From positions 1 to 43,671 of the forward strand of contig JACQXE010000020.1 in the NCBI GenBank assembly GCA_016208915.1: a stretch of 43,671 nucleotides of DNA. Direction: 5' to 3'. The notes below the pieces were generated by a model. That model did not search any database. It was not told where the DNA came from and worked only from the letters and a program-made list of their open reading frames with translations. Shown one piece after another: positions 1 through 43,671 of this stretch. Both the position numbers and the translations under genes were made by a program. The first letter of the stretch is position 1, and every line of letters starts with the position of its first letter. The DNA comes from Nitrospirota bacterium. GTDB lineage: Bacteria; Nitrospirota; Thermodesulfovibrionia; Thermodesulfovibrionales; UBA1546.

Positions 1-105
1 ACTGAGATACGGGTTGGATTAAGCAAATCGAAAATAGAGGCCTTTATGAAAACCGATTTCATCAAAGAGTTGCTTCAAAATCAAAAAGGGGAGAGTATAA
101 GTTAA
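1..105 (+). CDS. C-terminal end of an upstream gene (partial)
   Basis: Frame 1 is open from the first base to a TAA at 103-105 and encodes 34 residues, ending KELLQNQKGESIS. The window cuts off the start. The Lys/Glu-rich tail looks like an ordinary protein C-terminus, but it is too short to assign a family. The next gene has its own candidate promoter about 50 bp downstream, so this gene probably belongs to a different transcription unit from rpiB. It could also be an accidental open frame. Confidence 0.45.
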   Translation, partial: TEIRVGLSKSKIEAFMKTDFIKELLQNQKGESIS

Positions 106-156
106 AATATAAAAACCGGACATTTCTAAATCGCCATAACAGGTCAAACACTGGTG

Positions 157-186
157 TTGACTTCATTTCAATTTCTCGGATAAGAT
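157..186 (+). promoter_or_regulatory. Candidate sigma-70 promoter for rpiB-glyA
   Basis: TTGACT at 157-162 and TAAGAT at 181-186 are separated by 18 bp. Transcription would begin near 193, just before the GGGGA (195-199) that serves as ribosome binding site for the ATG at 208. This geometry also argues against the upstream in-frame ATG at 187 as the start. The assignment rests on sequence match only. Confidence 0.45.
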
Positions 187-207
187 ATGTATTCGGGGAA
201 TATGCTA

Positions 208-666
208 ATGAGAGTAGCAATCGGAAGTGACCACGCAGGGTTGGAACTCAAAAACGAGATAATAACTCTGCTTGGAGATATGAAAATTGAGTGCATTGAT
301 TTTGGCACCAATGGCGCTCAGTCTGTGGATTATCCTGATTTCGGTGAGAAGGTCTCAAAAGAGGTATCTGCCGGTAAAATCGAACGTGGAGTTTTGATAT
401 GCGGTACAGGCATAGGCATGTCGATTGTTGCAAACAAGTTTTCCGGCGTAAGGGCATCTTTGTGCAATGACCTTTTCACAGCAAGGATGAGCAGGCTGCA
501 TAATGATGCAAATATCCTTGTGATGGGTGGAAGGATTGTGGGTAAAGACCTTGCAAAGGAGATTGTAAGGGTGTGGTTCAGCACAGATTTTGAAGGAGGC
601 AGACATTTAACCCGCCTCAATAAAATAAAACAGATAGAGGAAAGATTTATAAGGCATGAACTCTGA
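208..666 (+). CDS. rpiB: Ribose-5-phosphate isomerase B
   Basis: RpiB interconverts ribose 5-phosphate and ribulose 5-phosphate in the non-oxidative pentose phosphate pathway in the cytoplasm. The 152-residue product has the family length. It opens with GSDHAG (6-11), has the catalytic cysteine in ICGTGIGMS (Cys65) and the catalytic histidine in LHND (His98), matching the Cys/His positions of the E. coli enzyme. I place the start at 208 because GGGGA lies 8 bp upstream and [11 protein letters not shown] is the normal family N-terminus. An ATG at 187 would add seven non-conserved residues. The 3' end overlaps glyA by 11 bp, so the two are probably co-translated. The rpiB-glyA pairing is common in bacteria. 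Confidence 0.95.
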
Positions 667-1891
667 AAGGCTTACGCTCTTTGATCCTGATATTTACAAT
701 GCAATCCAGAAAGAGATAGAGAGGGAAAGGGAAAATATCCTGCTTATCGCCTCAGAAAACTATGCGAGCCCTGCTGTTCTTGAGGTGCAGGGGTCTGTTT
801 TTACCAATAAATATGCTGAGGGTTATCCGAACAGAAGGTACTATGGAGGGTGCAAGTATGCAGATATTATCGAGACCCTTGCAATAGAGCGGGCAAAGGA
901 GCTTTTCGGGGCAGAACACGTCAATGTCCAGCCGCATTCCGGCAGTCAGGCGAATATGGCAGTATATTTTGCATTCCTCAAGCCGGGAGATACAGTTCTG
1001 GGAATGAAACTCAGCCACGGCGGCCATCTCTCACACGGTTCATCTGTGAATTTTTCAGGAATGCTTTATAAGAATATTCCATATGGTGTAAACAGATCAG
1101 GATATATTGATTATGATGATGTGCACAGACTTGCTCTTGAGAACAAACCTAAAATGATACTCGTGGGTGCGAGCGCGTATTCGAGAGTTATTGATTTTAA
1201 AACCTTCTCTGAAATCGCTAAAGAAGCCGGGGCATATCTTATGGCAGACATAGCGCATATCGCAGGACTTGTTGCCGCTGGACTGCATCCGTCGCCTGTG
1301 CCTTATGCTGATTTTGTAACGAGCACAACACATAAGACACTCAGGGGACCGAGAGGCGGAATGATAATGTGCAGGGCAGAATATGCTAAGGCCATAGACA
1401 AGATGATATTTCCCGGAATTCAGGGAGGACCGTTGGTTCATATTATTGCAGCAAAAGCGGTTGCATTGAAAGAGGCATTGAGCGATGACTTCAAAGTTTA
1501 CCAGAGGAAGGTTATAGCAAATGCGCAGAGGCTTTCGAGCGAATTGATAAAGAGGGGATTCGACATAATATCCGGAGGGACGGATAATCATCTTATGCTT
1601 GTTGATCTCACAAATAAGGGCATAACAGGCAAGGAGGCTGAGAAAGCTCTCGATTCAGCAGGGATAACTGTGAATAAGAACACCATACCTTATGATAACC
1701 GTCCTCCTGCGGTAACGAGCGGGATAAGACTTGGCACCCCGTGCGTTACAACAAGGGGAATGGGAGAACCCCAGATGACTGAGATTGCAGATATAATAGA
1801 TGAAGTATTGAAAAACAGGGCAGGTGAATCAAAGATGAGAGGACTCAGGCAACATGTGAGAGATATATGCAACAGATTTCCTGTATATTAG
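656..1891 (+). CDS. glyA: Serine hydroxymethyltransferase
   Basis: A PLP-dependent cytoplasmic enzyme that converts serine and tetrahydrofolate to glycine and 5,10-methylene-tetrahydrofolate, the main one-carbon entry point. At 411 residues it is full length. The PLP-binding lysine is in [15 protein letters not shown] (Lys227), and the substrate motif SENYAS (33-38) and the [13 protein letters not shown] segment (53-65) are intact. The start codon lies inside the end of rpiB, giving an 11-bp overlap and likely translational coupling. A 9-bp stem-loop repeat follows 19 bp after the stop, and nrdR comes next. Nothing is missing or unusual in the sequence. Confidence 0.97.
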
Positions 1892-1909
1892 TTAATTCAG
1901 CTGAGTAGC

Positions 1910-1935
1910 TGATAGCTGTAAGCTTTCAGCTATCA
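1910..1935. repeat. Short intergenic stem-loop repeat
   Basis: TGATAGCTG (1910-1918) pairs perfectly with CAGCTATCA (1927-1935) around an 8-nt loop. No U-tract follows, so it is not a standard terminator. The same words (CAGCTATCA, TATCAGC) recur at 34806-34829, where they encode the last residues of a flavoprotein. This suggests a dispersed short repeat that has been copied to several sites. Confidence 0.5.
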
Positions 1936-1987
1936 AGTATCGGACAATAAATTTTTCACAATATTTGCACTCTGGCGGGAATACATT

Positions 1988-2446
1988 ATGAAATGCCCTT
2001 TCTGCGGAAACATAGAAGATAAAGTCATTGACTCACGGACAAGTAAAGAGGGTGAGGCAATTCGCAGAAGACGTGAATGCCTGAAATGCGGGAAGCGCTT
2101 TACTTCCTATGAACGGGTTGAAGATGTTATCCCGATGGTGATAAAAAAAGACGGAAGACGAGAGTCTTTTGACAGGACAAAGATACTTGGGGGTCTGAAA
2201 AAGGCATGTGAGAAAAGACCTGTTGCTATGGAGTCGCTTGAGCAGATAGTAGATACGATCGAGAAAAAGCTTGTAAGCCTTGGGGTGAAAGAAATACAAA
2301 GCACATGGGTTGGTGAAGAGGTCATGTCTGCGCTCAAGGATCTTGATATGGTTGCATATGTGAGATTTGCTTCGGTTTACAGACAGTTTAAGGATATAAA
2401 TGAACTTATGAATGAAGTCAGGACACTATTCGAGCATAAAAGTTAG
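1988..2446 (+). CDS. nrdR: Transcriptional repressor NrdR
   Basis: NrdR is the nucleotide-sensing repressor of ribonucleotide reductase genes. The 152-residue product has the family length. An N-terminal zinc ribbon has cysteines at 3, 6, 31 and 34 (CPFC, CLKC), followed by an ATP-cone from about residue 46 to 136 with the expected VIKKDGRRESFDR start. The ATG at 1988 has a GGCGGGA about 9 bp upstream. No nrd genes are present in the window, so its targets lie elsewhere. A hairpin remnant of the structured repeat family sits between it and the next gene. Confidence 0.96.
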   Translation: MKCPFCGNIEDKVIDSRTSKEGEAIRRRRECLKCGKRFTSYERVEDVIPMVIKKDGRRESFDRTKILGGLKKACEKRPVAMESLEQIVDTIEKKLVSLGVKEIQSTWVGEEVMSALKDLDMVAYVRFASVYRQFKDINELMNEVRTLFEHKS

Positions 2447-2465
2447 TTATGGAATGCGGATAGAA

Positions 2466-2508
2466 AGGCAGAATATAGTATTTTCGCATCAAACACTATA
2501 TTCTGCTT
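2466..2508 (-). repeat. Remnant of the structured intergenic repeat
   Basis: AGGCAGAATATAGT (2466-2479) pairs with ACTATATTCTGCTT (2495-2508) over 14 bp with one G-T pair. Read on the minus strand, the loop carries TGATGCGAAAAT, the word that closes the core of the full-length copies at 12610, 27289 and 40801. The AGGCAG arm start also matches two of those copies. It looks like a full element whose internal hairpins were deleted. The single wobble would favour the plus strand here, opposite to the core orientation. Confidence 0.55.
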
Positions 2509-2553
2509 CCTTTACGAGTTTATAATTTGTGAAGTATTAAAGGAGGATTTGAT

Positions 2554-3399
2554 ATGGATTGGGGATTAAAAAATCGTTTATCGAGGATAATAAAATCTGA
2601 TGGTAAGACTGTCATGCTTGCAGTTGATCACGGATATTTTCTTGGTCCTACATCAGGGCTTGAAGATGCAGAAAAGACGATTAGACCCATATTGTCTTAT
2701 GCAGATGCCCTTATGCCGACAAGAGGAATTATCCGCACATGTGTTGACCCTTCGACAGATACTCCGATGGTACTCAGGGTATCAGGCGGAAACAGCATAC
2801 TGGACGAAGACCTGTCCAATGAAGGAGTTACAGTTGCTATGGAGGATGCTGTCAGACTCAATGTGGCAGCAGTGGCGCTATCTATTTATGTGGGTTCCCC
2901 GAATCAGAAAGAAACACTCCTTAATCTTGCAAGACTGGTTGATGAGGGACACCGCTACGGTATCCCTGTGCTGGCTGTTACTGCAGTGGGCAAAAGCATG
3001 GCACGGGACGCAAGATACCTTGCGCTAAGCTGCAGAATAGCTGCTGAACTCGGAGCACATTTTGTGAAGACATATTACTGCGATGAATTTGAAAGGATTG
3101 TTAAGTCATGTCCTGTTCCGCTGGTTATGGCAGGCGGAAAAAAGATACCTGAATACGATGCGCTTGAGCTTACTTATAATGCAATAAAACAAGGCGCTGC
3201 AGGTGTTGATATGGGAAGGAATATCTTTCAAGCAGGGTCGCCTGTTGCCATGATACAGGCTGTAAGGGCAGTTGTGCATGAAGGCGCTACCCCTAAGAAG
3301 GCATTTGAACTTTACAATGACCTTAAGAAGAGAAGGGTATCGAAGAAACCGAGGTTGAAGGGTGTAACAGCAAGCAGCGCAGATCTCAGCAGGCATTAG
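2554..3399 (+). CDS. LsrF/DhnA-family thiolase-aldolase
   Basis: A 281-residue TIM-barrel protein of the class I aldolase/DhnA family. It most resembles LsrF, the 3-hydroxy-5-phosphonooxypentane-2,4-dione thiolase of AI-2 breakdown. Shared motifs include MLAVDHGYFLGPTSG (21-35), the Schiff-base lysine in VKTYY (Lys172), VMAGGKK (191-197) and GVDMGRNIFQ (217-226). No lsr transporter, kinase or regulator is present, so AI-2 catabolism is unproven. A role in aromatic precursor or other sugar-phosphate chemistry, as in ADH-synthase-type relatives, is equally possible. The start has a strong AAAGGAGG with ideal spacing. The next gene begins 10 bp after the stop and is probably co-transcribed. Confidence 0.8.
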   Translation: MDWGLKNRLSRIIKSDGKTVMLAVDHGYFLGPTSGLEDAEKTIRPILSYADALMPTRGIIRTCVDPSTDTPMVLRVSGGNSILDEDLSNEGVTVAMEDAVRLNVAAVALSIYVGSPNQKETLLNLARLVDEGHRYGIPVLAVTAVGKSMARDARYLALSCRIAAELGAHFVKTYYCDEFERIVKSCPVPLVMAGGKKIPEYDALELTYNAIKQGAAGVDMGRNIFQAGSPVAMIQAVRAVVHEGATPKKAFELYNDLKKRRVSKKPRLKGVTASSADLSRH

Positions 3400-3409
3400 A
3401 GCTTCGGTA

Positions 3410-4477
3410 ATGAATAAAAAGCTTTTCATGAGAGGAAACGAAGTAATTGCAGAGGCTGCAATACAGGCAGGATGCCGTTTTTATGCGGGTTATCCTATAA
3501 CGCCGCAGAATGAAATCCCTGAATACATGTCGTGGCGGATGGAGGAAGCAGGCGGCGTTTTTATTCAGGCAGAAAGCGAGCTTGCCGCAATAAATATGGT
3601 TTACGGAGCCTCTGCTGCAGGTGCGAGGGCAATGACATCATCGAGCAGCCCCGGGATAAGTCTTATGCAGGAGACTGTGTCGTATCTGTGTGGCGCAGAG
3701 CTTCCTGCTGTCATTGTTAATATGCAGAGAGGAGGCCCGGGACTCGGTAATATATCAGGAAGCCAGTCTGATTATTTTCAGGCAGTAAAAGGCGGCGGGC
3801 ACGGTGATTATAAGCTTCTTGTATATGCACCATATAATCTTCAGGAACTCTGGAATCTGACAATGCTCGCATTTGATAAGGCAGATGAATACAGAAATCC
3901 GGTTATGATACTCGGAGACGGTGTGTTGGGGCAGATGATGGAGCCGTTTTATCAGATGCCATATATAAAGCCTGCACTGCCCGAAAAAACTTGGGCGCTT
4001 TCAGGCTGTAGAGACAGGGAACCCAATGTTATTAAATCTCTTTACATGGGCGAGGGGGAACTTGAATTCAGAAACAGTATTCTTCAGGAAAAATTCAGAA
4101 AGATGAAAGAGCAGGAAGTAAGATTTGAGGCAGTAGGCGTAGAGGATGCAAAACTCATAGTTGTTGCATTTGGTATAGCAGCCAGGATAGCGCTTTCAGC
4201 AGTCAACAGATTGAGGCGTGAAGGAGTAAAGATAGGATTTTTCAGGCCGATTACACTATTCCCATTCCCTGCTAATGAATTATTATCTCTTGCAGGTTCT
4301 GCCAGAAGATTTGTGACGATCGAGCTGAATGCAGGACAGATGCTGGAGGATGTAAGACTTGCTGTTAACGGCAAATCAGATGTGCTCTTTTACGGAAGAA
4401 CCGGGGGGATGATAATAACTCCTGAAGAGATATATGAAGACCTGCAGCGTCTCAGAGTTTCGAACTCCGGACAGTAA
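3410..4477 (+). CDS. vorB: 2-oxoacid:ferredoxin oxidoreductase alpha subunit (VorB-type)
   Basis: Alpha subunit of a 2-oxoacid:ferredoxin oxidoreductase, which oxidatively decarboxylates 2-oxoacids to acyl-CoA with ferredoxin as acceptor. It is 355 residues long, the usual size for VorB. It has the N-terminal GYPITPQNEIPEYMS motif (25-39), ESELAAINM (55-63), a TSSSSPGISLMQE segment (75-87) and the C-terminal transketolase-like half with FRPITLFPFP. The striking point is what is missing: no TPP-binding beta subunit, gamma subunit or ferredoxin subunit follows. The next gene encodes an unrelated secreted protein. The partners may be elsewhere, or the gene may be an orphan paralogue. VorB versus KorA cannot be settled from sequence alone. 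Confidence 0.85.
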   Translation: MNKKLFMRGNEVIAEAAIQAGCRFYAGYPITPQNEIPEYMSWRMEEAGGVFIQAESELAAINMVYGASAAGARAMTSSSSPGISLMQETVSYLCGAELPAVIVNMQRGGPGLGNISGSQSDYFQAVKGGGHGDYKLLVYAPYNLQELWNLTMLAFDKADEYRNPVMILGDGVLGQMMEPFYQMPYIKPALPEKTWALSGCRDREPNVIKSLYMGEGELEFRNSILQEKFRKMKEQEVRFEAVGVEDAKLIVVAFGIAARIALSAVNRLRREGVKIGFFRPITLFPFPANELLSLAGSARRFVTIELNAGQMLEDVRLAVNGKSDVLFYGRTGGMIITPEEIYEDLQRLRVSNSGQ

Positions 4478-4534
4478 ATCTTTGCCGTTATATAAAATTT
4501 CGATAAAAATACATGTTTAGAAAGAGAAGGTCTC

Positions 4535-4831
4535 ATGAAAAGATTTATATTAGCAGTGATTTTATTTGCATCTGTCTTAGTAAGCTCTGCATTTTCAGAG
4601 GAGGTTATGTCGGTAAGTGGAATAGTGCAGAGCGTAGACCTGAGTACAAGTACCATAGTTATAACGACCTATGAAGGCAAGGACATAACAATCTTTATAG
4701 AGGACGAGACCACTCAGGAGAAACTCAAAGCGAGGCGGATTAAGGCGGATGATGATGTAAAGGTAAAATATGTAAGCAGAGACAGTAAGAATATATCTAC
4801 ATCATTATTCAAAAAGCCTAAAGCATGTTGA
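4535..4831 (+). CDS. Small exported protein, OB-like
   Basis: A 98-residue protein with a clear signal peptide (basic MKR, hydrophobic core to about residue 18, cleavage near SAFS-EE). The mature part is rich in beta strands (VSGIVQSVDLSTSTIVITTYEGKDITIFI), resembling the small OB-like periplasmic domains of the DUF5666/DUF1344 kind. Charged KARRIKADDDVKVKYV follows. GAGAAGG provides a ribosome binding site. It ends with a lone cysteine. The function is unknown. A separate promoter lies between it and the following outer-membrane gene. Confidence 0.7.
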   Translation: MKRFILAVILFASVLVSSAFSEEVMSVSGIVQSVDLSTSTIVITTYEGKDITIFIEDETTQEKLKARRIKADDDVKVKYVSRDSKNISTSLFKKPKAC

Positions 4832-4835
4832 TTAT

Positions 4836-4880
4836 ATGCCCGGGCATTAATTGACAGGTTAAGATTTTTTCTGGTATGTT
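4836..4880 (+). promoter_or_regulatory. Promoter with adjacent perfect dyad
   Basis: TTGACA at 4851-4856 and TATGTT at 4875-4880 are 18 bp apart. A perfect 12-bp palindrome, ATGCCCGGGCAT (4836-4847), abuts the -35 box and could be an operator. Transcription would start near 4887, which is the ATG of the next gene, so the mRNA may be leaderless. This fits the absence of a ribosome binding site there. Confidence 0.5.
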
Positions 4881-4886
4881 GTATTG

Positions 4887-5678
4887 ATGAGAAAATGTAT
4901 TTTCTTCCTCTTTGTTTTCGGTATTTTATTTCTCACCGGAGATGTCTATGGTTTTGATCTGAAAGGCCTTCAGCCAGTGGCGCCCTATGGGGTCTTTTCG
5001 TCATTCAGTGCATATAGCCCGCAACAAGGGAAAACCGTTATTGGTCTCAGTGCGGAAAAATCGAGGGAGCCTGATTTCTACAGGTATATTTTCCAGTATT
5101 CATACGCCATGACAGACGATACAGAGATTAGCGCTGACATACCTTATGTTGAAAAATGGCGTGATGAGAATTCAGGTTTTGAGGATGTTTCCTTCGGGAT
5201 AAAGCACAGGTTTATTGATGAAGGCATGTACGGACCGTCAGTTGCCTATATGCTGAATGCGTCTGTGCCTTCAGGCGTGGATGAGTTCAGCACCGATGGA
5301 AGGGTGGGCGCCGGTATTATTGCAAGCAAGAGGATCGGCCCTGTAATCGGCCATGCGAATATATTTTATGAAAGAGCTGGTTCAAGGCGGTTCGAAGATG
5401 AGATATTATTCGCATTTGGATTCGATTTTTCCGCTGCGCATAATTTCAAGGTGCTCGGAGAGTTGTATGGAAGGAAAAGCCAGTATTCAAGTGGGATTGA
5501 CCAGATAGAGGGCAGATTTGGCTATAGGTTTTTTACTACCGAATATCTGTTTACTACGATCGGCGCTGGTTTTGACTTGAAAAACAGGACGCCTGAATAC
5601 AGGGTTTTGTTTTCCATATCAGCAGTGCTGCCGATAGAGGGGAAAAAAGTAAAGATGATTTATGAGGAAGACAAATAA
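4887..5678 (+). CDS. Predicted outer-membrane beta-barrel protein
   Basis: A 263-residue protein with an N-terminal signal peptide (hydrophobic residues 4-17, cleavage near VYG-FD). The mature region alternates short amphipathic strands such as YRYIFQYSYAMTDDTEISA, ending in VLFSISAVLPIEGKK, the pattern of outer-membrane channel-like proteins in the phenol-degradation MetA-like transporter group. The TTG at 4884 is in frame, but ATG 4887 is the better start. No Shine-Dalgarno is visible and the promoter geometry predicts a leaderless message. It precedes tatA but seems separately transcribed. Substrate and function are unknown. Confidence 0.65.
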   Translation: MRKCIFFLFVFGILFLTGDVYGFDLKGLQPVAPYGVFSSFSAYSPQQGKTVIGLSAEKSREPDFYRYIFQYSYAMTDDTEISADIPYVEKWRDENSGFEDVSFGIKHRFIDEGMYGPSVAYMLNASVPSGVDEFSTDGRVGAGIIASKRIGPVIGHANIFYERAGSRRFEDEILFAFGFDFSAAHNFKVLGELYGRKSQYSSGIDQIEGRFGYRFFTTEYLFTTIGAGFDLKNRTPEYRVLFSISAVLPIEGKKVKMIYEEDK

Positions 5679-5721
5679 TGGGCGGCAGTTATCTGTATAA
5701 TAGGTTACACTTAAAAGAATA

Positions 5722-5979
5722 ATGTTTGATATAGGAATTCAGGAACTTATAGTAATATTTGTTGTCGCACTTCTTGTCTTCGGACCGAAAAGATTGCCGG
5801 AACTCGGAAAGACGCTTGGCAAGGGCATGGCTGAAATCAAAAGGGCAATGTATAATATCAAGGAACAAATGGACTCTGAGCTCAAAGATATTAAAAAGCC
5901 GGATTCATTATTAACAGATGAGCAGATAAAGAAAATCTCAGAGCTGGAATCTCAGAATTCAAAGATTAAAAGCGAATAA
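5722..5979 (+). CDS. tatA: Sec-independent translocase subunit TatA/TatB
   Basis: An 85-residue Tat pore-forming subunit. It has a single N-terminal membrane helix (about 6-20, LIVIFVVALLVF), the hinge FGPKRLPELGK, an amphipathic helix (about 28-45) and a charged C-terminal tail. The FDIGIQEL start is often seen in TatB, while the short tail fits TatA. No second TatA/B gene is nearby, so it may serve both roles. tatC begins 11 bp after the stop, which makes an operon almost certain. A client is visible in the same window, the superoxide dismutase at 21650 with a twin-arginine signal. Confidence 0.9.
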   Translation: MFDIGIQELIVIFVVALLVFGPKRLPELGKTLGKGMAEIKRAMYNIKEQMDSELKDIKKPDSLLTDEQIKKISELESQNSKIKSE

Positions 5980-5990
5980 GGGGCATGCGA

Positions 5991-6785
5991 ATGGAAAACG
6001 ACAAGATGCCCCTCATAGAACATCTTGGTGAACTGAGGAAGATGATTACAATATCCTTAGTTTCATTAATTATAACATTCTTAATCGCCTTCAATTTTTC
6101 AGAAGAAATCTTTAGCTTCATTATGTTTCCCCTCAAGTACAGCCTGTATTTTTCGGCGAGCAGCCCATTCATACATGTAATGCCTCAGGCAAAGCTTCCT
6201 CATGATATGAAACTCGTATTCCTGGCTCCTGCCGAGGCTTTCTGGATGAACATGAAGGTCGCATTAGTTGCAGGACTTTTTCTGGCATCGCCTATCATAT
6301 TTCATCAGTTATGGAAGTTTATCTCGCCTGGACTCCTTTCAAGAGAAAAAAAATATGTGCTTCCATTTGTCTTCTCGGCAACAGTTCTTTTTCTTACAGG
6401 CGCGCTTTTCTGTTTTTTTATAGTACTTCCATTTGCAATGGAGTTTCTGCTTACATACAAGGTAGGCGATATTTTAATGCCTATGCTCTCTGTTGGTCAG
6501 TATGTGGATTTCTGTCTGAAATTCATACTTGGATTCGGCGCTGTCTTTGAACTGCCTATTGCTATAATCTTTGCAACACGAACAGGGCTTGTAACCCCGA
6601 AGACACTTGCCAAGAACCGAAAATATGCTGTTTTAACAGCATTCATTCTTGCGGCTATTCTTACGCCTACGCCTGATGTATTCAATCAGACCTTAATGGC
6701 AGTCCCGATTATAGTTCTTTATGAAATAGGTATACTTGTATCAAGAATGTTTGTGAAGGGGAAAACAGTCAATGCCAACCAGTAG
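5991..6785 (+). CDS. tatC: Sec-independent translocase subunit TatC
   Basis: TatC is the polytopic receptor for twin-arginine signal peptides. The 264-residue product has the expected N-terminal MPLIEHLGELRK motif, six predicted membrane helices and the loop between helices 2 and 3 containing FWKFISPGL-type residues (here LWKFISPGLLSREKKY). I chose ATG 5991 over ATG 5985 because AAGGGG (5978-5983) is 7 bp from 5991 but only 1 bp from 5985. It follows tatA closely and overlaps the next small gene by 14 bp, suggesting one operon. Confidence 0.93.
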   Translation: MENDKMPLIEHLGELRKMITISLVSLIITFLIAFNFSEEIFSFIMFPLKYSLYFSASSPFIHVMPQAKLPHDMKLVFLAPAEAFWMNMKVALVAGLFLASPIIFHQLWKFISPGLLSREKKYVLPFVFSATVLFLTGALFCFFIVLPFAMEFLLTYKVGDILMPMLSVGQYVDFCLKFILGFGAVFELPIAIIFATRTGLVTPKTLAKNRKYAVLTAFILAAILTPTPDVFNQTLMAVPIIVLYEIGILVSRMFVKGKTVNANQ

Positions 6786-7056
6786 TATAAGAGGAAAAAG
6801 CCTGAAGGCTGTGACCTACGATATATCTGAGGGCTATATAACAGTTAATCCCCTGTTCCTGAAGTCCCTTGATGTCGAATCACTGACAGGTCTTTATCAT
6901 GAAATAATGAAGACACAGGTTGCCATCCGCGGAGAGAAGATCTCTTATAGCGATGCTGAGTCGGTCAGATGGAGGAATGTAAGGTTGCAGAGGCTTTATT
7001 CTGCGCTGATGGTAATCAGAAATTTTGCAAGGGAAAGAAGAATAATACTCGTATAA
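6772..7056 (+). CDS. Conserved small protein of unknown function downstream of tatC
   Basis: A 94-residue, soluble, helix-rich protein that I do not recognise. It has no signal peptide or membrane segment. The second half is basic (RWRNVRLQRLYSALMVIRNFARERR), which could bind nucleic acid or membrane surface. The first 14 bp overlap the end of tatC, so it is probably translationally coupled and expressed with tatAC. A Tat-related role would be pure inference. Confidence 0.6.
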   Translation: MPTSSIRGKSLKAVTYDISEGYITVNPLFLKSLDVESLTGLYHEIMKTQVAIRGEKISYSDAESVRWRNVRLQRLYSALMVIRNFARERRIILV

Positions 7057-7062
7057 TATAAA

Positions 7063-7091
7063 TTGACAGACAATATGAGTTGTGATAGGTT
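7063..7091 (+). promoter_or_regulatory. Candidate promoter for the HEAT/HD-GYP pair
   Basis: TTGACA at 7063-7068 and TAGGTT at 7086-7091 have 17-bp spacing. The predicted transcription start near 7098 falls almost on the ATG at 7100, so the message would be leaderless or nearly so. This supports 7100 rather than the in-frame GTG at 7082, which would lie upstream of the transcript. Confidence 0.4.
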
Positions 7092-7099
7092 TTAGGAAC

Positions 7100-8743
7100 A
7101 TGGAAGTCCTTGATGATATAAAGGCGGCAAAGGAAGTGATAAGCGCTCTCCTTAAGGCCAAGAAAAGCTTCAGGATGTATCCTGAGAACAATCCAATGTA
7201 TGCAAAGATAATAGATGATACCTATTTAAAATTTAAAAACTTTTTTGATTACAAGGAAGAGCTAACCTTAAAGCTCAAACAGAATGAGATATATTGTGAT
7301 TTGGAACAGATATATTATAGCACGCAGAAAGAAGACAATCTCGCGCTCTTTTTCTTCAAAGACGGACTCAGGGAAATAACATTCAAAAATGGTTTTGCCA
7401 AGAAAGAACTTGAGGATTTTTTGAAAATACTTACTGTTGATTATGACAGGGAGGTGCTCGATGATGATGTTGTTACCCTGATGTGGGAAAAGGATTTCCA
7501 TAATGTAAAATATGTTGTTGATGAGTCGTTTCTTGTAGAGGATGAGAATTACGAGACAGGAGCAGTACAGGATGTAAAGGGCAAGGCAACAGGCGGTGAT
7601 GATCTGGCACGGGCATATTCTGACGCCTTTGAGGAGCATGGAGTTAAGGAGATATCAATAGTCCCCCTGACAGACAAAGACCTCCATATCCTTGTCAAAG
7701 AGATAGAGAAAGACGGCAATGAAAAGACAAGCAAGATTATCACTATAATCTTTGAGATGTTATATCAGGCGGAAAACAAAAGCGAATATGAGGATACAGT
7801 GCACTTTCTTACGGATGCTATAGATTTTTCGATAAGACATGGGAATCTGGAATCGGTTATAGATATAATGATGAGGACAAAAGAGATTGTTGATTCCCCG
7901 CAGGTTTCAGGCGAGATTAAAAAATACCTTAACCTCGTCTTTTCTTTTGCAGCCTCAGATAGCGTGATAAAGCTCCTCGGCGAGTTTTTTGACAGCGGCG
8001 TTGAGATAGACGATAAGATTTTAAATGAATATATAAAGTTTCTTGACAAGAGCGCTATAAAGCCGTTCATAACAATACTTGGAGATCTCAAAACGATTCC
8101 TGCAAGGAAGCATATTATAAACGCCCTTATAACTCTTGGTAAAAAGGATATACAAAGCGTTGCAAGCGGTTTATATGATTCGAGATGGTATGTGGTCAGG
8201 AACATAATCTATGTGCTCGGTAAAATAGGAGACAAGCAGGCGGTGGATTATCTTCTCAGGACAGTTAATCACAGCGATATAAGAGTCAGAAAAGAGGTCA
8301 TAAAGGCACTCGGCGAACTCGGCACAGCAGGGGTGTTGCAGACGCTCAAGGAATGCCTTGACGATCCTGAGGTGCAGATAAGGACATCTGCTGCAAGGTC
8401 TCTTGGCAATATCCATTCAACAGCAGCCAAGGGCATATTACTTCAGAAATTGTCTGGTAAGAATTTTATAAAAAAAGACTTTAACGAAAAAAAAGAATTT
8501 TACGAGGTGCTTTCTCACTGGAAGGATAACGATGTAGTTGAGTTCATTATGGCGGCTATTAAAAAGAAGTCTTTCTTCAAAAGGGCAATGAATGACGAAA
8601 CAAAGGCATGCGCAATATATGCATTGGGACTGATTGGCAATAAGGATGTGCTTCCCCTGTTGCAAAAAGTGAAGGATTCTAACAATAGAATCATTAGGGA
8701 ATATGCATATACTGCGGTCAAAAGAATAGAATATGGCCAGTAA
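7100..8743 (+). CDS. HEAT-repeat protein
   Basis: A 547-residue cytoplasmic protein. The N-terminal region (about 1-140) is helical and acidic without a recognised domain. The C-terminal half contains HEAT-like helical pairs, clearest in SRWYVVRNIIYVLGKIGD, HSDIRVRKEVIKALGELG and DPEVQIRTSAARSLGNIHS. HEAT repeats form protein-docking solenoids. The last 11 bp overlap the HD-GYP gene, so the two are likely coupled and may act in one cyclic-di-GMP-linked complex (inference). GTG 7082 is an alternative start, disfavoured by the promoter position. Confidence 0.8.
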   Translation: MEVLDDIKAAKEVISALLKAKKSFRMYPENNPMYAKIIDDTYLKFKNFFDYKEELTLKLKQNEIYCDLEQIYYSTQKEDNLALFFFKDGLREITFKNGFAKKELEDFLKILTVDYDREVLDDDVVTLMWEKDFHNVKYVVDESFLVEDENYETGAVQDVKGKATGGDDLARAYSDAFEEHGVKEISIVPLTDKDLHILVKEIEKDGNEKTSKIITIIFEMLYQAENKSEYEDTVHFLTDAIDFSIRHGNLESVIDIMMRTKEIVDSPQVSGEIKKYLNLVFSFAASDSVIKLLGEFFDSGVEIDDKILNEYIKFLDKSAIKPFITILGDLKTIPARKHIINALITLGKKDIQSVASGLYDSRWYVVRNIIYVLGKIGDKQAVDYLLRTVNHSDIRVRKEVIKALGELGTAGVLQTLKECLDDPEVQIRTSAARSLGNIHSTAAKGILLQKLSGKNFIKKDFNEKKEFYEVLSHWKDNDVVEFIMAAIKKKSFFKRAMNDETKACAIYALGLIGNKDVLPLLQKVKDSNNRIIREYAYTAVKRIEYGQ

Positions 8744-10139
8744 GGAAGCGGTATTTTCAGGCGCAAAGGATCTGATTAACCAGCTTTCTGTTGTAATAAG
8801 GACATCGTATATCCACAGTCCGGGGAATATTGCAATTATAACAGCGACAGATAAATTTATTTCCATGATTAATCCGCTGGTCACATCAGAGGGAGAATTA
8901 ACCCTTGAGCTTGGAGGCGAATTTTTCTATCTGAATGAAACAAGGATAAGATATCCGCTTGAGTACCTATCAAATTTCGATTTTCTGAGCAGGGAATTCA
9001 GAAAAAGGGAGTTAGGCAGCATTGTCTTTAAGGGTGTTCCAAAAGGTTTGGATATGCAAGACTTTTTCAAGGCATTTATGGCGTCTGTTTTTTCCCAGAC
9101 ACCATTTGAAACGCTATCAGAAGATATATCTACGATTGATAGCCTTGGTATCGGAAGGCTCAGAAAAGTAAGAGATGAAAACATAGAAGGGAATGCAGAT
9201 ATAAGGAGAGTAGTCAAAAAGGCATATTTTAATGCAGTCTCATTTACAAGAGGGGTTATCAATAGGATAAAGTCAGGGGAAAGGGTAGGTATAAGAAAGG
9301 CAAAGAGGATTGTTGAATCAATGGTTGACATGGTGCTTGAACAAGAGCAGTTGCTCCTCGCTATGACATCCATCAAGGACTATGATGACTATACCTATTA
9401 CCACTCAGTCAATGTGAGCATACTGTCTGTTGCCCTTGGTCAGAGGCTTGGTCTGAGCAAAAAAGCGCTTACAGAACTCGGGCTGGTATCATTGTTTCAT
9501 GATATAGGCAAGATAGAGATACCCCTTGAAATACTCAATAAGCCAACAAATTTTACTAATGAAGAATGGAAACTGGTTAAGAAACATCCTTTTTGGGGTG
9601 TGAGGGCTATACTCAGGCTGCAGGGATTTGATTACATGGCAGTGAGGACTGCTATTTGTGCATTCGAACATCATATGAACTATGATTTCTTGGGATATCC
9701 GAGGCTTCGGTCACCAATAGAACTGGATTTTTATTCAAAGATAATAACCCTTGCTGACCAGTATGATGGCATGACATCATCGAGGGTATATTCAAGAGTC
9801 CCCATGTCGCCTGATACTGCTTTAAGCATCATGATGGAAAGGGCTGGCAGTCAGCTCGATCCTGTTCTTTTTAAATTTTTTATCAATATGGTTGGAGTTT
9901 TCCCGGTCGGCACTCTTGTCATGCTTGATACGAGAGAACTTGGGCTTGTACAGCAGAGTGAGCCTGTGTTTCTGGACAGACCTCGGGTGGTGGTAATTAT
10001 GAACAACAGGGGTGAAAAGATAGAAGGCAAAGTTGTGGATCTTACAGAAAGAGATCCGGACGGCAAATTCCTCAGGACCATAGTTAAGACCATGGATCCC
10101 AATAAGTACAGGATTAACCTTGCAGATTATATGCTATAG
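8733..10139 (+). CDS. HD-GYP domain protein with degenerate GYP motif
   Basis: A 468-residue protein whose central domain (about 205-370) matches HD-GYP phosphodiesterases that hydrolyse cyclic-di-GMP. Metal-binding residues are visible at His224 (YYHSVNVS), His256-Asp257 (FHDIGK), His285 (KKHPFWG) and His313-His314. The signature HHExxDGxGYP is altered to HHMNYDFLGYP: the Glu is Met and the Asp-Gly is Asp-Phe. The enzyme may therefore be inactive or changed, and could act as a binding protein. The N-terminal 200 residues have no recognised sensor domain, and the C-terminal tail resembles a small beta domain. The start overlaps the HEAT-repeat gene by 11 bp. Confidence 0.85.
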   Translation: MASKEAVFSGAKDLINQLSVVIRTSYIHSPGNIAIITATDKFISMINPLVTSEGELTLELGGEFFYLNETRIRYPLEYLSNFDFLSREFRKRELGSIVFKGVPKGLDMQDFFKAFMASVFSQTPFETLSEDISTIDSLGIGRLRKVRDENIEGNADIRRVVKKAYFNAVSFTRGVINRIKSGERVGIRKAKRIVESMVDMVLEQEQLLLAMTSIKDYDDYTYYHSVNVSILSVALGQRLGLSKKALTELGLVSLFHDIGKIEIPLEILNKPTNFTNEEWKLVKKHPFWGVRAILRLQGFDYMAVRTAICAFEHHMNYDFLGYPRLRSPIELDFYSKIITLADQYDGMTSSRVYSRVPMSPDTALSIMMERAGSQLDPVLFKFFINMVGVFPVGTLVMLDTRELGLVQQSEPVFLDRPRVVVIMNNRGEKIEGKVVDLTERDPDGKFLRTIVKTMDPNKYRINLADYML

Positions 10140-10159
10140 TATACAAAGGAGGTGATATT

Positions 10160-10222
10160 ATGAAGATAAGGAAGGTTTCAAAGAAGCTTGCAACGACATG
10201 CAAATGCAAAAGCTCCTGCTAA
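10160..10222 (+). CDS. Micro-gene for a 20-residue basic, Cys-rich peptide
   Basis: ATG at 10160 opens a 20-codon frame ending TAA, giving a lysine/arginine-rich leader (MKIRKVSKKLATT) and a tail CKCKSSC with three cysteines. Upstream, AAAGGAGGTGAT (10145-10156) is a 12-nt complement to the usual 16S rRNA 3' end at ideal spacing, the strongest ribosome binding site in the window. It lies 20 bp after the HD-GYP gene and 52 bp before a cytochrome c gene. The leader-plus-Cys-tail layout resembles a RiPP precursor or a metal-binding micro-peptide, but no maturase is adjacent and I cannot name a family. Confidence 0.6.
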   Translation: MKIRKVSKKLATTCKCKSSC

Positions 10223-10274
10223 GATAGAATTGAAGGCTGATATTATATAATGCCACGCAGAGAGGGGGTGAAAC

Positions 10275-10670
10275 ATGATGAAGTTACTGAGAATAGTAAT
10301 ATTATCTCTGATTATCTTTGGATTAGTGGTTTCAATTGCCTATGCAACACACCACACACCTGAGGAGCGGGGGAAGGCTCTGTTCAATGACGCAAAATTC
10401 GCAGACGGTTCAAAGGCATGCAATGAGTGTCATAAAGACGGCAAAGGATTAGAGAAGGCTGCTGACAAGAAAGAATTTAATATTATGGGTAAGACTCAGA
10501 AGAGTCTTGAAGAAGCTGTAAATTTCTGCATTGTGAATGCCAATAAAGGAAAGGCTGTTGATGCAAATTCGGACCAGATGAAGGATGTGGTAGCCTATAT
10601 CAAGTCACTTAAAGGAAAGGCTGCAGAGGCCCCCCCTGTTAAGAAGAAAAAGCCTATTGAAGGATGCTAA
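10275..10670 (+). CDS. Periplasmic mono-heme cytochrome c
   Basis: A 131-residue secreted cytochrome. It has a signal peptide (about 1-24, cleaved near AYA-THH), one heme-attachment motif CNECH (Cys49, Cys52, His53) and a Met in DQMKDVVAYIKSL that is a plausible distal ligand, as in class I cytochromes. The tail APPVKKKKPIEGC is lysine-rich and ends in cysteine. Translation starts at ATG-ATG after GAGGGGGTGAAAC. A strong terminator follows directly, so it forms the end of its own unit. Likely a soluble electron carrier. Confidence 0.88.
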   Translation: MMKLLRIVILSLIIFGLVVSIAYATHHTPEERGKALFNDAKFADGSKACNECHKDGKGLEKAADKKEFNIMGKTQKSLEEAVNFCIVNANKGKAVDANSDQMKDVVAYIKSLKGKAAEAPPVKKKKPIEGC

Positions 10671-10680
10671 AAGGTAAAAA

Positions 10681-10709
10681 GGGAAGGCAGTAAGCCTTCC
10701 CTTTTTTTT
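10681..10709 (+). terminator. Rho-independent terminator after cytochrome c
   Basis: GGGAAGGC (10681-10688) pairs with GCCTTCCC (10694-10701) around AGTAA, followed by eight T (10702-10709) and preceded by an A-run. This is a textbook intrinsic terminator and separates the periplasmic cytochrome from the membrane cytochrome gene. Confidence 0.95.
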
Positions 10710-10727
10710 ATTATTCAGGAGATCTTA

Positions 10728-11474
10728 ATGCCTGTCTTTTTGCTTAAGTCGATATTATCCATTCTCTTGCTGGTTCTAACATTCATCTCGATGTTCACAA
10801 TGTTCGAGATATTTGGAAGAACCGAGAAGAAATACAACATCGAAAAGCTCAAAAAAATTCATAAGGTAAATGGGATTGTTTATCTTTTTTTGTTTATCTT
10901 TATATCATATTTTTGCATTGATTTTATTATAAACACAAAGGCTGAACTGTCGGCACGTGCAACATTTCATAGCATTTTTGTCCTTACCATAATAGTACTC
11001 TTTGGACTCAAACTCTCTTTTATAAGAATGTACAGGCAGTATTATGTAAAGGTCCAGACGATTGGACTGTTAATAGCCGTAATAACATTCCTAATGGTTG
11101 GGATGTCCGGAGGCTACTATCTTCTCATCACGAGGTTTGGCGCAGAGAAATTCCCTGAGAGAATAGAAAGACTGAAAGCGACAGAAGAAAAAATAAAGAT
11201 TGTGGTCAGGACAGACTCTGCGAGCATTAAGAAAGGTGAAGAACTTTACAATTCGAAGTGCTATTTCTGTCATGACGCATACAGCACGAAGGTGATTGTT
11301 GGGCCCGAGCATAAAGGAATTCTCAGAAATCCTTTCCTGCCGGTAAGCAAGGAGCCGGCAACACCTGAAAATATTGCGAATCAAATAAGGCATCCTTACC
11401 GGGATATGCCATCATTTGCATATCTGGCTGATGAGCAGGTGCAGGATGTCATCGCATTCTTAAATACTCTTTAA
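10728..11474 (+). CDS. Membrane-anchored cytochrome c with four-helix N-terminal domain
   Basis: A 248-residue protein with four predicted membrane helices (about 4-26, 47-67, 79-99, 109-133), then a periplasmic cytochrome c domain with CYFCH (Cys178, Cys181, His182) and probable distal Met227 in RDMPSF. Histidines 45 and 81 lie at the ends of helices 2 and 3 and could bind a b-type heme (inference). The membrane part resembles small DUF420-like quinol or cytochrome modules. CDS ends 1 bp before the methyltransferase gene, so they are co-transcribed. It probably passes electrons between the membrane pool and periplasmic carriers. Confidence 0.8.
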   Translation: MPVFLLKSILSILLLVLTFISMFTMFEIFGRTEKKYNIEKLKKIHKVNGIVYLFLFIFISYFCIDFIINTKAELSARATFHSIFVLTIIVLFGLKLSFIRMYRQYYVKVQTIGLLIAVITFLMVGMSGGYYLLITRFGAEKFPERIERLKATEEKIKIVVRTDSASIKKGEELYNSKCYFCHDAYSTKVIVGPEHKGILRNPFLPVSKEPATPENIANQIRHPYRDMPSFAYLADEQVQDVIAFLNTL

Positions 11475-11475
11475 C

Positions 11476-12051
11476 ATGACAGATATTCTTGCCATCATAA
11501 CCATCATTCTCTGGCCTGTAGTACCCCTCTTCTGGATACCGGTTCATGGGTTCCCGAAGATATTCAAGAGACTTGGCCTTGCAACATATATCATGCCTCT
11601 GATTACGTGGGCGCTTTTAGTTTATCTCTTTTATGCTCAAAGAGATTTTTTCCTTTATTACAAAATAGAATTCCCAATTTTTTTAAATATAATCGGGATA
11701 ATGTTTTTAGTTGTTGGCACATTGCTTCATTTATGGACAGGAAAACTGCTTGGTTTGTGGGGACTCATGGGTTTGCCTGAGATATCATCAAAGGTCAAAG
11801 GCAGGCTTGTTACCGAAGGCCCATTGTCAATTGTAAGGCATCCTACCTACTTAGCGCATACTGTGATGTTTTTTGGGGTTTTTCTCTATACAGAAGTGAC
11901 TGCAGTAGGCATTATCACCCTTCTTGATTCCATAATAATCAATGCCATAATAATTCCATTGGAAGACAGGGAACTCACAGCACGTTTTGGCAGGGAATAT
12001 GAAGAATACAAGAAACGAGTTCGCTGGAGATTTTTCCCCGGGGTTCTATAG
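11476..12051 (+). CDS. Isoprenylcysteine carboxyl methyltransferase-family membrane protein
   Basis: A 191-residue integral membrane protein with about five hydrophobic helices. The C-terminal half has the ICMT/PEMT signature: RHPTYLAHTVMF (about 115-126) and the EDRELTARFGREYEEYKKRV cytosolic segment. These bind S-adenosylmethionine in the family. Bacterial members often lack prenylated substrates, and the real methyl acceptor is unknown. It sits between a membrane cytochrome and an NTPase with 1-bp gaps or overlaps, indicating one operon. The start at 11476 follows the previous stop directly. Confidence 0.82.
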   Translation: MTDILAIITIILWPVVPLFWIPVHGFPKIFKRLGLATYIMPLITWALLVYLFYAQRDFFLYYKIEFPIFLNIIGIMFLVVGTLLHLWTGKLLGLWGLMGLPEISSKVKGRLVTEGPLSIVRHPTYLAHTVMFFGVFLYTEVTAVGIITLLDSIIINAIIIPLEDRELTARFGREYEEYKKRVRWRFFPGVL

Positions 12052-12587
12052 TGTGTGTGAATGACTTGAAGAAAAATATTTTTTTAACAGGCGCTCCTTC
12101 TTCAGGCAAAACTACAGTCATCAGAAAAGTTATTGAAAACCTGAATTTCCCCTCAAATGGATTTTATACAGAAGAAGAGCGGGTAGTAGGGAAACGGGTT
12201 GGATTCCTCATGACGACCCTTGATGGTAAAAAGGGTTACCTCGCCCATCAAGACATACGATCCAATTTTCATATCAGGCGCTATGGTGTCAGCATTGAGA
12301 ATATTGAAACCATTGCAGTGCCTTCAATTGCGCTAATAAACAGAAATATTATAATACTTGATGAGATCGGCAAGATGGAATGTTTCTCTGAGATATTTAA
12401 ACAGGCTGCAATAAAAGCTCTTGATTCATCAAACATCGTTATCGGAACCATCACTTTTGGCGGGGATGTTTTTATTATGGGAGTTAAAGACAGGGGGGAT
12501 ATAGAAATATATGAGGTAACACTCGAGAATAGAGATTCTCTCCCGAATCTGATTTTAGGAAAAATTGCAGAACTAATGAAGGTTTAG
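12051..12587 (+). CDS. THEP1-family nucleoside-triphosphatase
   Basis: A 178-residue P-loop NTPase of the THEP1 family. Walker A is TGAPSSGKTT (13-22) and Walker B is IIILDEIGKMECFS (100-113), both typical of this family. THEP1 proteins hydrolyse NTPs in vitro, and their biological role is unclear. The GTG start at 12051 overlaps the upstream stop by one base, and an in-frame GTG at 12057 is also possible. It ends the operon. The first full copy of the structured repeat begins 23 bp downstream, where it would lie in the 3' end of this transcript. Confidence 0.88.
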   Translation: MCVNDLKKNIFLTGAPSSGKTTVIRKVIENLNFPSNGFYTEEERVVGKRVGFLMTTLDGKKGYLAHQDIRSNFHIRRYGVSIENIETIAVPSIALINRNIIILDEIGKMECFSEIFKQAAIKALDSSNIVIGTITFGGDVFIMGVKDRGDIEIYEVTLENRDSLPNLILGKIAELMKV

Positions 12588-12609
12588 CCTAGATTATTTA
12601 TGAATAGAG

Positions 12610-12734
12610 GGAGGACATAGTATGTGAGCGGATTTATTTTGCTGATATTCCTACAGTCAAGTTTTTAAATAATCGAGAGGTAAAATACCTCGGAGGCCGT
12701 AGGCCGAGAATGATGCGAACATGCTGTGTCCTCC
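12610..12734 (+). repeat. Structured intergenic element, copy 1
   Basis: A terminal helix pairs GGAGGACATAGTATGT (12610-12625) with ACATGCTGTGTCCTCC (12719-12734): 16 pairs, two of them U-G wobbles on the plus strand. Inside are GAGCGGATTTATTTTGCTGA, a hairpin GAGGTA-AAA-TACCTC (12675-12689), a second hairpin GGCC-GTA-GGCC (about 12694-12704) and CGAGAATGATGCGAA. The core matches copies 2 and 3, but the terminal helix sequence is different. It lies between convergent genes. Confidence 0.8.
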
Positions 12735-12784
12735 ACGCATAGGGAAAAAATTTACGAATAAGCTGTTAATGAATAATTTTGATC

Positions 12785-13327
12785 CTATAGTTCAATTATG
12801 AAGCTGGAGCGATGGTGAAAGTCAGGCTTCTGACCAGGATGAGTGAGTGCCCAATAAGTTAATGTGCTGTCTCTGAGTTGAATGACAGCACTGATACCAA
12901 TTTCTAATGACTGGTCTATCATGACGATTTTGTCCAGATCAAGTTCAAGGTCAAGCAGAAAAGATCCCGGCTGGGTTCGGACATTAAATAGAAGTGACAT
13001 AAATGCCGGTTCTTCTTTCATCTCTTTTTGCCGATAATATTCAAAGCGATAGACATTCCAGTCAAGGGATGGCGAGAGGTTGAATTCCCAATATTGAGGA
13101 GAACCCTTAACTGCGAGGAAGAACTCAAAACATGTTCTTTTCCAAAGACTGTGCTTACGTTCAGGCATGGCGACTGGCTCGAGGATTAAAACTTCTTCTA
13201 AATTTCCGATGAATTCATACTGAATGAAAAGTATATTGGATCGCCGACTGATGGCGCCTGTGATTTTTACATCAGGCAGAGAGCTGGGTATGTGAAATGG
13301 TTGCAGGAAAAAACGTTTTTCAATCAT
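12785..13327 (-). CDS. DOMON-like domain protein
   Basis: A 180-residue soluble protein rich in beta strands, without signal peptide. The pattern WKRTCFEFFLAVKG, YWEFNLSPSLDWNVYRFEYYR and YWALTHPGQKPDFHHRSSFI matches the DOMON-like domain found in some cyanobacterial and proteobacterial proteins, a sugar- or heme-binding beta sandwich. The start overlaps the end of the upstream kinase gene by 4 bp (ATGA-type), so the two are translationally coupled. Base composition of this pair appears richer in GC than the flanking genes. It may bind the carbohydrate handled by the kinase (inference). Confidence 0.65.
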   Translation of the reverse strand: MIEKRFFLQPFHIPSSLPDVKITGAISRRSNILFIQYEFIGNLEEVLILEPVAMPERKHSLWKRTCFEFFLAVKGSPQYWEFNLSPSLDWNVYRFEYYRQKEMKEEPAFMSLLFNVRTQPGSFLLDLELDLDKIVMIDQSLEIGISAVIQLRDSTLTYWALTHPGQKPDFHHRSSFIIEL

Positions 13328-14409
13328 CTCATATCCTGAATGATTTTTCGAATAGCTTTTTCATAGGATTCAATACTTTCGGTGAGCTTGAATTGAATGA
13401 GCGACCTGACAAGATTATGTTTCTCGTGCCTGACCTTGAAATAGACATTGCCTTCCAGATAGTCAGTAAAGAATCTCAACCCAAGCTCGAAGGCGATCAG
13501 GCGGATCGCATCATAAATAAATTCATATTCGATCTCTGCAAGAAATTTTTTTGCCTGTGAGAGATAGTCTTGCAGAATAGCACGGCAAAGATCGGGTTCG
13601 AAGCGAACAGCCTCCCATTCCTCGGTTTCTTCTCCCAAGGGATTGCAGCCCGAGCGGATGCAATCGCCAATGTCATAATGGACTAAGCCGGGTTTGACAG
13701 TGTCCAGATCAACAATACTGATTGCCTTTCCGCTATCGGTGTCTATCATGACATTGTTGACCTTTGGGTCTCCGTGAATCGGCCGCAGAGGAAGTAGGCC
13801 CTGAGCTTTGGCATTTTCGAGGACATGCGCCCATGTTCGCCGTTCACTCACGAACTTCAGGCAATAATGAACTTCAGGCGATTTGCCCGCGTTGGATCTC
13901 TCCGTGACCTCATCATAGAGCTGAAGGTAGCGAGGTGTGATGTGAAACCCTTCCAGAGTGTCTGCCAGTCTTTCGATTGTCAGGTTGCTAATGAGATTAT
14001 GGAATAAACCGAGTGCATAGCCGACCTCTCTTCCATGAGCAAAATCCTGAATGGTATCAAAAGACTGGGCATTGTCAATAAAACTGAGCGCCCGCCAGAA
14101 CTCTCCATTGGAATCAAGCCAGTGGTCGAGGCCGTCTTTGGTCAACAACACGCGCGGCATTTCCCAACGGTGTTTCTCGATGGAGGCACTCTTGCGAATG
14201 TGTTCGGTTACAGTGCGCATGTTCTGCATGATCAGTTTTGGCTGGCGAAATATGTGCGTGTTGATGTGTTGAAGGATAAAGTGTTTTTCTGTTTTGGAGT
14301 CTAGGGTTACGAGAAACGTGTCATTGATATTCCCGTGCCCATATTCCCGAATGTCTAAAGTCTTGCCTTGTAGTTTAAATTGTTCTGCAATGGCAATAAG
14401 ATTTTCCAA
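13324..14409 (-). CDS. NahK-like sugar kinase (APH fold)
   Basis: A 361-residue phosphotransferase of the aminoglycoside/choline kinase fold. Details match N-acetylhexosamine 1-kinase (NahK) rather than drug-resistance enzymes: YGHGNINDTFLV (23-34), HFILQHINTHIF (43-54), the catalytic loop HGDPKVNNVMID (212-223), the metal site IVDLDTVKPG (232-241), and FFTDYLEGNVYF near the C-terminus. NahK phosphorylates GlcNAc or GalNAc at C1, feeding UDP-sugar salvage. No pyrophosphorylase partner is adjacent, so the substrate is an inference. It is coupled to the DOMON-like gene and looks laterally acquired. Confidence 0.8.
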   Translation of the reverse strand: MENLIAIAEQFKLQGKTLDIREYGHGNINDTFLVTLDSKTEKHFILQHINTHIFRQPKLIMQNMRTVTEHIRKSASIEKHRWEMPRVLLTKDGLDHWLDSNGEFWRALSFIDNAQSFDTIQDFAHGREVGYALGLFHNLISNLTIERLADTLEGFHITPRYLQLYDEVTERSNAGKSPEVHYCLKFVSERRTWAHVLENAKAQGLLPLRPIHGDPKVNNVMIDTDSGKAISIVDLDTVKPGLVHYDIGDCIRSGCNPLGEETEEWEAVRFEPDLCRAILQDYLSQAKKFLAEIEYEFIYDAIRLIAFELGLRFFTDYLEGNVYFKVRHEKHNLVRSLIQFKLTESIESYEKAIRKIIQDMR

Positions 14410-14450
14410 GGATTTGACTCTCCTTTTTTCAGAAAGATGTATCCCTTTTC

Positions 14451-15083
14451 CTATATATCCTTTGACGGGCAGATGTCATATAGGACACATTCACTGTGAT
14501 TTGGTTTTTTTGCCTGGCAAAGCTTTCTTCCATGGAATATCAAGAGGTGTGAAATATTTTCCCAGTCTTCCTTGGGCGTGATTGCAATCAAATCCCTCTC
14601 TATCTTTACCGGATCTTCGTGCTTCGTCAGTCCAAGCCGGTATGACAGCCTTTTCACATGGGTGTCAACAGCAATCCCTTCATTAATTCCATAAGCATTC
14701 GAAAGGACTATATTTGCTGTCTTTCTGGCAACGCCTGGAAGAATGACAAGTTCCTCCATGGTCTTTGGAACCCTTGAGTTGAATTTTTCTATTATCATCT
14801 TTGCCGAAGCCTGAATGTTTTTTGCCTTATTGTTATAGAAATTGATCGAGCTGATATTTTTTTTCAGGGTGACAAGCGGAGTATCTGCGAAATCTTTCAC
14901 GGATTTGTATTTCTGAAAGAGTTTCTCTGTGACCTTGTTTACATGGACGTCTGTTGTCTGTGCTGAGAGGACTGTTGCAACCAAAAGCTCGAATGGATTT
15001 TTGAAATTCAGGGCTGTCTTCGGTTCAGGATATTCCTTTTTTAGTCTTTTTATAATCTCTGACAGCCTCTTTTTAGTGTCCAT
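14451..15083 (-). CDS. nth: Endonuclease III with an unusual cluster ligand
   Basis: A DNA glycosylase/AP lyase for oxidised pyrimidines in base-excision repair. It is 210 residues long, as expected. The helix-hairpin-helix LPGVARKTANIV (115-126) carries catalytic Lys121, and VDTHVKR carries catalytic Asp140. The C-terminal iron-sulfur loop is Cys189-x6-His196-x2-Cys199-x5-Cys205, so the second ligand position, normally cysteine, is histidine. ATG 15083 is chosen because GGAGGTG precedes it at proper spacing. The upstream in-frame GTG lies inside that binding site. Confidence 0.93.
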   Translation of the reverse strand: MDTKKRLSEIIKRLKKEYPEPKTALNFKNPFELLVATVLSAQTTDVHVNKVTEKLFQKYKSVKDFADTPLVTLKKNISSINFYNNKAKNIQASAKMIIEKFNSRVPKTMEELVILPGVARKTANIVLSNAYGINEGIAVDTHVKRLSYRLGLTKHEDPVKIERDLIAITPKEDWENISHLLIFHGRKLCQAKKPNHSECVLYDICPSKDI

Positions 15084-15186
15084 AATCACCTCCTCAATAG
15101 ATACTGCTGTAAGTGATTATATCAGAATTAATATGAACAGGCTGACATTTTGCTGTCTTGATTTTTTTCTGTAGAATAAAATTTGT

Positions 15187-16182
15187 TTATTGTATTGCAT
15201 AAATATAACCATTTTCAGTGCCGAAAAACAGGACCCCATTGCTTATGGCAGGAGAAGAACTCATCCATGTGCCTGCGCTGAATTTCCATATTTCCTGTCC
15301 GCTATTTATAGCTATGGCATGGAGATTTCCGTCATAACTTCCGATATAGATCATATTGCCGGCTATAGATGGTGAGGAATTCACCCCTCCTTCAGGAAGA
15401 AATTTCCATCGTTCTTTCCCTGTCTTTATATCAACAGCATAGAGGTTGCGGTCAGAACTGCTGAAATATACAACCCCTTGACTTACCGCAGGGGAGGAAA
15501 AGACCTTTCCGTCAGTCTTGAATCTCCACTGTTCTTTTCCTGTTTTCAGGTCAACAGCATATAGGTGATGATCGTAGCTTCCGAAATACACCACTCCATT
15601 ATATATGGCAGTAGAAGAGCTTACCCAACTCTCTGTCCGGAATTTCCATCTTTCCTTGCCTTTCTTGGTGCTCAGTGCATACATATAACCATCATAGCTC
15701 CCAAAACAGATTATCTTGTCTGATACAGCAGGCGATGAGAATATACTCCCCTCTGTTCTGAATCTCCACTTTTCCTGCCCTCTCATTGCATCCACTGCAT
15801 AAAGATTCTTATCATGACTTCCGAAATATACAACCCCGTTATTTACTGCGGGAGAAGAAAATATTCCGCCTTCTGTCCTGAAGCGCCATCTTTCTTCTCC
15901 TGTTCTTATATCAACAGCATAGAGGTGATTGTCATAGCTTCCGAAATATACTGTACCGTCTAATACAGCAGGGGTAGAAAATACACTGCTTTTTGTCCTG
16001 AATTTCCAGTTCACTCCTTTTAGTTGTCCGATGCCTTTTGTATCATAGAAGGCTGTATGCTGCAGATTTGCGCGGAACATTGCAGTTGTCAGGTGTTCGT
16101 TTCTTGCGGTATCTATTGACTGGGTGCAGCTTAATACGAGGGACAGCAAGATTAGTATTGTTATTTTTATCGGTTCTCTCAT
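15187..16182 (-). CDS. PQQ-like beta-propeller lipoprotein
   Basis: A 331-residue protein with a lipoprotein signal (hydrophobic core then LVLSC, lipidated Cys at about residue 19). The rest is about seven near-identical repeats of 40 residues with the pattern SSPAV, VVYFGSYD, LYAVD, TGKERWKF, that is, PQQ-type beta-propeller blades. No PQQ-ligand set is evident, so it is more likely a scaffold or binding protein than a dehydrogenase. BamB-like function is conceivable but blade number and context do not prove it. ATG 16182 is preferred over TTG 16197 because GGAGGT lies just upstream. Confidence 0.8.
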   Translation of the reverse strand: MREPIKITILILLSLVLSCTQSIDTARNEHLTTAMFRANLQHTAFYDTKGIGQLKGVNWKFRTKSSVFSTPAVLDGTVYFGSYDNHLYAVDIRTGEERWRFRTEGGIFSSPAVNNGVVYFGSHDKNLYAVDAMRGQEKWRFRTEGSIFSSPAVSDKIICFGSYDGYMYALSTKKGKERWKFRTESWVSSSTAIYNGVVYFGSYDHHLYAVDLKTGKEQWRFKTDGKVFSSPAVSQGVVYFSSSDRNLYAVDIKTGKERWKFLPEGGVNSSPSIAGNMIYIGSYDGNLHAIAINSGQEIWKFSAGTWMSSSPAISNGVLFFGTENGYIYAIQ

Positions 16183-16312
16183 CTGAACCTCCGCCAAGGG
16201 ATTTTTACCAATAAAGCCTTCTTATTCTGAGATACTTTATGTATTATAGCAGACATCATAGACATATTTTAGGTAGTTTTTTATTATCTGCCTGCTGTAG
16301 AGGTGGTCAAAC

Positions 16313-16349
16313 TTGACATTTATTTTAGATTTGATAACATTTAATCAAA
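16313..16349 (+). promoter_or_regulatory. Candidate hsp20 promoter with overlapping dyad
   Basis: TTGACA (16313-16318) and TAACAT (16335-16340) are 16 bp apart. A dyad TTTGAT (16330-16335) and ATCAAA (16344-16349) straddles the -10 region and could be an operator. No CIRCE element is seen. Transcription would start near 16347, leaving an untranslated leader of about 100 nt. Confidence 0.4.
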
Positions 16350-16407
16350 CCGATTCAAAAGCAGGGCGTATGATTTTGGATCAAATGAGAGGCATTGGAT
16401 GGGGGTT

Positions 16408-16440
16408 TTTCTTTTATATCAATAAATACGTTAGAGGAGG
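16408..16440 (+). promoter_or_regulatory. Candidate RNA thermometer masking the hsp20 ribosome binding site
   Basis: The leader segment UUUCUUUU (16408-16415) can pair with AGAGGAGG (16433-16440), the hsp20 Shine-Dalgarno, over all eight positions with four G-U wobbles and a 17-nt loop. Weak U-rich pairing over the Shine-Dalgarno is the principle of fourU and ROSE thermometers, which are common upstream of small heat-shock genes. This is a manual pairing and no folding energy was computed. Confidence 0.35.
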
Positions 16441-16446
16441 TGTGTT

Positions 16447-16935
16447 ATGCCAAAAAAAGAGTCAAAAGAGATTGTAAAGACTGAGCCCTCAAGGGCGCTT
16501 TCGCCTTTTGAGGATATGGAGCGCAGGTTTGAAGATTTCTTCAGAAGGCCGTTCTCTATGCTCGGCCACTCATGGATGCCGGGCATGAGATTAAGCGAGA
16601 TTGAGGAGATCTCGCCTACAGTGGATATCTTTGAAGAAGGGAATGATGTCGTTGTGAAAGCAGAACTGCCCGGTATGAAGAAAGAGGAGATTGATGTTAA
16701 TGTCAAGAATGACATGATTACCATCTCCGGAGAGAAGAAAAAGGAAGAGAAGGTTGAAAAAAAGAACTATTTCAAGATGGAACGTTCATACGGCTCGTTC
16801 AGCCGTTCTTTCAGGTTAACGAGTGAGGTGCAGTCAGATAAGGTGAAGGCAACATTCAAGGACGGTATCCTGGAGATACGGCTTCCGAAGACAGAGGAGG
16901 CAAAGCAGAAGGAAAAGAAGATTCAGATTCAGTAA
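16447..16935 (+). CDS. Small heat-shock protein, Hsp20 family
   Basis: A 162-residue alpha-crystallin-type chaperone that holds unfolded proteins in the cytoplasm. The N-terminal arm (1-55) is followed by the alpha-crystallin domain (about 56-150) with VDIFEEGNDVVVKAELPG, the ERSYGSFSRSFRL strand pair and the GILEIRLPK signature. The C-terminal KIQIQ supplies the I-x-I oligomerisation motif. The Shine-Dalgarno GAGGAGG is strong and may be masked by a leader hairpin. Copy 4 of the structured repeat starts 11 bp after the stop on the opposite strand. Confidence 0.93.
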   Translation: MPKKESKEIVKTEPSRALSPFEDMERRFEDFFRRPFSMLGHSWMPGMRLSEIEEISPTVDIFEEGNDVVVKAELPGMKKEEIDVNVKNDMITISGEKKKEEKVEKKNYFKMERSYGSFSRSFRLTSEVQSDKVKATFKDGILEIRLPKTEEAKQKEKKIQIQ

Positions 16936-16945
16936 TTGCAATTAA

Positions 16946-17038
16946 AATGTCGGACATAGCATTTTAGCTCAATCTCGCTGCGACATTAATCGAGACTCCT
17001 CCGCAAAATAAACCACTAAAAATACTATGCCCGACATT
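16946..17038 (-). repeat. Structured intergenic element, copy 4 (short form)
   Basis: AATGTCGGACATAGCATTTTAG and CTAAAAATACTATGCCCGACATT form the terminal helix. The two non-Watson-Crick positions are A-C on the plus strand but G-U on the minus strand. Read on the minus strand, the core has AGTGG, TTTATTTTGC, a CTCG/CGAG hairpin and CGAGATTGAGCTAAAATG, which align with the start and end words of copies 1-3. One of the two internal hairpins is absent. It lies between convergent genes. Confidence 0.65.
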
Positions 17039-17059
17039 CAACAGTGTAGTATTCTTGAG

Positions 17060-18511
17060 CTAAAACCTCATCCTTACCCTGTAGGTAAGTTTTACTTCTT
17101 TATCTTTTGAAACAGGGATATTGAATTCAGCAGTGAATGCCTCTGTCTTCTTATGTTCATGTGAGGAACTAAGCATTATCCAGTCGCCTGGAATAGGCTC
17201 GATGACTTTCACAACCACATCCTCTTTTTTATGATTCCGCAGTGATATCTCGAAGGCTGCCTCGTAAGTATCAGATGCAATCTTTTTCCAGTCTGTCTGC
17301 TTTCTGCTCCCTACCACATCAAAGGCATCGCCAAGCTTGATACTGACCTTTTCATCCTTTGGTGTATGGTCTATCGAATCCTCTCCAATAAATTGTAAGC
17401 TTCCTTCACTGTCGTTTTTATAAACGCGCACTGTGCCTTTAGGCAATGGTATGCCGAGGTTATTTTCCTTCTTATTTGCAATCTCTACAAAGACGCCAAC
17501 TTTCTGATTCGTCATCGCTTCGCCGTAGCGGTTGTAGTAATAGTAATTTGCACCACGGTACACAAGTTCCTTTTTTACAGGGACATTATCAGCTGATATA
17601 AGACTGATCTGCTTTGTCTGATTATCTTTTATTGTTGAAGGCCTCAGAAGGGTATATATGTGATATTCAAAGAATGCTTCCTCTCTGAACTGATCCTTGG
17701 CAGGCATTGCAGCTGCCTCTGCAACTCTCAGCATCTTCTGTTGATATTCGGATTCGTCCTTAACTCTATTCACATCTCCTGCAACGAGTTTGAGTTTTGC
17801 ATCTTTATATGTTGTCCCGCTCTTGTTTTCGATCGTTACCCATCCTGATAAATCTGCCTTATCATCTTTTTCATTTAAAGTCACAACATAATCAGCACGC
17901 CAGTTAATTCCGTTTGTTAAATATGATGCCTCGACTTTCTGCATTGATGAAAGACTATTTTCGAGAAGCCAAACCAATGTAGGCTTTGATATGAGGTTTT
18001 CAGGCACGCCCGGAAATATTATCCTTCCCGGATGACCGAATGTTATCTCATCACCAATCTTGAATATCGGCCCCCCGTTATTAGATAAAAGTATGGCGTC
18101 TACAATTGTTTCTCTCTCAGTGTATGGGCTCATCTGATATAACTTAACTGTCTTCCCGACATATTTATCGAGCAGTTTGTTTGGATTCAGCAGGTCATAC
18201 TCATAGTTCTGCTCAAGTATCTGAAGACTTGCTGGATTGATGAGCGATTTGATATGCACGCTTGTTGGGATGATCTGGGATGCAACATCCATGAACCTCA
18301 ATTCCCCTGTGCCTTTCTGAAGCTTTATCTGGCGCTGATCTTTTACAAGTCCAAGGTTTACGTTGTAGATCGTTATTGCCATCCCTGTCTGGTCTTCCAA
18401 TCCTGTTGAAAGGGCTGATTTTTCCTGTTCCTTTGCGACCATTGTTCCGCTTAACCCGAATACAACTAAAAAAATCACTGCTAACTTAATGAAAACACTT
18501 CTTGCTCTCAT
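17060..18511 (-). CDS. Exported DUF4139-domain protein
   Basis: A 483-residue protein with a signal peptide (about 1-26, LAVIFLVVFGLSGTMVA). The body is beta-rich and matches the DUF4139 family, with TLVWLLENS, SYLTNGINWRADYVVTLN, GWVTIENKSGTTYKDAKLKLVAGDV and the C-terminal KEVKLTYRVRMRF. No enzymatic activity is established for the family. It is probably periplasmic or surface-associated. AAAGGAGG precedes the start. It is monocistronic as far as can be seen. Confidence 0.82.
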   Translation of the reverse strand: MRARSVFIKLAVIFLVVFGLSGTMVAKEQEKSALSTGLEDQTGMAITIYNVNLGLVKDQRQIKLQKGTGELRFMDVASQIIPTSVHIKSLINPASLQILEQNYEYDLLNPNKLLDKYVGKTVKLYQMSPYTERETIVDAILLSNNGGPIFKIGDEITFGHPGRIIFPGVPENLISKPTLVWLLENSLSSMQKVEASYLTNGINWRADYVVTLNEKDDKADLSGWVTIENKSGTTYKDAKLKLVAGDVNRVKDESEYQQKMLRVAEAAAMPAKDQFREEAFFEYHIYTLLRPSTIKDNQTKQISLISADNVPVKKELVYRGANYYYYNRYGEAMTNQKVGVFVEIANKKENNLGIPLPKGTVRVYKNDSEGSLQFIGEDSIDHTPKDEKVSIKLGDAFDVVGSRKQTDWKKIASDTYEAAFEISLRNHKKEDVVVKVIEPIPGDWIMLSSSHEHKKTEAFTAEFNIPVSKDKEVKLTYRVRMRF

Positions 18512-18649
18512 CTTAAACCTCCTTTGATTTTTACTGTTCTTGATTGATTAGACAGGGGAGGGGATAAAAAAGTTCCCAAAAGCTTGCGTCTCAATTGAAG
18601 TGAGTGGTAGGGATTGATATTTGCAGTTGCCAGCCTGCGTCGTCCAGTA

Positions 18650-18805
18650 TTAATTGGAAGTCTTCGGGTAGATGATTGGGTCATGGTGGCCTGTCAGGCC
18701 GATGAATCTTACAAGTCCTTTTTCCTTTGCCTTGACACAGGAAGGCCTTATAAGAGTTAGGCTCATTTTATTTGTTTTATCCCTCAGTAACTCATTGCGT
18801 TTCAT
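18650..18805 (-). pseudogene. Short ORF coupled to hicB, possible decayed hicA
   Basis: The ATG (18803-18805) overlaps the hicB TGA in an ATGA arrangement, and 51 codons follow. The N-terminus MKRNELLR is the usual HicA start, but the following GC-HSIY core (with the catalytic His) is absent. A later LVRFIGL loosely recalls the HicA C-terminal LVRKICKDL. I read it as an internally deleted hicA. A genuine unrelated 51-residue protein remains possible. Confidence 0.4.
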
Positions 18806-19014
18806 ACCGCAATTTTTTCTTCAATGAATCCGGATCCTACTGCAGCGATAGCATCTTTGCGATTAAATTCAAGTGTCTCTTTTAGAGTAAGCCGAAGGCT
18901 TTCAATAAGTTCTTCACGTGTTCGTTCCTGACAATTTATACCTGGAATTTCCTCTATCCAGCCAATCCACCAATCACCTGATTGTCTTATTATTGCGGTA
19001 TATTCTGTATTCAT
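18802..19014 (-). CDS. hicB: HicB-family antitoxin
   Basis: A 70-residue HicB-like protein: EYTAIIRQSGDWWIGWIEEIPG followed by TREELIESLRLTLKETLEF, the partially degraded RNase H-like fold of HicB antitoxins. It lacks a C-terminal helix-turn-helix domain, common for short forms. It normally neutralises the mRNA interferase HicA, but here the coupled downstream frame looks decayed, so it may be a solitary antitoxin. AGGAGG provides the binding site. A 71-bp repeat lies upstream of it and another upstream of the neighbouring hydrolase remnant. Confidence 0.8.
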   Translation of the reverse strand: MNTEYTAIIRQSGDWWIGWIEEIPGINCQERTREELIESLRLTLKETLEFNRKDAIAAVGSGFIEEKIAV

Positions 19015-19079
19015 AATTTACATCCTCCTGAATAGATTACAACGCAACTAAAGATGGTTTTGGCATGTTTATTTATTGT

Positions 19080-19150
19080 CCTAACAATTAATATACCAAC
19101 CTGGAATTTACTGCCTTTATGAAGGAATATAGCACAAAAAAAGAGTTAAG
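19080..19150. repeat. Direct repeat R1, upstream of hicB
   Basis: Shares CCTAACAATTAATATAC at one end and ATATAGCACAA...GTTAAG at the other with R2 (19700-19771). The middle differs, but each copy has a small hairpin at the same place: CCTT-TATG-AAGG here and ATTTTATAAAAT in R2. Ends that begin CCTAAC and finish GTTAAG recall integron attC sites only loosely. Confidence 0.55.
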
Positions 19151-19188
19151 AAAAATTAGAATCATTTAAAATTCATACTGGAAATAAT

Positions 19189-19203
19189 ACGGGAAGTGTC
19201 CCT
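19189..19203. repeat. Short palindromic insert at the hydrolase breakpoint
   Basis: ACGGGAAGTGTCCCT contains GGGA-AGTG-TCCC. It lies exactly where the isochorismatase-type reading frame loses homology. Such short GGGACACTTCCC words are often seen beside transposase-associated palindromes, but no transposase is present here. Confidence 0.3.
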
Positions 19204-19618
19204 ATGTTTTTTGTTTTTTGACATGAGTATGGATTCCGCAAGTAACAACTGTTTGGGTTTCCAAACTCCTCAAAGTAATTTCCAACTCGGTATTATAAAA
19301 ACCATCATAAGTTCTTTTATAAACAATTAGGTCATTTTCAGAAGGCTTTAATTCAGGAATAACTTCCGCTCCCCATGAACCACGCAAAGCATGAACACCC
19401 CATTTTTCAGTTTCTGGGTCTTTGTCATTAATATGGCTTGTATTAACATAAACAACAGGTAATTCTTTGTTTTTAGCAAACTCAAGCAATTTTCTGATAT
19501 TAGGAATTATTTCTCTGCATTCAGGACAATAAATCTTACCCTTTGAATCAAGATATTCATTTAACATATCAATAACAAGTATGGTTATTCCTTTTTTGTT
19601 TGCATTTTCTACAGTCAT
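19202..19618 (-). pseudogene. Truncated isochorismatase-family hydrolase
   Basis: The 138 codons encode the first two-thirds of a cysteine hydrolase of the isochorismatase fold (usual length about 180-200). The catalytic Asp is in VIDMLNEY and the catalytic Lys in IVYKRTYDGFY. The frame ends ...CGIHTHVKKQKT-stop just where the catalytic cysteine (HTHVC in relatives) should be, so the nucleophile and the last helices are missing. The breakpoint coincides with a short palindrome. It is flanked by repeats R1 and R2. A good GGAGG site shows it was once expressed. Confidence 0.75.
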
Positions 19619-19699
19619 AAATCAATTCCTCCTATTAAGATGCCCTTTTGCATATTTTACTATATCCCTTTATCTTTTAAAATATTGCTGACAATTTCG

Positions 19700-19771
19700 C
19701 CTAACAATTAATATACGAACTTCACCTTTTACGACGATTTTATAAAATATAGCACAAGAAGAGACGTTAAG
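19700..19771. repeat. Direct repeat R2, upstream of the hydrolase remnant
   Basis: Second copy of the 71-bp repeat described at 19080-19150, 620 bp away in the same orientation. Both ends are conserved and the interior is diverged. The two copies bracket one short gene each on the minus strand, a cassette-like layout. Confidence 0.55.
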
Positions 19772-19811
19772 GAAGAAAATCAATAAAATCAACATGCTAA
19801 GTTTGTGGCAT

Positions 19812-20696
19812 TTACTTCCTCTCCACCTCCACTCTCATCTCCACCATCCCCTCATAACCCTCAAAGGTAAAATCTTTTTCTCTCACTTCTCCGATAGTTT
19901 TCAATTTCTCAATAAATTTTTTCAATCTCTTTGATTCTATGTTAATCAAGAACACATCTTTGTTATTAAGCGATTCTTTTCTGTTAATTTTTCCATTAAG
20001 TTGAGCAATTATGTTTTCAATCTCTTTTTGAGCAGTCGCTCTATCTTTAACACTGAGCATTATAACTGGTAACTCTTTTTTGCCAACAGCCATTGCCCTC
20101 ATTTTTGGCACTGACATAGATTCTTGCCTTAATTCATCTTTTGCTACTGCTCCGGCAGCAGGGATATCCTTCTCGATCTTTTCAGCAGGAGAGGGGGTGG
20201 GCATTGGCTGTTCTTTAGTTGGAAGAGGCATAGGTTTGCTTTCCTGATACTGAACGATTACAGGCTCTTTGTCTTTTATATCTCTTGCTGTCTCTTTTTC
20301 TGTAATTATCTGAGTCGGTTCTTCAGAAGGCGCTTTTGTAACTATTACTTCAGGCTGTATTGATTTAAAGACATAAAAGGCTGTTATTGCTAAAAGGATT
20401 GTTGCAGCTGCGCCAATGGGAAGTTTTACAGAAAGCGGAGAAAATAATCTCTTCCAGATGCTCTCTTTCTGTTCTGCCTCTGCCCTTATCTTTGCCATCA
20501 CTTTCTGCGTAAGCCATGAGGGAGACTCAACCTCATCCAGCTCTTTTACGAATTCGATTGTCTTCTTTAAATCAGCAAGGTTCATCCTGCATGCATTGCA
20601 TGACTTCAAATGTTCATCAACACGCATTTTTTCCTCAGAGGAAAGAATCTCTTCAATATAAGCTGACAGTTTTTCTTGAATGTCTTTACATTCCAT
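19812..20696 (-). CDS. Anti-sigma factor with zinc finger and DUF2275-like periplasmic domain
   Basis: A 294-residue single-pass membrane protein. The N-terminal cytoplasmic zf-HC2 anti-sigma domain has Cys3, His29, Cys33 and Cys36 (HLKSCNAC). A membrane helix spans about 93-110 (LPIGAAATILLAITAFYVF). A Pro/Glu/Lys-rich periplasmic linker leads to a folded C-terminal domain of the DUF2275 type. It is encoded directly after the ECF sigma gene (adjacent coordinates), the normal arrangement for a sigma factor and its membrane inhibitor. The periplasmic domain would sense an envelope signal that releases the sigma factor. Confidence 0.85.
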   Translation of the reverse strand: MECKDIQEKLSAYIEEILSSEEKMRVDEHLKSCNACRMNLADLKKTIEFVKELDEVESPSWLTQKVMAKIRAEAEQKESIWKRLFSPLSVKLPIGAAATILLAITAFYVFKSIQPEVIVTKAPSEEPTQIITEKETARDIKDKEPVIVQYQESKPMPLPTKEQPMPTPSPAEKIEKDIPAAGAVAKDELRQESMSVPKMRAMAVGKKELPVIMLSVKDRATAQKEIENIIAQLNGKINRKESLNNKDVFLINIESKRLKKFIEKLKTIGEVREKDFTFEGYEGMVEMRVEVERK

Positions 20697-21305
20697 TTAT
20701 AAATTCCCCAGCACTTTCTTCAGGCAATTCTTTATCGCTTCTCTTGCCCTGAATAGCCTTGACTTAACAGTTCCTTCTGCTATGTTGAGCATCCTGCTTA
20801 TCTCATCATATGCAAAGCCCTGAATATCCCTAAGTACCAGAACCTCTCTGAACTCAGTATCAAGCGAATCAATGCATTTCTGGACTTTATTCTGTATGTT
20901 TCTTTTTTCGAGTTTTTCAAGGACAGAAGGCTCATTAGACGCAGGCTCCATTTGGATGCTCCCTTCATCTGTAAGGATAGGGTCGTCTATCGAGAACTGT
21001 TCGTGCGAGCGTTGTGTTGCTATTTGTTTGAGGCGGTTCCTGGACAGATTTACAACTATTACATAAAGCCATGTTGAGAATCTGGATTGTTCCCGAAAAT
21101 TCCGAATACTCTTATATGCAGAGACAAATGCATCCTGTACGACTTCTGAGGCATCCTCATAGCTGCCAACCATTCTATATGCTATATTGAACATCTTCTT
21201 CTGGTACTTTCTCACCAATTCCTCAAAGGCATCTACATCGCCTTTTTTACAGAGCGATACGGTCTCTGCATCTTCATCTATGAGCGTCTTTTCTTTTGCC
21301 TTCAT
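20697..21305 (-). CDS. ECF sigma factor, RpoE-like
   Basis: A 202-residue sigma factor with region 2 (DAFEELVRKYQKKMFNIAYR to SRFSTWLYVIVVNLSRNRL) and region 4 (SLDTEFREVLVLRDIQGFAYDEISRMLNIAEGTVKSRL with helix-turn-helix). Regions 1.1 and 3 are absent, as expected for an ECF member. The track of in-frame codons reaches a TTG at 21317, but ATG 21305 is more plausible. It is co-encoded with its anti-sigma factor. Divergent to it is the exported superoxide dismutase, which may be part of its regulon (inference). Confidence 0.92.
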   Translation of the reverse strand: MKAKEKTLIDEDAETVSLCKKGDVDAFEELVRKYQKKMFNIAYRMVGSYEDASEVVQDAFVSAYKSIRNFREQSRFSTWLYVIVVNLSRNRLKQIATQRSHEQFSIDDPILTDEGSIQMEPASNEPSVLEKLEKRNIQNKVQKCIDSLDTEFREVLVLRDIQGFAYDEISRMLNIAEGTVKSRLFRAREAIKNCLKKVLGNL

Positions 21306-21649
21306 ATCATTAGACAACCGAAACAGGAGATAAGTTCCTCAGTGATACCGCCAAAATCAAAGATGACTGCCTTTATCATACGCTTATGATTATAGCACTA
21401 AAGATATTCCTGTATGAGAGGAGGCACCTTAAAATTAGTCTATTAGTCCAAAATAGGCTATCCATAACGAGCAGTTTGTTCCGGTAGAGATTCCTGCATC
21501 ATTCTAACTCTTTGATTTTTCTTATGAATTAGTCTGGCATTAACCTTGCTTAGTGCATATAAAAAGTATGGCAAAAAGGACTATGACATTCATCTATTAT
21601 TTGATAGCATTAAGGTATAACCTTCATGCCGGGGAATGGGGCAGGAGGA
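21306..21649. promoter_or_regulatory. Divergent intergenic region between ECF sigma and sod
   Basis: About 340 bp without a gene. On the minus strand, TATAAT (21389-21394) could be the -10 of the sigma operon, without a good -35. Toward sod, ATGACA and TAGCAT near 21584-21612 form a weak pair, and AAGGT-ATA-ACCTT (21612-21624) is a small dyad near the sod start. No repeat element, RNA gene or further ORF was recognised. Confidence 0.35.
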
Positions 21650-22333
21650 ATGTTTCTCAATAGGAGAGAGTTTTTAACATTTATTAGTATCGCAGGTTTT
21701 TTGTTCGGTTTTATGAAACCGATATCTGCTGAAATAAAAAAGGAGGAAAAGAATATGGCTTACGCAGCAAAGGATTATTCGAAGCTTATCGGGATGGAGG
21801 GACTCAGTGAGACTCTCTTAAAGAATCATTTCACGCTTTATCAGGGATATGTGACGAATACAAACAAGGTGCTTGATACACTGAATCAGATGTTGAAAGA
21901 TGGAAAGACTGCTATCCCTGAATTTGCAGAACTGAAGAGAAGGCTTGGTTGGGAATTTAATGGCATGAGGCTCCATGAGTATAATTTTGAAAACCTCGGA
22001 GGGAAAGGAGGGTTGGACAAGGCAGGAAAACTTGCCAAAAAACTCACAGAGGATTTCGGAAGTTATGAAATGTGGGAGAAGGATTTTAAGGCGACAGGTA
22101 CGATGAGGGGTGTCGGATGGACAGCTCTCTATCATGATCCCATGAATGGAAGGCTTATGAACTTCTGGATCAACGAACATGATGTCTCGCATCCTTCGGG
22201 CTGTGATCTCATCCTCATCATGGATGTCTTTGAGCATGCCTTTATGATTGATTATGGGCTCAAGAGGGCAGACTATATCGAGGCATTCTTTAAGAACATT
22301 GACTGGAAGGCAGTAGAGGCAAGATTAAAATAA
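21650..22333 (+). CDS. Fe/Mn superoxide dismutase with Tat signal and internal start
   Basis: Superoxide dismutase of the iron/manganese family. Numbered from the internal Met at 21755, the metal ligands are His25 (LLKNHFTLYQGY), His74, Asp157 and His161 (MDVFEHAF). The longer form (227 residues) begins MFLNRREFLT, a twin-arginine motif, followed by a hydrophobic stretch, so it should be exported by TatAC. The internal ATG has a much better Shine-Dalgarno (AGGAGG at 21741-21746) and gives a standard 192-residue cytoplasmic enzyme. Both compartments may be served by one gene. An ATG at 21626 exists but has no ribosome binding site. Confidence 0.9.
   Translation: MFLNRREFLTFISIAGFLFGFMKPISAEIKKEEKNMAYAAKDYSKLIGMEGLSETLLKNHFTLYQGYVTNTNKVLDTLNQMLKDGKTAIPEFAELKRRLGWEFNGMRLHEYNFENLGGKGGLDKAGKLAKKLTEDFGSYEMWEKDFKATGTMRGVGWTALYHDPMNGRLMNFWINEHDVSHPSGCDLILIMDVFEHAFMIDYGLKRADYIEAFFKNIDWKAVEARLK
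21741..21757 (+). promoter_or_regulatory. Internal ribosome binding site and start within sod
   Basis: AGGAGG (21741-21746) sits 8 bp before the in-frame ATG (21755-21757) that begins the conserved enzyme domain. Such an optimal site inside a coding region is unlikely to be an accident and decides a second start. It also fits conversion of a former cytoplasmic gene by addition of an upstream signal. Confidence 0.6.
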
Positions 22334-22354
22334 CAACCATGAAAGGAGGACTTT

Positions 22355-22819
22355 ATGGCAGAGAGAGCATCGGAAAGAGAAGAGAAAGTCACAAAGCCCG
22401 TTGAACTATCGCAACGGTTCTTGGAGATCATCAAGGAATGGCAGAGGCTTGAGGATGAAACGATACGATATTCAGAAGAGTTAATGAAAAAGACCAAGAA
22501 CAAACTGATTACTATGACAATGGAGATGATAAAGCATGATTCTCAGAAGCACAAGGCGATGCAACAGATGTTGATTGACAGCGTTACAAAGGAGCCGTTT
22601 GTTCTCAGTCCGGACGACCTTGGCGCATTGGGGAAAAGACTGAACGCGCATCTGGAAGCCGAAGCCAAGTCTGTTGAGTTCGGAGAAGAGGCATTTAAAA
22701 ACAGTGAACTATTCGTGACAAAATATGTGCTCTCATACCTCATCGCAGATGAGCAGAAACACCATGCCTTGCTCAACAAGCTTGAGGAGCTGAAGAGGGC
22801 TACAGTTTTTGTAACGTAA
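22355..22819 (+). CDS. Ferritin-like domain protein
   Basis: A 154-residue, all-helical protein with spaced carboxylates and histidines suited to a di-iron four-helix bundle: WQRLEDETIRYSEELM, MEMIKHDSQKHKAM, HLEAEAKSVEFGEEA and LIADEQKHHALL. It resembles the rubrerythrin/ferritin-like superfamily but has no rubredoxin Cys pairs. It begins 21 bp after sod behind AAAGGAGG, so the two form an operon. A role in peroxide or iron handling next to superoxide dismutase is likely. The substrate is inferred from context. Confidence 0.75.
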   Translation: MAERASEREEKVTKPVELSQRFLEIIKEWQRLEDETIRYSEELMKKTKNKLITMTMEMIKHDSQKHKAMQQMLIDSVTKEPFVLSPDDLGALGKRLNAHLEAEAKSVEFGEEAFKNSELFVTKYVLSYLIADEQKHHALLNKLEELKRATVFVT

Positions 22820-22835
22820 ACCATATTCAGACAAA

Positions 22836-22897
22836 AGGATGATATCATATTATCAAAATCGTTTCTGAGGTGAAAGATCATCCTGTAGGATTTTTCA
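22836..22897 (+). other. Weak stem-loops between ferritin-like gene and pfpI
   Basis: AGGATGAT (22836-22843) can pair with ATCATCCT (22877-22884), and a smaller ATCCT-GT-AGGAT hairpin followed by TTTTT overlaps its right arm. This could be a weak terminator or attenuator. Neither helix is convincing on its own. Confidence 0.25.
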
Positions 22898-22966
22898 AGA
22901 AATAACATTTATGATGCGGAATGAAAAGATAATGCTTACATCTTCACAGGAGAGGTTAAGATATAG

Positions 22967-23479
22967 ATGAAGGCATTGATGATTAGCGCAGACAATTTTG
23001 AGGACACAGAGCTTCTTGTCCCTTATTACCGTTTGAAGGAAGAAGGGATTCAGGTAGATGTCGCATCAATGAAAAAAGGGAAGATAAAGGGGAAGCACGG
23101 TTATGAGGTAGAGGTTGATAAGACGCTCAAGGAAGTTAAACCCGACGACTATGATATTCTCATCCTTCCCGGAGGCAGGGCACCTGAAACAATACGGAAG
23201 GAGAACGAAGCGATAGAGATTGCAAAACATTTTTTTCAGAAGAACAAACCTGTTTCTGCAATATGTCACGGGCCACAGACATTGATAACAGCAGGTGTTT
23301 TAAAAGGGAGACATGCTACCTGCTATAAATCAGTTGCACAGGAGATGAAGGATGCTGGGGCTGTTTACGAGGATAAAGAGGTGGTTGTAGACGGCAATCT
23401 CGTCACATCAAGACAACCCTCTGACTTGCCTGCATTCTTAAGGGAGACGATGAAGATGCTGAAGAGCCTTAAAAAGTAG
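22967..23479 (+). CDS. PfpI/DJ-1 family protein
   Basis: A 170-residue class I glutamine amidotransferase-like protein of the PfpI/YhbO type. The nucleophile elbow is SAICHGPQ (Cys100, His101) and the conserved acid is Glu12 in ADNFEDTEL. Members have been described as proteases, protein or nucleotide deglycases, and stress proteins, so the exact reaction is uncertain. AGGAGAGG lies 11 bp upstream of the ATG. It sits within the oxidative-stress block between ferritin-like and exported proteins. Confidence 0.88.
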   Translation: MKALMISADNFEDTELLVPYYRLKEEGIQVDVASMKKGKIKGKHGYEVEVDKTLKEVKPDDYDILILPGGRAPETIRKENEAIEIAKHFFQKNKPVSAICHGPQTLITAGVLKGRHATCYKSVAQEMKDAGAVYEDKEVVVDGNLVTSRQPSDLPAFLRETMKMLKSLKK

Positions 23480-23508
23480 GGAGAAGAGTTTTCAAGAGAG
23501 GAGGATTC

Positions 23509-23988
23509 ATGAAGAAAGCAGTTAGTTTCGTGCTTATCATCGGTTTTTCTTTAGCGATTCCTTATGCCGTATATTCTCATGAAAAAGGACATGAGATGGG
23601 AAAGACAAAGTTCACAAAACACTTTCATGAAAGCCTTTTCCAGGTTACAGGAAAGGGCGAATTCAGTGTAGAGGTTTTACTGGATGAGAAAGAATATAAG
23701 ATAGGCAAAAATGTCCTTGGCATTGTAATACATGATAAACATGACGAAGATGTGGAAGGTGCAGATATAAATGTTATGGTTAGGGTTGCAGGGGAGAGCG
23801 CTGAGCAACCAGCAGTTGTTGAGGAGAAAGGTGGCGGGCTGTATACCATAGCTAATGTGAATCTCCAAGGGGATGTCCGATGGGAACTGGTGATAAAAGT
23901 TAAAAAAAAGAAGATAGAAGATACGGCAATCTTTCTTTTTCCTGATGATATGAGAAACCGTAAGCCTGCCGGACAATATGAAAAGTAA
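23509..23988 (+). CDS. Exported FixH/YtkA-like protein
   Basis: A 159-residue protein with signal peptide (MKKAVSFVLIIGFSLAIPYAV, cleaved near YS-HE). The mature N-terminus is His-rich (HEKGHEMGKTKFTKHFHE), suggesting metal binding. The remainder is an immunoglobulin-like beta domain (VIHDKHDEDVEGADINVMVRV, GGGLYTIANVNLQGDVRWELVI) close to FixH/YtkA domains that occur with copper or heme-copper oxidase assembly. No oxidase genes are nearby. GAGAGGAGG marks the start. Confidence 0.7.
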   Translation: MKKAVSFVLIIGFSLAIPYAVYSHEKGHEMGKTKFTKHFHESLFQVTGKGEFSVEVLLDEKEYKIGKNVLGIVIHDKHDEDVEGADINVMVRVAGESAEQPAVVEEKGGGLYTIANVNLQGDVRWELVIKVKKKKIEDTAIFLFPDDMRNRKPAGQYEK

Positions 23989-24047
23989 GAAAGTCGGGCA
24001 AGGATGAGCATATTTGAGAACACAGCAGATAGCGTTCGAAGGAAATC

Positions 24048-24494
24048 ATGCCACATGCCGGATTGATGGATGCTGATGCCCTCGGACCTGAAAAGGCTCC
24101 CTTAATGAGGGCAAAACTCCATATTCGTGGAGGCAGGAGAAGACTGCGTCAGGGAAAGATATCAGCAGGGATAGTTACGCTTTATGATGCCCTAAATGCG
24201 GCAATGGAATGGTATATTATCTCACCAGAACGCAAAAGTGAACTTAAGATAAGAAACAATGATGATATGAGAAAAGATAGTGATGTTTTTGATGTGCTAA
24301 TTCGTTCAGGCGTGCTTGATGTAAAATTCGAGTATAAGACATTCGATTCTTTGGTCGAAAGGGCATTGAATCAGGAGATGCCGGATTATGATTATGCAGA
24401 AATTCTAAAAGGCATCGAGAAAATAATGATACAGCTCGGTGTCATGCCCTTTGATGAGAATGAGCTTCCGCCTGAAGATCCAAGGACATTTTAA
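24048..24494 (+). CDS. Conserved cytoplasmic protein of unknown function
   Basis: A 148-residue helical protein. The early part (RAKLHIRGGRRRLRQGKISAGIVTLYDALNAAMEWYI) is basic and resembles helical HEPN-like or small scaffold domains. The C-terminus is acidic (DENELPPEDPRTF). There is no signal peptide and no recognisable catalytic motif. AAGGAAA is a modest ribosome binding site. It follows the FixH-like gene by about 60 bp and precedes the YyaL-type gene. I do not recognise the family. Confidence 0.6.
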   Translation: MPHAGLMDADALGPEKAPLMRAKLHIRGGRRRLRQGKISAGIVTLYDALNAAMEWYIISPERKSELKIRNNDDMRKDSDVFDVLIRSGVLDVKFEYKTFDSLVERALNQEMPDYDYAEILKGIEKIMIQLGVMPFDENELPPEDPRTF

Positions 24495-24532
24495 GTTAGA
24501 ATGTATAAGATGCAGGATATATCTTAATTAAT

Positions 24533-26491
24533 ATGAACAGACTTTCTAATGAAAAATCTCCCTATCTCAGGCATTCTGCAGAGCAGAAGATAGACTGGTA
24601 TCCATGGTCTGAGAAGGCTTTTCAACGGGCTAAAGAGGAGGATAAGCCGGTATTCCTCAGCACTGGAGCTGTGTGGTGTCACTGGTGCCATGTGATGGCA
24701 AAAGAGTGCTTTGAAAATAGCGAGATAGTAGAACTCCTCAATGAAAACTACATATGTATAAAACTTGACAGGGATGAAAGGCCTGATATAGACAGGAGAT
24801 TTCAGCAGGCCGCTGTTGCTATGGGTTCCGGCGGAGGATGGCCTCTCAGCATGTTTTTAACCCCTGATAAAAAACCATTTTTTGGCGGCACATATTTTCC
24901 TCCTGAGGACAGTCAAGGCAGTCCTGGATTCAAAAAAATCCTTAGGACGGTAATGGAGTTTTACAAAACAAAAAGAGGCGATGTTGATCAATACACCCAG
25001 AAACTCACGAATTACCTCAAACCAGATAAGCTGATAAGCGGAGAAATAGGAATATCAATGGTTGACATTGTTATAAATGATATGCTCTCTGAATCTGATG
25101 CTCAGAACGGCGGATTTGGAACAGCTCCGAAATTCCAGATGCCAGGGGCAATGGAGTTTTTGATAAATCACTACTGTATTGCAGAAAAAAAATCTATTAA
25201 AACTGTTATCACAAATACCCTTAATGCAATGGCAAAGGGAGGATTCCATGACCAAATTGGAGAAGGTTTTCACAGGTATTCCACTGATGAGGCATGGATT
25301 ATTCCGCATTTTGAAAAGATGGCGGATGACAATGCATGGCTTTTAAGGAATTACATTGATGCATACAGTGTTTTTGGGGACGCATGTTTCCGAGCGGTTG
25401 CAGAGGGGATAATAAGATTTATAAGAGAGGTCTTATCTGATCCTGAAGGCTGTTTCTATGCGAGCCAGGATGCTGATGTCACGCCTGATGACGAAGGCGG
25501 ATATTTTACGTGGACAGATGAAGAATTCAAAAGCGTGCTTAACAGCGAAGAATATGAGATATTGCCCATGCATCTTTTTCATGAGAGAGGTGCAATGCGC
25601 CATGATAGGTCTAAAAAGGTATTGTACATTGCAATGGATATTCAAATTATTGCTGAGAAGACCGGTAAGGATATTAAAACAGTTTCTGAAATAGTTAATG
25701 CTGGCAAGAATAAGCTATTAAGAAAAAGAAAAACAAGAGAGACGCCTTTTATTGATAAGACATTCTATACGTCAATAAACTGTATGCTGATAACTTCTTA
25801 TCTTAAGGCCTTCAGGGTTATCAGGGATAATGCCTTAAGGGAATTTGCACTCAAGAGCCTCGAAAGGATAGTTGCTATGCATTTTGCAGGCAATGAACTC
25901 CTGCACACATATGGAGTAAAGGCTGTGCTTGATGATTATATCTATTTAACAGAGGCATTTGTTAACGCATATGAGGTTACAAGCGATTCGTTTTATCTTA
26001 ATCAGGCAGACAGACTTATGGAGTTATGCACTAAGAGATTCTGGGATGAAAATGAAGGAGGATTTTTCGATACAGATGAGGAGGTTCTTGGGATAAGACT
26101 TAAGGGCATCGAAGATATTCCGCATCCTTCTGCAAACTCTCTCGGAATTTTATTGTTACTCAAATTATACCATCTGACAGGCAAGGATGAATATCTTCGG
26201 CATTCAGAGAAGGCTCTGAAAATATTCGCATCAAGGGCAAAAGGAATGGGGATACATTCAGGATATTACTTCTGTGCGCTCGATGCGTATTTCCATCAGC
26301 TCAAGCTTACCATTCATTCCGCTCCTGACAGCGAATTGGCTAAGACAGCACTTTCATTATTCAGTCCGTACACGAGCATAGCCTATGGGGATGAGCGGGG
26401 ATATGTGCTTCCATGTGTAAAGACTGAATGTTACGAACCACTAACTACCACTGAAGAGATAAGGACATTTTTAATGGGGAGGCGAGGATAA
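24533..26491 (+). CDS. YyaL/DUF255 thioredoxin-domain protein
   Basis: A 652-residue cytoplasmic protein: an N-terminal thioredoxin-like DUF255 domain with NEKSPYLRHSA and CHWCHVM (Cys49, Cys52), then an (alpha/alpha)6 barrel of the AGE/glycosidase-like fold with GGFGTAPKFQMPG, GGFHDQIGEGFHRYSTDEAW and PHFEKM. This is the YyaL/spermatogenesis-associated protein 20 family. Its activity is unknown, though epimerase-like chemistry and redox roles have been suggested. Full length for the family, with no defects. The adjacent stress genes suggest redox work. Confidence 0.88.
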   Translation: MNRLSNEKSPYLRHSAEQKIDWYPWSEKAFQRAKEEDKPVFLSTGAVWCHWCHVMAKECFENSEIVELLNENYICIKLDRDERPDIDRRFQQAAVAMGSGGGWPLSMFLTPDKKPFFGGTYFPPEDSQGSPGFKKILRTVMEFYKTKRGDVDQYTQKLTNYLKPDKLISGEIGISMVDIVINDMLSESDAQNGGFGTAPKFQMPGAMEFLINHYCIAEKKSIKTVITNTLNAMAKGGFHDQIGEGFHRYSTDEAWIIPHFEKMADDNAWLLRNYIDAYSVFGDACFRAVAEGIIRFIREVLSDPEGCFYASQDADVTPDDEGGYFTWTDEEFKSVLNSEEYEILPMHLFHERGAMRHDRSKKVLYIAMDIQIIAEKTGKDIKTVSEIVNAGKNKLLRKRKTRETPFIDKTFYTSINCMLITSYLKAFRVIRDNALREFALKSLERIVAMHFAGNELLHTYGVKAVLDDYIYLTEAFVNAYEVTSDSFYLNQADRLMELCTKRFWDENEGGFFDTDEEVLGIRLKGIEDIPHPSANSLGILLLLKLYHLTGKDEYLRHSEKALKIFASRAKGMGIHSGYYFCALDAYFHQLKLTIHSAPDSELAKTALSLFSPYTSIAYGDERGYVLPCVKTECYEPLTTTEEIRTFLMGRRG

Positions 26492-26496
26492 TAAAA

Positions 26497-26556
26497 ATGA
26501 AAAAAAACAGGCTTCCGCCGGGACAGATACGGATAGGGTGTGCGATATCAGGTTGA
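26497..26556 (+). pseudogene. Nineteen-codon remnant, possibly of a sulfite-oxidase-like gene
   Basis: The frame MKKNRLPPGQIRIGCAISG-stop begins 6 bp after the DUF255 stop. The RLPPGQ word is typical of the N-terminus of sulfite-oxidase-like molybdopterin proteins, but the conserved continuation is missing. It may be the stump of a deleted gene or an accidental frame. Confidence 0.25.
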
Positions 26557-26644
26557 TCTGTATTGTAAAAACTGGTGACATAAGTCTTAAAAGATGAGAT
26601 AATTATAAAAGTGGGCATGGCAAGATAAAATTTAGGAGGTGTTT

Positions 26645-27277
26645 ATGGATGTTATCCATGTAATAAAAGAAAGACGTTCAATTAATTTCTTTGAAACAGG
26701 GAAAGAACTCCCGAATAATAAGTTAAACGAGTTGCTTGAGATAGCGAATCTTTCACCATCCTCATTCAATCTTCAGCCCTGGAAGGTTATTGTTGTAAAA
26801 GACCCTGAGAGGAAGAATGCCCTGAGAAGATGTGCATTTGACCAGCCGAAGGTAGAGGAGGCATCTGCAGTGTTGATTATGATTGCTGACCCAAACGCTG
26901 TTGAGGAAAACATAGACAGGATGCTCGACAGCTGGCAGGAATTAGGATATATGAAACCAGAGATGAGAGATACATATAAAGGAATGGCACAGAACCTCTA
27001 CGGCTCTCCTGACAGCATGAAGAGAAAGTTTTTTGCGGTAAAAAATACCTCTCTGTTTGCCATGAACCTTATGATTGCGGCAAAGGGGCTTGGGCTTGAA
27101 ACTCACCCTATGGACGGCTTTGATGAAGAATGCATCAAAAAGGAGTTCAAGATACCTTCTGACAATATAATCCCGATGCTTGTTGCAGTCGGATATCTCA
27201 AATCAGGGATAAAGCTTCTGCCGAGGGCATTCAGGAGAAAGGTTGAGGAGTTTGTGAAATTTGAAAAATATCAATAA
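26645..27277 (+). CDS. Nitroreductase-family flavoprotein
   Basis: A 210-residue FMN-dependent oxidoreductase. The N-terminal VIKERRSINFFETG binds FMN phosphate in this family, followed by LSPSSFNLQPWKVIVV and a C-terminal LVAVGYLK. These enzymes reduce nitro compounds, quinones or flavin. The natural substrate cannot be assigned. ATG 26645 follows AGGAGG at correct spacing. The in-frame GTG 26639 lies inside that site. Structured repeat copy 2 starts 11 bp after the stop, between this gene and a ferritin-like gene. Confidence 0.88.
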   Translation: MDVIHVIKERRSINFFETGKELPNNKLNELLEIANLSPSSFNLQPWKVIVVKDPERKNALRRCAFDQPKVEEASAVLIMIADPNAVEENIDRMLDSWQELGYMKPEMRDTYKGMAQNLYGSPDSMKRKFFAVKNTSLFAMNLMIAAKGLGLETHPMDGFDEECIKKEFKIPSDNIIPMLVAVGYLKSGIKLLPRAFRRKVEEFVKFEKYQ

Positions 27278-27288
27278 TTAATGTTGAG

Positions 27289-27418
27289 AAGGCAGGATAT
27301 GATATTTAAGCGGATTTTTTTTGCTGATATTCCGACAGTATGCATAAAAATAATCGAGAGGCAAAAACCTCGGAGGTCGTAAGGCCGAGAATGATGCGAA
27401 AATATTATATCCTGCCTT
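27289..27418 (+). repeat. Structured intergenic element, copy 2
   Basis: AAGGCAGGATATGATATTT (27289-27307) pairs with AAATATTATATCCTGCCTT (27400-27418) over 19 positions with a single G-U wobble on the plus strand. The core is AGCGG, TTTTTTTTGCTGATATTCC, GAGG-CAAAAA-CCTC, GGTC-GTAA-GGCC and CGAGAATGATGCGAA. It lies between two co-directional genes, so it is probably transcribed with them. Confidence 0.85.
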
Positions 27419-27448
27419 AATTAGATATAACAGAAGGGAGAGTTTAGA

Positions 27449-27991
27449 ATGGTCACAGGCAAGGAAGATCTGATGCAGTCGCTGATTGAGGCGTATCTCA
27501 TGGAGAAGGGGACGATGGAGTTTTATTCCCGTGCCGCTGATAAGGTGATAGACCCTGAGGTTAAAAAAACATTCAGAAGCCTTTCTTCATGGGAAGAAAG
27601 GCACATGGATTTTATCAGGTTTCTATATCAGTCTGTTATGGACGATAGGGATATCATAGGATTCGAGCAGTTCAAGGATAAAACTGATACTCTTTTCACA
27701 GAGGCAGGGATTCCTGTAAAGGAACTTGAGGGCAGAATTGAGCAGAAGGATTTTTCTAATGACATGGAAGCAATAACGCTTGCTCTCGATATAGAGGGGG
27801 GGGCATACAGGCTTTACAGAGGTCTCTCGCAAAGCGCTGGGGATAGCAATGCCAGGGTTGTATTTCAGGAAATGATGGAATACGAGGCAAAGCATATAGA
27901 TTACCTTCAGAAGATTAGCGTTAATTACCTTAAAAATGTGAGTGTTGAGTATCTTAAAAAGATGAGGGAGAGACTTACCGACAATTCATGA
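27449..27991 (+). CDS. Rubrerythrin-like ferritin-family protein
   Basis: A 180-residue helical protein with two halves of a di-iron bundle: LMEKGTMEFYSRAADKV with SSWEERHMDFIRF, and ALDIEGGAYRLYRGL with MMEYEAKHIDYL. The ExxRH and EAKH motifs supply metal ligands. No rubredoxin domain is present, so it matches the short rubrerythrin-like or YciF-type proteins of anaerobes. GGGAGAG precedes the ATG. A related gene follows 13 bp downstream, probably an ancient duplication. Predicted role is peroxide or iron detoxification. Confidence 0.82.
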   Translation: MVTGKEDLMQSLIEAYLMEKGTMEFYSRAADKVIDPEVKKTFRSLSSWEERHMDFIRFLYQSVMDDRDIIGFEQFKDKTDTLFTEAGIPVKELEGRIEQKDFSNDMEAITLALDIEGGAYRLYRGLSQSAGDSNARVVFQEMMEYEAKHIDYLQKISVNYLKNVSVEYLKKMRERLTDNS

Positions 27992-28004
27992 ATGGAGGTA
28001 TATA

Positions 28005-28505
28005 ATGAATGCAATTGATATAGCAATAAAGATGGAAACAGATGCAATAAATTTTTACAAGACAGCATCCGAAAAGGTAAATCATCTGGTCGGCAAAAAG
28101 ATGTTCCTGACAATAGCAGAGGACGAGAAAAGGCATCTTGATATGCTTACACAGATATTCAAAGGGCTTGATCTGACAATTCTTGATGTCAGTCCGATGA
28201 ACAATATTAAGACAGTCTTTGAGGAAATGAAGGATGAGATGATGGAAAGGGTTGAGGCAACACAAGATGAACTTGAGGCATTCAGGATCGCCATGGACAT
28301 GGAGAAGAAAGGAATCACATTTTACAAGAAAGAGGCATTAGAAGCAGGGACAAACAAGGAGAAAGCCCTTTTTGAAAGGCTTGTGCATGAGGAAGAACAG
28401 CATTACAATATATTTGCAAATACATATTTTTTTCTTTCTGATACTGGAAACTGGTTTATGGGAGAGGAACATACTATTTTTGACGGCGGCACCCCATGGG
28501 CGTAA
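28005..28505 (+). CDS. Second rubrerythrin-like ferritin-family protein
   Basis: A 166-residue helical di-iron protein: MNAIDIAIKMETDAINFYKTA with EDEKRHLDMLTQ, and AMDMEKKGITFYKKEALEA with VHEEEQHYNIF. The carboxylate/His pattern is that of the rubrerythrin domain, again without a rubredoxin module. The tail (NWFMGEEHTIFDGGTPWA) is found in relatives of the ferritin-like type in anaerobic bacteria. It follows the previous ferritin-like gene by 13 bp with TGGAGG as ribosome binding site, so the two are one operon. Confidence 0.84.
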   Translation: MNAIDIAIKMETDAINFYKTASEKVNHLVGKKMFLTIAEDEKRHLDMLTQIFKGLDLTILDVSPMNNIKTVFEEMKDEMMERVEATQDELEAFRIAMDMEKKGITFYKKEALEAGTNKEKALFERLVHEEEQHYNIFANTYFFLSDTGNWFMGEEHTIFDGGTPWA

Positions 28506-28519
28506 ATTAACAGTTGAAA

Positions 28520-29530
28520 ATGGAAGTAATTAAGCTTGACAGAATACCTCAGAAGATTCTCGTAATCAAACCGAGTTCTCTCGGTGATATAGTCCACAGT
28601 CTGCCTTTTCTCAATACGCTCAGAGAAAGTTTTCCAAGATCCGAGATACACTGGGTTGTTGCAAGGGGACTCGAAGGACTCCTTGAAGGCCATCCCATGA
28701 TAAACAAACTCTGGATTATTAATAAAGATGAATGGAAAAAGATAAGGAAAGTGAAAGGCACAATAAAGGAGATAAGGGCACTTTTCAGTTTATTAAAAAG
28801 AGAGAAGTTTGATCTCGTAGTTGATCTCCAGGGGCTGATGAGGAGTAGTATTCTCGCGGCTGCGACAGGTGCTTCTCTGAGAATAGGGTTTAAAGAGGCA
28901 AGGGAAGGCAGCAGGATGTTTTACACCCATAGAGTTACAGGTGGAAGGGATATCCATGCAGTTGACAGATATCTTAAGATTGCAGAATTCCTTGGGTGCG
29001 ACATCTCAGAAGTGCAATTTCCTTTTCCTTTGTTTGAACTTTCAACTTTCAAATTGCAGCTTCCGGAAGAATATGCCGTTATTGTGCCGGGCGCAAGATG
29101 GAAGACCAAGAGATGGCCTCCTGAGAGATTTGGAGAGCTTGCATCAATGTTGCCGCTAAGGTTTTTTGTTGCCGGCAGCAAATCAGATATGGATATAGCA
29201 GACAGAGTTGTAAAAAACTCTAAGGGTAATGCCGTATCTATGGCAGGCAAAACCAGCATCAAGGAACTGATAGAACTAATGCGTAGGGCAAGGGTTGTTG
29301 TGAGTAATGATTCAGGGCCTATGCATGTGGCAGCTGCCTTTCATGTGCCTGTCTTTGCAATATTCGGGCCTACCAATCCTTTGAGAACAGGCCCTTATGG
29401 AAGCGGACATTTCATAATCAGAAAGGAGCTTGAATGCTTGCCGTGTTATAAGAAGAACTGCAGGTCTGTCCGTTGCATGGATATGATAGATGTTTCTATG
29501 GTAGCTGACATTATTAAAATGAACTGGTAA
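28520..29530 (+). CDS. Heptosyltransferase I-like (WaaC family)
   Basis: A 336-residue GT9 glycosyltransferase, predicted to add heptose to the Kdo region of lipid A-core on the inner membrane's cytoplasmic face. It has ILVIKPSSLGDIVHSLPFL (the family start, with Asp18-like residue), VVDLQGLMRSS, the nucleotide-sugar motif VSNDSGPMHVAAAF and a Cys-rich CLPCYKKNCRSVRCMD. ATG 28520 is preferred to TTG 28514. A two-unit AACTTTC tandem (29037-29050) encodes part of a loop in the middle of the protein. A second heptosyltransferase is encoded at 40936. Confidence 0.85.
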   Translation: MEVIKLDRIPQKILVIKPSSLGDIVHSLPFLNTLRESFPRSEIHWVVARGLEGLLEGHPMINKLWIINKDEWKKIRKVKGTIKEIRALFSLLKREKFDLVVDLQGLMRSSILAAATGASLRIGFKEAREGSRMFYTHRVTGGRDIHAVDRYLKIAEFLGCDISEVQFPFPLFELSTFKLQLPEEYAVIVPGARWKTKRWPPERFGELASMLPLRFFVAGSKSDMDIADRVVKNSKGNAVSMAGKTSIKELIELMRRARVVVSNDSGPMHVAAAFHVPVFAIFGPTNPLRTGPYGSGHFIIRKELECLPCYKKNCRSVRCMDMIDVSMVADIIKMNW

Positions 29531-29574
29531 AATTAATTGGATTCAGACAGGGTATTTGATGCGTTGGATATGAC

Positions 29575-29877
29575 ATGAAACTTGGCATACTTGTAAATAA
29601 AGAAAGACATCTAAGAGAAATTATAGAAATTACAATGGCTGCTGTTTCCAAAGGGCATAGAGTAAATATCTTTGTTGTAGAAGAAGGTGTAAATATCTTG
29701 AGCAATCCTGACTTTATAAGGCTTCATGAAATCAATGGCGTCAGAATAAGCTTCTGTGATTACAGCTCAAAGGAGCTTAATATTTTTAAAGAAAACATAC
29801 CTGAAGAAATAATCTGCGGCAGTCAGATGAATAATGCAGCTATGGTTCACGAATCAGACAGGGTTATAGTTTTGTAG
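29575..29877 (+). CDS. DsrE-like sulfur-trafficking protein
   Basis: A 100-residue Rossmann-like protein of the DsrE/DsrF-like family. MKLGILVNKERHLREIIEITMAA is the first strand-helix, RISFCDYSSKE holds Cys61 at the position often used as a sulfur acceptor, and EIICGSQMNNAAM holds Cys81. Such proteins relay sulfane sulfur in TusBCD/DsrEFH systems. It is followed after 15 bp by a 56-codon frame that looks like a short DsrH/TusB, which supports the reading. No DsrF gene is present. Confidence 0.65.
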   Translation: MKLGILVNKERHLREIIEITMAAVSKGHRVNIFVVEEGVNILSNPDFIRLHEINGVRISFCDYSSKELNIFKENIPEEIICGSQMNNAAMVHESDRVIVL

Positions 29878-29892
29878 CATGGGAGATTGTTT

Positions 29893-30063
29893 ATGAAAAT
29901 TCTGCATATTCTCAGTGAAGGGCCTAAGATATTGTCGGATCAGATAATAGCTGTTCAGTCAGAAGAACACGAGGTGAAAGTAATTGACCTTACTAAAAAG
30001 GCCGTATCATATGAGAAAATAATAGATGCTATCTTTTTATTCGATAGGGTCATATCCTGGTAA
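29893..30063 (+). CDS. Small DsrH/TusB-like protein
   Basis: A 56-residue frame immediately after the DsrE-like gene, too short for common gene-finding cut-offs. It has GGGAGA before the ATG. It starts MKILHILSEGPK and ends DAIFLFDRVISW. The C-terminal aromatic-W ending is typical of DsrH/TusB proteins, though those are about 95 residues long, so this would be a minimal form. It lacks cysteine, so it would not carry sulfur itself. Probably a subunit paired with the DsrE-like protein. Confidence 0.5.
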   Translation: MKILHILSEGPKILSDQIIAVQSEEHEVKVIDLTKKAVSYEKIIDAIFLFDRVISW

Positions 30064-30084
30064 CAGGTAGAAATCCGGATTCCA

Positions 30085-31884
30085 ATGGTTGAAAATCAGC
30101 GGAGTTGCAAAAAAGGCTTTGCAACGCTGATTATTGTTCTCCTTGCAATTTCTGCATATCCTGCCCTATATCTCTTCAGATCTTTGGATGACAACCGTTT
30201 GTCAAGCTGGAATGACGCATTTGCAGGAGTGGAACCCTTCAGTTTTTTTCTCATCCTCACAGCAGGCATTGTATGTGCATATATAATCTCAAGATTCTCG
30301 TCTCTGGAAAAAAATCCTGTTATTTTTCTTTTCCCGGTTTCATATGTTATCCCAGCATTATTTTGGAATGAACCTGAAATTATTTTGGATGCGTCAAGAT
30401 ATTTTACTCAGGCAAAACATCTTGAGGTCTATGGCATCAGCTATTTCTTTCAGGAATGGGGCAGGGATATCTCTGTGTGGACAGATCTTCCTGTAGTGCC
30501 TTTTCTTTACGGCCTCATCTTCAAATTCTTTGGAGAGTCAAGGATTTATATACAGGTTTTTACTTCGCTTCTTTTTTCCATGTCAGCAGTGCTTACCTAT
30601 CTGATCGGAAAGATGCTTTGGGATAAGGATACGGGTTTTTACGGCGCACTTCTTTTTCTCGGTATTCCCTACATGTTCACACAGGTACCGTTAATGCTTG
30701 TGGATATTCCTACATTATTTTTTCTAACGCTTTCTATTTCTACCTTAATAATGGCGCTCGAGAAGGGGGGGTGTTTTATTCTGCTGTCCTCATTCAGTAT
30801 ATTTCTTACTGTTTTTTCGAAATATTCAACATGGCTTATGCTTTCGGTTCTGGTTGTTGTAGTTATTGTGGTTTTAATTCGAAACTCTCGCCTCGGTCCG
30901 CGCTCGGGCGGATTCCCGCCTCGGGCGGGTCGCCCCCGCACTCAGGCGGGTTCGCCGAGGAGAAGAGGAGACGCCGAGGAGAATGAGTCGTCTGGGGCGA
31001 CAAAACTCAAAACTCAAAACTACATTTATAGAAGTTCTATAATCGGAGTGATTACAGGATTATTGATTTTTACATTTGTCTGGTATAAATATGATGTCTT
31101 TTCAGAGCAGATTAATCTCTTGCTGACTTATCAGAAACCCAGGCTAAGGAGGTGGGGAGAGAGCTTTATCTCGACCTTCTTTTTCCAGATACATCCGTTC
31201 ATAACTATTGCAGCATTATATTCTGTTTATGCTTCTTTCAGGAAAAGGGATCTGAAATATGCAATCATAATCTGGCTGGTGCTGCTGGTGCTCTTATTTC
31301 AGATAAAAAGAATGAGATACATTTTACCGGTTTTGCCGATGATAAGCCTTATGGCCTCTTACGGGCTTATGCATATTAAAGACAGGATGATAGTAAGGTT
31401 CATATCTTTATCAGTTGTTGTATCATCTGTGATTCTTGCATTTTTTGTTTTTCGTCCTTTTATTGAGAAAACAAGCAGCATAAATATAAGGGATGCTGGA
31501 ATATATCTCAACTCTTTCGGCATGGACAAAATTGAGGTTTTTATTGTCATAGACCATAATTCTGAGATAAATCCTTCTGTCTATGTGCCCATGCTTGATC
31601 TTTTTACGGATGGAAAGATTCATTATGAATATGATACCTCACAACCGCTAATGGAGAAGATAGAAACGTCGCCGCTGAGGTTTACATGGACATATAAAAA
31701 TCCGAGATATTATTCATCACTGAAAGCAGACAGTGGTCAGACTGTTGTTGTAATATCAGACAGGTCAAATCCAATGTTGCCTCCTGATATTGAAGATAAG
31801 GTAAAGAGACTGCATATATCCAAGAGATTGAACATTAGCGATGATGTATATCGTAATCAGGTTTTTATGACTGTATATCACTGA
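30085..31884 (+). CDS. GT39-like membrane glycosyltransferase with GC-rich insert
   Basis: A 599-residue polytopic protein with about eleven membrane helices, resembling PMT/ArnT-type GT39 transferases that use lipid-linked sugars. A periplasmic loop (DASRYFTQAKHLEVYG) follows the second helix, and PYMFTQVPLMLVDIPTLFF matches the family's helix after it. Residues 266-312 are foreign: a basic, Gly/Arg/Pro/Ser-rich segment encoded by the GC-rich insert at 30880-31020, placed between two hydrophobic helices and keeping the frame. The rest looks intact. Its acceptor is unknown, but it lies between heptosyltransferase and flavoprotein genes. Confidence 0.75.
   Translation: MVENQRSCKKGFATLIIVLLAISAYPALYLFRSLDDNRLSSWNDAFAGVEPFSFFLILTAGIVCAYIISRFSSLEKNPVIFLFPVSYVIPALFWNEPEIILDASRYFTQAKHLEVYGISYFFQEWGRDISVWTDLPVVPFLYGLIFKFFGESRIYIQVFTSLLFSMSAVLTYLIGKMLWDKDTGFYGALLFLGIPYMFTQVPLMLVDIPTLFFLTLSISTLIMALEKGGCFILLSSFSIFLTVFSKYSTWLMLSVLVVVVIVVLIRNSRLGPRSGGFPPRAGRPRTQAGSPRRRGDAEENESSGATKLKTQNYIYRSSIIGVITGLLIFTFVWYKYDVFSEQINLLLTYQKPRLRRWGESFISTFFFQIHPFITIAALYSVYASFRKRDLKYAIIIWLVLLVLLFQIKRMRYILPVLPMISLMASYGLMHIKDRMIVRFISLSVVVSSVILAFFVFRPFIEKTSSINIRDAGIYLNSFGMDKIEVFIVIDHNSEINPSVYVPMLDLFTDGKIHYEYDTSQPLMEKIETSPLRFTWTYKNPRYYSSLKADSGQTVVVISDRSNPMLPPDIEDKVKRLHISKRLNISDDVYRNQVFMTVYH
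30880..31020 (+). repeat. GC-rich in-frame insert with hairpins and heptad tail
   Basis: About 141 bp of much higher GC than its surroundings, with nested hairpins such as GGCGG-ATTC-CCGCC and CGGGCG-GGT-CGCCCC, a CAGGCGGGTTCGCC unit, AGAAGAGGAGACGCCGAGGAGA, and a tail of three CAAAACT heptads (31001-31021). The segment is out of character with the gene, so it is best read as an inserted repeat element that kept the frame. Confidence 0.75.
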
Positions 31885-31946
31885 TTCCGGTTTTCATAGA
31901 TATTTAAGCAAATTTATTTCTTATAAAAAACATTAATAGCTAATCG

Positions 31947-31976
31947 TTGACAAAACGGACCGCATATTTCTATACT
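31947..31976 (+). promoter_or_regulatory. Sigma-70 promoter for the YeeE gene
   Basis: TTGACA (31947-31952) and TATACT (31971-31976) are spaced by 18 bp. Transcription would start near 31983, with TGGAGG before the ATG at 32009. This is the best consensus promoter in the window and separates YeeE from the upstream GT39-like gene. Confidence 0.7.
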
Positions 31977-32008
31977 ATTCCGAAATTTCTTTTCTGGAGG
32001 AAAATAGG

Positions 32009-33085
32009 ATGGAGGAAACTGCATTACAAAGTGTAACATTTGGGTATATCATCTCTGCATTGATATGTGGGGGACTGCTTGGCTTCATACTACAGCGCGG
32101 AAGATTCTGCATGAATACCGCTTTCAGGGATACGATATTCATTAAGGAGTTTACCCTGTTCCGAGGTTTTTTGATTGCCCTCGGCGTTATGATTGTAGGT
32201 TCCAATTTGCTGAATGACATGGGGATCATAGAATTGAAACCTCAGACCTTTTATCCTCTTGCGAATATTATCGGGGGGTTTCTTTTTGGTGTTGGTATGG
32301 TGCTCGCGAGTGGATGCGGAAGCGGTATCTATTTTAAAGCAGGCGAGGGACAGATTGCTGCAGGCATAGCAGTCATAGGATTTTTAATCGGCGCAGGAGC
32401 GACTTTTTATGGAGTCCTAAATCCTATTTATAATGCTCTAAGAAGTGTCAGACTCGAGATTGCAGGAAAACCGAATGCTACCTTGTGGGAGATCTTCGGA
32501 CAAGATATGACAGTGAAGTGGATAGTAATCGCTGTTGTAGCTGTCGCAATCTTTGTCTTTATTCTCAAAGACAAGCCATTTTCCTTGGGCAAACAGAAAG
32601 GTTTTTATTGGTCGGTATCAGGCTTGCTCATCGGTTTTACTGGTATACTGACTTTCTGGGCATCCCAGTACTGGGGTGGCGGGTTTGCAAGAGGCATGAA
32701 TTTCACAACCCCTTCAGCAGAGTTTATTTCCACTATTATAACTGGTAGCGCAAATTCAAGGTTTTTCCCAATGGCAGCTATTGGTCCTTTCAAAATAACA
32801 TGGGGTGTGCTTGCTATGATTAGTGTACCCTTGGGATCCTATATCAGTGCCAAGATCTTAAAAGAGTTCGCATGGAAGATCCCTTCTGCTCAGGAGCTTC
32901 TTATTGTTTTCCTTGGAAGCCTCCTCATGGGTTTTTCCGGCATTACTGCGGGAGGATGCAACATAGGGCAAGGACTGACTGGTGTTTCGACGCTTTCGAT
33001 CGGTAGCATCAGTGCGCTGATAGCAATGATACTCGGCAACTGGACAGCGGTCTATTTCAGATTTATTAAGCCGATGCAGGATTAA
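32009..33085 (+). CDS. YeeE/YedE-family sulfur transporter
   Basis: A 358-residue inner-membrane protein with about nine to ten helices of the YeeE/YedE (DUF395) family, known in characterised members to take up thiosulfate through a cysteine relay. The typical cysteines are visible in GRFCMNTAF (Cys34), ASGCGSGIYF (Cys103) and ITAGGCNIGQGLTG near the C-terminus. It has its own promoter upstream and an intrinsic terminator downstream. A degenerate TusA-like gene follows, which is the usual partner of YeeE, and DsrE/DsrH-like genes lie 2 kb upstream. Together they suggest a sulfur-import and relay set. Confidence 0.88.
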   Translation: MEETALQSVTFGYIISALICGGLLGFILQRGRFCMNTAFRDTIFIKEFTLFRGFLIALGVMIVGSNLLNDMGIIELKPQTFYPLANIIGGFLFGVGMVLASGCGSGIYFKAGEGQIAAGIAVIGFLIGAGATFYGVLNPIYNALRSVRLEIAGKPNATLWEIFGQDMTVKWIVIAVVAVAIFVFILKDKPFSLGKQKGFYWSVSGLLIGFTGILTFWASQYWGGGFARGMNFTTPSAEFISTIITGSANSRFFPMAAIGPFKITWGVLAMISVPLGSYISAKILKEFAWKIPSAQELLIVFLGSLLMGFSGITAGGCNIGQGLTGVSTLSIGSISALIAMILGNWTAVYFRFIKPMQD

Positions 33086-33105
33086 TGTCGTATCGATTGT
33101 CAATG

Positions 33106-33149
33106 ACGGCCTGAAGAAATTGAGCAATTTCTTCAGGCCGTTTGTTTTT
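33106..33149 (+). terminator. Intrinsic terminator after YeeE
   Basis: A perfect 16-bp stem ACGGCCTGAAGAAATT (33106-33121) and AATTTCTTCAGGCCGT (33126-33141) with loop GAGC is followed by TTTGTTTTT. It would end the YeeE transcript before the TusA-like gene, which then needs another promoter or read-through. Confidence 0.9.
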
Positions 33150-33197
33150 CATCCTTCGAGCTGGAAAAATACCCGAAGGTATTTGTAAACTATCAAT

Positions 33198-33428
33198 ATG
33201 ATTATTGACGCAAGGAAGAACAAAGATTCCCGTGAACTCTTTCGCACATTGAAAGATGTCTTCGTAAAGGAGATAGGGAATGAGGTTTTCATCGAAGTCT
33301 TAGTCGATACGAATGAAACCGCAAAAAAGGTAAAGGCATTTGCTTCAATGTCAGGATGTCAGGCAGTGGCAGAAGAGAAGGACGGATATTGTGTTGTACG
33401 AATAACAGGCAGACCTTGTTGTGTATAA
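33198..33428 (+). CDS. TusA-like protein lacking the active-site cysteine
   Basis: A 76-residue protein with the TusA/SirA fold pattern: MIIDARKNKD at the start, a helix, FIEVLVDTNETAKKVKAFASMSGCQ and YCVVRITG. In TusA, the segment after DAR reads GLSCPxP and the cysteine carries sulfur. Here it reads KNKDSR, so that cysteine is absent. Cysteines occur instead at 54, 65, 74 and 75, the last two as the terminal RPCCV. It may be a non-catalytic partner of YeeE or use the CC tail. The terminator upstream suggests separate expression. Confidence 0.7.
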   Translation: MIIDARKNKDSRELFRTLKDVFVKEIGNEVFIEVLVDTNETAKKVKAFASMSGCQAVAEEKDGYCVVRITGRPCCV

Positions 33429-33437
33429 GATATTTTT

Positions 33438-34841
33438 ATGAATAAGATAGCTGGCAATGGAAAAAACACAATAATTTTAGGCGGTGGCCTTACAGGTCTC
33501 TCAGCAGGATATGCCTTAACAAAAGCAGGGCAAAATGTCAGAGTCTATGAAGGAGATTCTTCGGTTGGCGGACTTTCAAAAACAATCGTAAAGGATGGTT
33601 TCAGGTTTGACCTTGGCGGACACAGGTTTTTCACCACGAATAAGGTGATAGAAAACTTTGTCGGCACCCTTATGAACGGGGAGTTAGTGTCTGTTCCCCG
33701 CAAAAGCAAAATATACATGCGCAGCAAATTCTTTGATTATCCGCTTACCCCTCTGAATGCAATATTCGGACTTGGAATACCTATGACCCTGAAAATAATG
33801 TCTGACTATGGGCTGGGAAAAGTCAAAAACCTGATAAACGAGAAAGTTGATATCTCCCTCGAGGATTGGGTGGTCAGAAATTTTGGGCGTAAGATGTTCA
33901 ATCTTTATTTTAGAGAATACAGCGAAAAGGTATGGGGCATTGAATGTAGCAGGATAAGTGCAGAGTGGGTTGAAAAACGCATAAGAGGACTTTCTTTATC
34001 AAAGGCAGTTAAAAATGCCTTTTTTAAATTCAGCGGCAGGGATATCCCTACACTCGCAGACAGGTTTTTATATCCGCAATTAGGCATAGGTAGGATTTCA
34101 GAGAGACTGCAGGAAGAGATCGAAAGATATAATAATGTTTTAACAGATACGCGCGTCGAGCGTGTTGACCATTCGGAAAACGAAATAACCAGTATAACCG
34201 TAAAGAACCATAGATATTCGGATATTGTCTATGGGAGCGAATTTGTTTCAAGCATACCATTGCCGAATCTTATAAGGTTATTGAGCCCTTCCCCGCCTGA
34301 CCATATTATTGATGTAGCTTCAAGACTGAAGTTCAGAGACCTCATTATAGTAGCTGTAATGATTAACAGGGAAAGGGTCACAGACCAGTCATGGATATAT
34401 ATCCCTGAGAAAAAAATACCTTTCGGCCGTATACATGAGCCTACTAACTGGAGTGCGGCGATGGCTCCCACAGGTAAGACGCTTATGGTCATGGAGTTTT
34501 TTAGTTTTAAGTATGATGAGACATGGAATAAGAGCGACGAAAAACTTTCTGAACTTACTGTAAAACATCTTCAGAGACTGGGATTCATTAATAAGAAAGA
34601 GGTGTTGGGCAGTCTTGTTGTGAGAGCGCCGAGGGCTTATCCTCTTTTTGAAGTGGGATATGAAAGTTATTGTAATGAGCTTTATAGCTATTTAAGCAGG
34701 TTTAGGAACCTTTATATAGCAGGAAGGGCAGGTATGTTTAAATACTATAATATGGATCATGCTATAGAGTCAGGACTGGGTGTAGCAGAAAAAATTTTAA
34801 AATCTGACAGCTATCACTTATCAGCCATCAGTCCAAAATGA
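33438..34841 (+). CDS. FAD-dependent UDP-galactopyranose mutase-like or amine oxidase-like flavoprotein
   Basis: A 467-residue flavoprotein. The FAD dinucleotide-binding motif is ILGGGLTGLSAGYAL (13-27), with EGDSSVGGLSKT and RFDLGGHRFFT following. The rest matches the protoporphyrinogen-oxidase/UGM-like group often found in polysaccharide and glycolipid clusters. The catalysed reaction cannot be assigned, with sugar-ring contraction and desaturation both possible. The last residues (SDSYHLSAISPK) are encoded by the short TATCA repeat. The stop overlaps the next start by 4 bp, so the radical SAM gene is coupled. Confidence 0.82.
   Translation: MNKIAGNGKNTIILGGGLTGLSAGYALTKAGQNVRVYEGDSSVGGLSKTIVKDGFRFDLGGHRFFTTNKVIENFVGTLMNGELVSVPRKSKIYMRSKFFDYPLTPLNAIFGLGIPMTLKIMSDYGLGKVKNLINEKVDISLEDWVVRNFGRKMFNLYFREYSEKVWGIECSRISAEWVEKRIRGLSLSKAVKNAFFKFSGRDIPTLADRFLYPQLGIGRISERLQEEIERYNNVLTDTRVERVDHSENEITSITVKNHRYSDIVYGSEFVSSIPLPNLIRLLSPSPPDHIIDVASRLKFRDLIIVAVMINRERVTDQSWIYIPEKKIPFGRIHEPTNWSAAMAPTGKTLMVMEFFSFKYDETWNKSDEKLSELTVKHLQRLGFINKKEVLGSLVVRAPRAYPLFEVGYESYCNELYSYLSRFRNLYIAGRAGMFKYYNMDHAIESGLGVAEKILKSDSYHLSAISPK
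34804..34834. repeat. Short TATCA-type repeat forming a gene's 3' end
   Basis: CTGACAGCTATCACTTATCAGCCATCAGTC repeats the words found at 1910-1935. It supplies the last codons of the flavoprotein and so extends its C-terminus with non-conserved residues. Confidence 0.4.
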
Positions 34842-36277
34842 GATGCGCATTAGTTATCCCTTCCTGGGCGCCTGAAGATATATTTTCCTCAAAAACAGCA
34901 AGCTCGCAGATAAACTACTGGCAGCCGCTCGGCACTCTCTATGTTGCTGCTGTGCTTCAGCATGCAGGGCATAATGTCAGGTTTTTAAATGGAGCGTTTA
35001 CGACACATGAAGAATTACTCACAGAGATTAAAAGATTCAGCCCTGAGTTTATCGGAATTTACTCAACGACATTTGGCTGGGATAAGGCAAAGAAAACAGC
35101 AGGTGATCTTAGAAAAATATTCGGAAAGCATGTTTTTATATGCGCAGGCGGGCCGTATCCGATTGCAGTGCAGGAGCATTGTCTGGAAGACGCTGGAAAA
35201 GATATTGATGCCATAGTTACAGGCGAGGGCGAGTTCACGGCTATCGAAATTATTGAAAGGATTCAGGCAGGAAAAAGCCTCGAAGGAGTGCTTGGTGTTA
35301 TTTTCAGAGACGGCGAACGTATTATAAAAAATCCTCCACGTCCGTTGATAAGTGATCTTGATTCATTGCCTTTCCCTGCGAGAGAATTTCTGGGAGATGC
35401 AAATCTATACATTCCTCCTCCGGCTACATACAAAAGGAAGCCTGTTGCTGTTCTGATAACATCGAGGGGCTGTAACAGGAGATGTATATATTGTTTCCAG
35501 ATAGATAAAGAGAGAAAAACAGGTATAAGATACCGTAGCGTTAAGAATGTATTGAAGGAGATAGAACACTGTATAAAACAGGGGTACAAAGAGATAAAGT
35601 TTATAGACGATACACTTGCTGCTGATTATGACAGGGCTATGCAGATAGCCGGGGAGATAAAGTCAAGAAGGCTTGATTTCACATGGTTTGCATCTGCCTG
35701 CGTTAATCAGGTAGATAAGCCTTTGCTTAAGGCATTTAAGGATGCAGGTTGTTGGGCCATACTATTTGGCGCTGAGAGCGGTGTGCAGAAGAACCTCAAC
35801 ACAATAAGAAAAGGGATAACGCTTGAGCAAACGAGAAATGCTGTTCGATGGGCAAAAGAAGTTGGGCTTCAGGTGAGCACACCGTTTCTGTTCGGTATCC
35901 CGGGAGAGACATTTGAAGATGGGCTTAAGACAATAGAGTTCGCAATAGAGATTAATCCTGACATAGCTAATTTTCATGCCATAACGCCGTTCCCTGGCAC
36001 ATACCTGTATGACAATCTTGAAAAATATGGTGTAATCTCTACCAAGCTGACTGATTTTACGTATCAAGGGGCAGCGTTTATTCCTTATACAATGACAAGG
36101 GATGAAATCTTAAAACTGCGCCAGATAGCATTCAAAAAATTTTACTCTCGGCCTTCTTTTATCATCAGAAAACTTTTTGAACTGAGAAGCCTGCATGACC
36201 TCAGAATAGCTGCCAGGAGCGCAAAAAGCCTGTTCTGGTTATGGGTAAAGAGCAAGATATTCACTTACTCTTCTTAG
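34838..36277 (+). CDS. B12-binding-domain radical SAM protein
   Basis: A 479-residue enzyme with an N-terminal cobalamin-binding-like domain (about 1-140: QPLGTLYVAAVLQHAGHNVRF, ICAGGPYP, TGEGE) and a radical SAM domain with CNRRCIYC (Cys212, Cys216, Cys219) and ESGVQKNLNTIRKG. This class often methylates or rearranges lipids, cofactors or sugars. The cobalamin ligand His motif is not obvious, so cobalamin use is not certain. Translationally coupled to the upstream flavoprotein (ATGA), so the two probably act on one glycolipid or lipid substrate. It ends convergently, overlapping the response-regulator stop. Confidence 0.87.
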   Translation: MRCALVIPSWAPEDIFSSKTASSQINYWQPLGTLYVAAVLQHAGHNVRFLNGAFTTHEELLTEIKRFSPEFIGIYSTTFGWDKAKKTAGDLRKIFGKHVFICAGGPYPIAVQEHCLEDAGKDIDAIVTGEGEFTAIEIIERIQAGKSLEGVLGVIFRDGERIIKNPPRPLISDLDSLPFPAREFLGDANLYIPPPATYKRKPVAVLITSRGCNRRCIYCFQIDKERKTGIRYRSVKNVLKEIEHCIKQGYKEIKFIDDTLAADYDRAMQIAGEIKSRRLDFTWFASACVNQVDKPLLKAFKDAGCWAILFGAESGVQKNLNTIRKGITLEQTRNAVRWAKEVGLQVSTPFLFGIPGETFEDGLKTIEFAIEINPDIANFHAITPFPGTYLYDNLEKYGVISTKLTDFTYQGAAFIPYTMTRDEILKLRQIAFKKFYSRPSFIIRKLFELRSLHDLRIAARSAKSLFWLWVKSKIFTYSS

Positions 36278-37023
36278 GTATCTATTTTAATGATAGTGTC
36301 TTCCTGGCTTTCTATTATATCTCCGGCCATGATGTCCTCTATATATTTTTTCAAGATCTCGGCTTCCCTATCTGCTAGCTCCTTAAATTCAATTGCCATT
36401 CCCGGAGAAACCTTTAATATATCTCCCAGAAGTCCTTTTATATAAATTACAGTGCCTTGTAATTTTATGGATTTGCCATCTTTTAGCGGTAAAACTATTT
36501 CGACTGTCGAGCCTACAGGGAATGGGTCCTTTTTCCTTAGATAGATGCCTCTTTCAGAAAGGCTTTCTGCATAAAGATTAATCTGTTTTTCATCGTAGAT
36601 TATGGCTACCTTGGCATTGAATGGAACCCTTAAATATTTTCTCTTCTTTCCTGTACCTGAGAAAAGGCACTCTTGCAGCGCGTCATGCAGCTTATCAATC
36701 TTTATAGGCTTTGTCAGATATTCTGCACATCCAAAACTCTTGCATTTTTCCATCATTTCCGTGCTTAAATCACCGGATACCATAACGACCGGGATATTCT
36801 GAATTTCTTTATCCTCTTTTATATGTCTCAAGACTGCTAAGCCGTCAAGTGTAGGCATCCTTATATCGAGCAGTATGAGATCAGGTTCAATGAGCTTAAG
36901 AAGTTTTAACACCTCCAAGCCGTTTTCAGCAGGTATTACAGTAAAGCCCATTCTTTTTAAGAGAATCCCTATATACATTAAAAATGTCTGGCTGTCATCA
37001 GCTATGAGTATTTTTTTTCTCAA
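36274..37023 (-). CDS. Response regulator with PilZ domain
   Basis: A 249-residue two-domain regulator. The CheY-like receiver (about 4-118) has Asp9-Asp10, phosphorylation site Asp53 (LLDIRMP) and Lys105 (LTKP). The C-terminal part (about 125-235) is a PilZ domain starting KRKYLRVPF, where the Arg residues bind cyclic-di-GMP in the family. The canonical RxxxR reads RKYLR, and the D/NxSxxG box is ESLSERG, somewhat altered. No histidine kinase is next to it. It links phosphorylation to cyclic-di-GMP, as does the HD-GYP protein at 8733. Its stop overlaps the radical SAM stop by 4 bp. Confidence 0.85.
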   Translation of the reverse strand: MRKKILIADDSQTFLMYIGILLKRMGFTVIPAENGLEVLKLLKLIEPDLILLDIRMPTLDGLAVLRHIKEDKEIQNIPVVMVSGDLSTEMMEKCKSFGCAEYLTKPIKIDKLHDALQECLFSGTGKKRKYLRVPFNAKVAIIYDEKQINLYAESLSERGIYLRKKDPFPVGSTVEIVLPLKDGKSIKLQGTVIYIKGLLGDILKVSPGMAIEFKELADREAEILKKYIEDIMAGDIIESQEDTIIKIDT

Positions 37024-37069
37024 TTTGCCCCTCCTTCCGGTTAGTAGGTTAATATATGCCGGTAAATAA

Positions 37070-38152
37070 TTAAAGCTGTATGTATTCTTTGTAAAGATTA
37101 GGAAATAGTCTTACATTAAATAATATATTAGTCATAAAATAACATTCATGTGTACAAAAGCATTTTTTATCCTGTATAAAATCCTTAATCTCTTGGGCTT
37201 TTTTTGAACGTATTATCCTGCTGATATCATACCCGTGATCTCTTAGATTGCCGAGGCTTTTAGTAAGGAGCTCGCATGGATATACATCGCCTTTTTCCGT
37301 AAGCACAAGATTAAGTCTTCCTGCATAGCAGGGTATAATGCGTTTTTGTTCAAGCATGGTCTGATATATGAGACGGCGCTGTAATATATCCTGTGCAGCC
37401 TTAAGACGGGCGCCCTTGAAGCGATAGATATTTGATGCCCTGGTTTTCAGGTTTTTTTCGAGTCTTTCTATTGCATGAAAATATTTTTTGTGGTCAATTT
37501 TTTTGTATTTTTCATCTGAAAGATTTCCACGTATCAGTGAAATTGTGTGTGTCTTTATATGTCGAAGATTGTTTACAAAATCTATTATCCTGTCCATATC
37601 ATCCTGATTTTCAGAGCAGAAGACCGTATTTATCCCAAGTTCAAAATTGGGGTATCTTTCAAGCAGTTCTCCGAGCATATAATGTGTCTGCATGGTTTTG
37701 CTGAAACTGTCTGGTGTGTTGCGCAGGAAGTCGTGCTTCTCATTCAGACCATCGATAGAAAGCTTCACTGCAATTATACTTTTTGTACAGTGCCTAAGTA
37801 TTTCCTCAGTCATTTTTGCGATTAGTTCTGGCAAAAGACCATTCGTAGGATAAAGCATAATTGCCGGCCTGTTATTTTTGTAAAAAACCCTGCTTATCTC
37901 AACGAGGTCTTCTCTTAAATAGATTTCACCGCCTGAAAAGGCAAGCCATAGGAGATTTCTCATCGACCCAGAAATCTTACTGATCTCATCAAGTGATAGT
38001 TCTTCTGAGGGATTTTCTACGTTACCGGTACTCCTGAGATAAAAGCAAAAAGGGCATCTCGAGTTGCATCTCTGTGTTAGGAAAAAAGTGAGATGTATGG
38101 GCTTGTTTTTATTCAGGATAGAGCCTATGTGACGGAAGGGTGAGTACATCAT
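37070..38152 (-). CDS. Radical SAM/SPASM-domain protein
   Basis: A 360-residue radical SAM enzyme with CNSRCPFC (Cys29, Cys33, Cys36), FSGGE in the SAM-binding strand, and a C-terminal Cys-rich region (CYAGRLN, VYPCELL, KKCFCTHEC) typical of a SPASM auxiliary cluster. SPASM enzymes modify peptides, sugars or alcohols. The start overlaps the GT2 stop (ATGA), so it is coupled to a glycosyltransferase and more likely acts on a glycan or lipid. A maturase role for the micro-gene at 10160 is possible but only speculative. Confidence 0.85.
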   Translation of the reverse strand: MMYSPFRHIGSILNKNKPIHLTFFLTQRCNSRCPFCFYLRSTGNVENPSEELSLDEISKISGSMRNLLWLAFSGGEIYLREDLVEISRVFYKNNRPAIMLYPTNGLLPELIAKMTEEILRHCTKSIIAVKLSIDGLNEKHDFLRNTPDSFSKTMQTHYMLGELLERYPNFELGINTVFCSENQDDMDRIIDFVNNLRHIKTHTISLIRGNLSDEKYKKIDHKKYFHAIERLEKNLKTRASNIYRFKGARLKAAQDILQRRLIYQTMLEQKRIIPCYAGRLNLVLTEKGDVYPCELLTKSLGNLRDHGYDISRIIRSKKAQEIKDFIQDKKCFCTHECYFMTNILFNVRLFPNLYKEYIQL

Positions 38153-39129
38153 TTGAAGTTATATAGATATCTCACGATTCCATAAAGAGAACCGGTCCCT
38201 ACTGATAGAGGATAAAGCATTGTGTAATAAAGTGCCGCAGATAAACCAAAGGCTAATCCTTTTGCTTTGTAGAATGCAGTTAGCAATCTCCTGTTAATGT
38301 AAAGGTTAAAGGTAATGACCGGCAAGATTGCGATTAAAAGGATATTAATCTTTAAAAAAGCATAGAGTAATAGAAAAAACACAATAAAAAAATACGATAC
38401 TACATTTATCTTGAGTTCTGCTGATGCTGTGCCTGAATCCGCTAAAAGGTCTTTGTTTTTTAAGGAATATATTGTCCAGTACATAGACTTTCTAAAGGCA
38501 TTTTTTAATGATTTAATCAATGTAAAATTGAATATGTGCTGCACTGATATTTCAGGTATAGTTTTAAGTCTGTAACCGAGTTTTTTTAGTCTATGGCTGA
38601 ATTCTATATCCTCGAGTATGGGCAGAAAATCCTCTGAAAACCCTCCAGCCTTTTTGAATATATCAGGAGCAACAGCCATAGCATGGGTTGCTATGTAATC
38701 AGGCTCATCACATTTTGTCTCGAAATAGTTTATAAATATGGACTGAAAGGTGCTGAAGAAATCATTATTATACGGGAGCAGAGTGTATGTACCGCCAGTG
38801 ATTATATCCTCAGCCCTGTCGAATGCCTTGTTTACCAATTCGAGTGTATTTTCCTGAAGGATGCAGTCAGCATCTATAAAAAAGAGTATCTCGCCACTGC
38901 TGTTCTCTGCGCCTGTATTTCTTGCCCGGGATGCACCGTAATGCCTGTCAAGCCGGATAAATCTGCAAGGAAATTTTCCTATGATATCTGCTGAATTGTC
39001 AGTTGAGCAGTCGTCAACCACTACTATCTCAAAGTTTTCATATCTCGATGAGAATGCTGTTTCAATGCATTTTCCTATAGTAGACGCGCTGTTGTAATTG
39101 GGAATAATAACCGAGATGCGCCTATTCAT
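38149..39129 (-). CDS. Family 2 glycosyltransferase with C-terminal membrane helices
   Basis: A GT2 enzyme of 326 residues (333 if started at ATG 39150). The GT-A domain starts ISVIIPNYNSASTIG, has VVVDDCSTDNS, a DxD-like FFIDADC and the acceptor/catalytic EDIEFSHRLKKLGYR. Two to three C-terminal helices (VVSYFFIVFFLLLYAFL and LLIAILPVITFNLY) anchor it in the inner membrane. I prefer ATG 39129 because an AGAAGAA lies upstream and it overlaps the nitrilase stop by 8 bp rather than 29. Probable role: transfer of a sugar to a polyprenyl-linked intermediate. Confidence 0.82.
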   Translation of the reverse strand: MNRRISVIIPNYNSASTIGKCIETAFSSRYENFEIVVVDDCSTDNSADIIGKFPCRFIRLDRHYGASRARNTGAENSSGEILFFIDADCILQENTLELVNKAFDRAEDIITGGTYTLLPYNNDFFSTFQSIFINYFETKCDEPDYIATHAMAVAPDIFKKAGGFSEDFLPILEDIEFSHRLKKLGYRLKTIPEISVQHIFNFTLIKSLKNAFRKSMYWTIYSLKNKDLLADSGTASAELKINVVSYFFIVFFLLLYAFLKINILLIAILPVITFNLYINRRLLTAFYKAKGLAFGLSAALYYTMLYPLSVGTGSLYGIVRYLYNFK

Positions 39130-39910
39130 AAAATTCTTTTCTTCTATCATTAAATATGTTATTGAACCGGTTCAGAGATTTATCTTTTGCCTTATCTGTA
39201 TCGATTTCTGCTGTAAATATTTCTTCTGTATCGATTTCTGCCTTGTGCAGTATCTCGCCCTTGTGAGATGTTATTTGGCTTTTCCCTATGAATGTAAGTC
39301 TTTCTTTATTTCCTCTCTGCTCAAAGCCTGTCCTGTTTGCAGTAATAGCAAAAACTCTGTTTTCCAGACACCTCGTAACCATGGCATCAGGACAGTATGG
39401 TAGAACAAGGTTCGATGGATGGGCAATAACATCAGCTCCTCTTAATGCGAGCGTCCTTGCAGATTCCGGAAAGAACCAGTCAAAACATATCATTATCCCA
39501 ATATTTCCTACAGGCGTCTGCCATACCTTAAAGCCAGTATCTCCCTGAGAAAACCAGAGTTTTTCTTCATAGAAAAGATGTGTCTTTCTGTAAACACCTA
39601 TAAAGCCGTCTGGTCCGGTCAGGATTGCAGAATTGTATATAGTGCCATCGCTGTTTTCTGCTATGCCTGCAACAATGTGTATGCCTTTATCCATAGCAAG
39701 TTTTTCGAGAGTTTTCGCAGTGTAACCTGAGGGAATTGTTTCAGAGAGTTCAGAGACTTCCTCCTTTGAGATAAACTGGTAACCTGTATTGAAAAGCTCT
39801 GGCAGCACAATGAGATCAGCATCAACAGAAGCGATTGTATCAACAGCTTTTTGTACATTATGTTTTATCTCGCCGAATTTGGGAGCAAACTGATAAAAAC
39901 CTATTTTCAT
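39122..39910 (-). CDS. Nitrilase-superfamily carbon-nitrogen hydrolase
   Basis: A 262-residue amidase-type enzyme with the full Glu-Lys-Cys triad: Glu38 (LPELF), Lys109 (YRKTHLF) and Cys142 (MICFDWFFPE). It hydrolyses an amide or nitrile. The branch is not the Nit1 or omega-amidase type by obvious motif, so the substrate is unknown. The C-terminus contains a 30-bp direct repeat (CTGTATCGATTTCTGC at 39196 and 39226) that duplicates AEIDT. It overlaps the GT2 gene. Confidence 0.88.
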   Translation of the reverse strand: MKIGFYQFAPKFGEIKHNVQKAVDTIASVDADLIVLPELFNTGYQFISKEEVSELSETIPSGYTAKTLEKLAMDKGIHIVAGIAENSDGTIYNSAILTGPDGFIGVYRKTHLFYEEKLWFSQGDTGFKVWQTPVGNIGIMICFDWFFPESARTLALRGADVIAHPSNLVLPYCPDAMVTRCLENRVFAITANRTGFEQRGNKERLTFIGKSQITSHKGEILHKAEIDTEEIFTAEIDTDKAKDKSLNRFNNIFNDRRKEFYE

Positions 39911-39927
39911 AAAATTAATTTTGAAAG

Positions 39928-39963
39928 CTGGGGTGTAGTATCCGAGCGGATATTATTCCCCAG
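39928..39963. repeat. Stem-loop, possible minimal form of the structured repeat
   Basis: CTGGGGTGTAGTATCCG pairs with CGGATATTATTCCCCAG with one T-T mismatch and two G-U pairs on the plus strand. The tip contains GAGCGGAT, the opening word of the full elements' core. It lies between dapB and the nitrilase gene. Confidence 0.4.
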
Positions 39964-39974
39964 TTTCTAATTCA

Positions 39975-40778
39975 TTATTTTAATCCCAGCACATCCTGCA
40001 TATCATAAAGGCCTGCAGATTTACCTGAGATCCAGATGGCTGCCTTTAAGGCGCCTCTTGCAAATGTATCCCTGCTTGATGCCTTATGGGTTATCTCTAT
40101 TCTTTCGCCAAGCCCCCCGAATATAACAGTGTGTTCTCCAACAATGTCTCCTGCGCGCACAGTCTGTATGCCTATCTCCTTTTTTGTCCTTTCGCCTATT
40201 ATTCCTTTTCTTGCATACACAGCAACATCATCAAGATTTCTGTTTACTGCATCTGCTATAACCTGGGCCATCTTTAAGGCAGTTCCGCTCGGAGCATCCT
40301 TCTTTAACCTATGATGTGCCTCAATTATCTCTATGTCATATTCATCGCCTAAGACCCTTGCCACATCCTTTAACACCTTTAAAAGCAGGTTTACGCCTGT
40401 GCTCATGTTGGAGGCTATGACACATGGTATTTTTTTTGTCAGCGGCTCTATTTCTTTTAAATCGTCTTTGGATAATCCGGTTGTACCTATGACCATTGCC
40501 TTTCCTTTTTCTGATGCAATTTTTATATTCTCTTTAGTCGATTCTGGTGTAGTGAAATCTATTACCACATCTGCATTATCAATTATAGCCTCGAGATTGT
40601 CAGCGAGTTTGAGCCCTATCTCACCTGCGCCAATTATGCTTCCGATATCTTTTCCAATAGAAGGGTGTCCCTTTTTTTCGAATGCGCCTATAAGTTTTAT
40701 TTCAGGATATTCTTTTGAGAGTGCTGTTATCCTGCTTCCCATCCTTCCTGCTGCGCCTGCAACTGCTATCCTAACCAT
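39975..40778 (-). CDS. dapB: 4-hydroxy-tetrahydrodipicolinate reductase
   Basis: DapB reduces 4-hydroxy-tetrahydrodipicolinate with NAD(P)H in the lysine and diaminopimelate pathway. It is 267 residues, the family length. The nucleotide-binding GAAGRMG (8-14) and the substrate-binding EAHHRLKKDAPSGT segment with its catalytic His-His and Lys are intact, and VAVYARKGIIGERTKKEIG follows the usual layout. GGAGGG precedes the ATG. No other dap genes are adjacent. Structured repeat copy 3 lies immediately upstream of its start. Confidence 0.96.
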   Translation of the reverse strand: MVRIAVAGAAGRMGSRITALSKEYPEIKLIGAFEKKGHPSIGKDIGSIIGAGEIGLKLADNLEAIIDNADVVIDFTTPESTKENIKIASEKGKAMVIGTTGLSKDDLKEIEPLTKKIPCVIASNMSTGVNLLLKVLKDVARVLGDEYDIEIIEAHHRLKKDAPSGTALKMAQVIADAVNRNLDDVAVYARKGIIGERTKKEIGIQTVRAGDIVGEHTVIFGGLGERIEITHKASSRDTFARGALKAAIWISGKSAGLYDMQDVLGLK

Positions 40779-40800
40779 AAACCCTCCTTCGTTCCAAAAA

Positions 40801-40942
40801 TTTGTAATAGGCAGGAATAATATTTGAGCGGCATTATTTTGCTGATATTCAAATGGTATGCATAAGATGACCGAGAGGCAAAATACCTCGGAGGTCGGAA
40901 CGACCGAGAATGAGCGAAAATGTTATATCCTGCCTTTACAAA
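40801..40942 (+). repeat. Structured intergenic element, copy 3
   Basis: The terminal helix joins AGGCAGGAATAATATTT (40809-40825) with AAAATGTTATATCCTGCCT (40917-40935), with one bulge and one U-G wobble on the plus strand. It continues outward through TTTGTAAT and TTACAAA. The core has GAGCGG, TTATTTTGCTGATATTC, GAGG-CAAAATA-CCTC, a perfect GGTCG-GAA-CGACC and CGAGAATGAGCGAAAA. Plus-strand orientation is antisense to both flanking genes. The right arm contains the stop codon of the heptosyltransferase-phosphatase gene. Confidence 0.85.
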
Positions 40943-42465
40943 TTTAAAATCCATTGTACTGCCCTTTTTAAATCCTTTGCTATATAATCGGCATTGGCTG
41001 ATTCAGTTCCTTGTCCTGTTAAGACAAGAATCCCTTTTGCGCCTGTTGTTTTTGCGAGAAGCATATCTGCTTCTTTGTCTCCGATTATATATGATTTTTT
41101 GAAATCAATTTTATGTTCAGCCCTTGCTATGAGCAACATATCAGGTTCAGGTTTCCTGCATGAGCAGCGCTCATCAGGCTGATGAGGACAGTAATAAAAA
41201 TCATCAAAGCCATATTTTTTGATAAATATCTTATTAACATCTCTTGTAAAAGCCTCATCAACAATGCCACGGGCAATGCCTGACTGATTGCTTACTCCGA
41301 TCAGTTTGAAACCTTTATCCTTTAATAAGCTCAGTTCTTCAACCTCTCTGAAGATTTCAAGGTCTTCAAATCTGTTCAGATAGTTTACATCTTTGCATAA
41401 TGTGCCGTCTCTGTCAAAAAAAACTGCCTTGTTTTGCGGACTCAGCGACTTTATGGCAGCAAAGACTTCATCTGAGGTTATAGCGTTCATGCATTCCATC
41501 GTTGGTTTGAAACATCTCCTTTTAAAACATGGGCTGCAATCCATGTCTTTTTTTATTAATATATTGCCTTTGCCTAACGGCCCTGTCAGTGCAGGGTCAG
41601 TCGAGCCAAATATCGCAACGAGCGGAGTCCTTACCGCATAAGCTATATGCATTGGTCCTGAATCATTTGTCAGAAAGATATCACATTCTGAGATAAGCGC
41701 TGATAATTCTCTCAGGTTTGTTTTACCTGACATATTCAAGATTTGGGATTTGGGATTTGGGATTTGGGGTTTGGAAATAATTTCTTCTGCAATTGCAACC
41801 TCTGACTGACTTCCAAAAATGATAATACTCCCATAAAGTTCAGAAACTATTCTCCCTGCTACTGCAGCAAATCTTTCAGCAGGCCATCTCTTTGTTGAGC
41901 CGTAAGTAGCACCGGGATTAATGCCGATAACAGGTCTTTTGATGTCTTTTAATAATTCCCGAGCTTTTAATCTTTCCTCTATTGATAAGTAAATATAGGG
42001 CAATGAATACTCTGCATTTATCCCTGTCTTCTTAAGTAGATTCAGGTAATAATACACATGATGCATTGTCCTGTCCTCATTATTAAATGGAATTGCTTTG
42101 GTTAAAAGTAATCCTCTGAAATCCCTGCTGTAACCTATGCGCTCAGGTATTTTGGACAGAAATGCTGTCAAAGCTGCGTCAAAAGCATTCTGAAACAGGA
42201 TGCAACTGCAGAATCTTTTTTTTCGTAAAACAGCAGACAGATTTAATTTGCCGCTGAGCCCTTTATGTTTCTCCTCGTATAATATGATTTCATCAATATA
42301 AGGATTATTTTCAAACAAAGGCGCAACCCAGGGTTTTACAAGCAGGGATATTTTTGTATCCGGTAGCCCCTTTCTTAGTGCCCTGAGCGCAGGCATAGTC
42401 ATTACAGCATCTCCAATCCAATTGACGCCTCTGACCAATAAGTTTTTGCATGACCTGTCAATCAT
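40936..42465 (-). CDS. Heptosyltransferase II fused to heptose-bisphosphate phosphatase
   Basis: A 509-residue bifunctional protein. Residues 1-342 are a WaaF-type GT9 heptosyltransferase (VRGVNWIGDAVMTMPAL, NPGATYGSTKRWP, LTNDSGPMHIAYA and CSPCFKRRCF). Residues 346-509 are a GmhB-type HAD phosphatase with FFDRDGT (catalytic Asp351 and Asp353), SNQSGIARG and the zinc-binding CPHQPDERCSC. Fusion links the step that makes the heptose precursor to the transfer step in lipid A-core assembly. Residues 232-244 (KPQIPNPKSQILN) are encoded by a heptad tandem repeat and are extra to the family. No obvious Shine-Dalgarno. Confidence 0.92.
   Translation of the reverse strand: MIDRSCKNLLVRGVNWIGDAVMTMPALRALRKGLPDTKISLLVKPWVAPLFENNPYIDEIILYEEKHKGLSGKLNLSAVLRKKRFCSCILFQNAFDAALTAFLSKIPERIGYSRDFRGLLLTKAIPFNNEDRTMHHVYYYLNLLKKTGINAEYSLPYIYLSIEERLKARELLKDIKRPVIGINPGATYGSTKRWPAERFAAVAGRIVSELYGSIIIFGSQSEVAIAEEIISKPQIPNPKSQILNMSGKTNLRELSALISECDIFLTNDSGPMHIAYAVRTPLVAIFGSTDPALTGPLGKGNILIKKDMDCSPCFKRRCFKPTMECMNAITSDEVFAAIKSLSPQNKAVFFDRDGTLCKDVNYLNRFEDLEIFREVEELSLLKDKGFKLIGVSNQSGIARGIVDEAFTRDVNKIFIKKYGFDDFYYCPHQPDERCSCRKPEPDMLLIARAEHKIDFKKSYIIGDKEADMLLAKTTGAKGILVLTGQGTESANADYIAKDLKRAVQWILNL
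41741..41768 (+). repeat. Four ATTTGGG heptads inside the heptosyltransferase gene
   Basis: Four exact tandem copies of ATTTGGG on the plus strand (AAATCCC-type on the coding strand), followed by a diverged fifth unit. They encode the inserted PQIPNPKSQ stretch in all three frames of a 7-bp unit. Loss or gain of a single unit would shift the frame. Confidence 0.85.
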
Positions 42466-42587
42466 GTTTTAGTTTAACATTTGGTTTGTTGAGTTTTACA
42501 TGATTTTATGAAATAATCATTTAATTCATGTTATTCATAAAATTTTCTCTGTATAAATATGACTTATGAGTTATCGATGTTAACTAT

Positions 42588-43223
42588 ATGAAGATCTGCG
42601 AGATATTTGCGAGTATACAGGGAGAATCAAGCTATGCAGGCATGCCATGCACCTTTATAAGGGTAGCTAGGTGCAATCTCAGATGCTCCTACTGCGATAC
42701 CAAGTACGCATATGATGAAGGTAAGGACATCAGTGAAGATGAAATCTTTAATCAGATTGCATTGATTGGTATTAAGCTTGTAGAGATTACAGGCGGGGAG
42801 CCGCTTCTTCAGCAAGGAACTCCAATGCTTGTTGAGAGGTTAATTAGAGAAGGGTATAAGGTTTTGATAGAGACGAATGGTGCATTAAGCATAAAAAGTA
42901 TAGATAAAAGGGCAGTAATTATACTTGACATTAAAACGCCGGGGAGTGGGATGTCTGGGGAGATGGATCTTTCGAACCTGAAATATCTTAAACCTGAAGA
43001 TGAGGTAAAATTCGTAATTATTGACAGGGCTGACTATGAATGGTCAAAGGATTTCATCAATGAACATGACTTAAGATCAAAATGTCATGTTCTCTTTTCT
43101 CCAGTCTTTGGAATGTTGCCGCCGGAATTAGTTATTAAATGGATACTTGAAGACAGGCTTGATATAAGGCTAAATCTTCAGATGCATAAATATATTTACG
43201 GGAGAGATAGAAGAGGGGTTTAA
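42588..43223 (+). CDS. queE: 7-carboxy-7-deazaguanine synthase
   Basis: A radical SAM enzyme that converts 6-carboxy-tetrahydropterin to 7-carboxy-7-deazaguanine in queuosine precursor synthesis. It is 211 residues long. The cluster motif is CNLRCSYCDTKYAY (Cys29, Cys33, Cys36), preceded by IFASIQGESSYAGMPCTFIR and followed by VEITGGEPLLQ. Other que genes are not in the window. The upstream 120 bp are AT-rich with no recognisable preQ1 riboswitch. Its stop overlaps, on the other strand, the end of a decayed toxin gene. Confidence 0.94.
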   Translation: MKICEIFASIQGESSYAGMPCTFIRVARCNLRCSYCDTKYAYDEGKDISEDEIFNQIALIGIKLVEITGGEPLLQQGTPMLVERLIREGYKVLIETNGALSIKSIDKRAVIILDIKTPGSGMSGEMDLSNLKYLKPEDEVKFVIIDRADYEWSKDFINEHDLRSKCHVLFSPVFGMLPPELVIKWILEDRLDIRLNLQMHKYIYGRDRRGV

Positions 43224-43291
43224 GGCAATATTTTTTCCAAAAGTTTCTTGAATTTCTTGTCGAGGCTTTCTTTAATGGCAAGTTTATACAC
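43220..43291 (-). pseudogene. Remnant of a RelE/ParE-like toxin
   Basis: A GTG (43289-43291) overlaps the antitoxin TAG by one base and opens 23 codons: VYKLAIKESLDKKFKKLLEKILP. The opening is like RelE-type toxins (MYKxxFKxSxxKxxKKL), but it stops before any catalytic residues. The remainder is gone, replaced by the 3' end of queE. It looks like a truncated toxin left with its antitoxin. Confidence 0.5.
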
Positions 43292-43479
43292 TACTTAAGC
43301 CCGTATCGCTTTCCAAAGTCTTTGACCATTACAGATTTTTCAAGGTCAATGTCTCTCATCCTCTGAATAAACTCTGCCCTCAATTCAGGTTCTTCCAAAA
43401 GACTTTTTTTAATCTGAACAACATCACGCTGCAATTCGATAACCTTTTTATAAAGGGTTTCAACAGTGATGGTCTTCAT
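43291..43479 (-). CDS. Antitoxin-like small protein
   Basis: A 62-residue helical protein, MKTITVETLYKKVIELQRDVVQIKKSL... ending EKSVMVKDFGKRYGLK. Its size, charge pattern and the coupled toxin remnant downstream fit small antitoxins of relE/parE or vapB-like pairs, but there is no clear DNA-binding fold. GGAGG lies 8 bp before the ATG. Confidence 0.55.
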   Translation of the reverse strand: MKTITVETLYKKVIELQRDVVQIKKSLLEEPELRAEFIQRMRDIDLEKSVMVKDFGKRYGLK

Positions 43480-43553
43480 TTATTTAACCTCCTACTAAGA
43501 ATTTGTGTTATAAGATTTATATAAACTGGTGTTACCCGTTAAAGTTGGACAGG

Positions 43554-43650
43554 CAGGAGAACTCCATTTCACCTGGGTCATGGAACCCTTAAAGGAGTCT
43601 GTTCCCTGCCTCCCAAAGCCATAATAGGTTGATTGGGTCTTTGAACCCTT
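43554..43650. repeat. Window-edge inverted repeat and two 17-bp near-repeats
   Basis: GGCAGG-x-GAAC...ACTCC pairs imperfectly with GGAGT...GTTCCCTGCC (left arm from about 43554, right arm to about 43614). TGGGTCATGGAACCCTT (43574-43590) recurs as TGGGTCTTTGAACCCTT (43634-43650), 60 bp later with 15 of 17 identical. The window ends here, so it cannot be told whether more units follow. Confidence 0.4.
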
Positions 43651-43671
43651 GTCATCATGGAGGATTGGCCG

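Follow-up and report, generated by a model that had tools for sequence, protein, structure and literature searches.

The PqqA/PqqD/PqqE and mycofactocin MftA systems join a very short conserved precursor to a RiPP recognition element (RRE) and a radical SAM enzyme for a housekeeping use, and PqqA is similar in size to the 20-residue peptide analysed here. These systems serve as a comparison (PMC8326336, PMC7470986), and leader peptides are known to dock onto RREs as a beta strand (PMC7470986; for CteB, PMC8326336). In the SCIFF ranthipeptides of Clostridia, a small Cys-rich precursor of about 45 residues with six Cys meets the RRE-fused radical SAM/SPASM maturase CteB (TIGR03974), and SCIFF peptides are spread so widely through a single large anaerobe group that an antimicrobial role seems unlikely (PMC8326336). 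The sporulation killing factor SkfA, which carries one sactionine bond and relies on the single RRE-bearing radical SAM enzyme SkfB, is secreted by Bacillus (PMC8326336). In the SuiB/SuiA (streptide) system, SuiB forms a Lys-Trp carbon-carbon bond (PMC5491770).

Here we describe a 20-codon gene of Thermodesulfovibrionales (Nitrospirota) which most likely encodes the starting peptide of a radical SAM RiPP of housekeeping type, so far undescribed and made by most of these anaerobes. As in SCIFF, a small Cys-rich peptide is paired with a radical SAM/SPASM-type enzyme bearing a predicted RRE, and the pair is widespread in one large group of anaerobes. However, the peptide has only 20 residues and three Cys, the two genes are often unlinked, relatives carry a leader hairpin, and the enzyme falls below the cut-off of TIGR03974, a family missing from its top 25 NCBIfam matches. 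The single radical SAM enzyme with an RRE recalls SkfB; unlike SkfA, the peptide is conserved across the phylum, and no recurrent exporter, transporter or immunity gene was seen near the peptide or enzyme loci. The structural match to SuiB runs along the full enzyme including the RRE, but the peptide, unlike SuiA, contains no Trp. With PqqA and MftA it shares a very short conserved precursor, an RRE and a radical SAM enzyme, whereas a Cys/Lys/Ser tail replaces their Glu/Tyr or Val-Tyr core and no companion pqq or mft genes were recognised nearby. By analogy, the peptide would work like SCIFF/CteB or SkfA/SkfB; it is not a SCIFF member.

The peptide gene lies in the window, the whole 43,671-nt stretch of DNA analysed, among the following features:

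8733..10139, + strand: HD-GYP-like gene (Pfam HD_5), ending 20 nt before the peptide start
10145..10156, + strand: Shine-Dalgarno sequence AAAGGAGGTGAT, 3 nt 5' of the ATG
10160..10222, + strand: 20-codon gene MKIRKVSKKLATTCKCKSSC plus stop, with putative leader residues 1-12 and putative core T13-C20
10275..10670, + strand: small c-type cytochrome gene (CNECH), downstream neighbour of the peptide gene
10676..10706, + strand: terminator-like hairpin 3' of the cytochrome gene

The ATG begins at 10160, the 20 codons end at 10219, and the TAA occupies 10220-10222; a single copy of the gene was found in the window's genome. The earlier note had proposed a ribosome site complementary over 12 nt to the 16S 3' end. 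A search of the window's own assembly did not find its 16S 3' end; since the 16S gene of the same-order relative G026 ends in GGATCACCTCCTTTCTAA, the 12-nt complementarity holds. Computed with this 16S tail of G026 rather than the host's own, the pairing at the micro-gene reaches -17.8 kcal/mol, the second strongest among 43 window start sites (median -6.2 kcal/mol), and the strongest belongs to the adjoining cytochrome gene. The 12-mer occurs once across the 2.51-Mb assembly. Furthermore, 60 relatives with an enzyme-linked peptide gave a median of -15.8 kcal/mol; strong ribosome sites are a property of the whole peptide family. The strong start that the earlier note had seen on a real micro-gene is thus upheld.

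A search of all 176 Thermodesulfovibrionales genomes found the peptide in 131, belonging to 13 families. A profile built from 50 members also matched in other Nitrospirota classes, and two Syntrophaceae records, fetched as enzyme loci, have the peptide beside the enzyme. The codons are conserved in relatives, the check that the earlier note had proposed: averaged over 99 distinct 60-nt frames, counting only those with a stop directly after C20, synonymous differences (pS 0.83) far exceed amino-acid-changing ones (pN 0.19), although picking the copies by protein similarity lowers pN. Within the window's family the values are 0.69 and 0.13. The peptide is under purifying selection, and near-saturated synonymous sites in an otherwise constant peptide are best explained by translation. 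Given this codon conservation in 99 distinct copies, the frame lies far beyond chance and, judged by its codons, the 20-codon ORF is a real gene. Across these copies C14, K15, C16, S19 and C20 are invariant, I3 is changed in one, position 10 is free, and the Lys-rich half is conserved as well; one further match, L085, ends KSFCYW. Pfam-A and NCBIfam yielded no family for the 50 members at E up to 1; very short queries score low, and the length of the peptide puts it out of reach of these curated libraries. A literature search with the tail sequence gave no relevant paper, and one joining radical SAM, RiPP and Nitrospirota gave a single match, on basin metagenomes. Diverged second copies of the peptide occur at L257 (MTIKKVTKKKGLTCKCHKSC, G004:C34:53068-53127) and L251 (MKIKRVIKKKALTCKCYSSC, G296:C1:25696-25755), neither with an enzyme gene within the fetched flanks.

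Gene clustering around 41 peptide loci revealed one dominant neighbour. In 24 of them the same strand encodes, immediately upstream and usually 25-130 nt away, a radical SAM protein (Pfam PF04055) of about 380 residues with an invariant CX3CX2C site formed by C95, C99 and C102. Against NCBIfam it reached no family cut-off; with no named family matched, its chemistry may be new. When loci were fetched by the enzyme alone, the peptide not being used, 80 named loci were obtained, mostly from Nitrospirae and Thermodesulfovibrionales MAGs with a few Nitrospiria and two Syntrophaceae, and the peptide lay downstream of the enzyme in 60 of them, in 59 cases within about 240 nt. Two separate searches of the 176 genomes found both genes in 115, the peptide only in 16, the enzyme only in 2 and neither in 43; restricting the set to a completeness of 90% or more and a contamination of 5% or less left 91, 4, 1 and 30. 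The Fisher p-values for co-occurrence, 4e-25 and 2e-23, assume independence and are inflated by the relatedness of the genomes. Nevertheless, relatedness alone explains the pattern poorly, because joint absences are scattered over several families; the association also extends to other Nitrospirota classes and to Syntrophaceae. Roughly three in four sequenced species of this major anaerobic order carry the pair, apparently an unannotated microprotein with its maturase.

The peptide is kept without a full enzyme in a few near-complete genomes, namely G001, G025, G128 and G156, and enzyme fragments are held by G095 and G144. At the G156 locus (L249, G156:C26), a single contig holds two C-terminal remnants of the enzyme, one of them ending at the contig edge, and behind each remnant stand an intact leader and a peptide gene. 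The cases of G001, G025 and G128, together with the invariant Cys and the Lys-rich sequence, would suit an unmodified thiol or metal-binding micropeptide, metallothionein-like in its CxCxxxC, for which the radical SAM gene would be a frequent neighbour and a companion in the same physiology but would not encode its enzyme. We consider this unlikely, given the near-perfect co-occurrence with one RRE-bearing radical SAM family even where the genes are unlinked, and a metal site needs neither invariant K15 and S19 nor an RRE enzyme. The peptide and enzyme genes are unlinked in the window's own family. In the window's genome the sole intact enzyme (G000:C15:57697-58824), 58% identical to the query, is encoded on a different contig, where a UbiB-like gene and a solute-binding-protein gene flank it and no peptide adjoins, so the system is split there. 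The window itself holds a radical SAM/SPASM gene at 37070-38152 on the minus strand, flanked by a response-regulator gene and a glycosyltransferase-like gene and only distantly related to the peptide's enzyme. Its match to the maturase query is limited to E 5e-10 over residues 87-261, and it was rejected as the maturase because the 58%-identical orthologue is present on contig 15.

The predicted structure of the enzyme (mean pLDDT 83) is closest, among solved structures, to SkfB (Z 25.6, 19% identity), followed by SuiB (Z 25.0), in both cases over nearly the whole length and for SuiB with the RRE included. Residues 1-75 folded alone (pLDDT 90) gave a structural alignment whose best 13 rows are RRE-bearing RiPP proteins, the best matches being TbiB1 with leader, TigE, lasso B1 with leader, NisB, MccB, PqqD and ThcOx; those to SuiB and CteB rank lower. 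The Z scores of these RRE matches, 4 to 8, are modest, and unrelated winged-helix domains (NO66) reach about 5. By prediction, the enzyme thus combines a radical SAM fold with an N-terminal RRE. The basic N-terminal half of the peptide, with its conserved I3, K5 and V6, would fit an RRE-bound leader, and the nearly invariant C-terminal T-C-K-C-K-x-S-C would fit a RiPP core.

Codon-level selection, linkage to and co-occurrence with the enzyme gene, an intact enzyme in the window's own genome and the predicted SkfB/SuiB and RRE folds together make it most likely that the radical SAM enzyme acts on a RiPP-type precursor encoded by the micro-gene. Counting against this reading are the enzyme-less genomes named above, the unlinked genes in the window's family, the modest RRE scores and the inflated p-values. 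The suggestion that the Cys tail suits a radical-SAM-modified RiPP is supported by its position directly 3' of the RRE-bearing radical SAM gene in relatives and by the order-wide co-occurrence. Co-occurrence and the RRE would be explained equally well if the peptide were a regulator, chaperone or small subunit of the enzyme and the real substrate differed, and 20 residues is short for a precursor. This is decidedly improbable in our judgement, as precursors of similar size exist, for example PqqA, and the invariant part of the peptide is its C-terminal Cys/Ser tail, as a modified core would be.

Taking the peptide as a precursor, we infer its binding to the enzyme, its modification, the type of bond and the use of the product in the following putative model. 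The ORF would be a complete 20-residue precursor, supplied as a stoichiometric substrate by its strong translation initiation. Its basic N-terminal half, KIRKVSKK, would be the recognition leader and dock, as a beta strand, onto the N-terminal RRE of the radical SAM/SPASM-type maturase, which in the window's genome would be provided by the gene on contig 15. The maturase would then modify the tail T-C-K-C-K-x-S-C-COOH, most likely introducing at least one thioether bridge from C14, C16 or C20 to a neighbouring residue. From the sequence of the tail, a thioether product appears the most likely chemistry, albeit at slightly under even chances. As a 20-residue substrate can be synthesised, the reaction is directly testable.

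The gene neighbourhood bears on a further proposal of the earlier note, which had correctly placed the peptide between an HD-GYP gene and a cytochrome c gene with a terminator and had taken this to suggest that the peptide is linked with cyclic-di-GMP or electron transport. The scanned region contains two terminator-like sites against 1.8 expected in shuffles. In the window's family, where five loci were examined, the HD-GYP gene stands before the peptide every time, and some of these loci have the cytochrome gene after the peptide. In the rest of the order, however, no such neighbour was seen, and the peptide follows the radical SAM gene or has housekeeping genes nearby, as where it precedes a TPR-ispE-prs run. 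We therefore regard a role in cyclic-di-GMP signalling or with the adjoining cytochrome as very improbable: the real, strongly initiated RiPP-type micro-gene of the earlier interpretation stands, and the functional tie drawn from its neighbours is left unsupported. In other families, genes near the enzyme-peptide pair, named by sequence resemblance, include 2-oxoacid:ferredoxin oxidoreductase, TPR-ispE-prs, superoxide dismutase, ferritin-like, nitroreductase and response-regulator genes. The window, too, has genes of the final four types, at 21626-28505 and 36274-37023, 11-27 kb downstream of the peptide; judged by gene content, they are perhaps remains of a shared neighbourhood, or shared synteny only. 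No recurrent peptidase was seen in the 6-kb flanks of the 80 enzyme loci, and one could be encoded elsewhere or be absent. Given the wide presence, the invariant core and the lack of a recurrent transporter or peptidase nearby, the data favour a housekeeping role, whether as a cofactor, a metal/redox peptide or a signal peptide, over an antimicrobial one; the spread and invariance of the peptide suggest that this role is basic.

In much of the order, a 6-bp hairpin with an A-N-G-A-A pentaloop lies upstream of the peptide. Behind it comes another, shorter hairpin, with the Shine-Dalgarno sequence in its 3' arm. Such tandem hairpins, captured in model R1, stand about 60 nt upstream of the peptide start at L164, L171, L187, L196, L206 and other loci. 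Five of the six pairs in the first helix show changes on both sides, with a covariation score of 0.416 against 0.201 +/- 0.015 in shuffles and 0.07-0.21 when the partners were slid; the second helix is less well supported. The covariance model of the leader matched 75 places at E below 1e-5 in the 176 genomes, 73 of which, by coordinate comparison, lie directly upstream of the peptide, including peptides away from the enzyme gene, although many of the model's training sequences fall among these places and match by construction. The window's genome gave no match to the model, nor did almost all of its family, and an Rfam scan of the window and eight related loci revealed no known RNA family at the leader. 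The covarying hairpins are possibly a new cis-regulatory RNA, which may restrain production of the peptide or protect its mRNA.

A structured leader in relatives, a short frame, clustered Cys codons and a strong ribosome site would also be expected of a cysteine-sensing attenuator, in which translation matters and the product does not. Such a leader peptide is exceedingly improbable here: the Lys-rich half is conserved too, the downstream genes vary among families with no fixed regulated gene, the window has no terminator-like site between the peptide and the cytochrome gene, and the conserved RNA structure is 5' of the peptide, not 3'. Returning to the precursor reading, we tentatively propose its fullest form, which is possible but doubtful as a whole: a hitherto undescribed, near-universal cofactor or metal/redox peptide of anaerobic Nitrospirota, derived from the 20-residue precursor, whose T-C-K-C-K-x-S-C terminus would receive its own bond chemistry from one radical SAM enzyme, and whose synthesis would be set in most of the order by the RNA hairpin over the ribosome site. 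Of the remaining leader matches, that in G137 is interrupted by a contig break inside the leader. The copy in G133 (L245, G133:C10:15283-15346, E 7.5e-8) stands without a family peptide; a 44-codon ORF comes next, ahead of a multihaem cytochrome gene.
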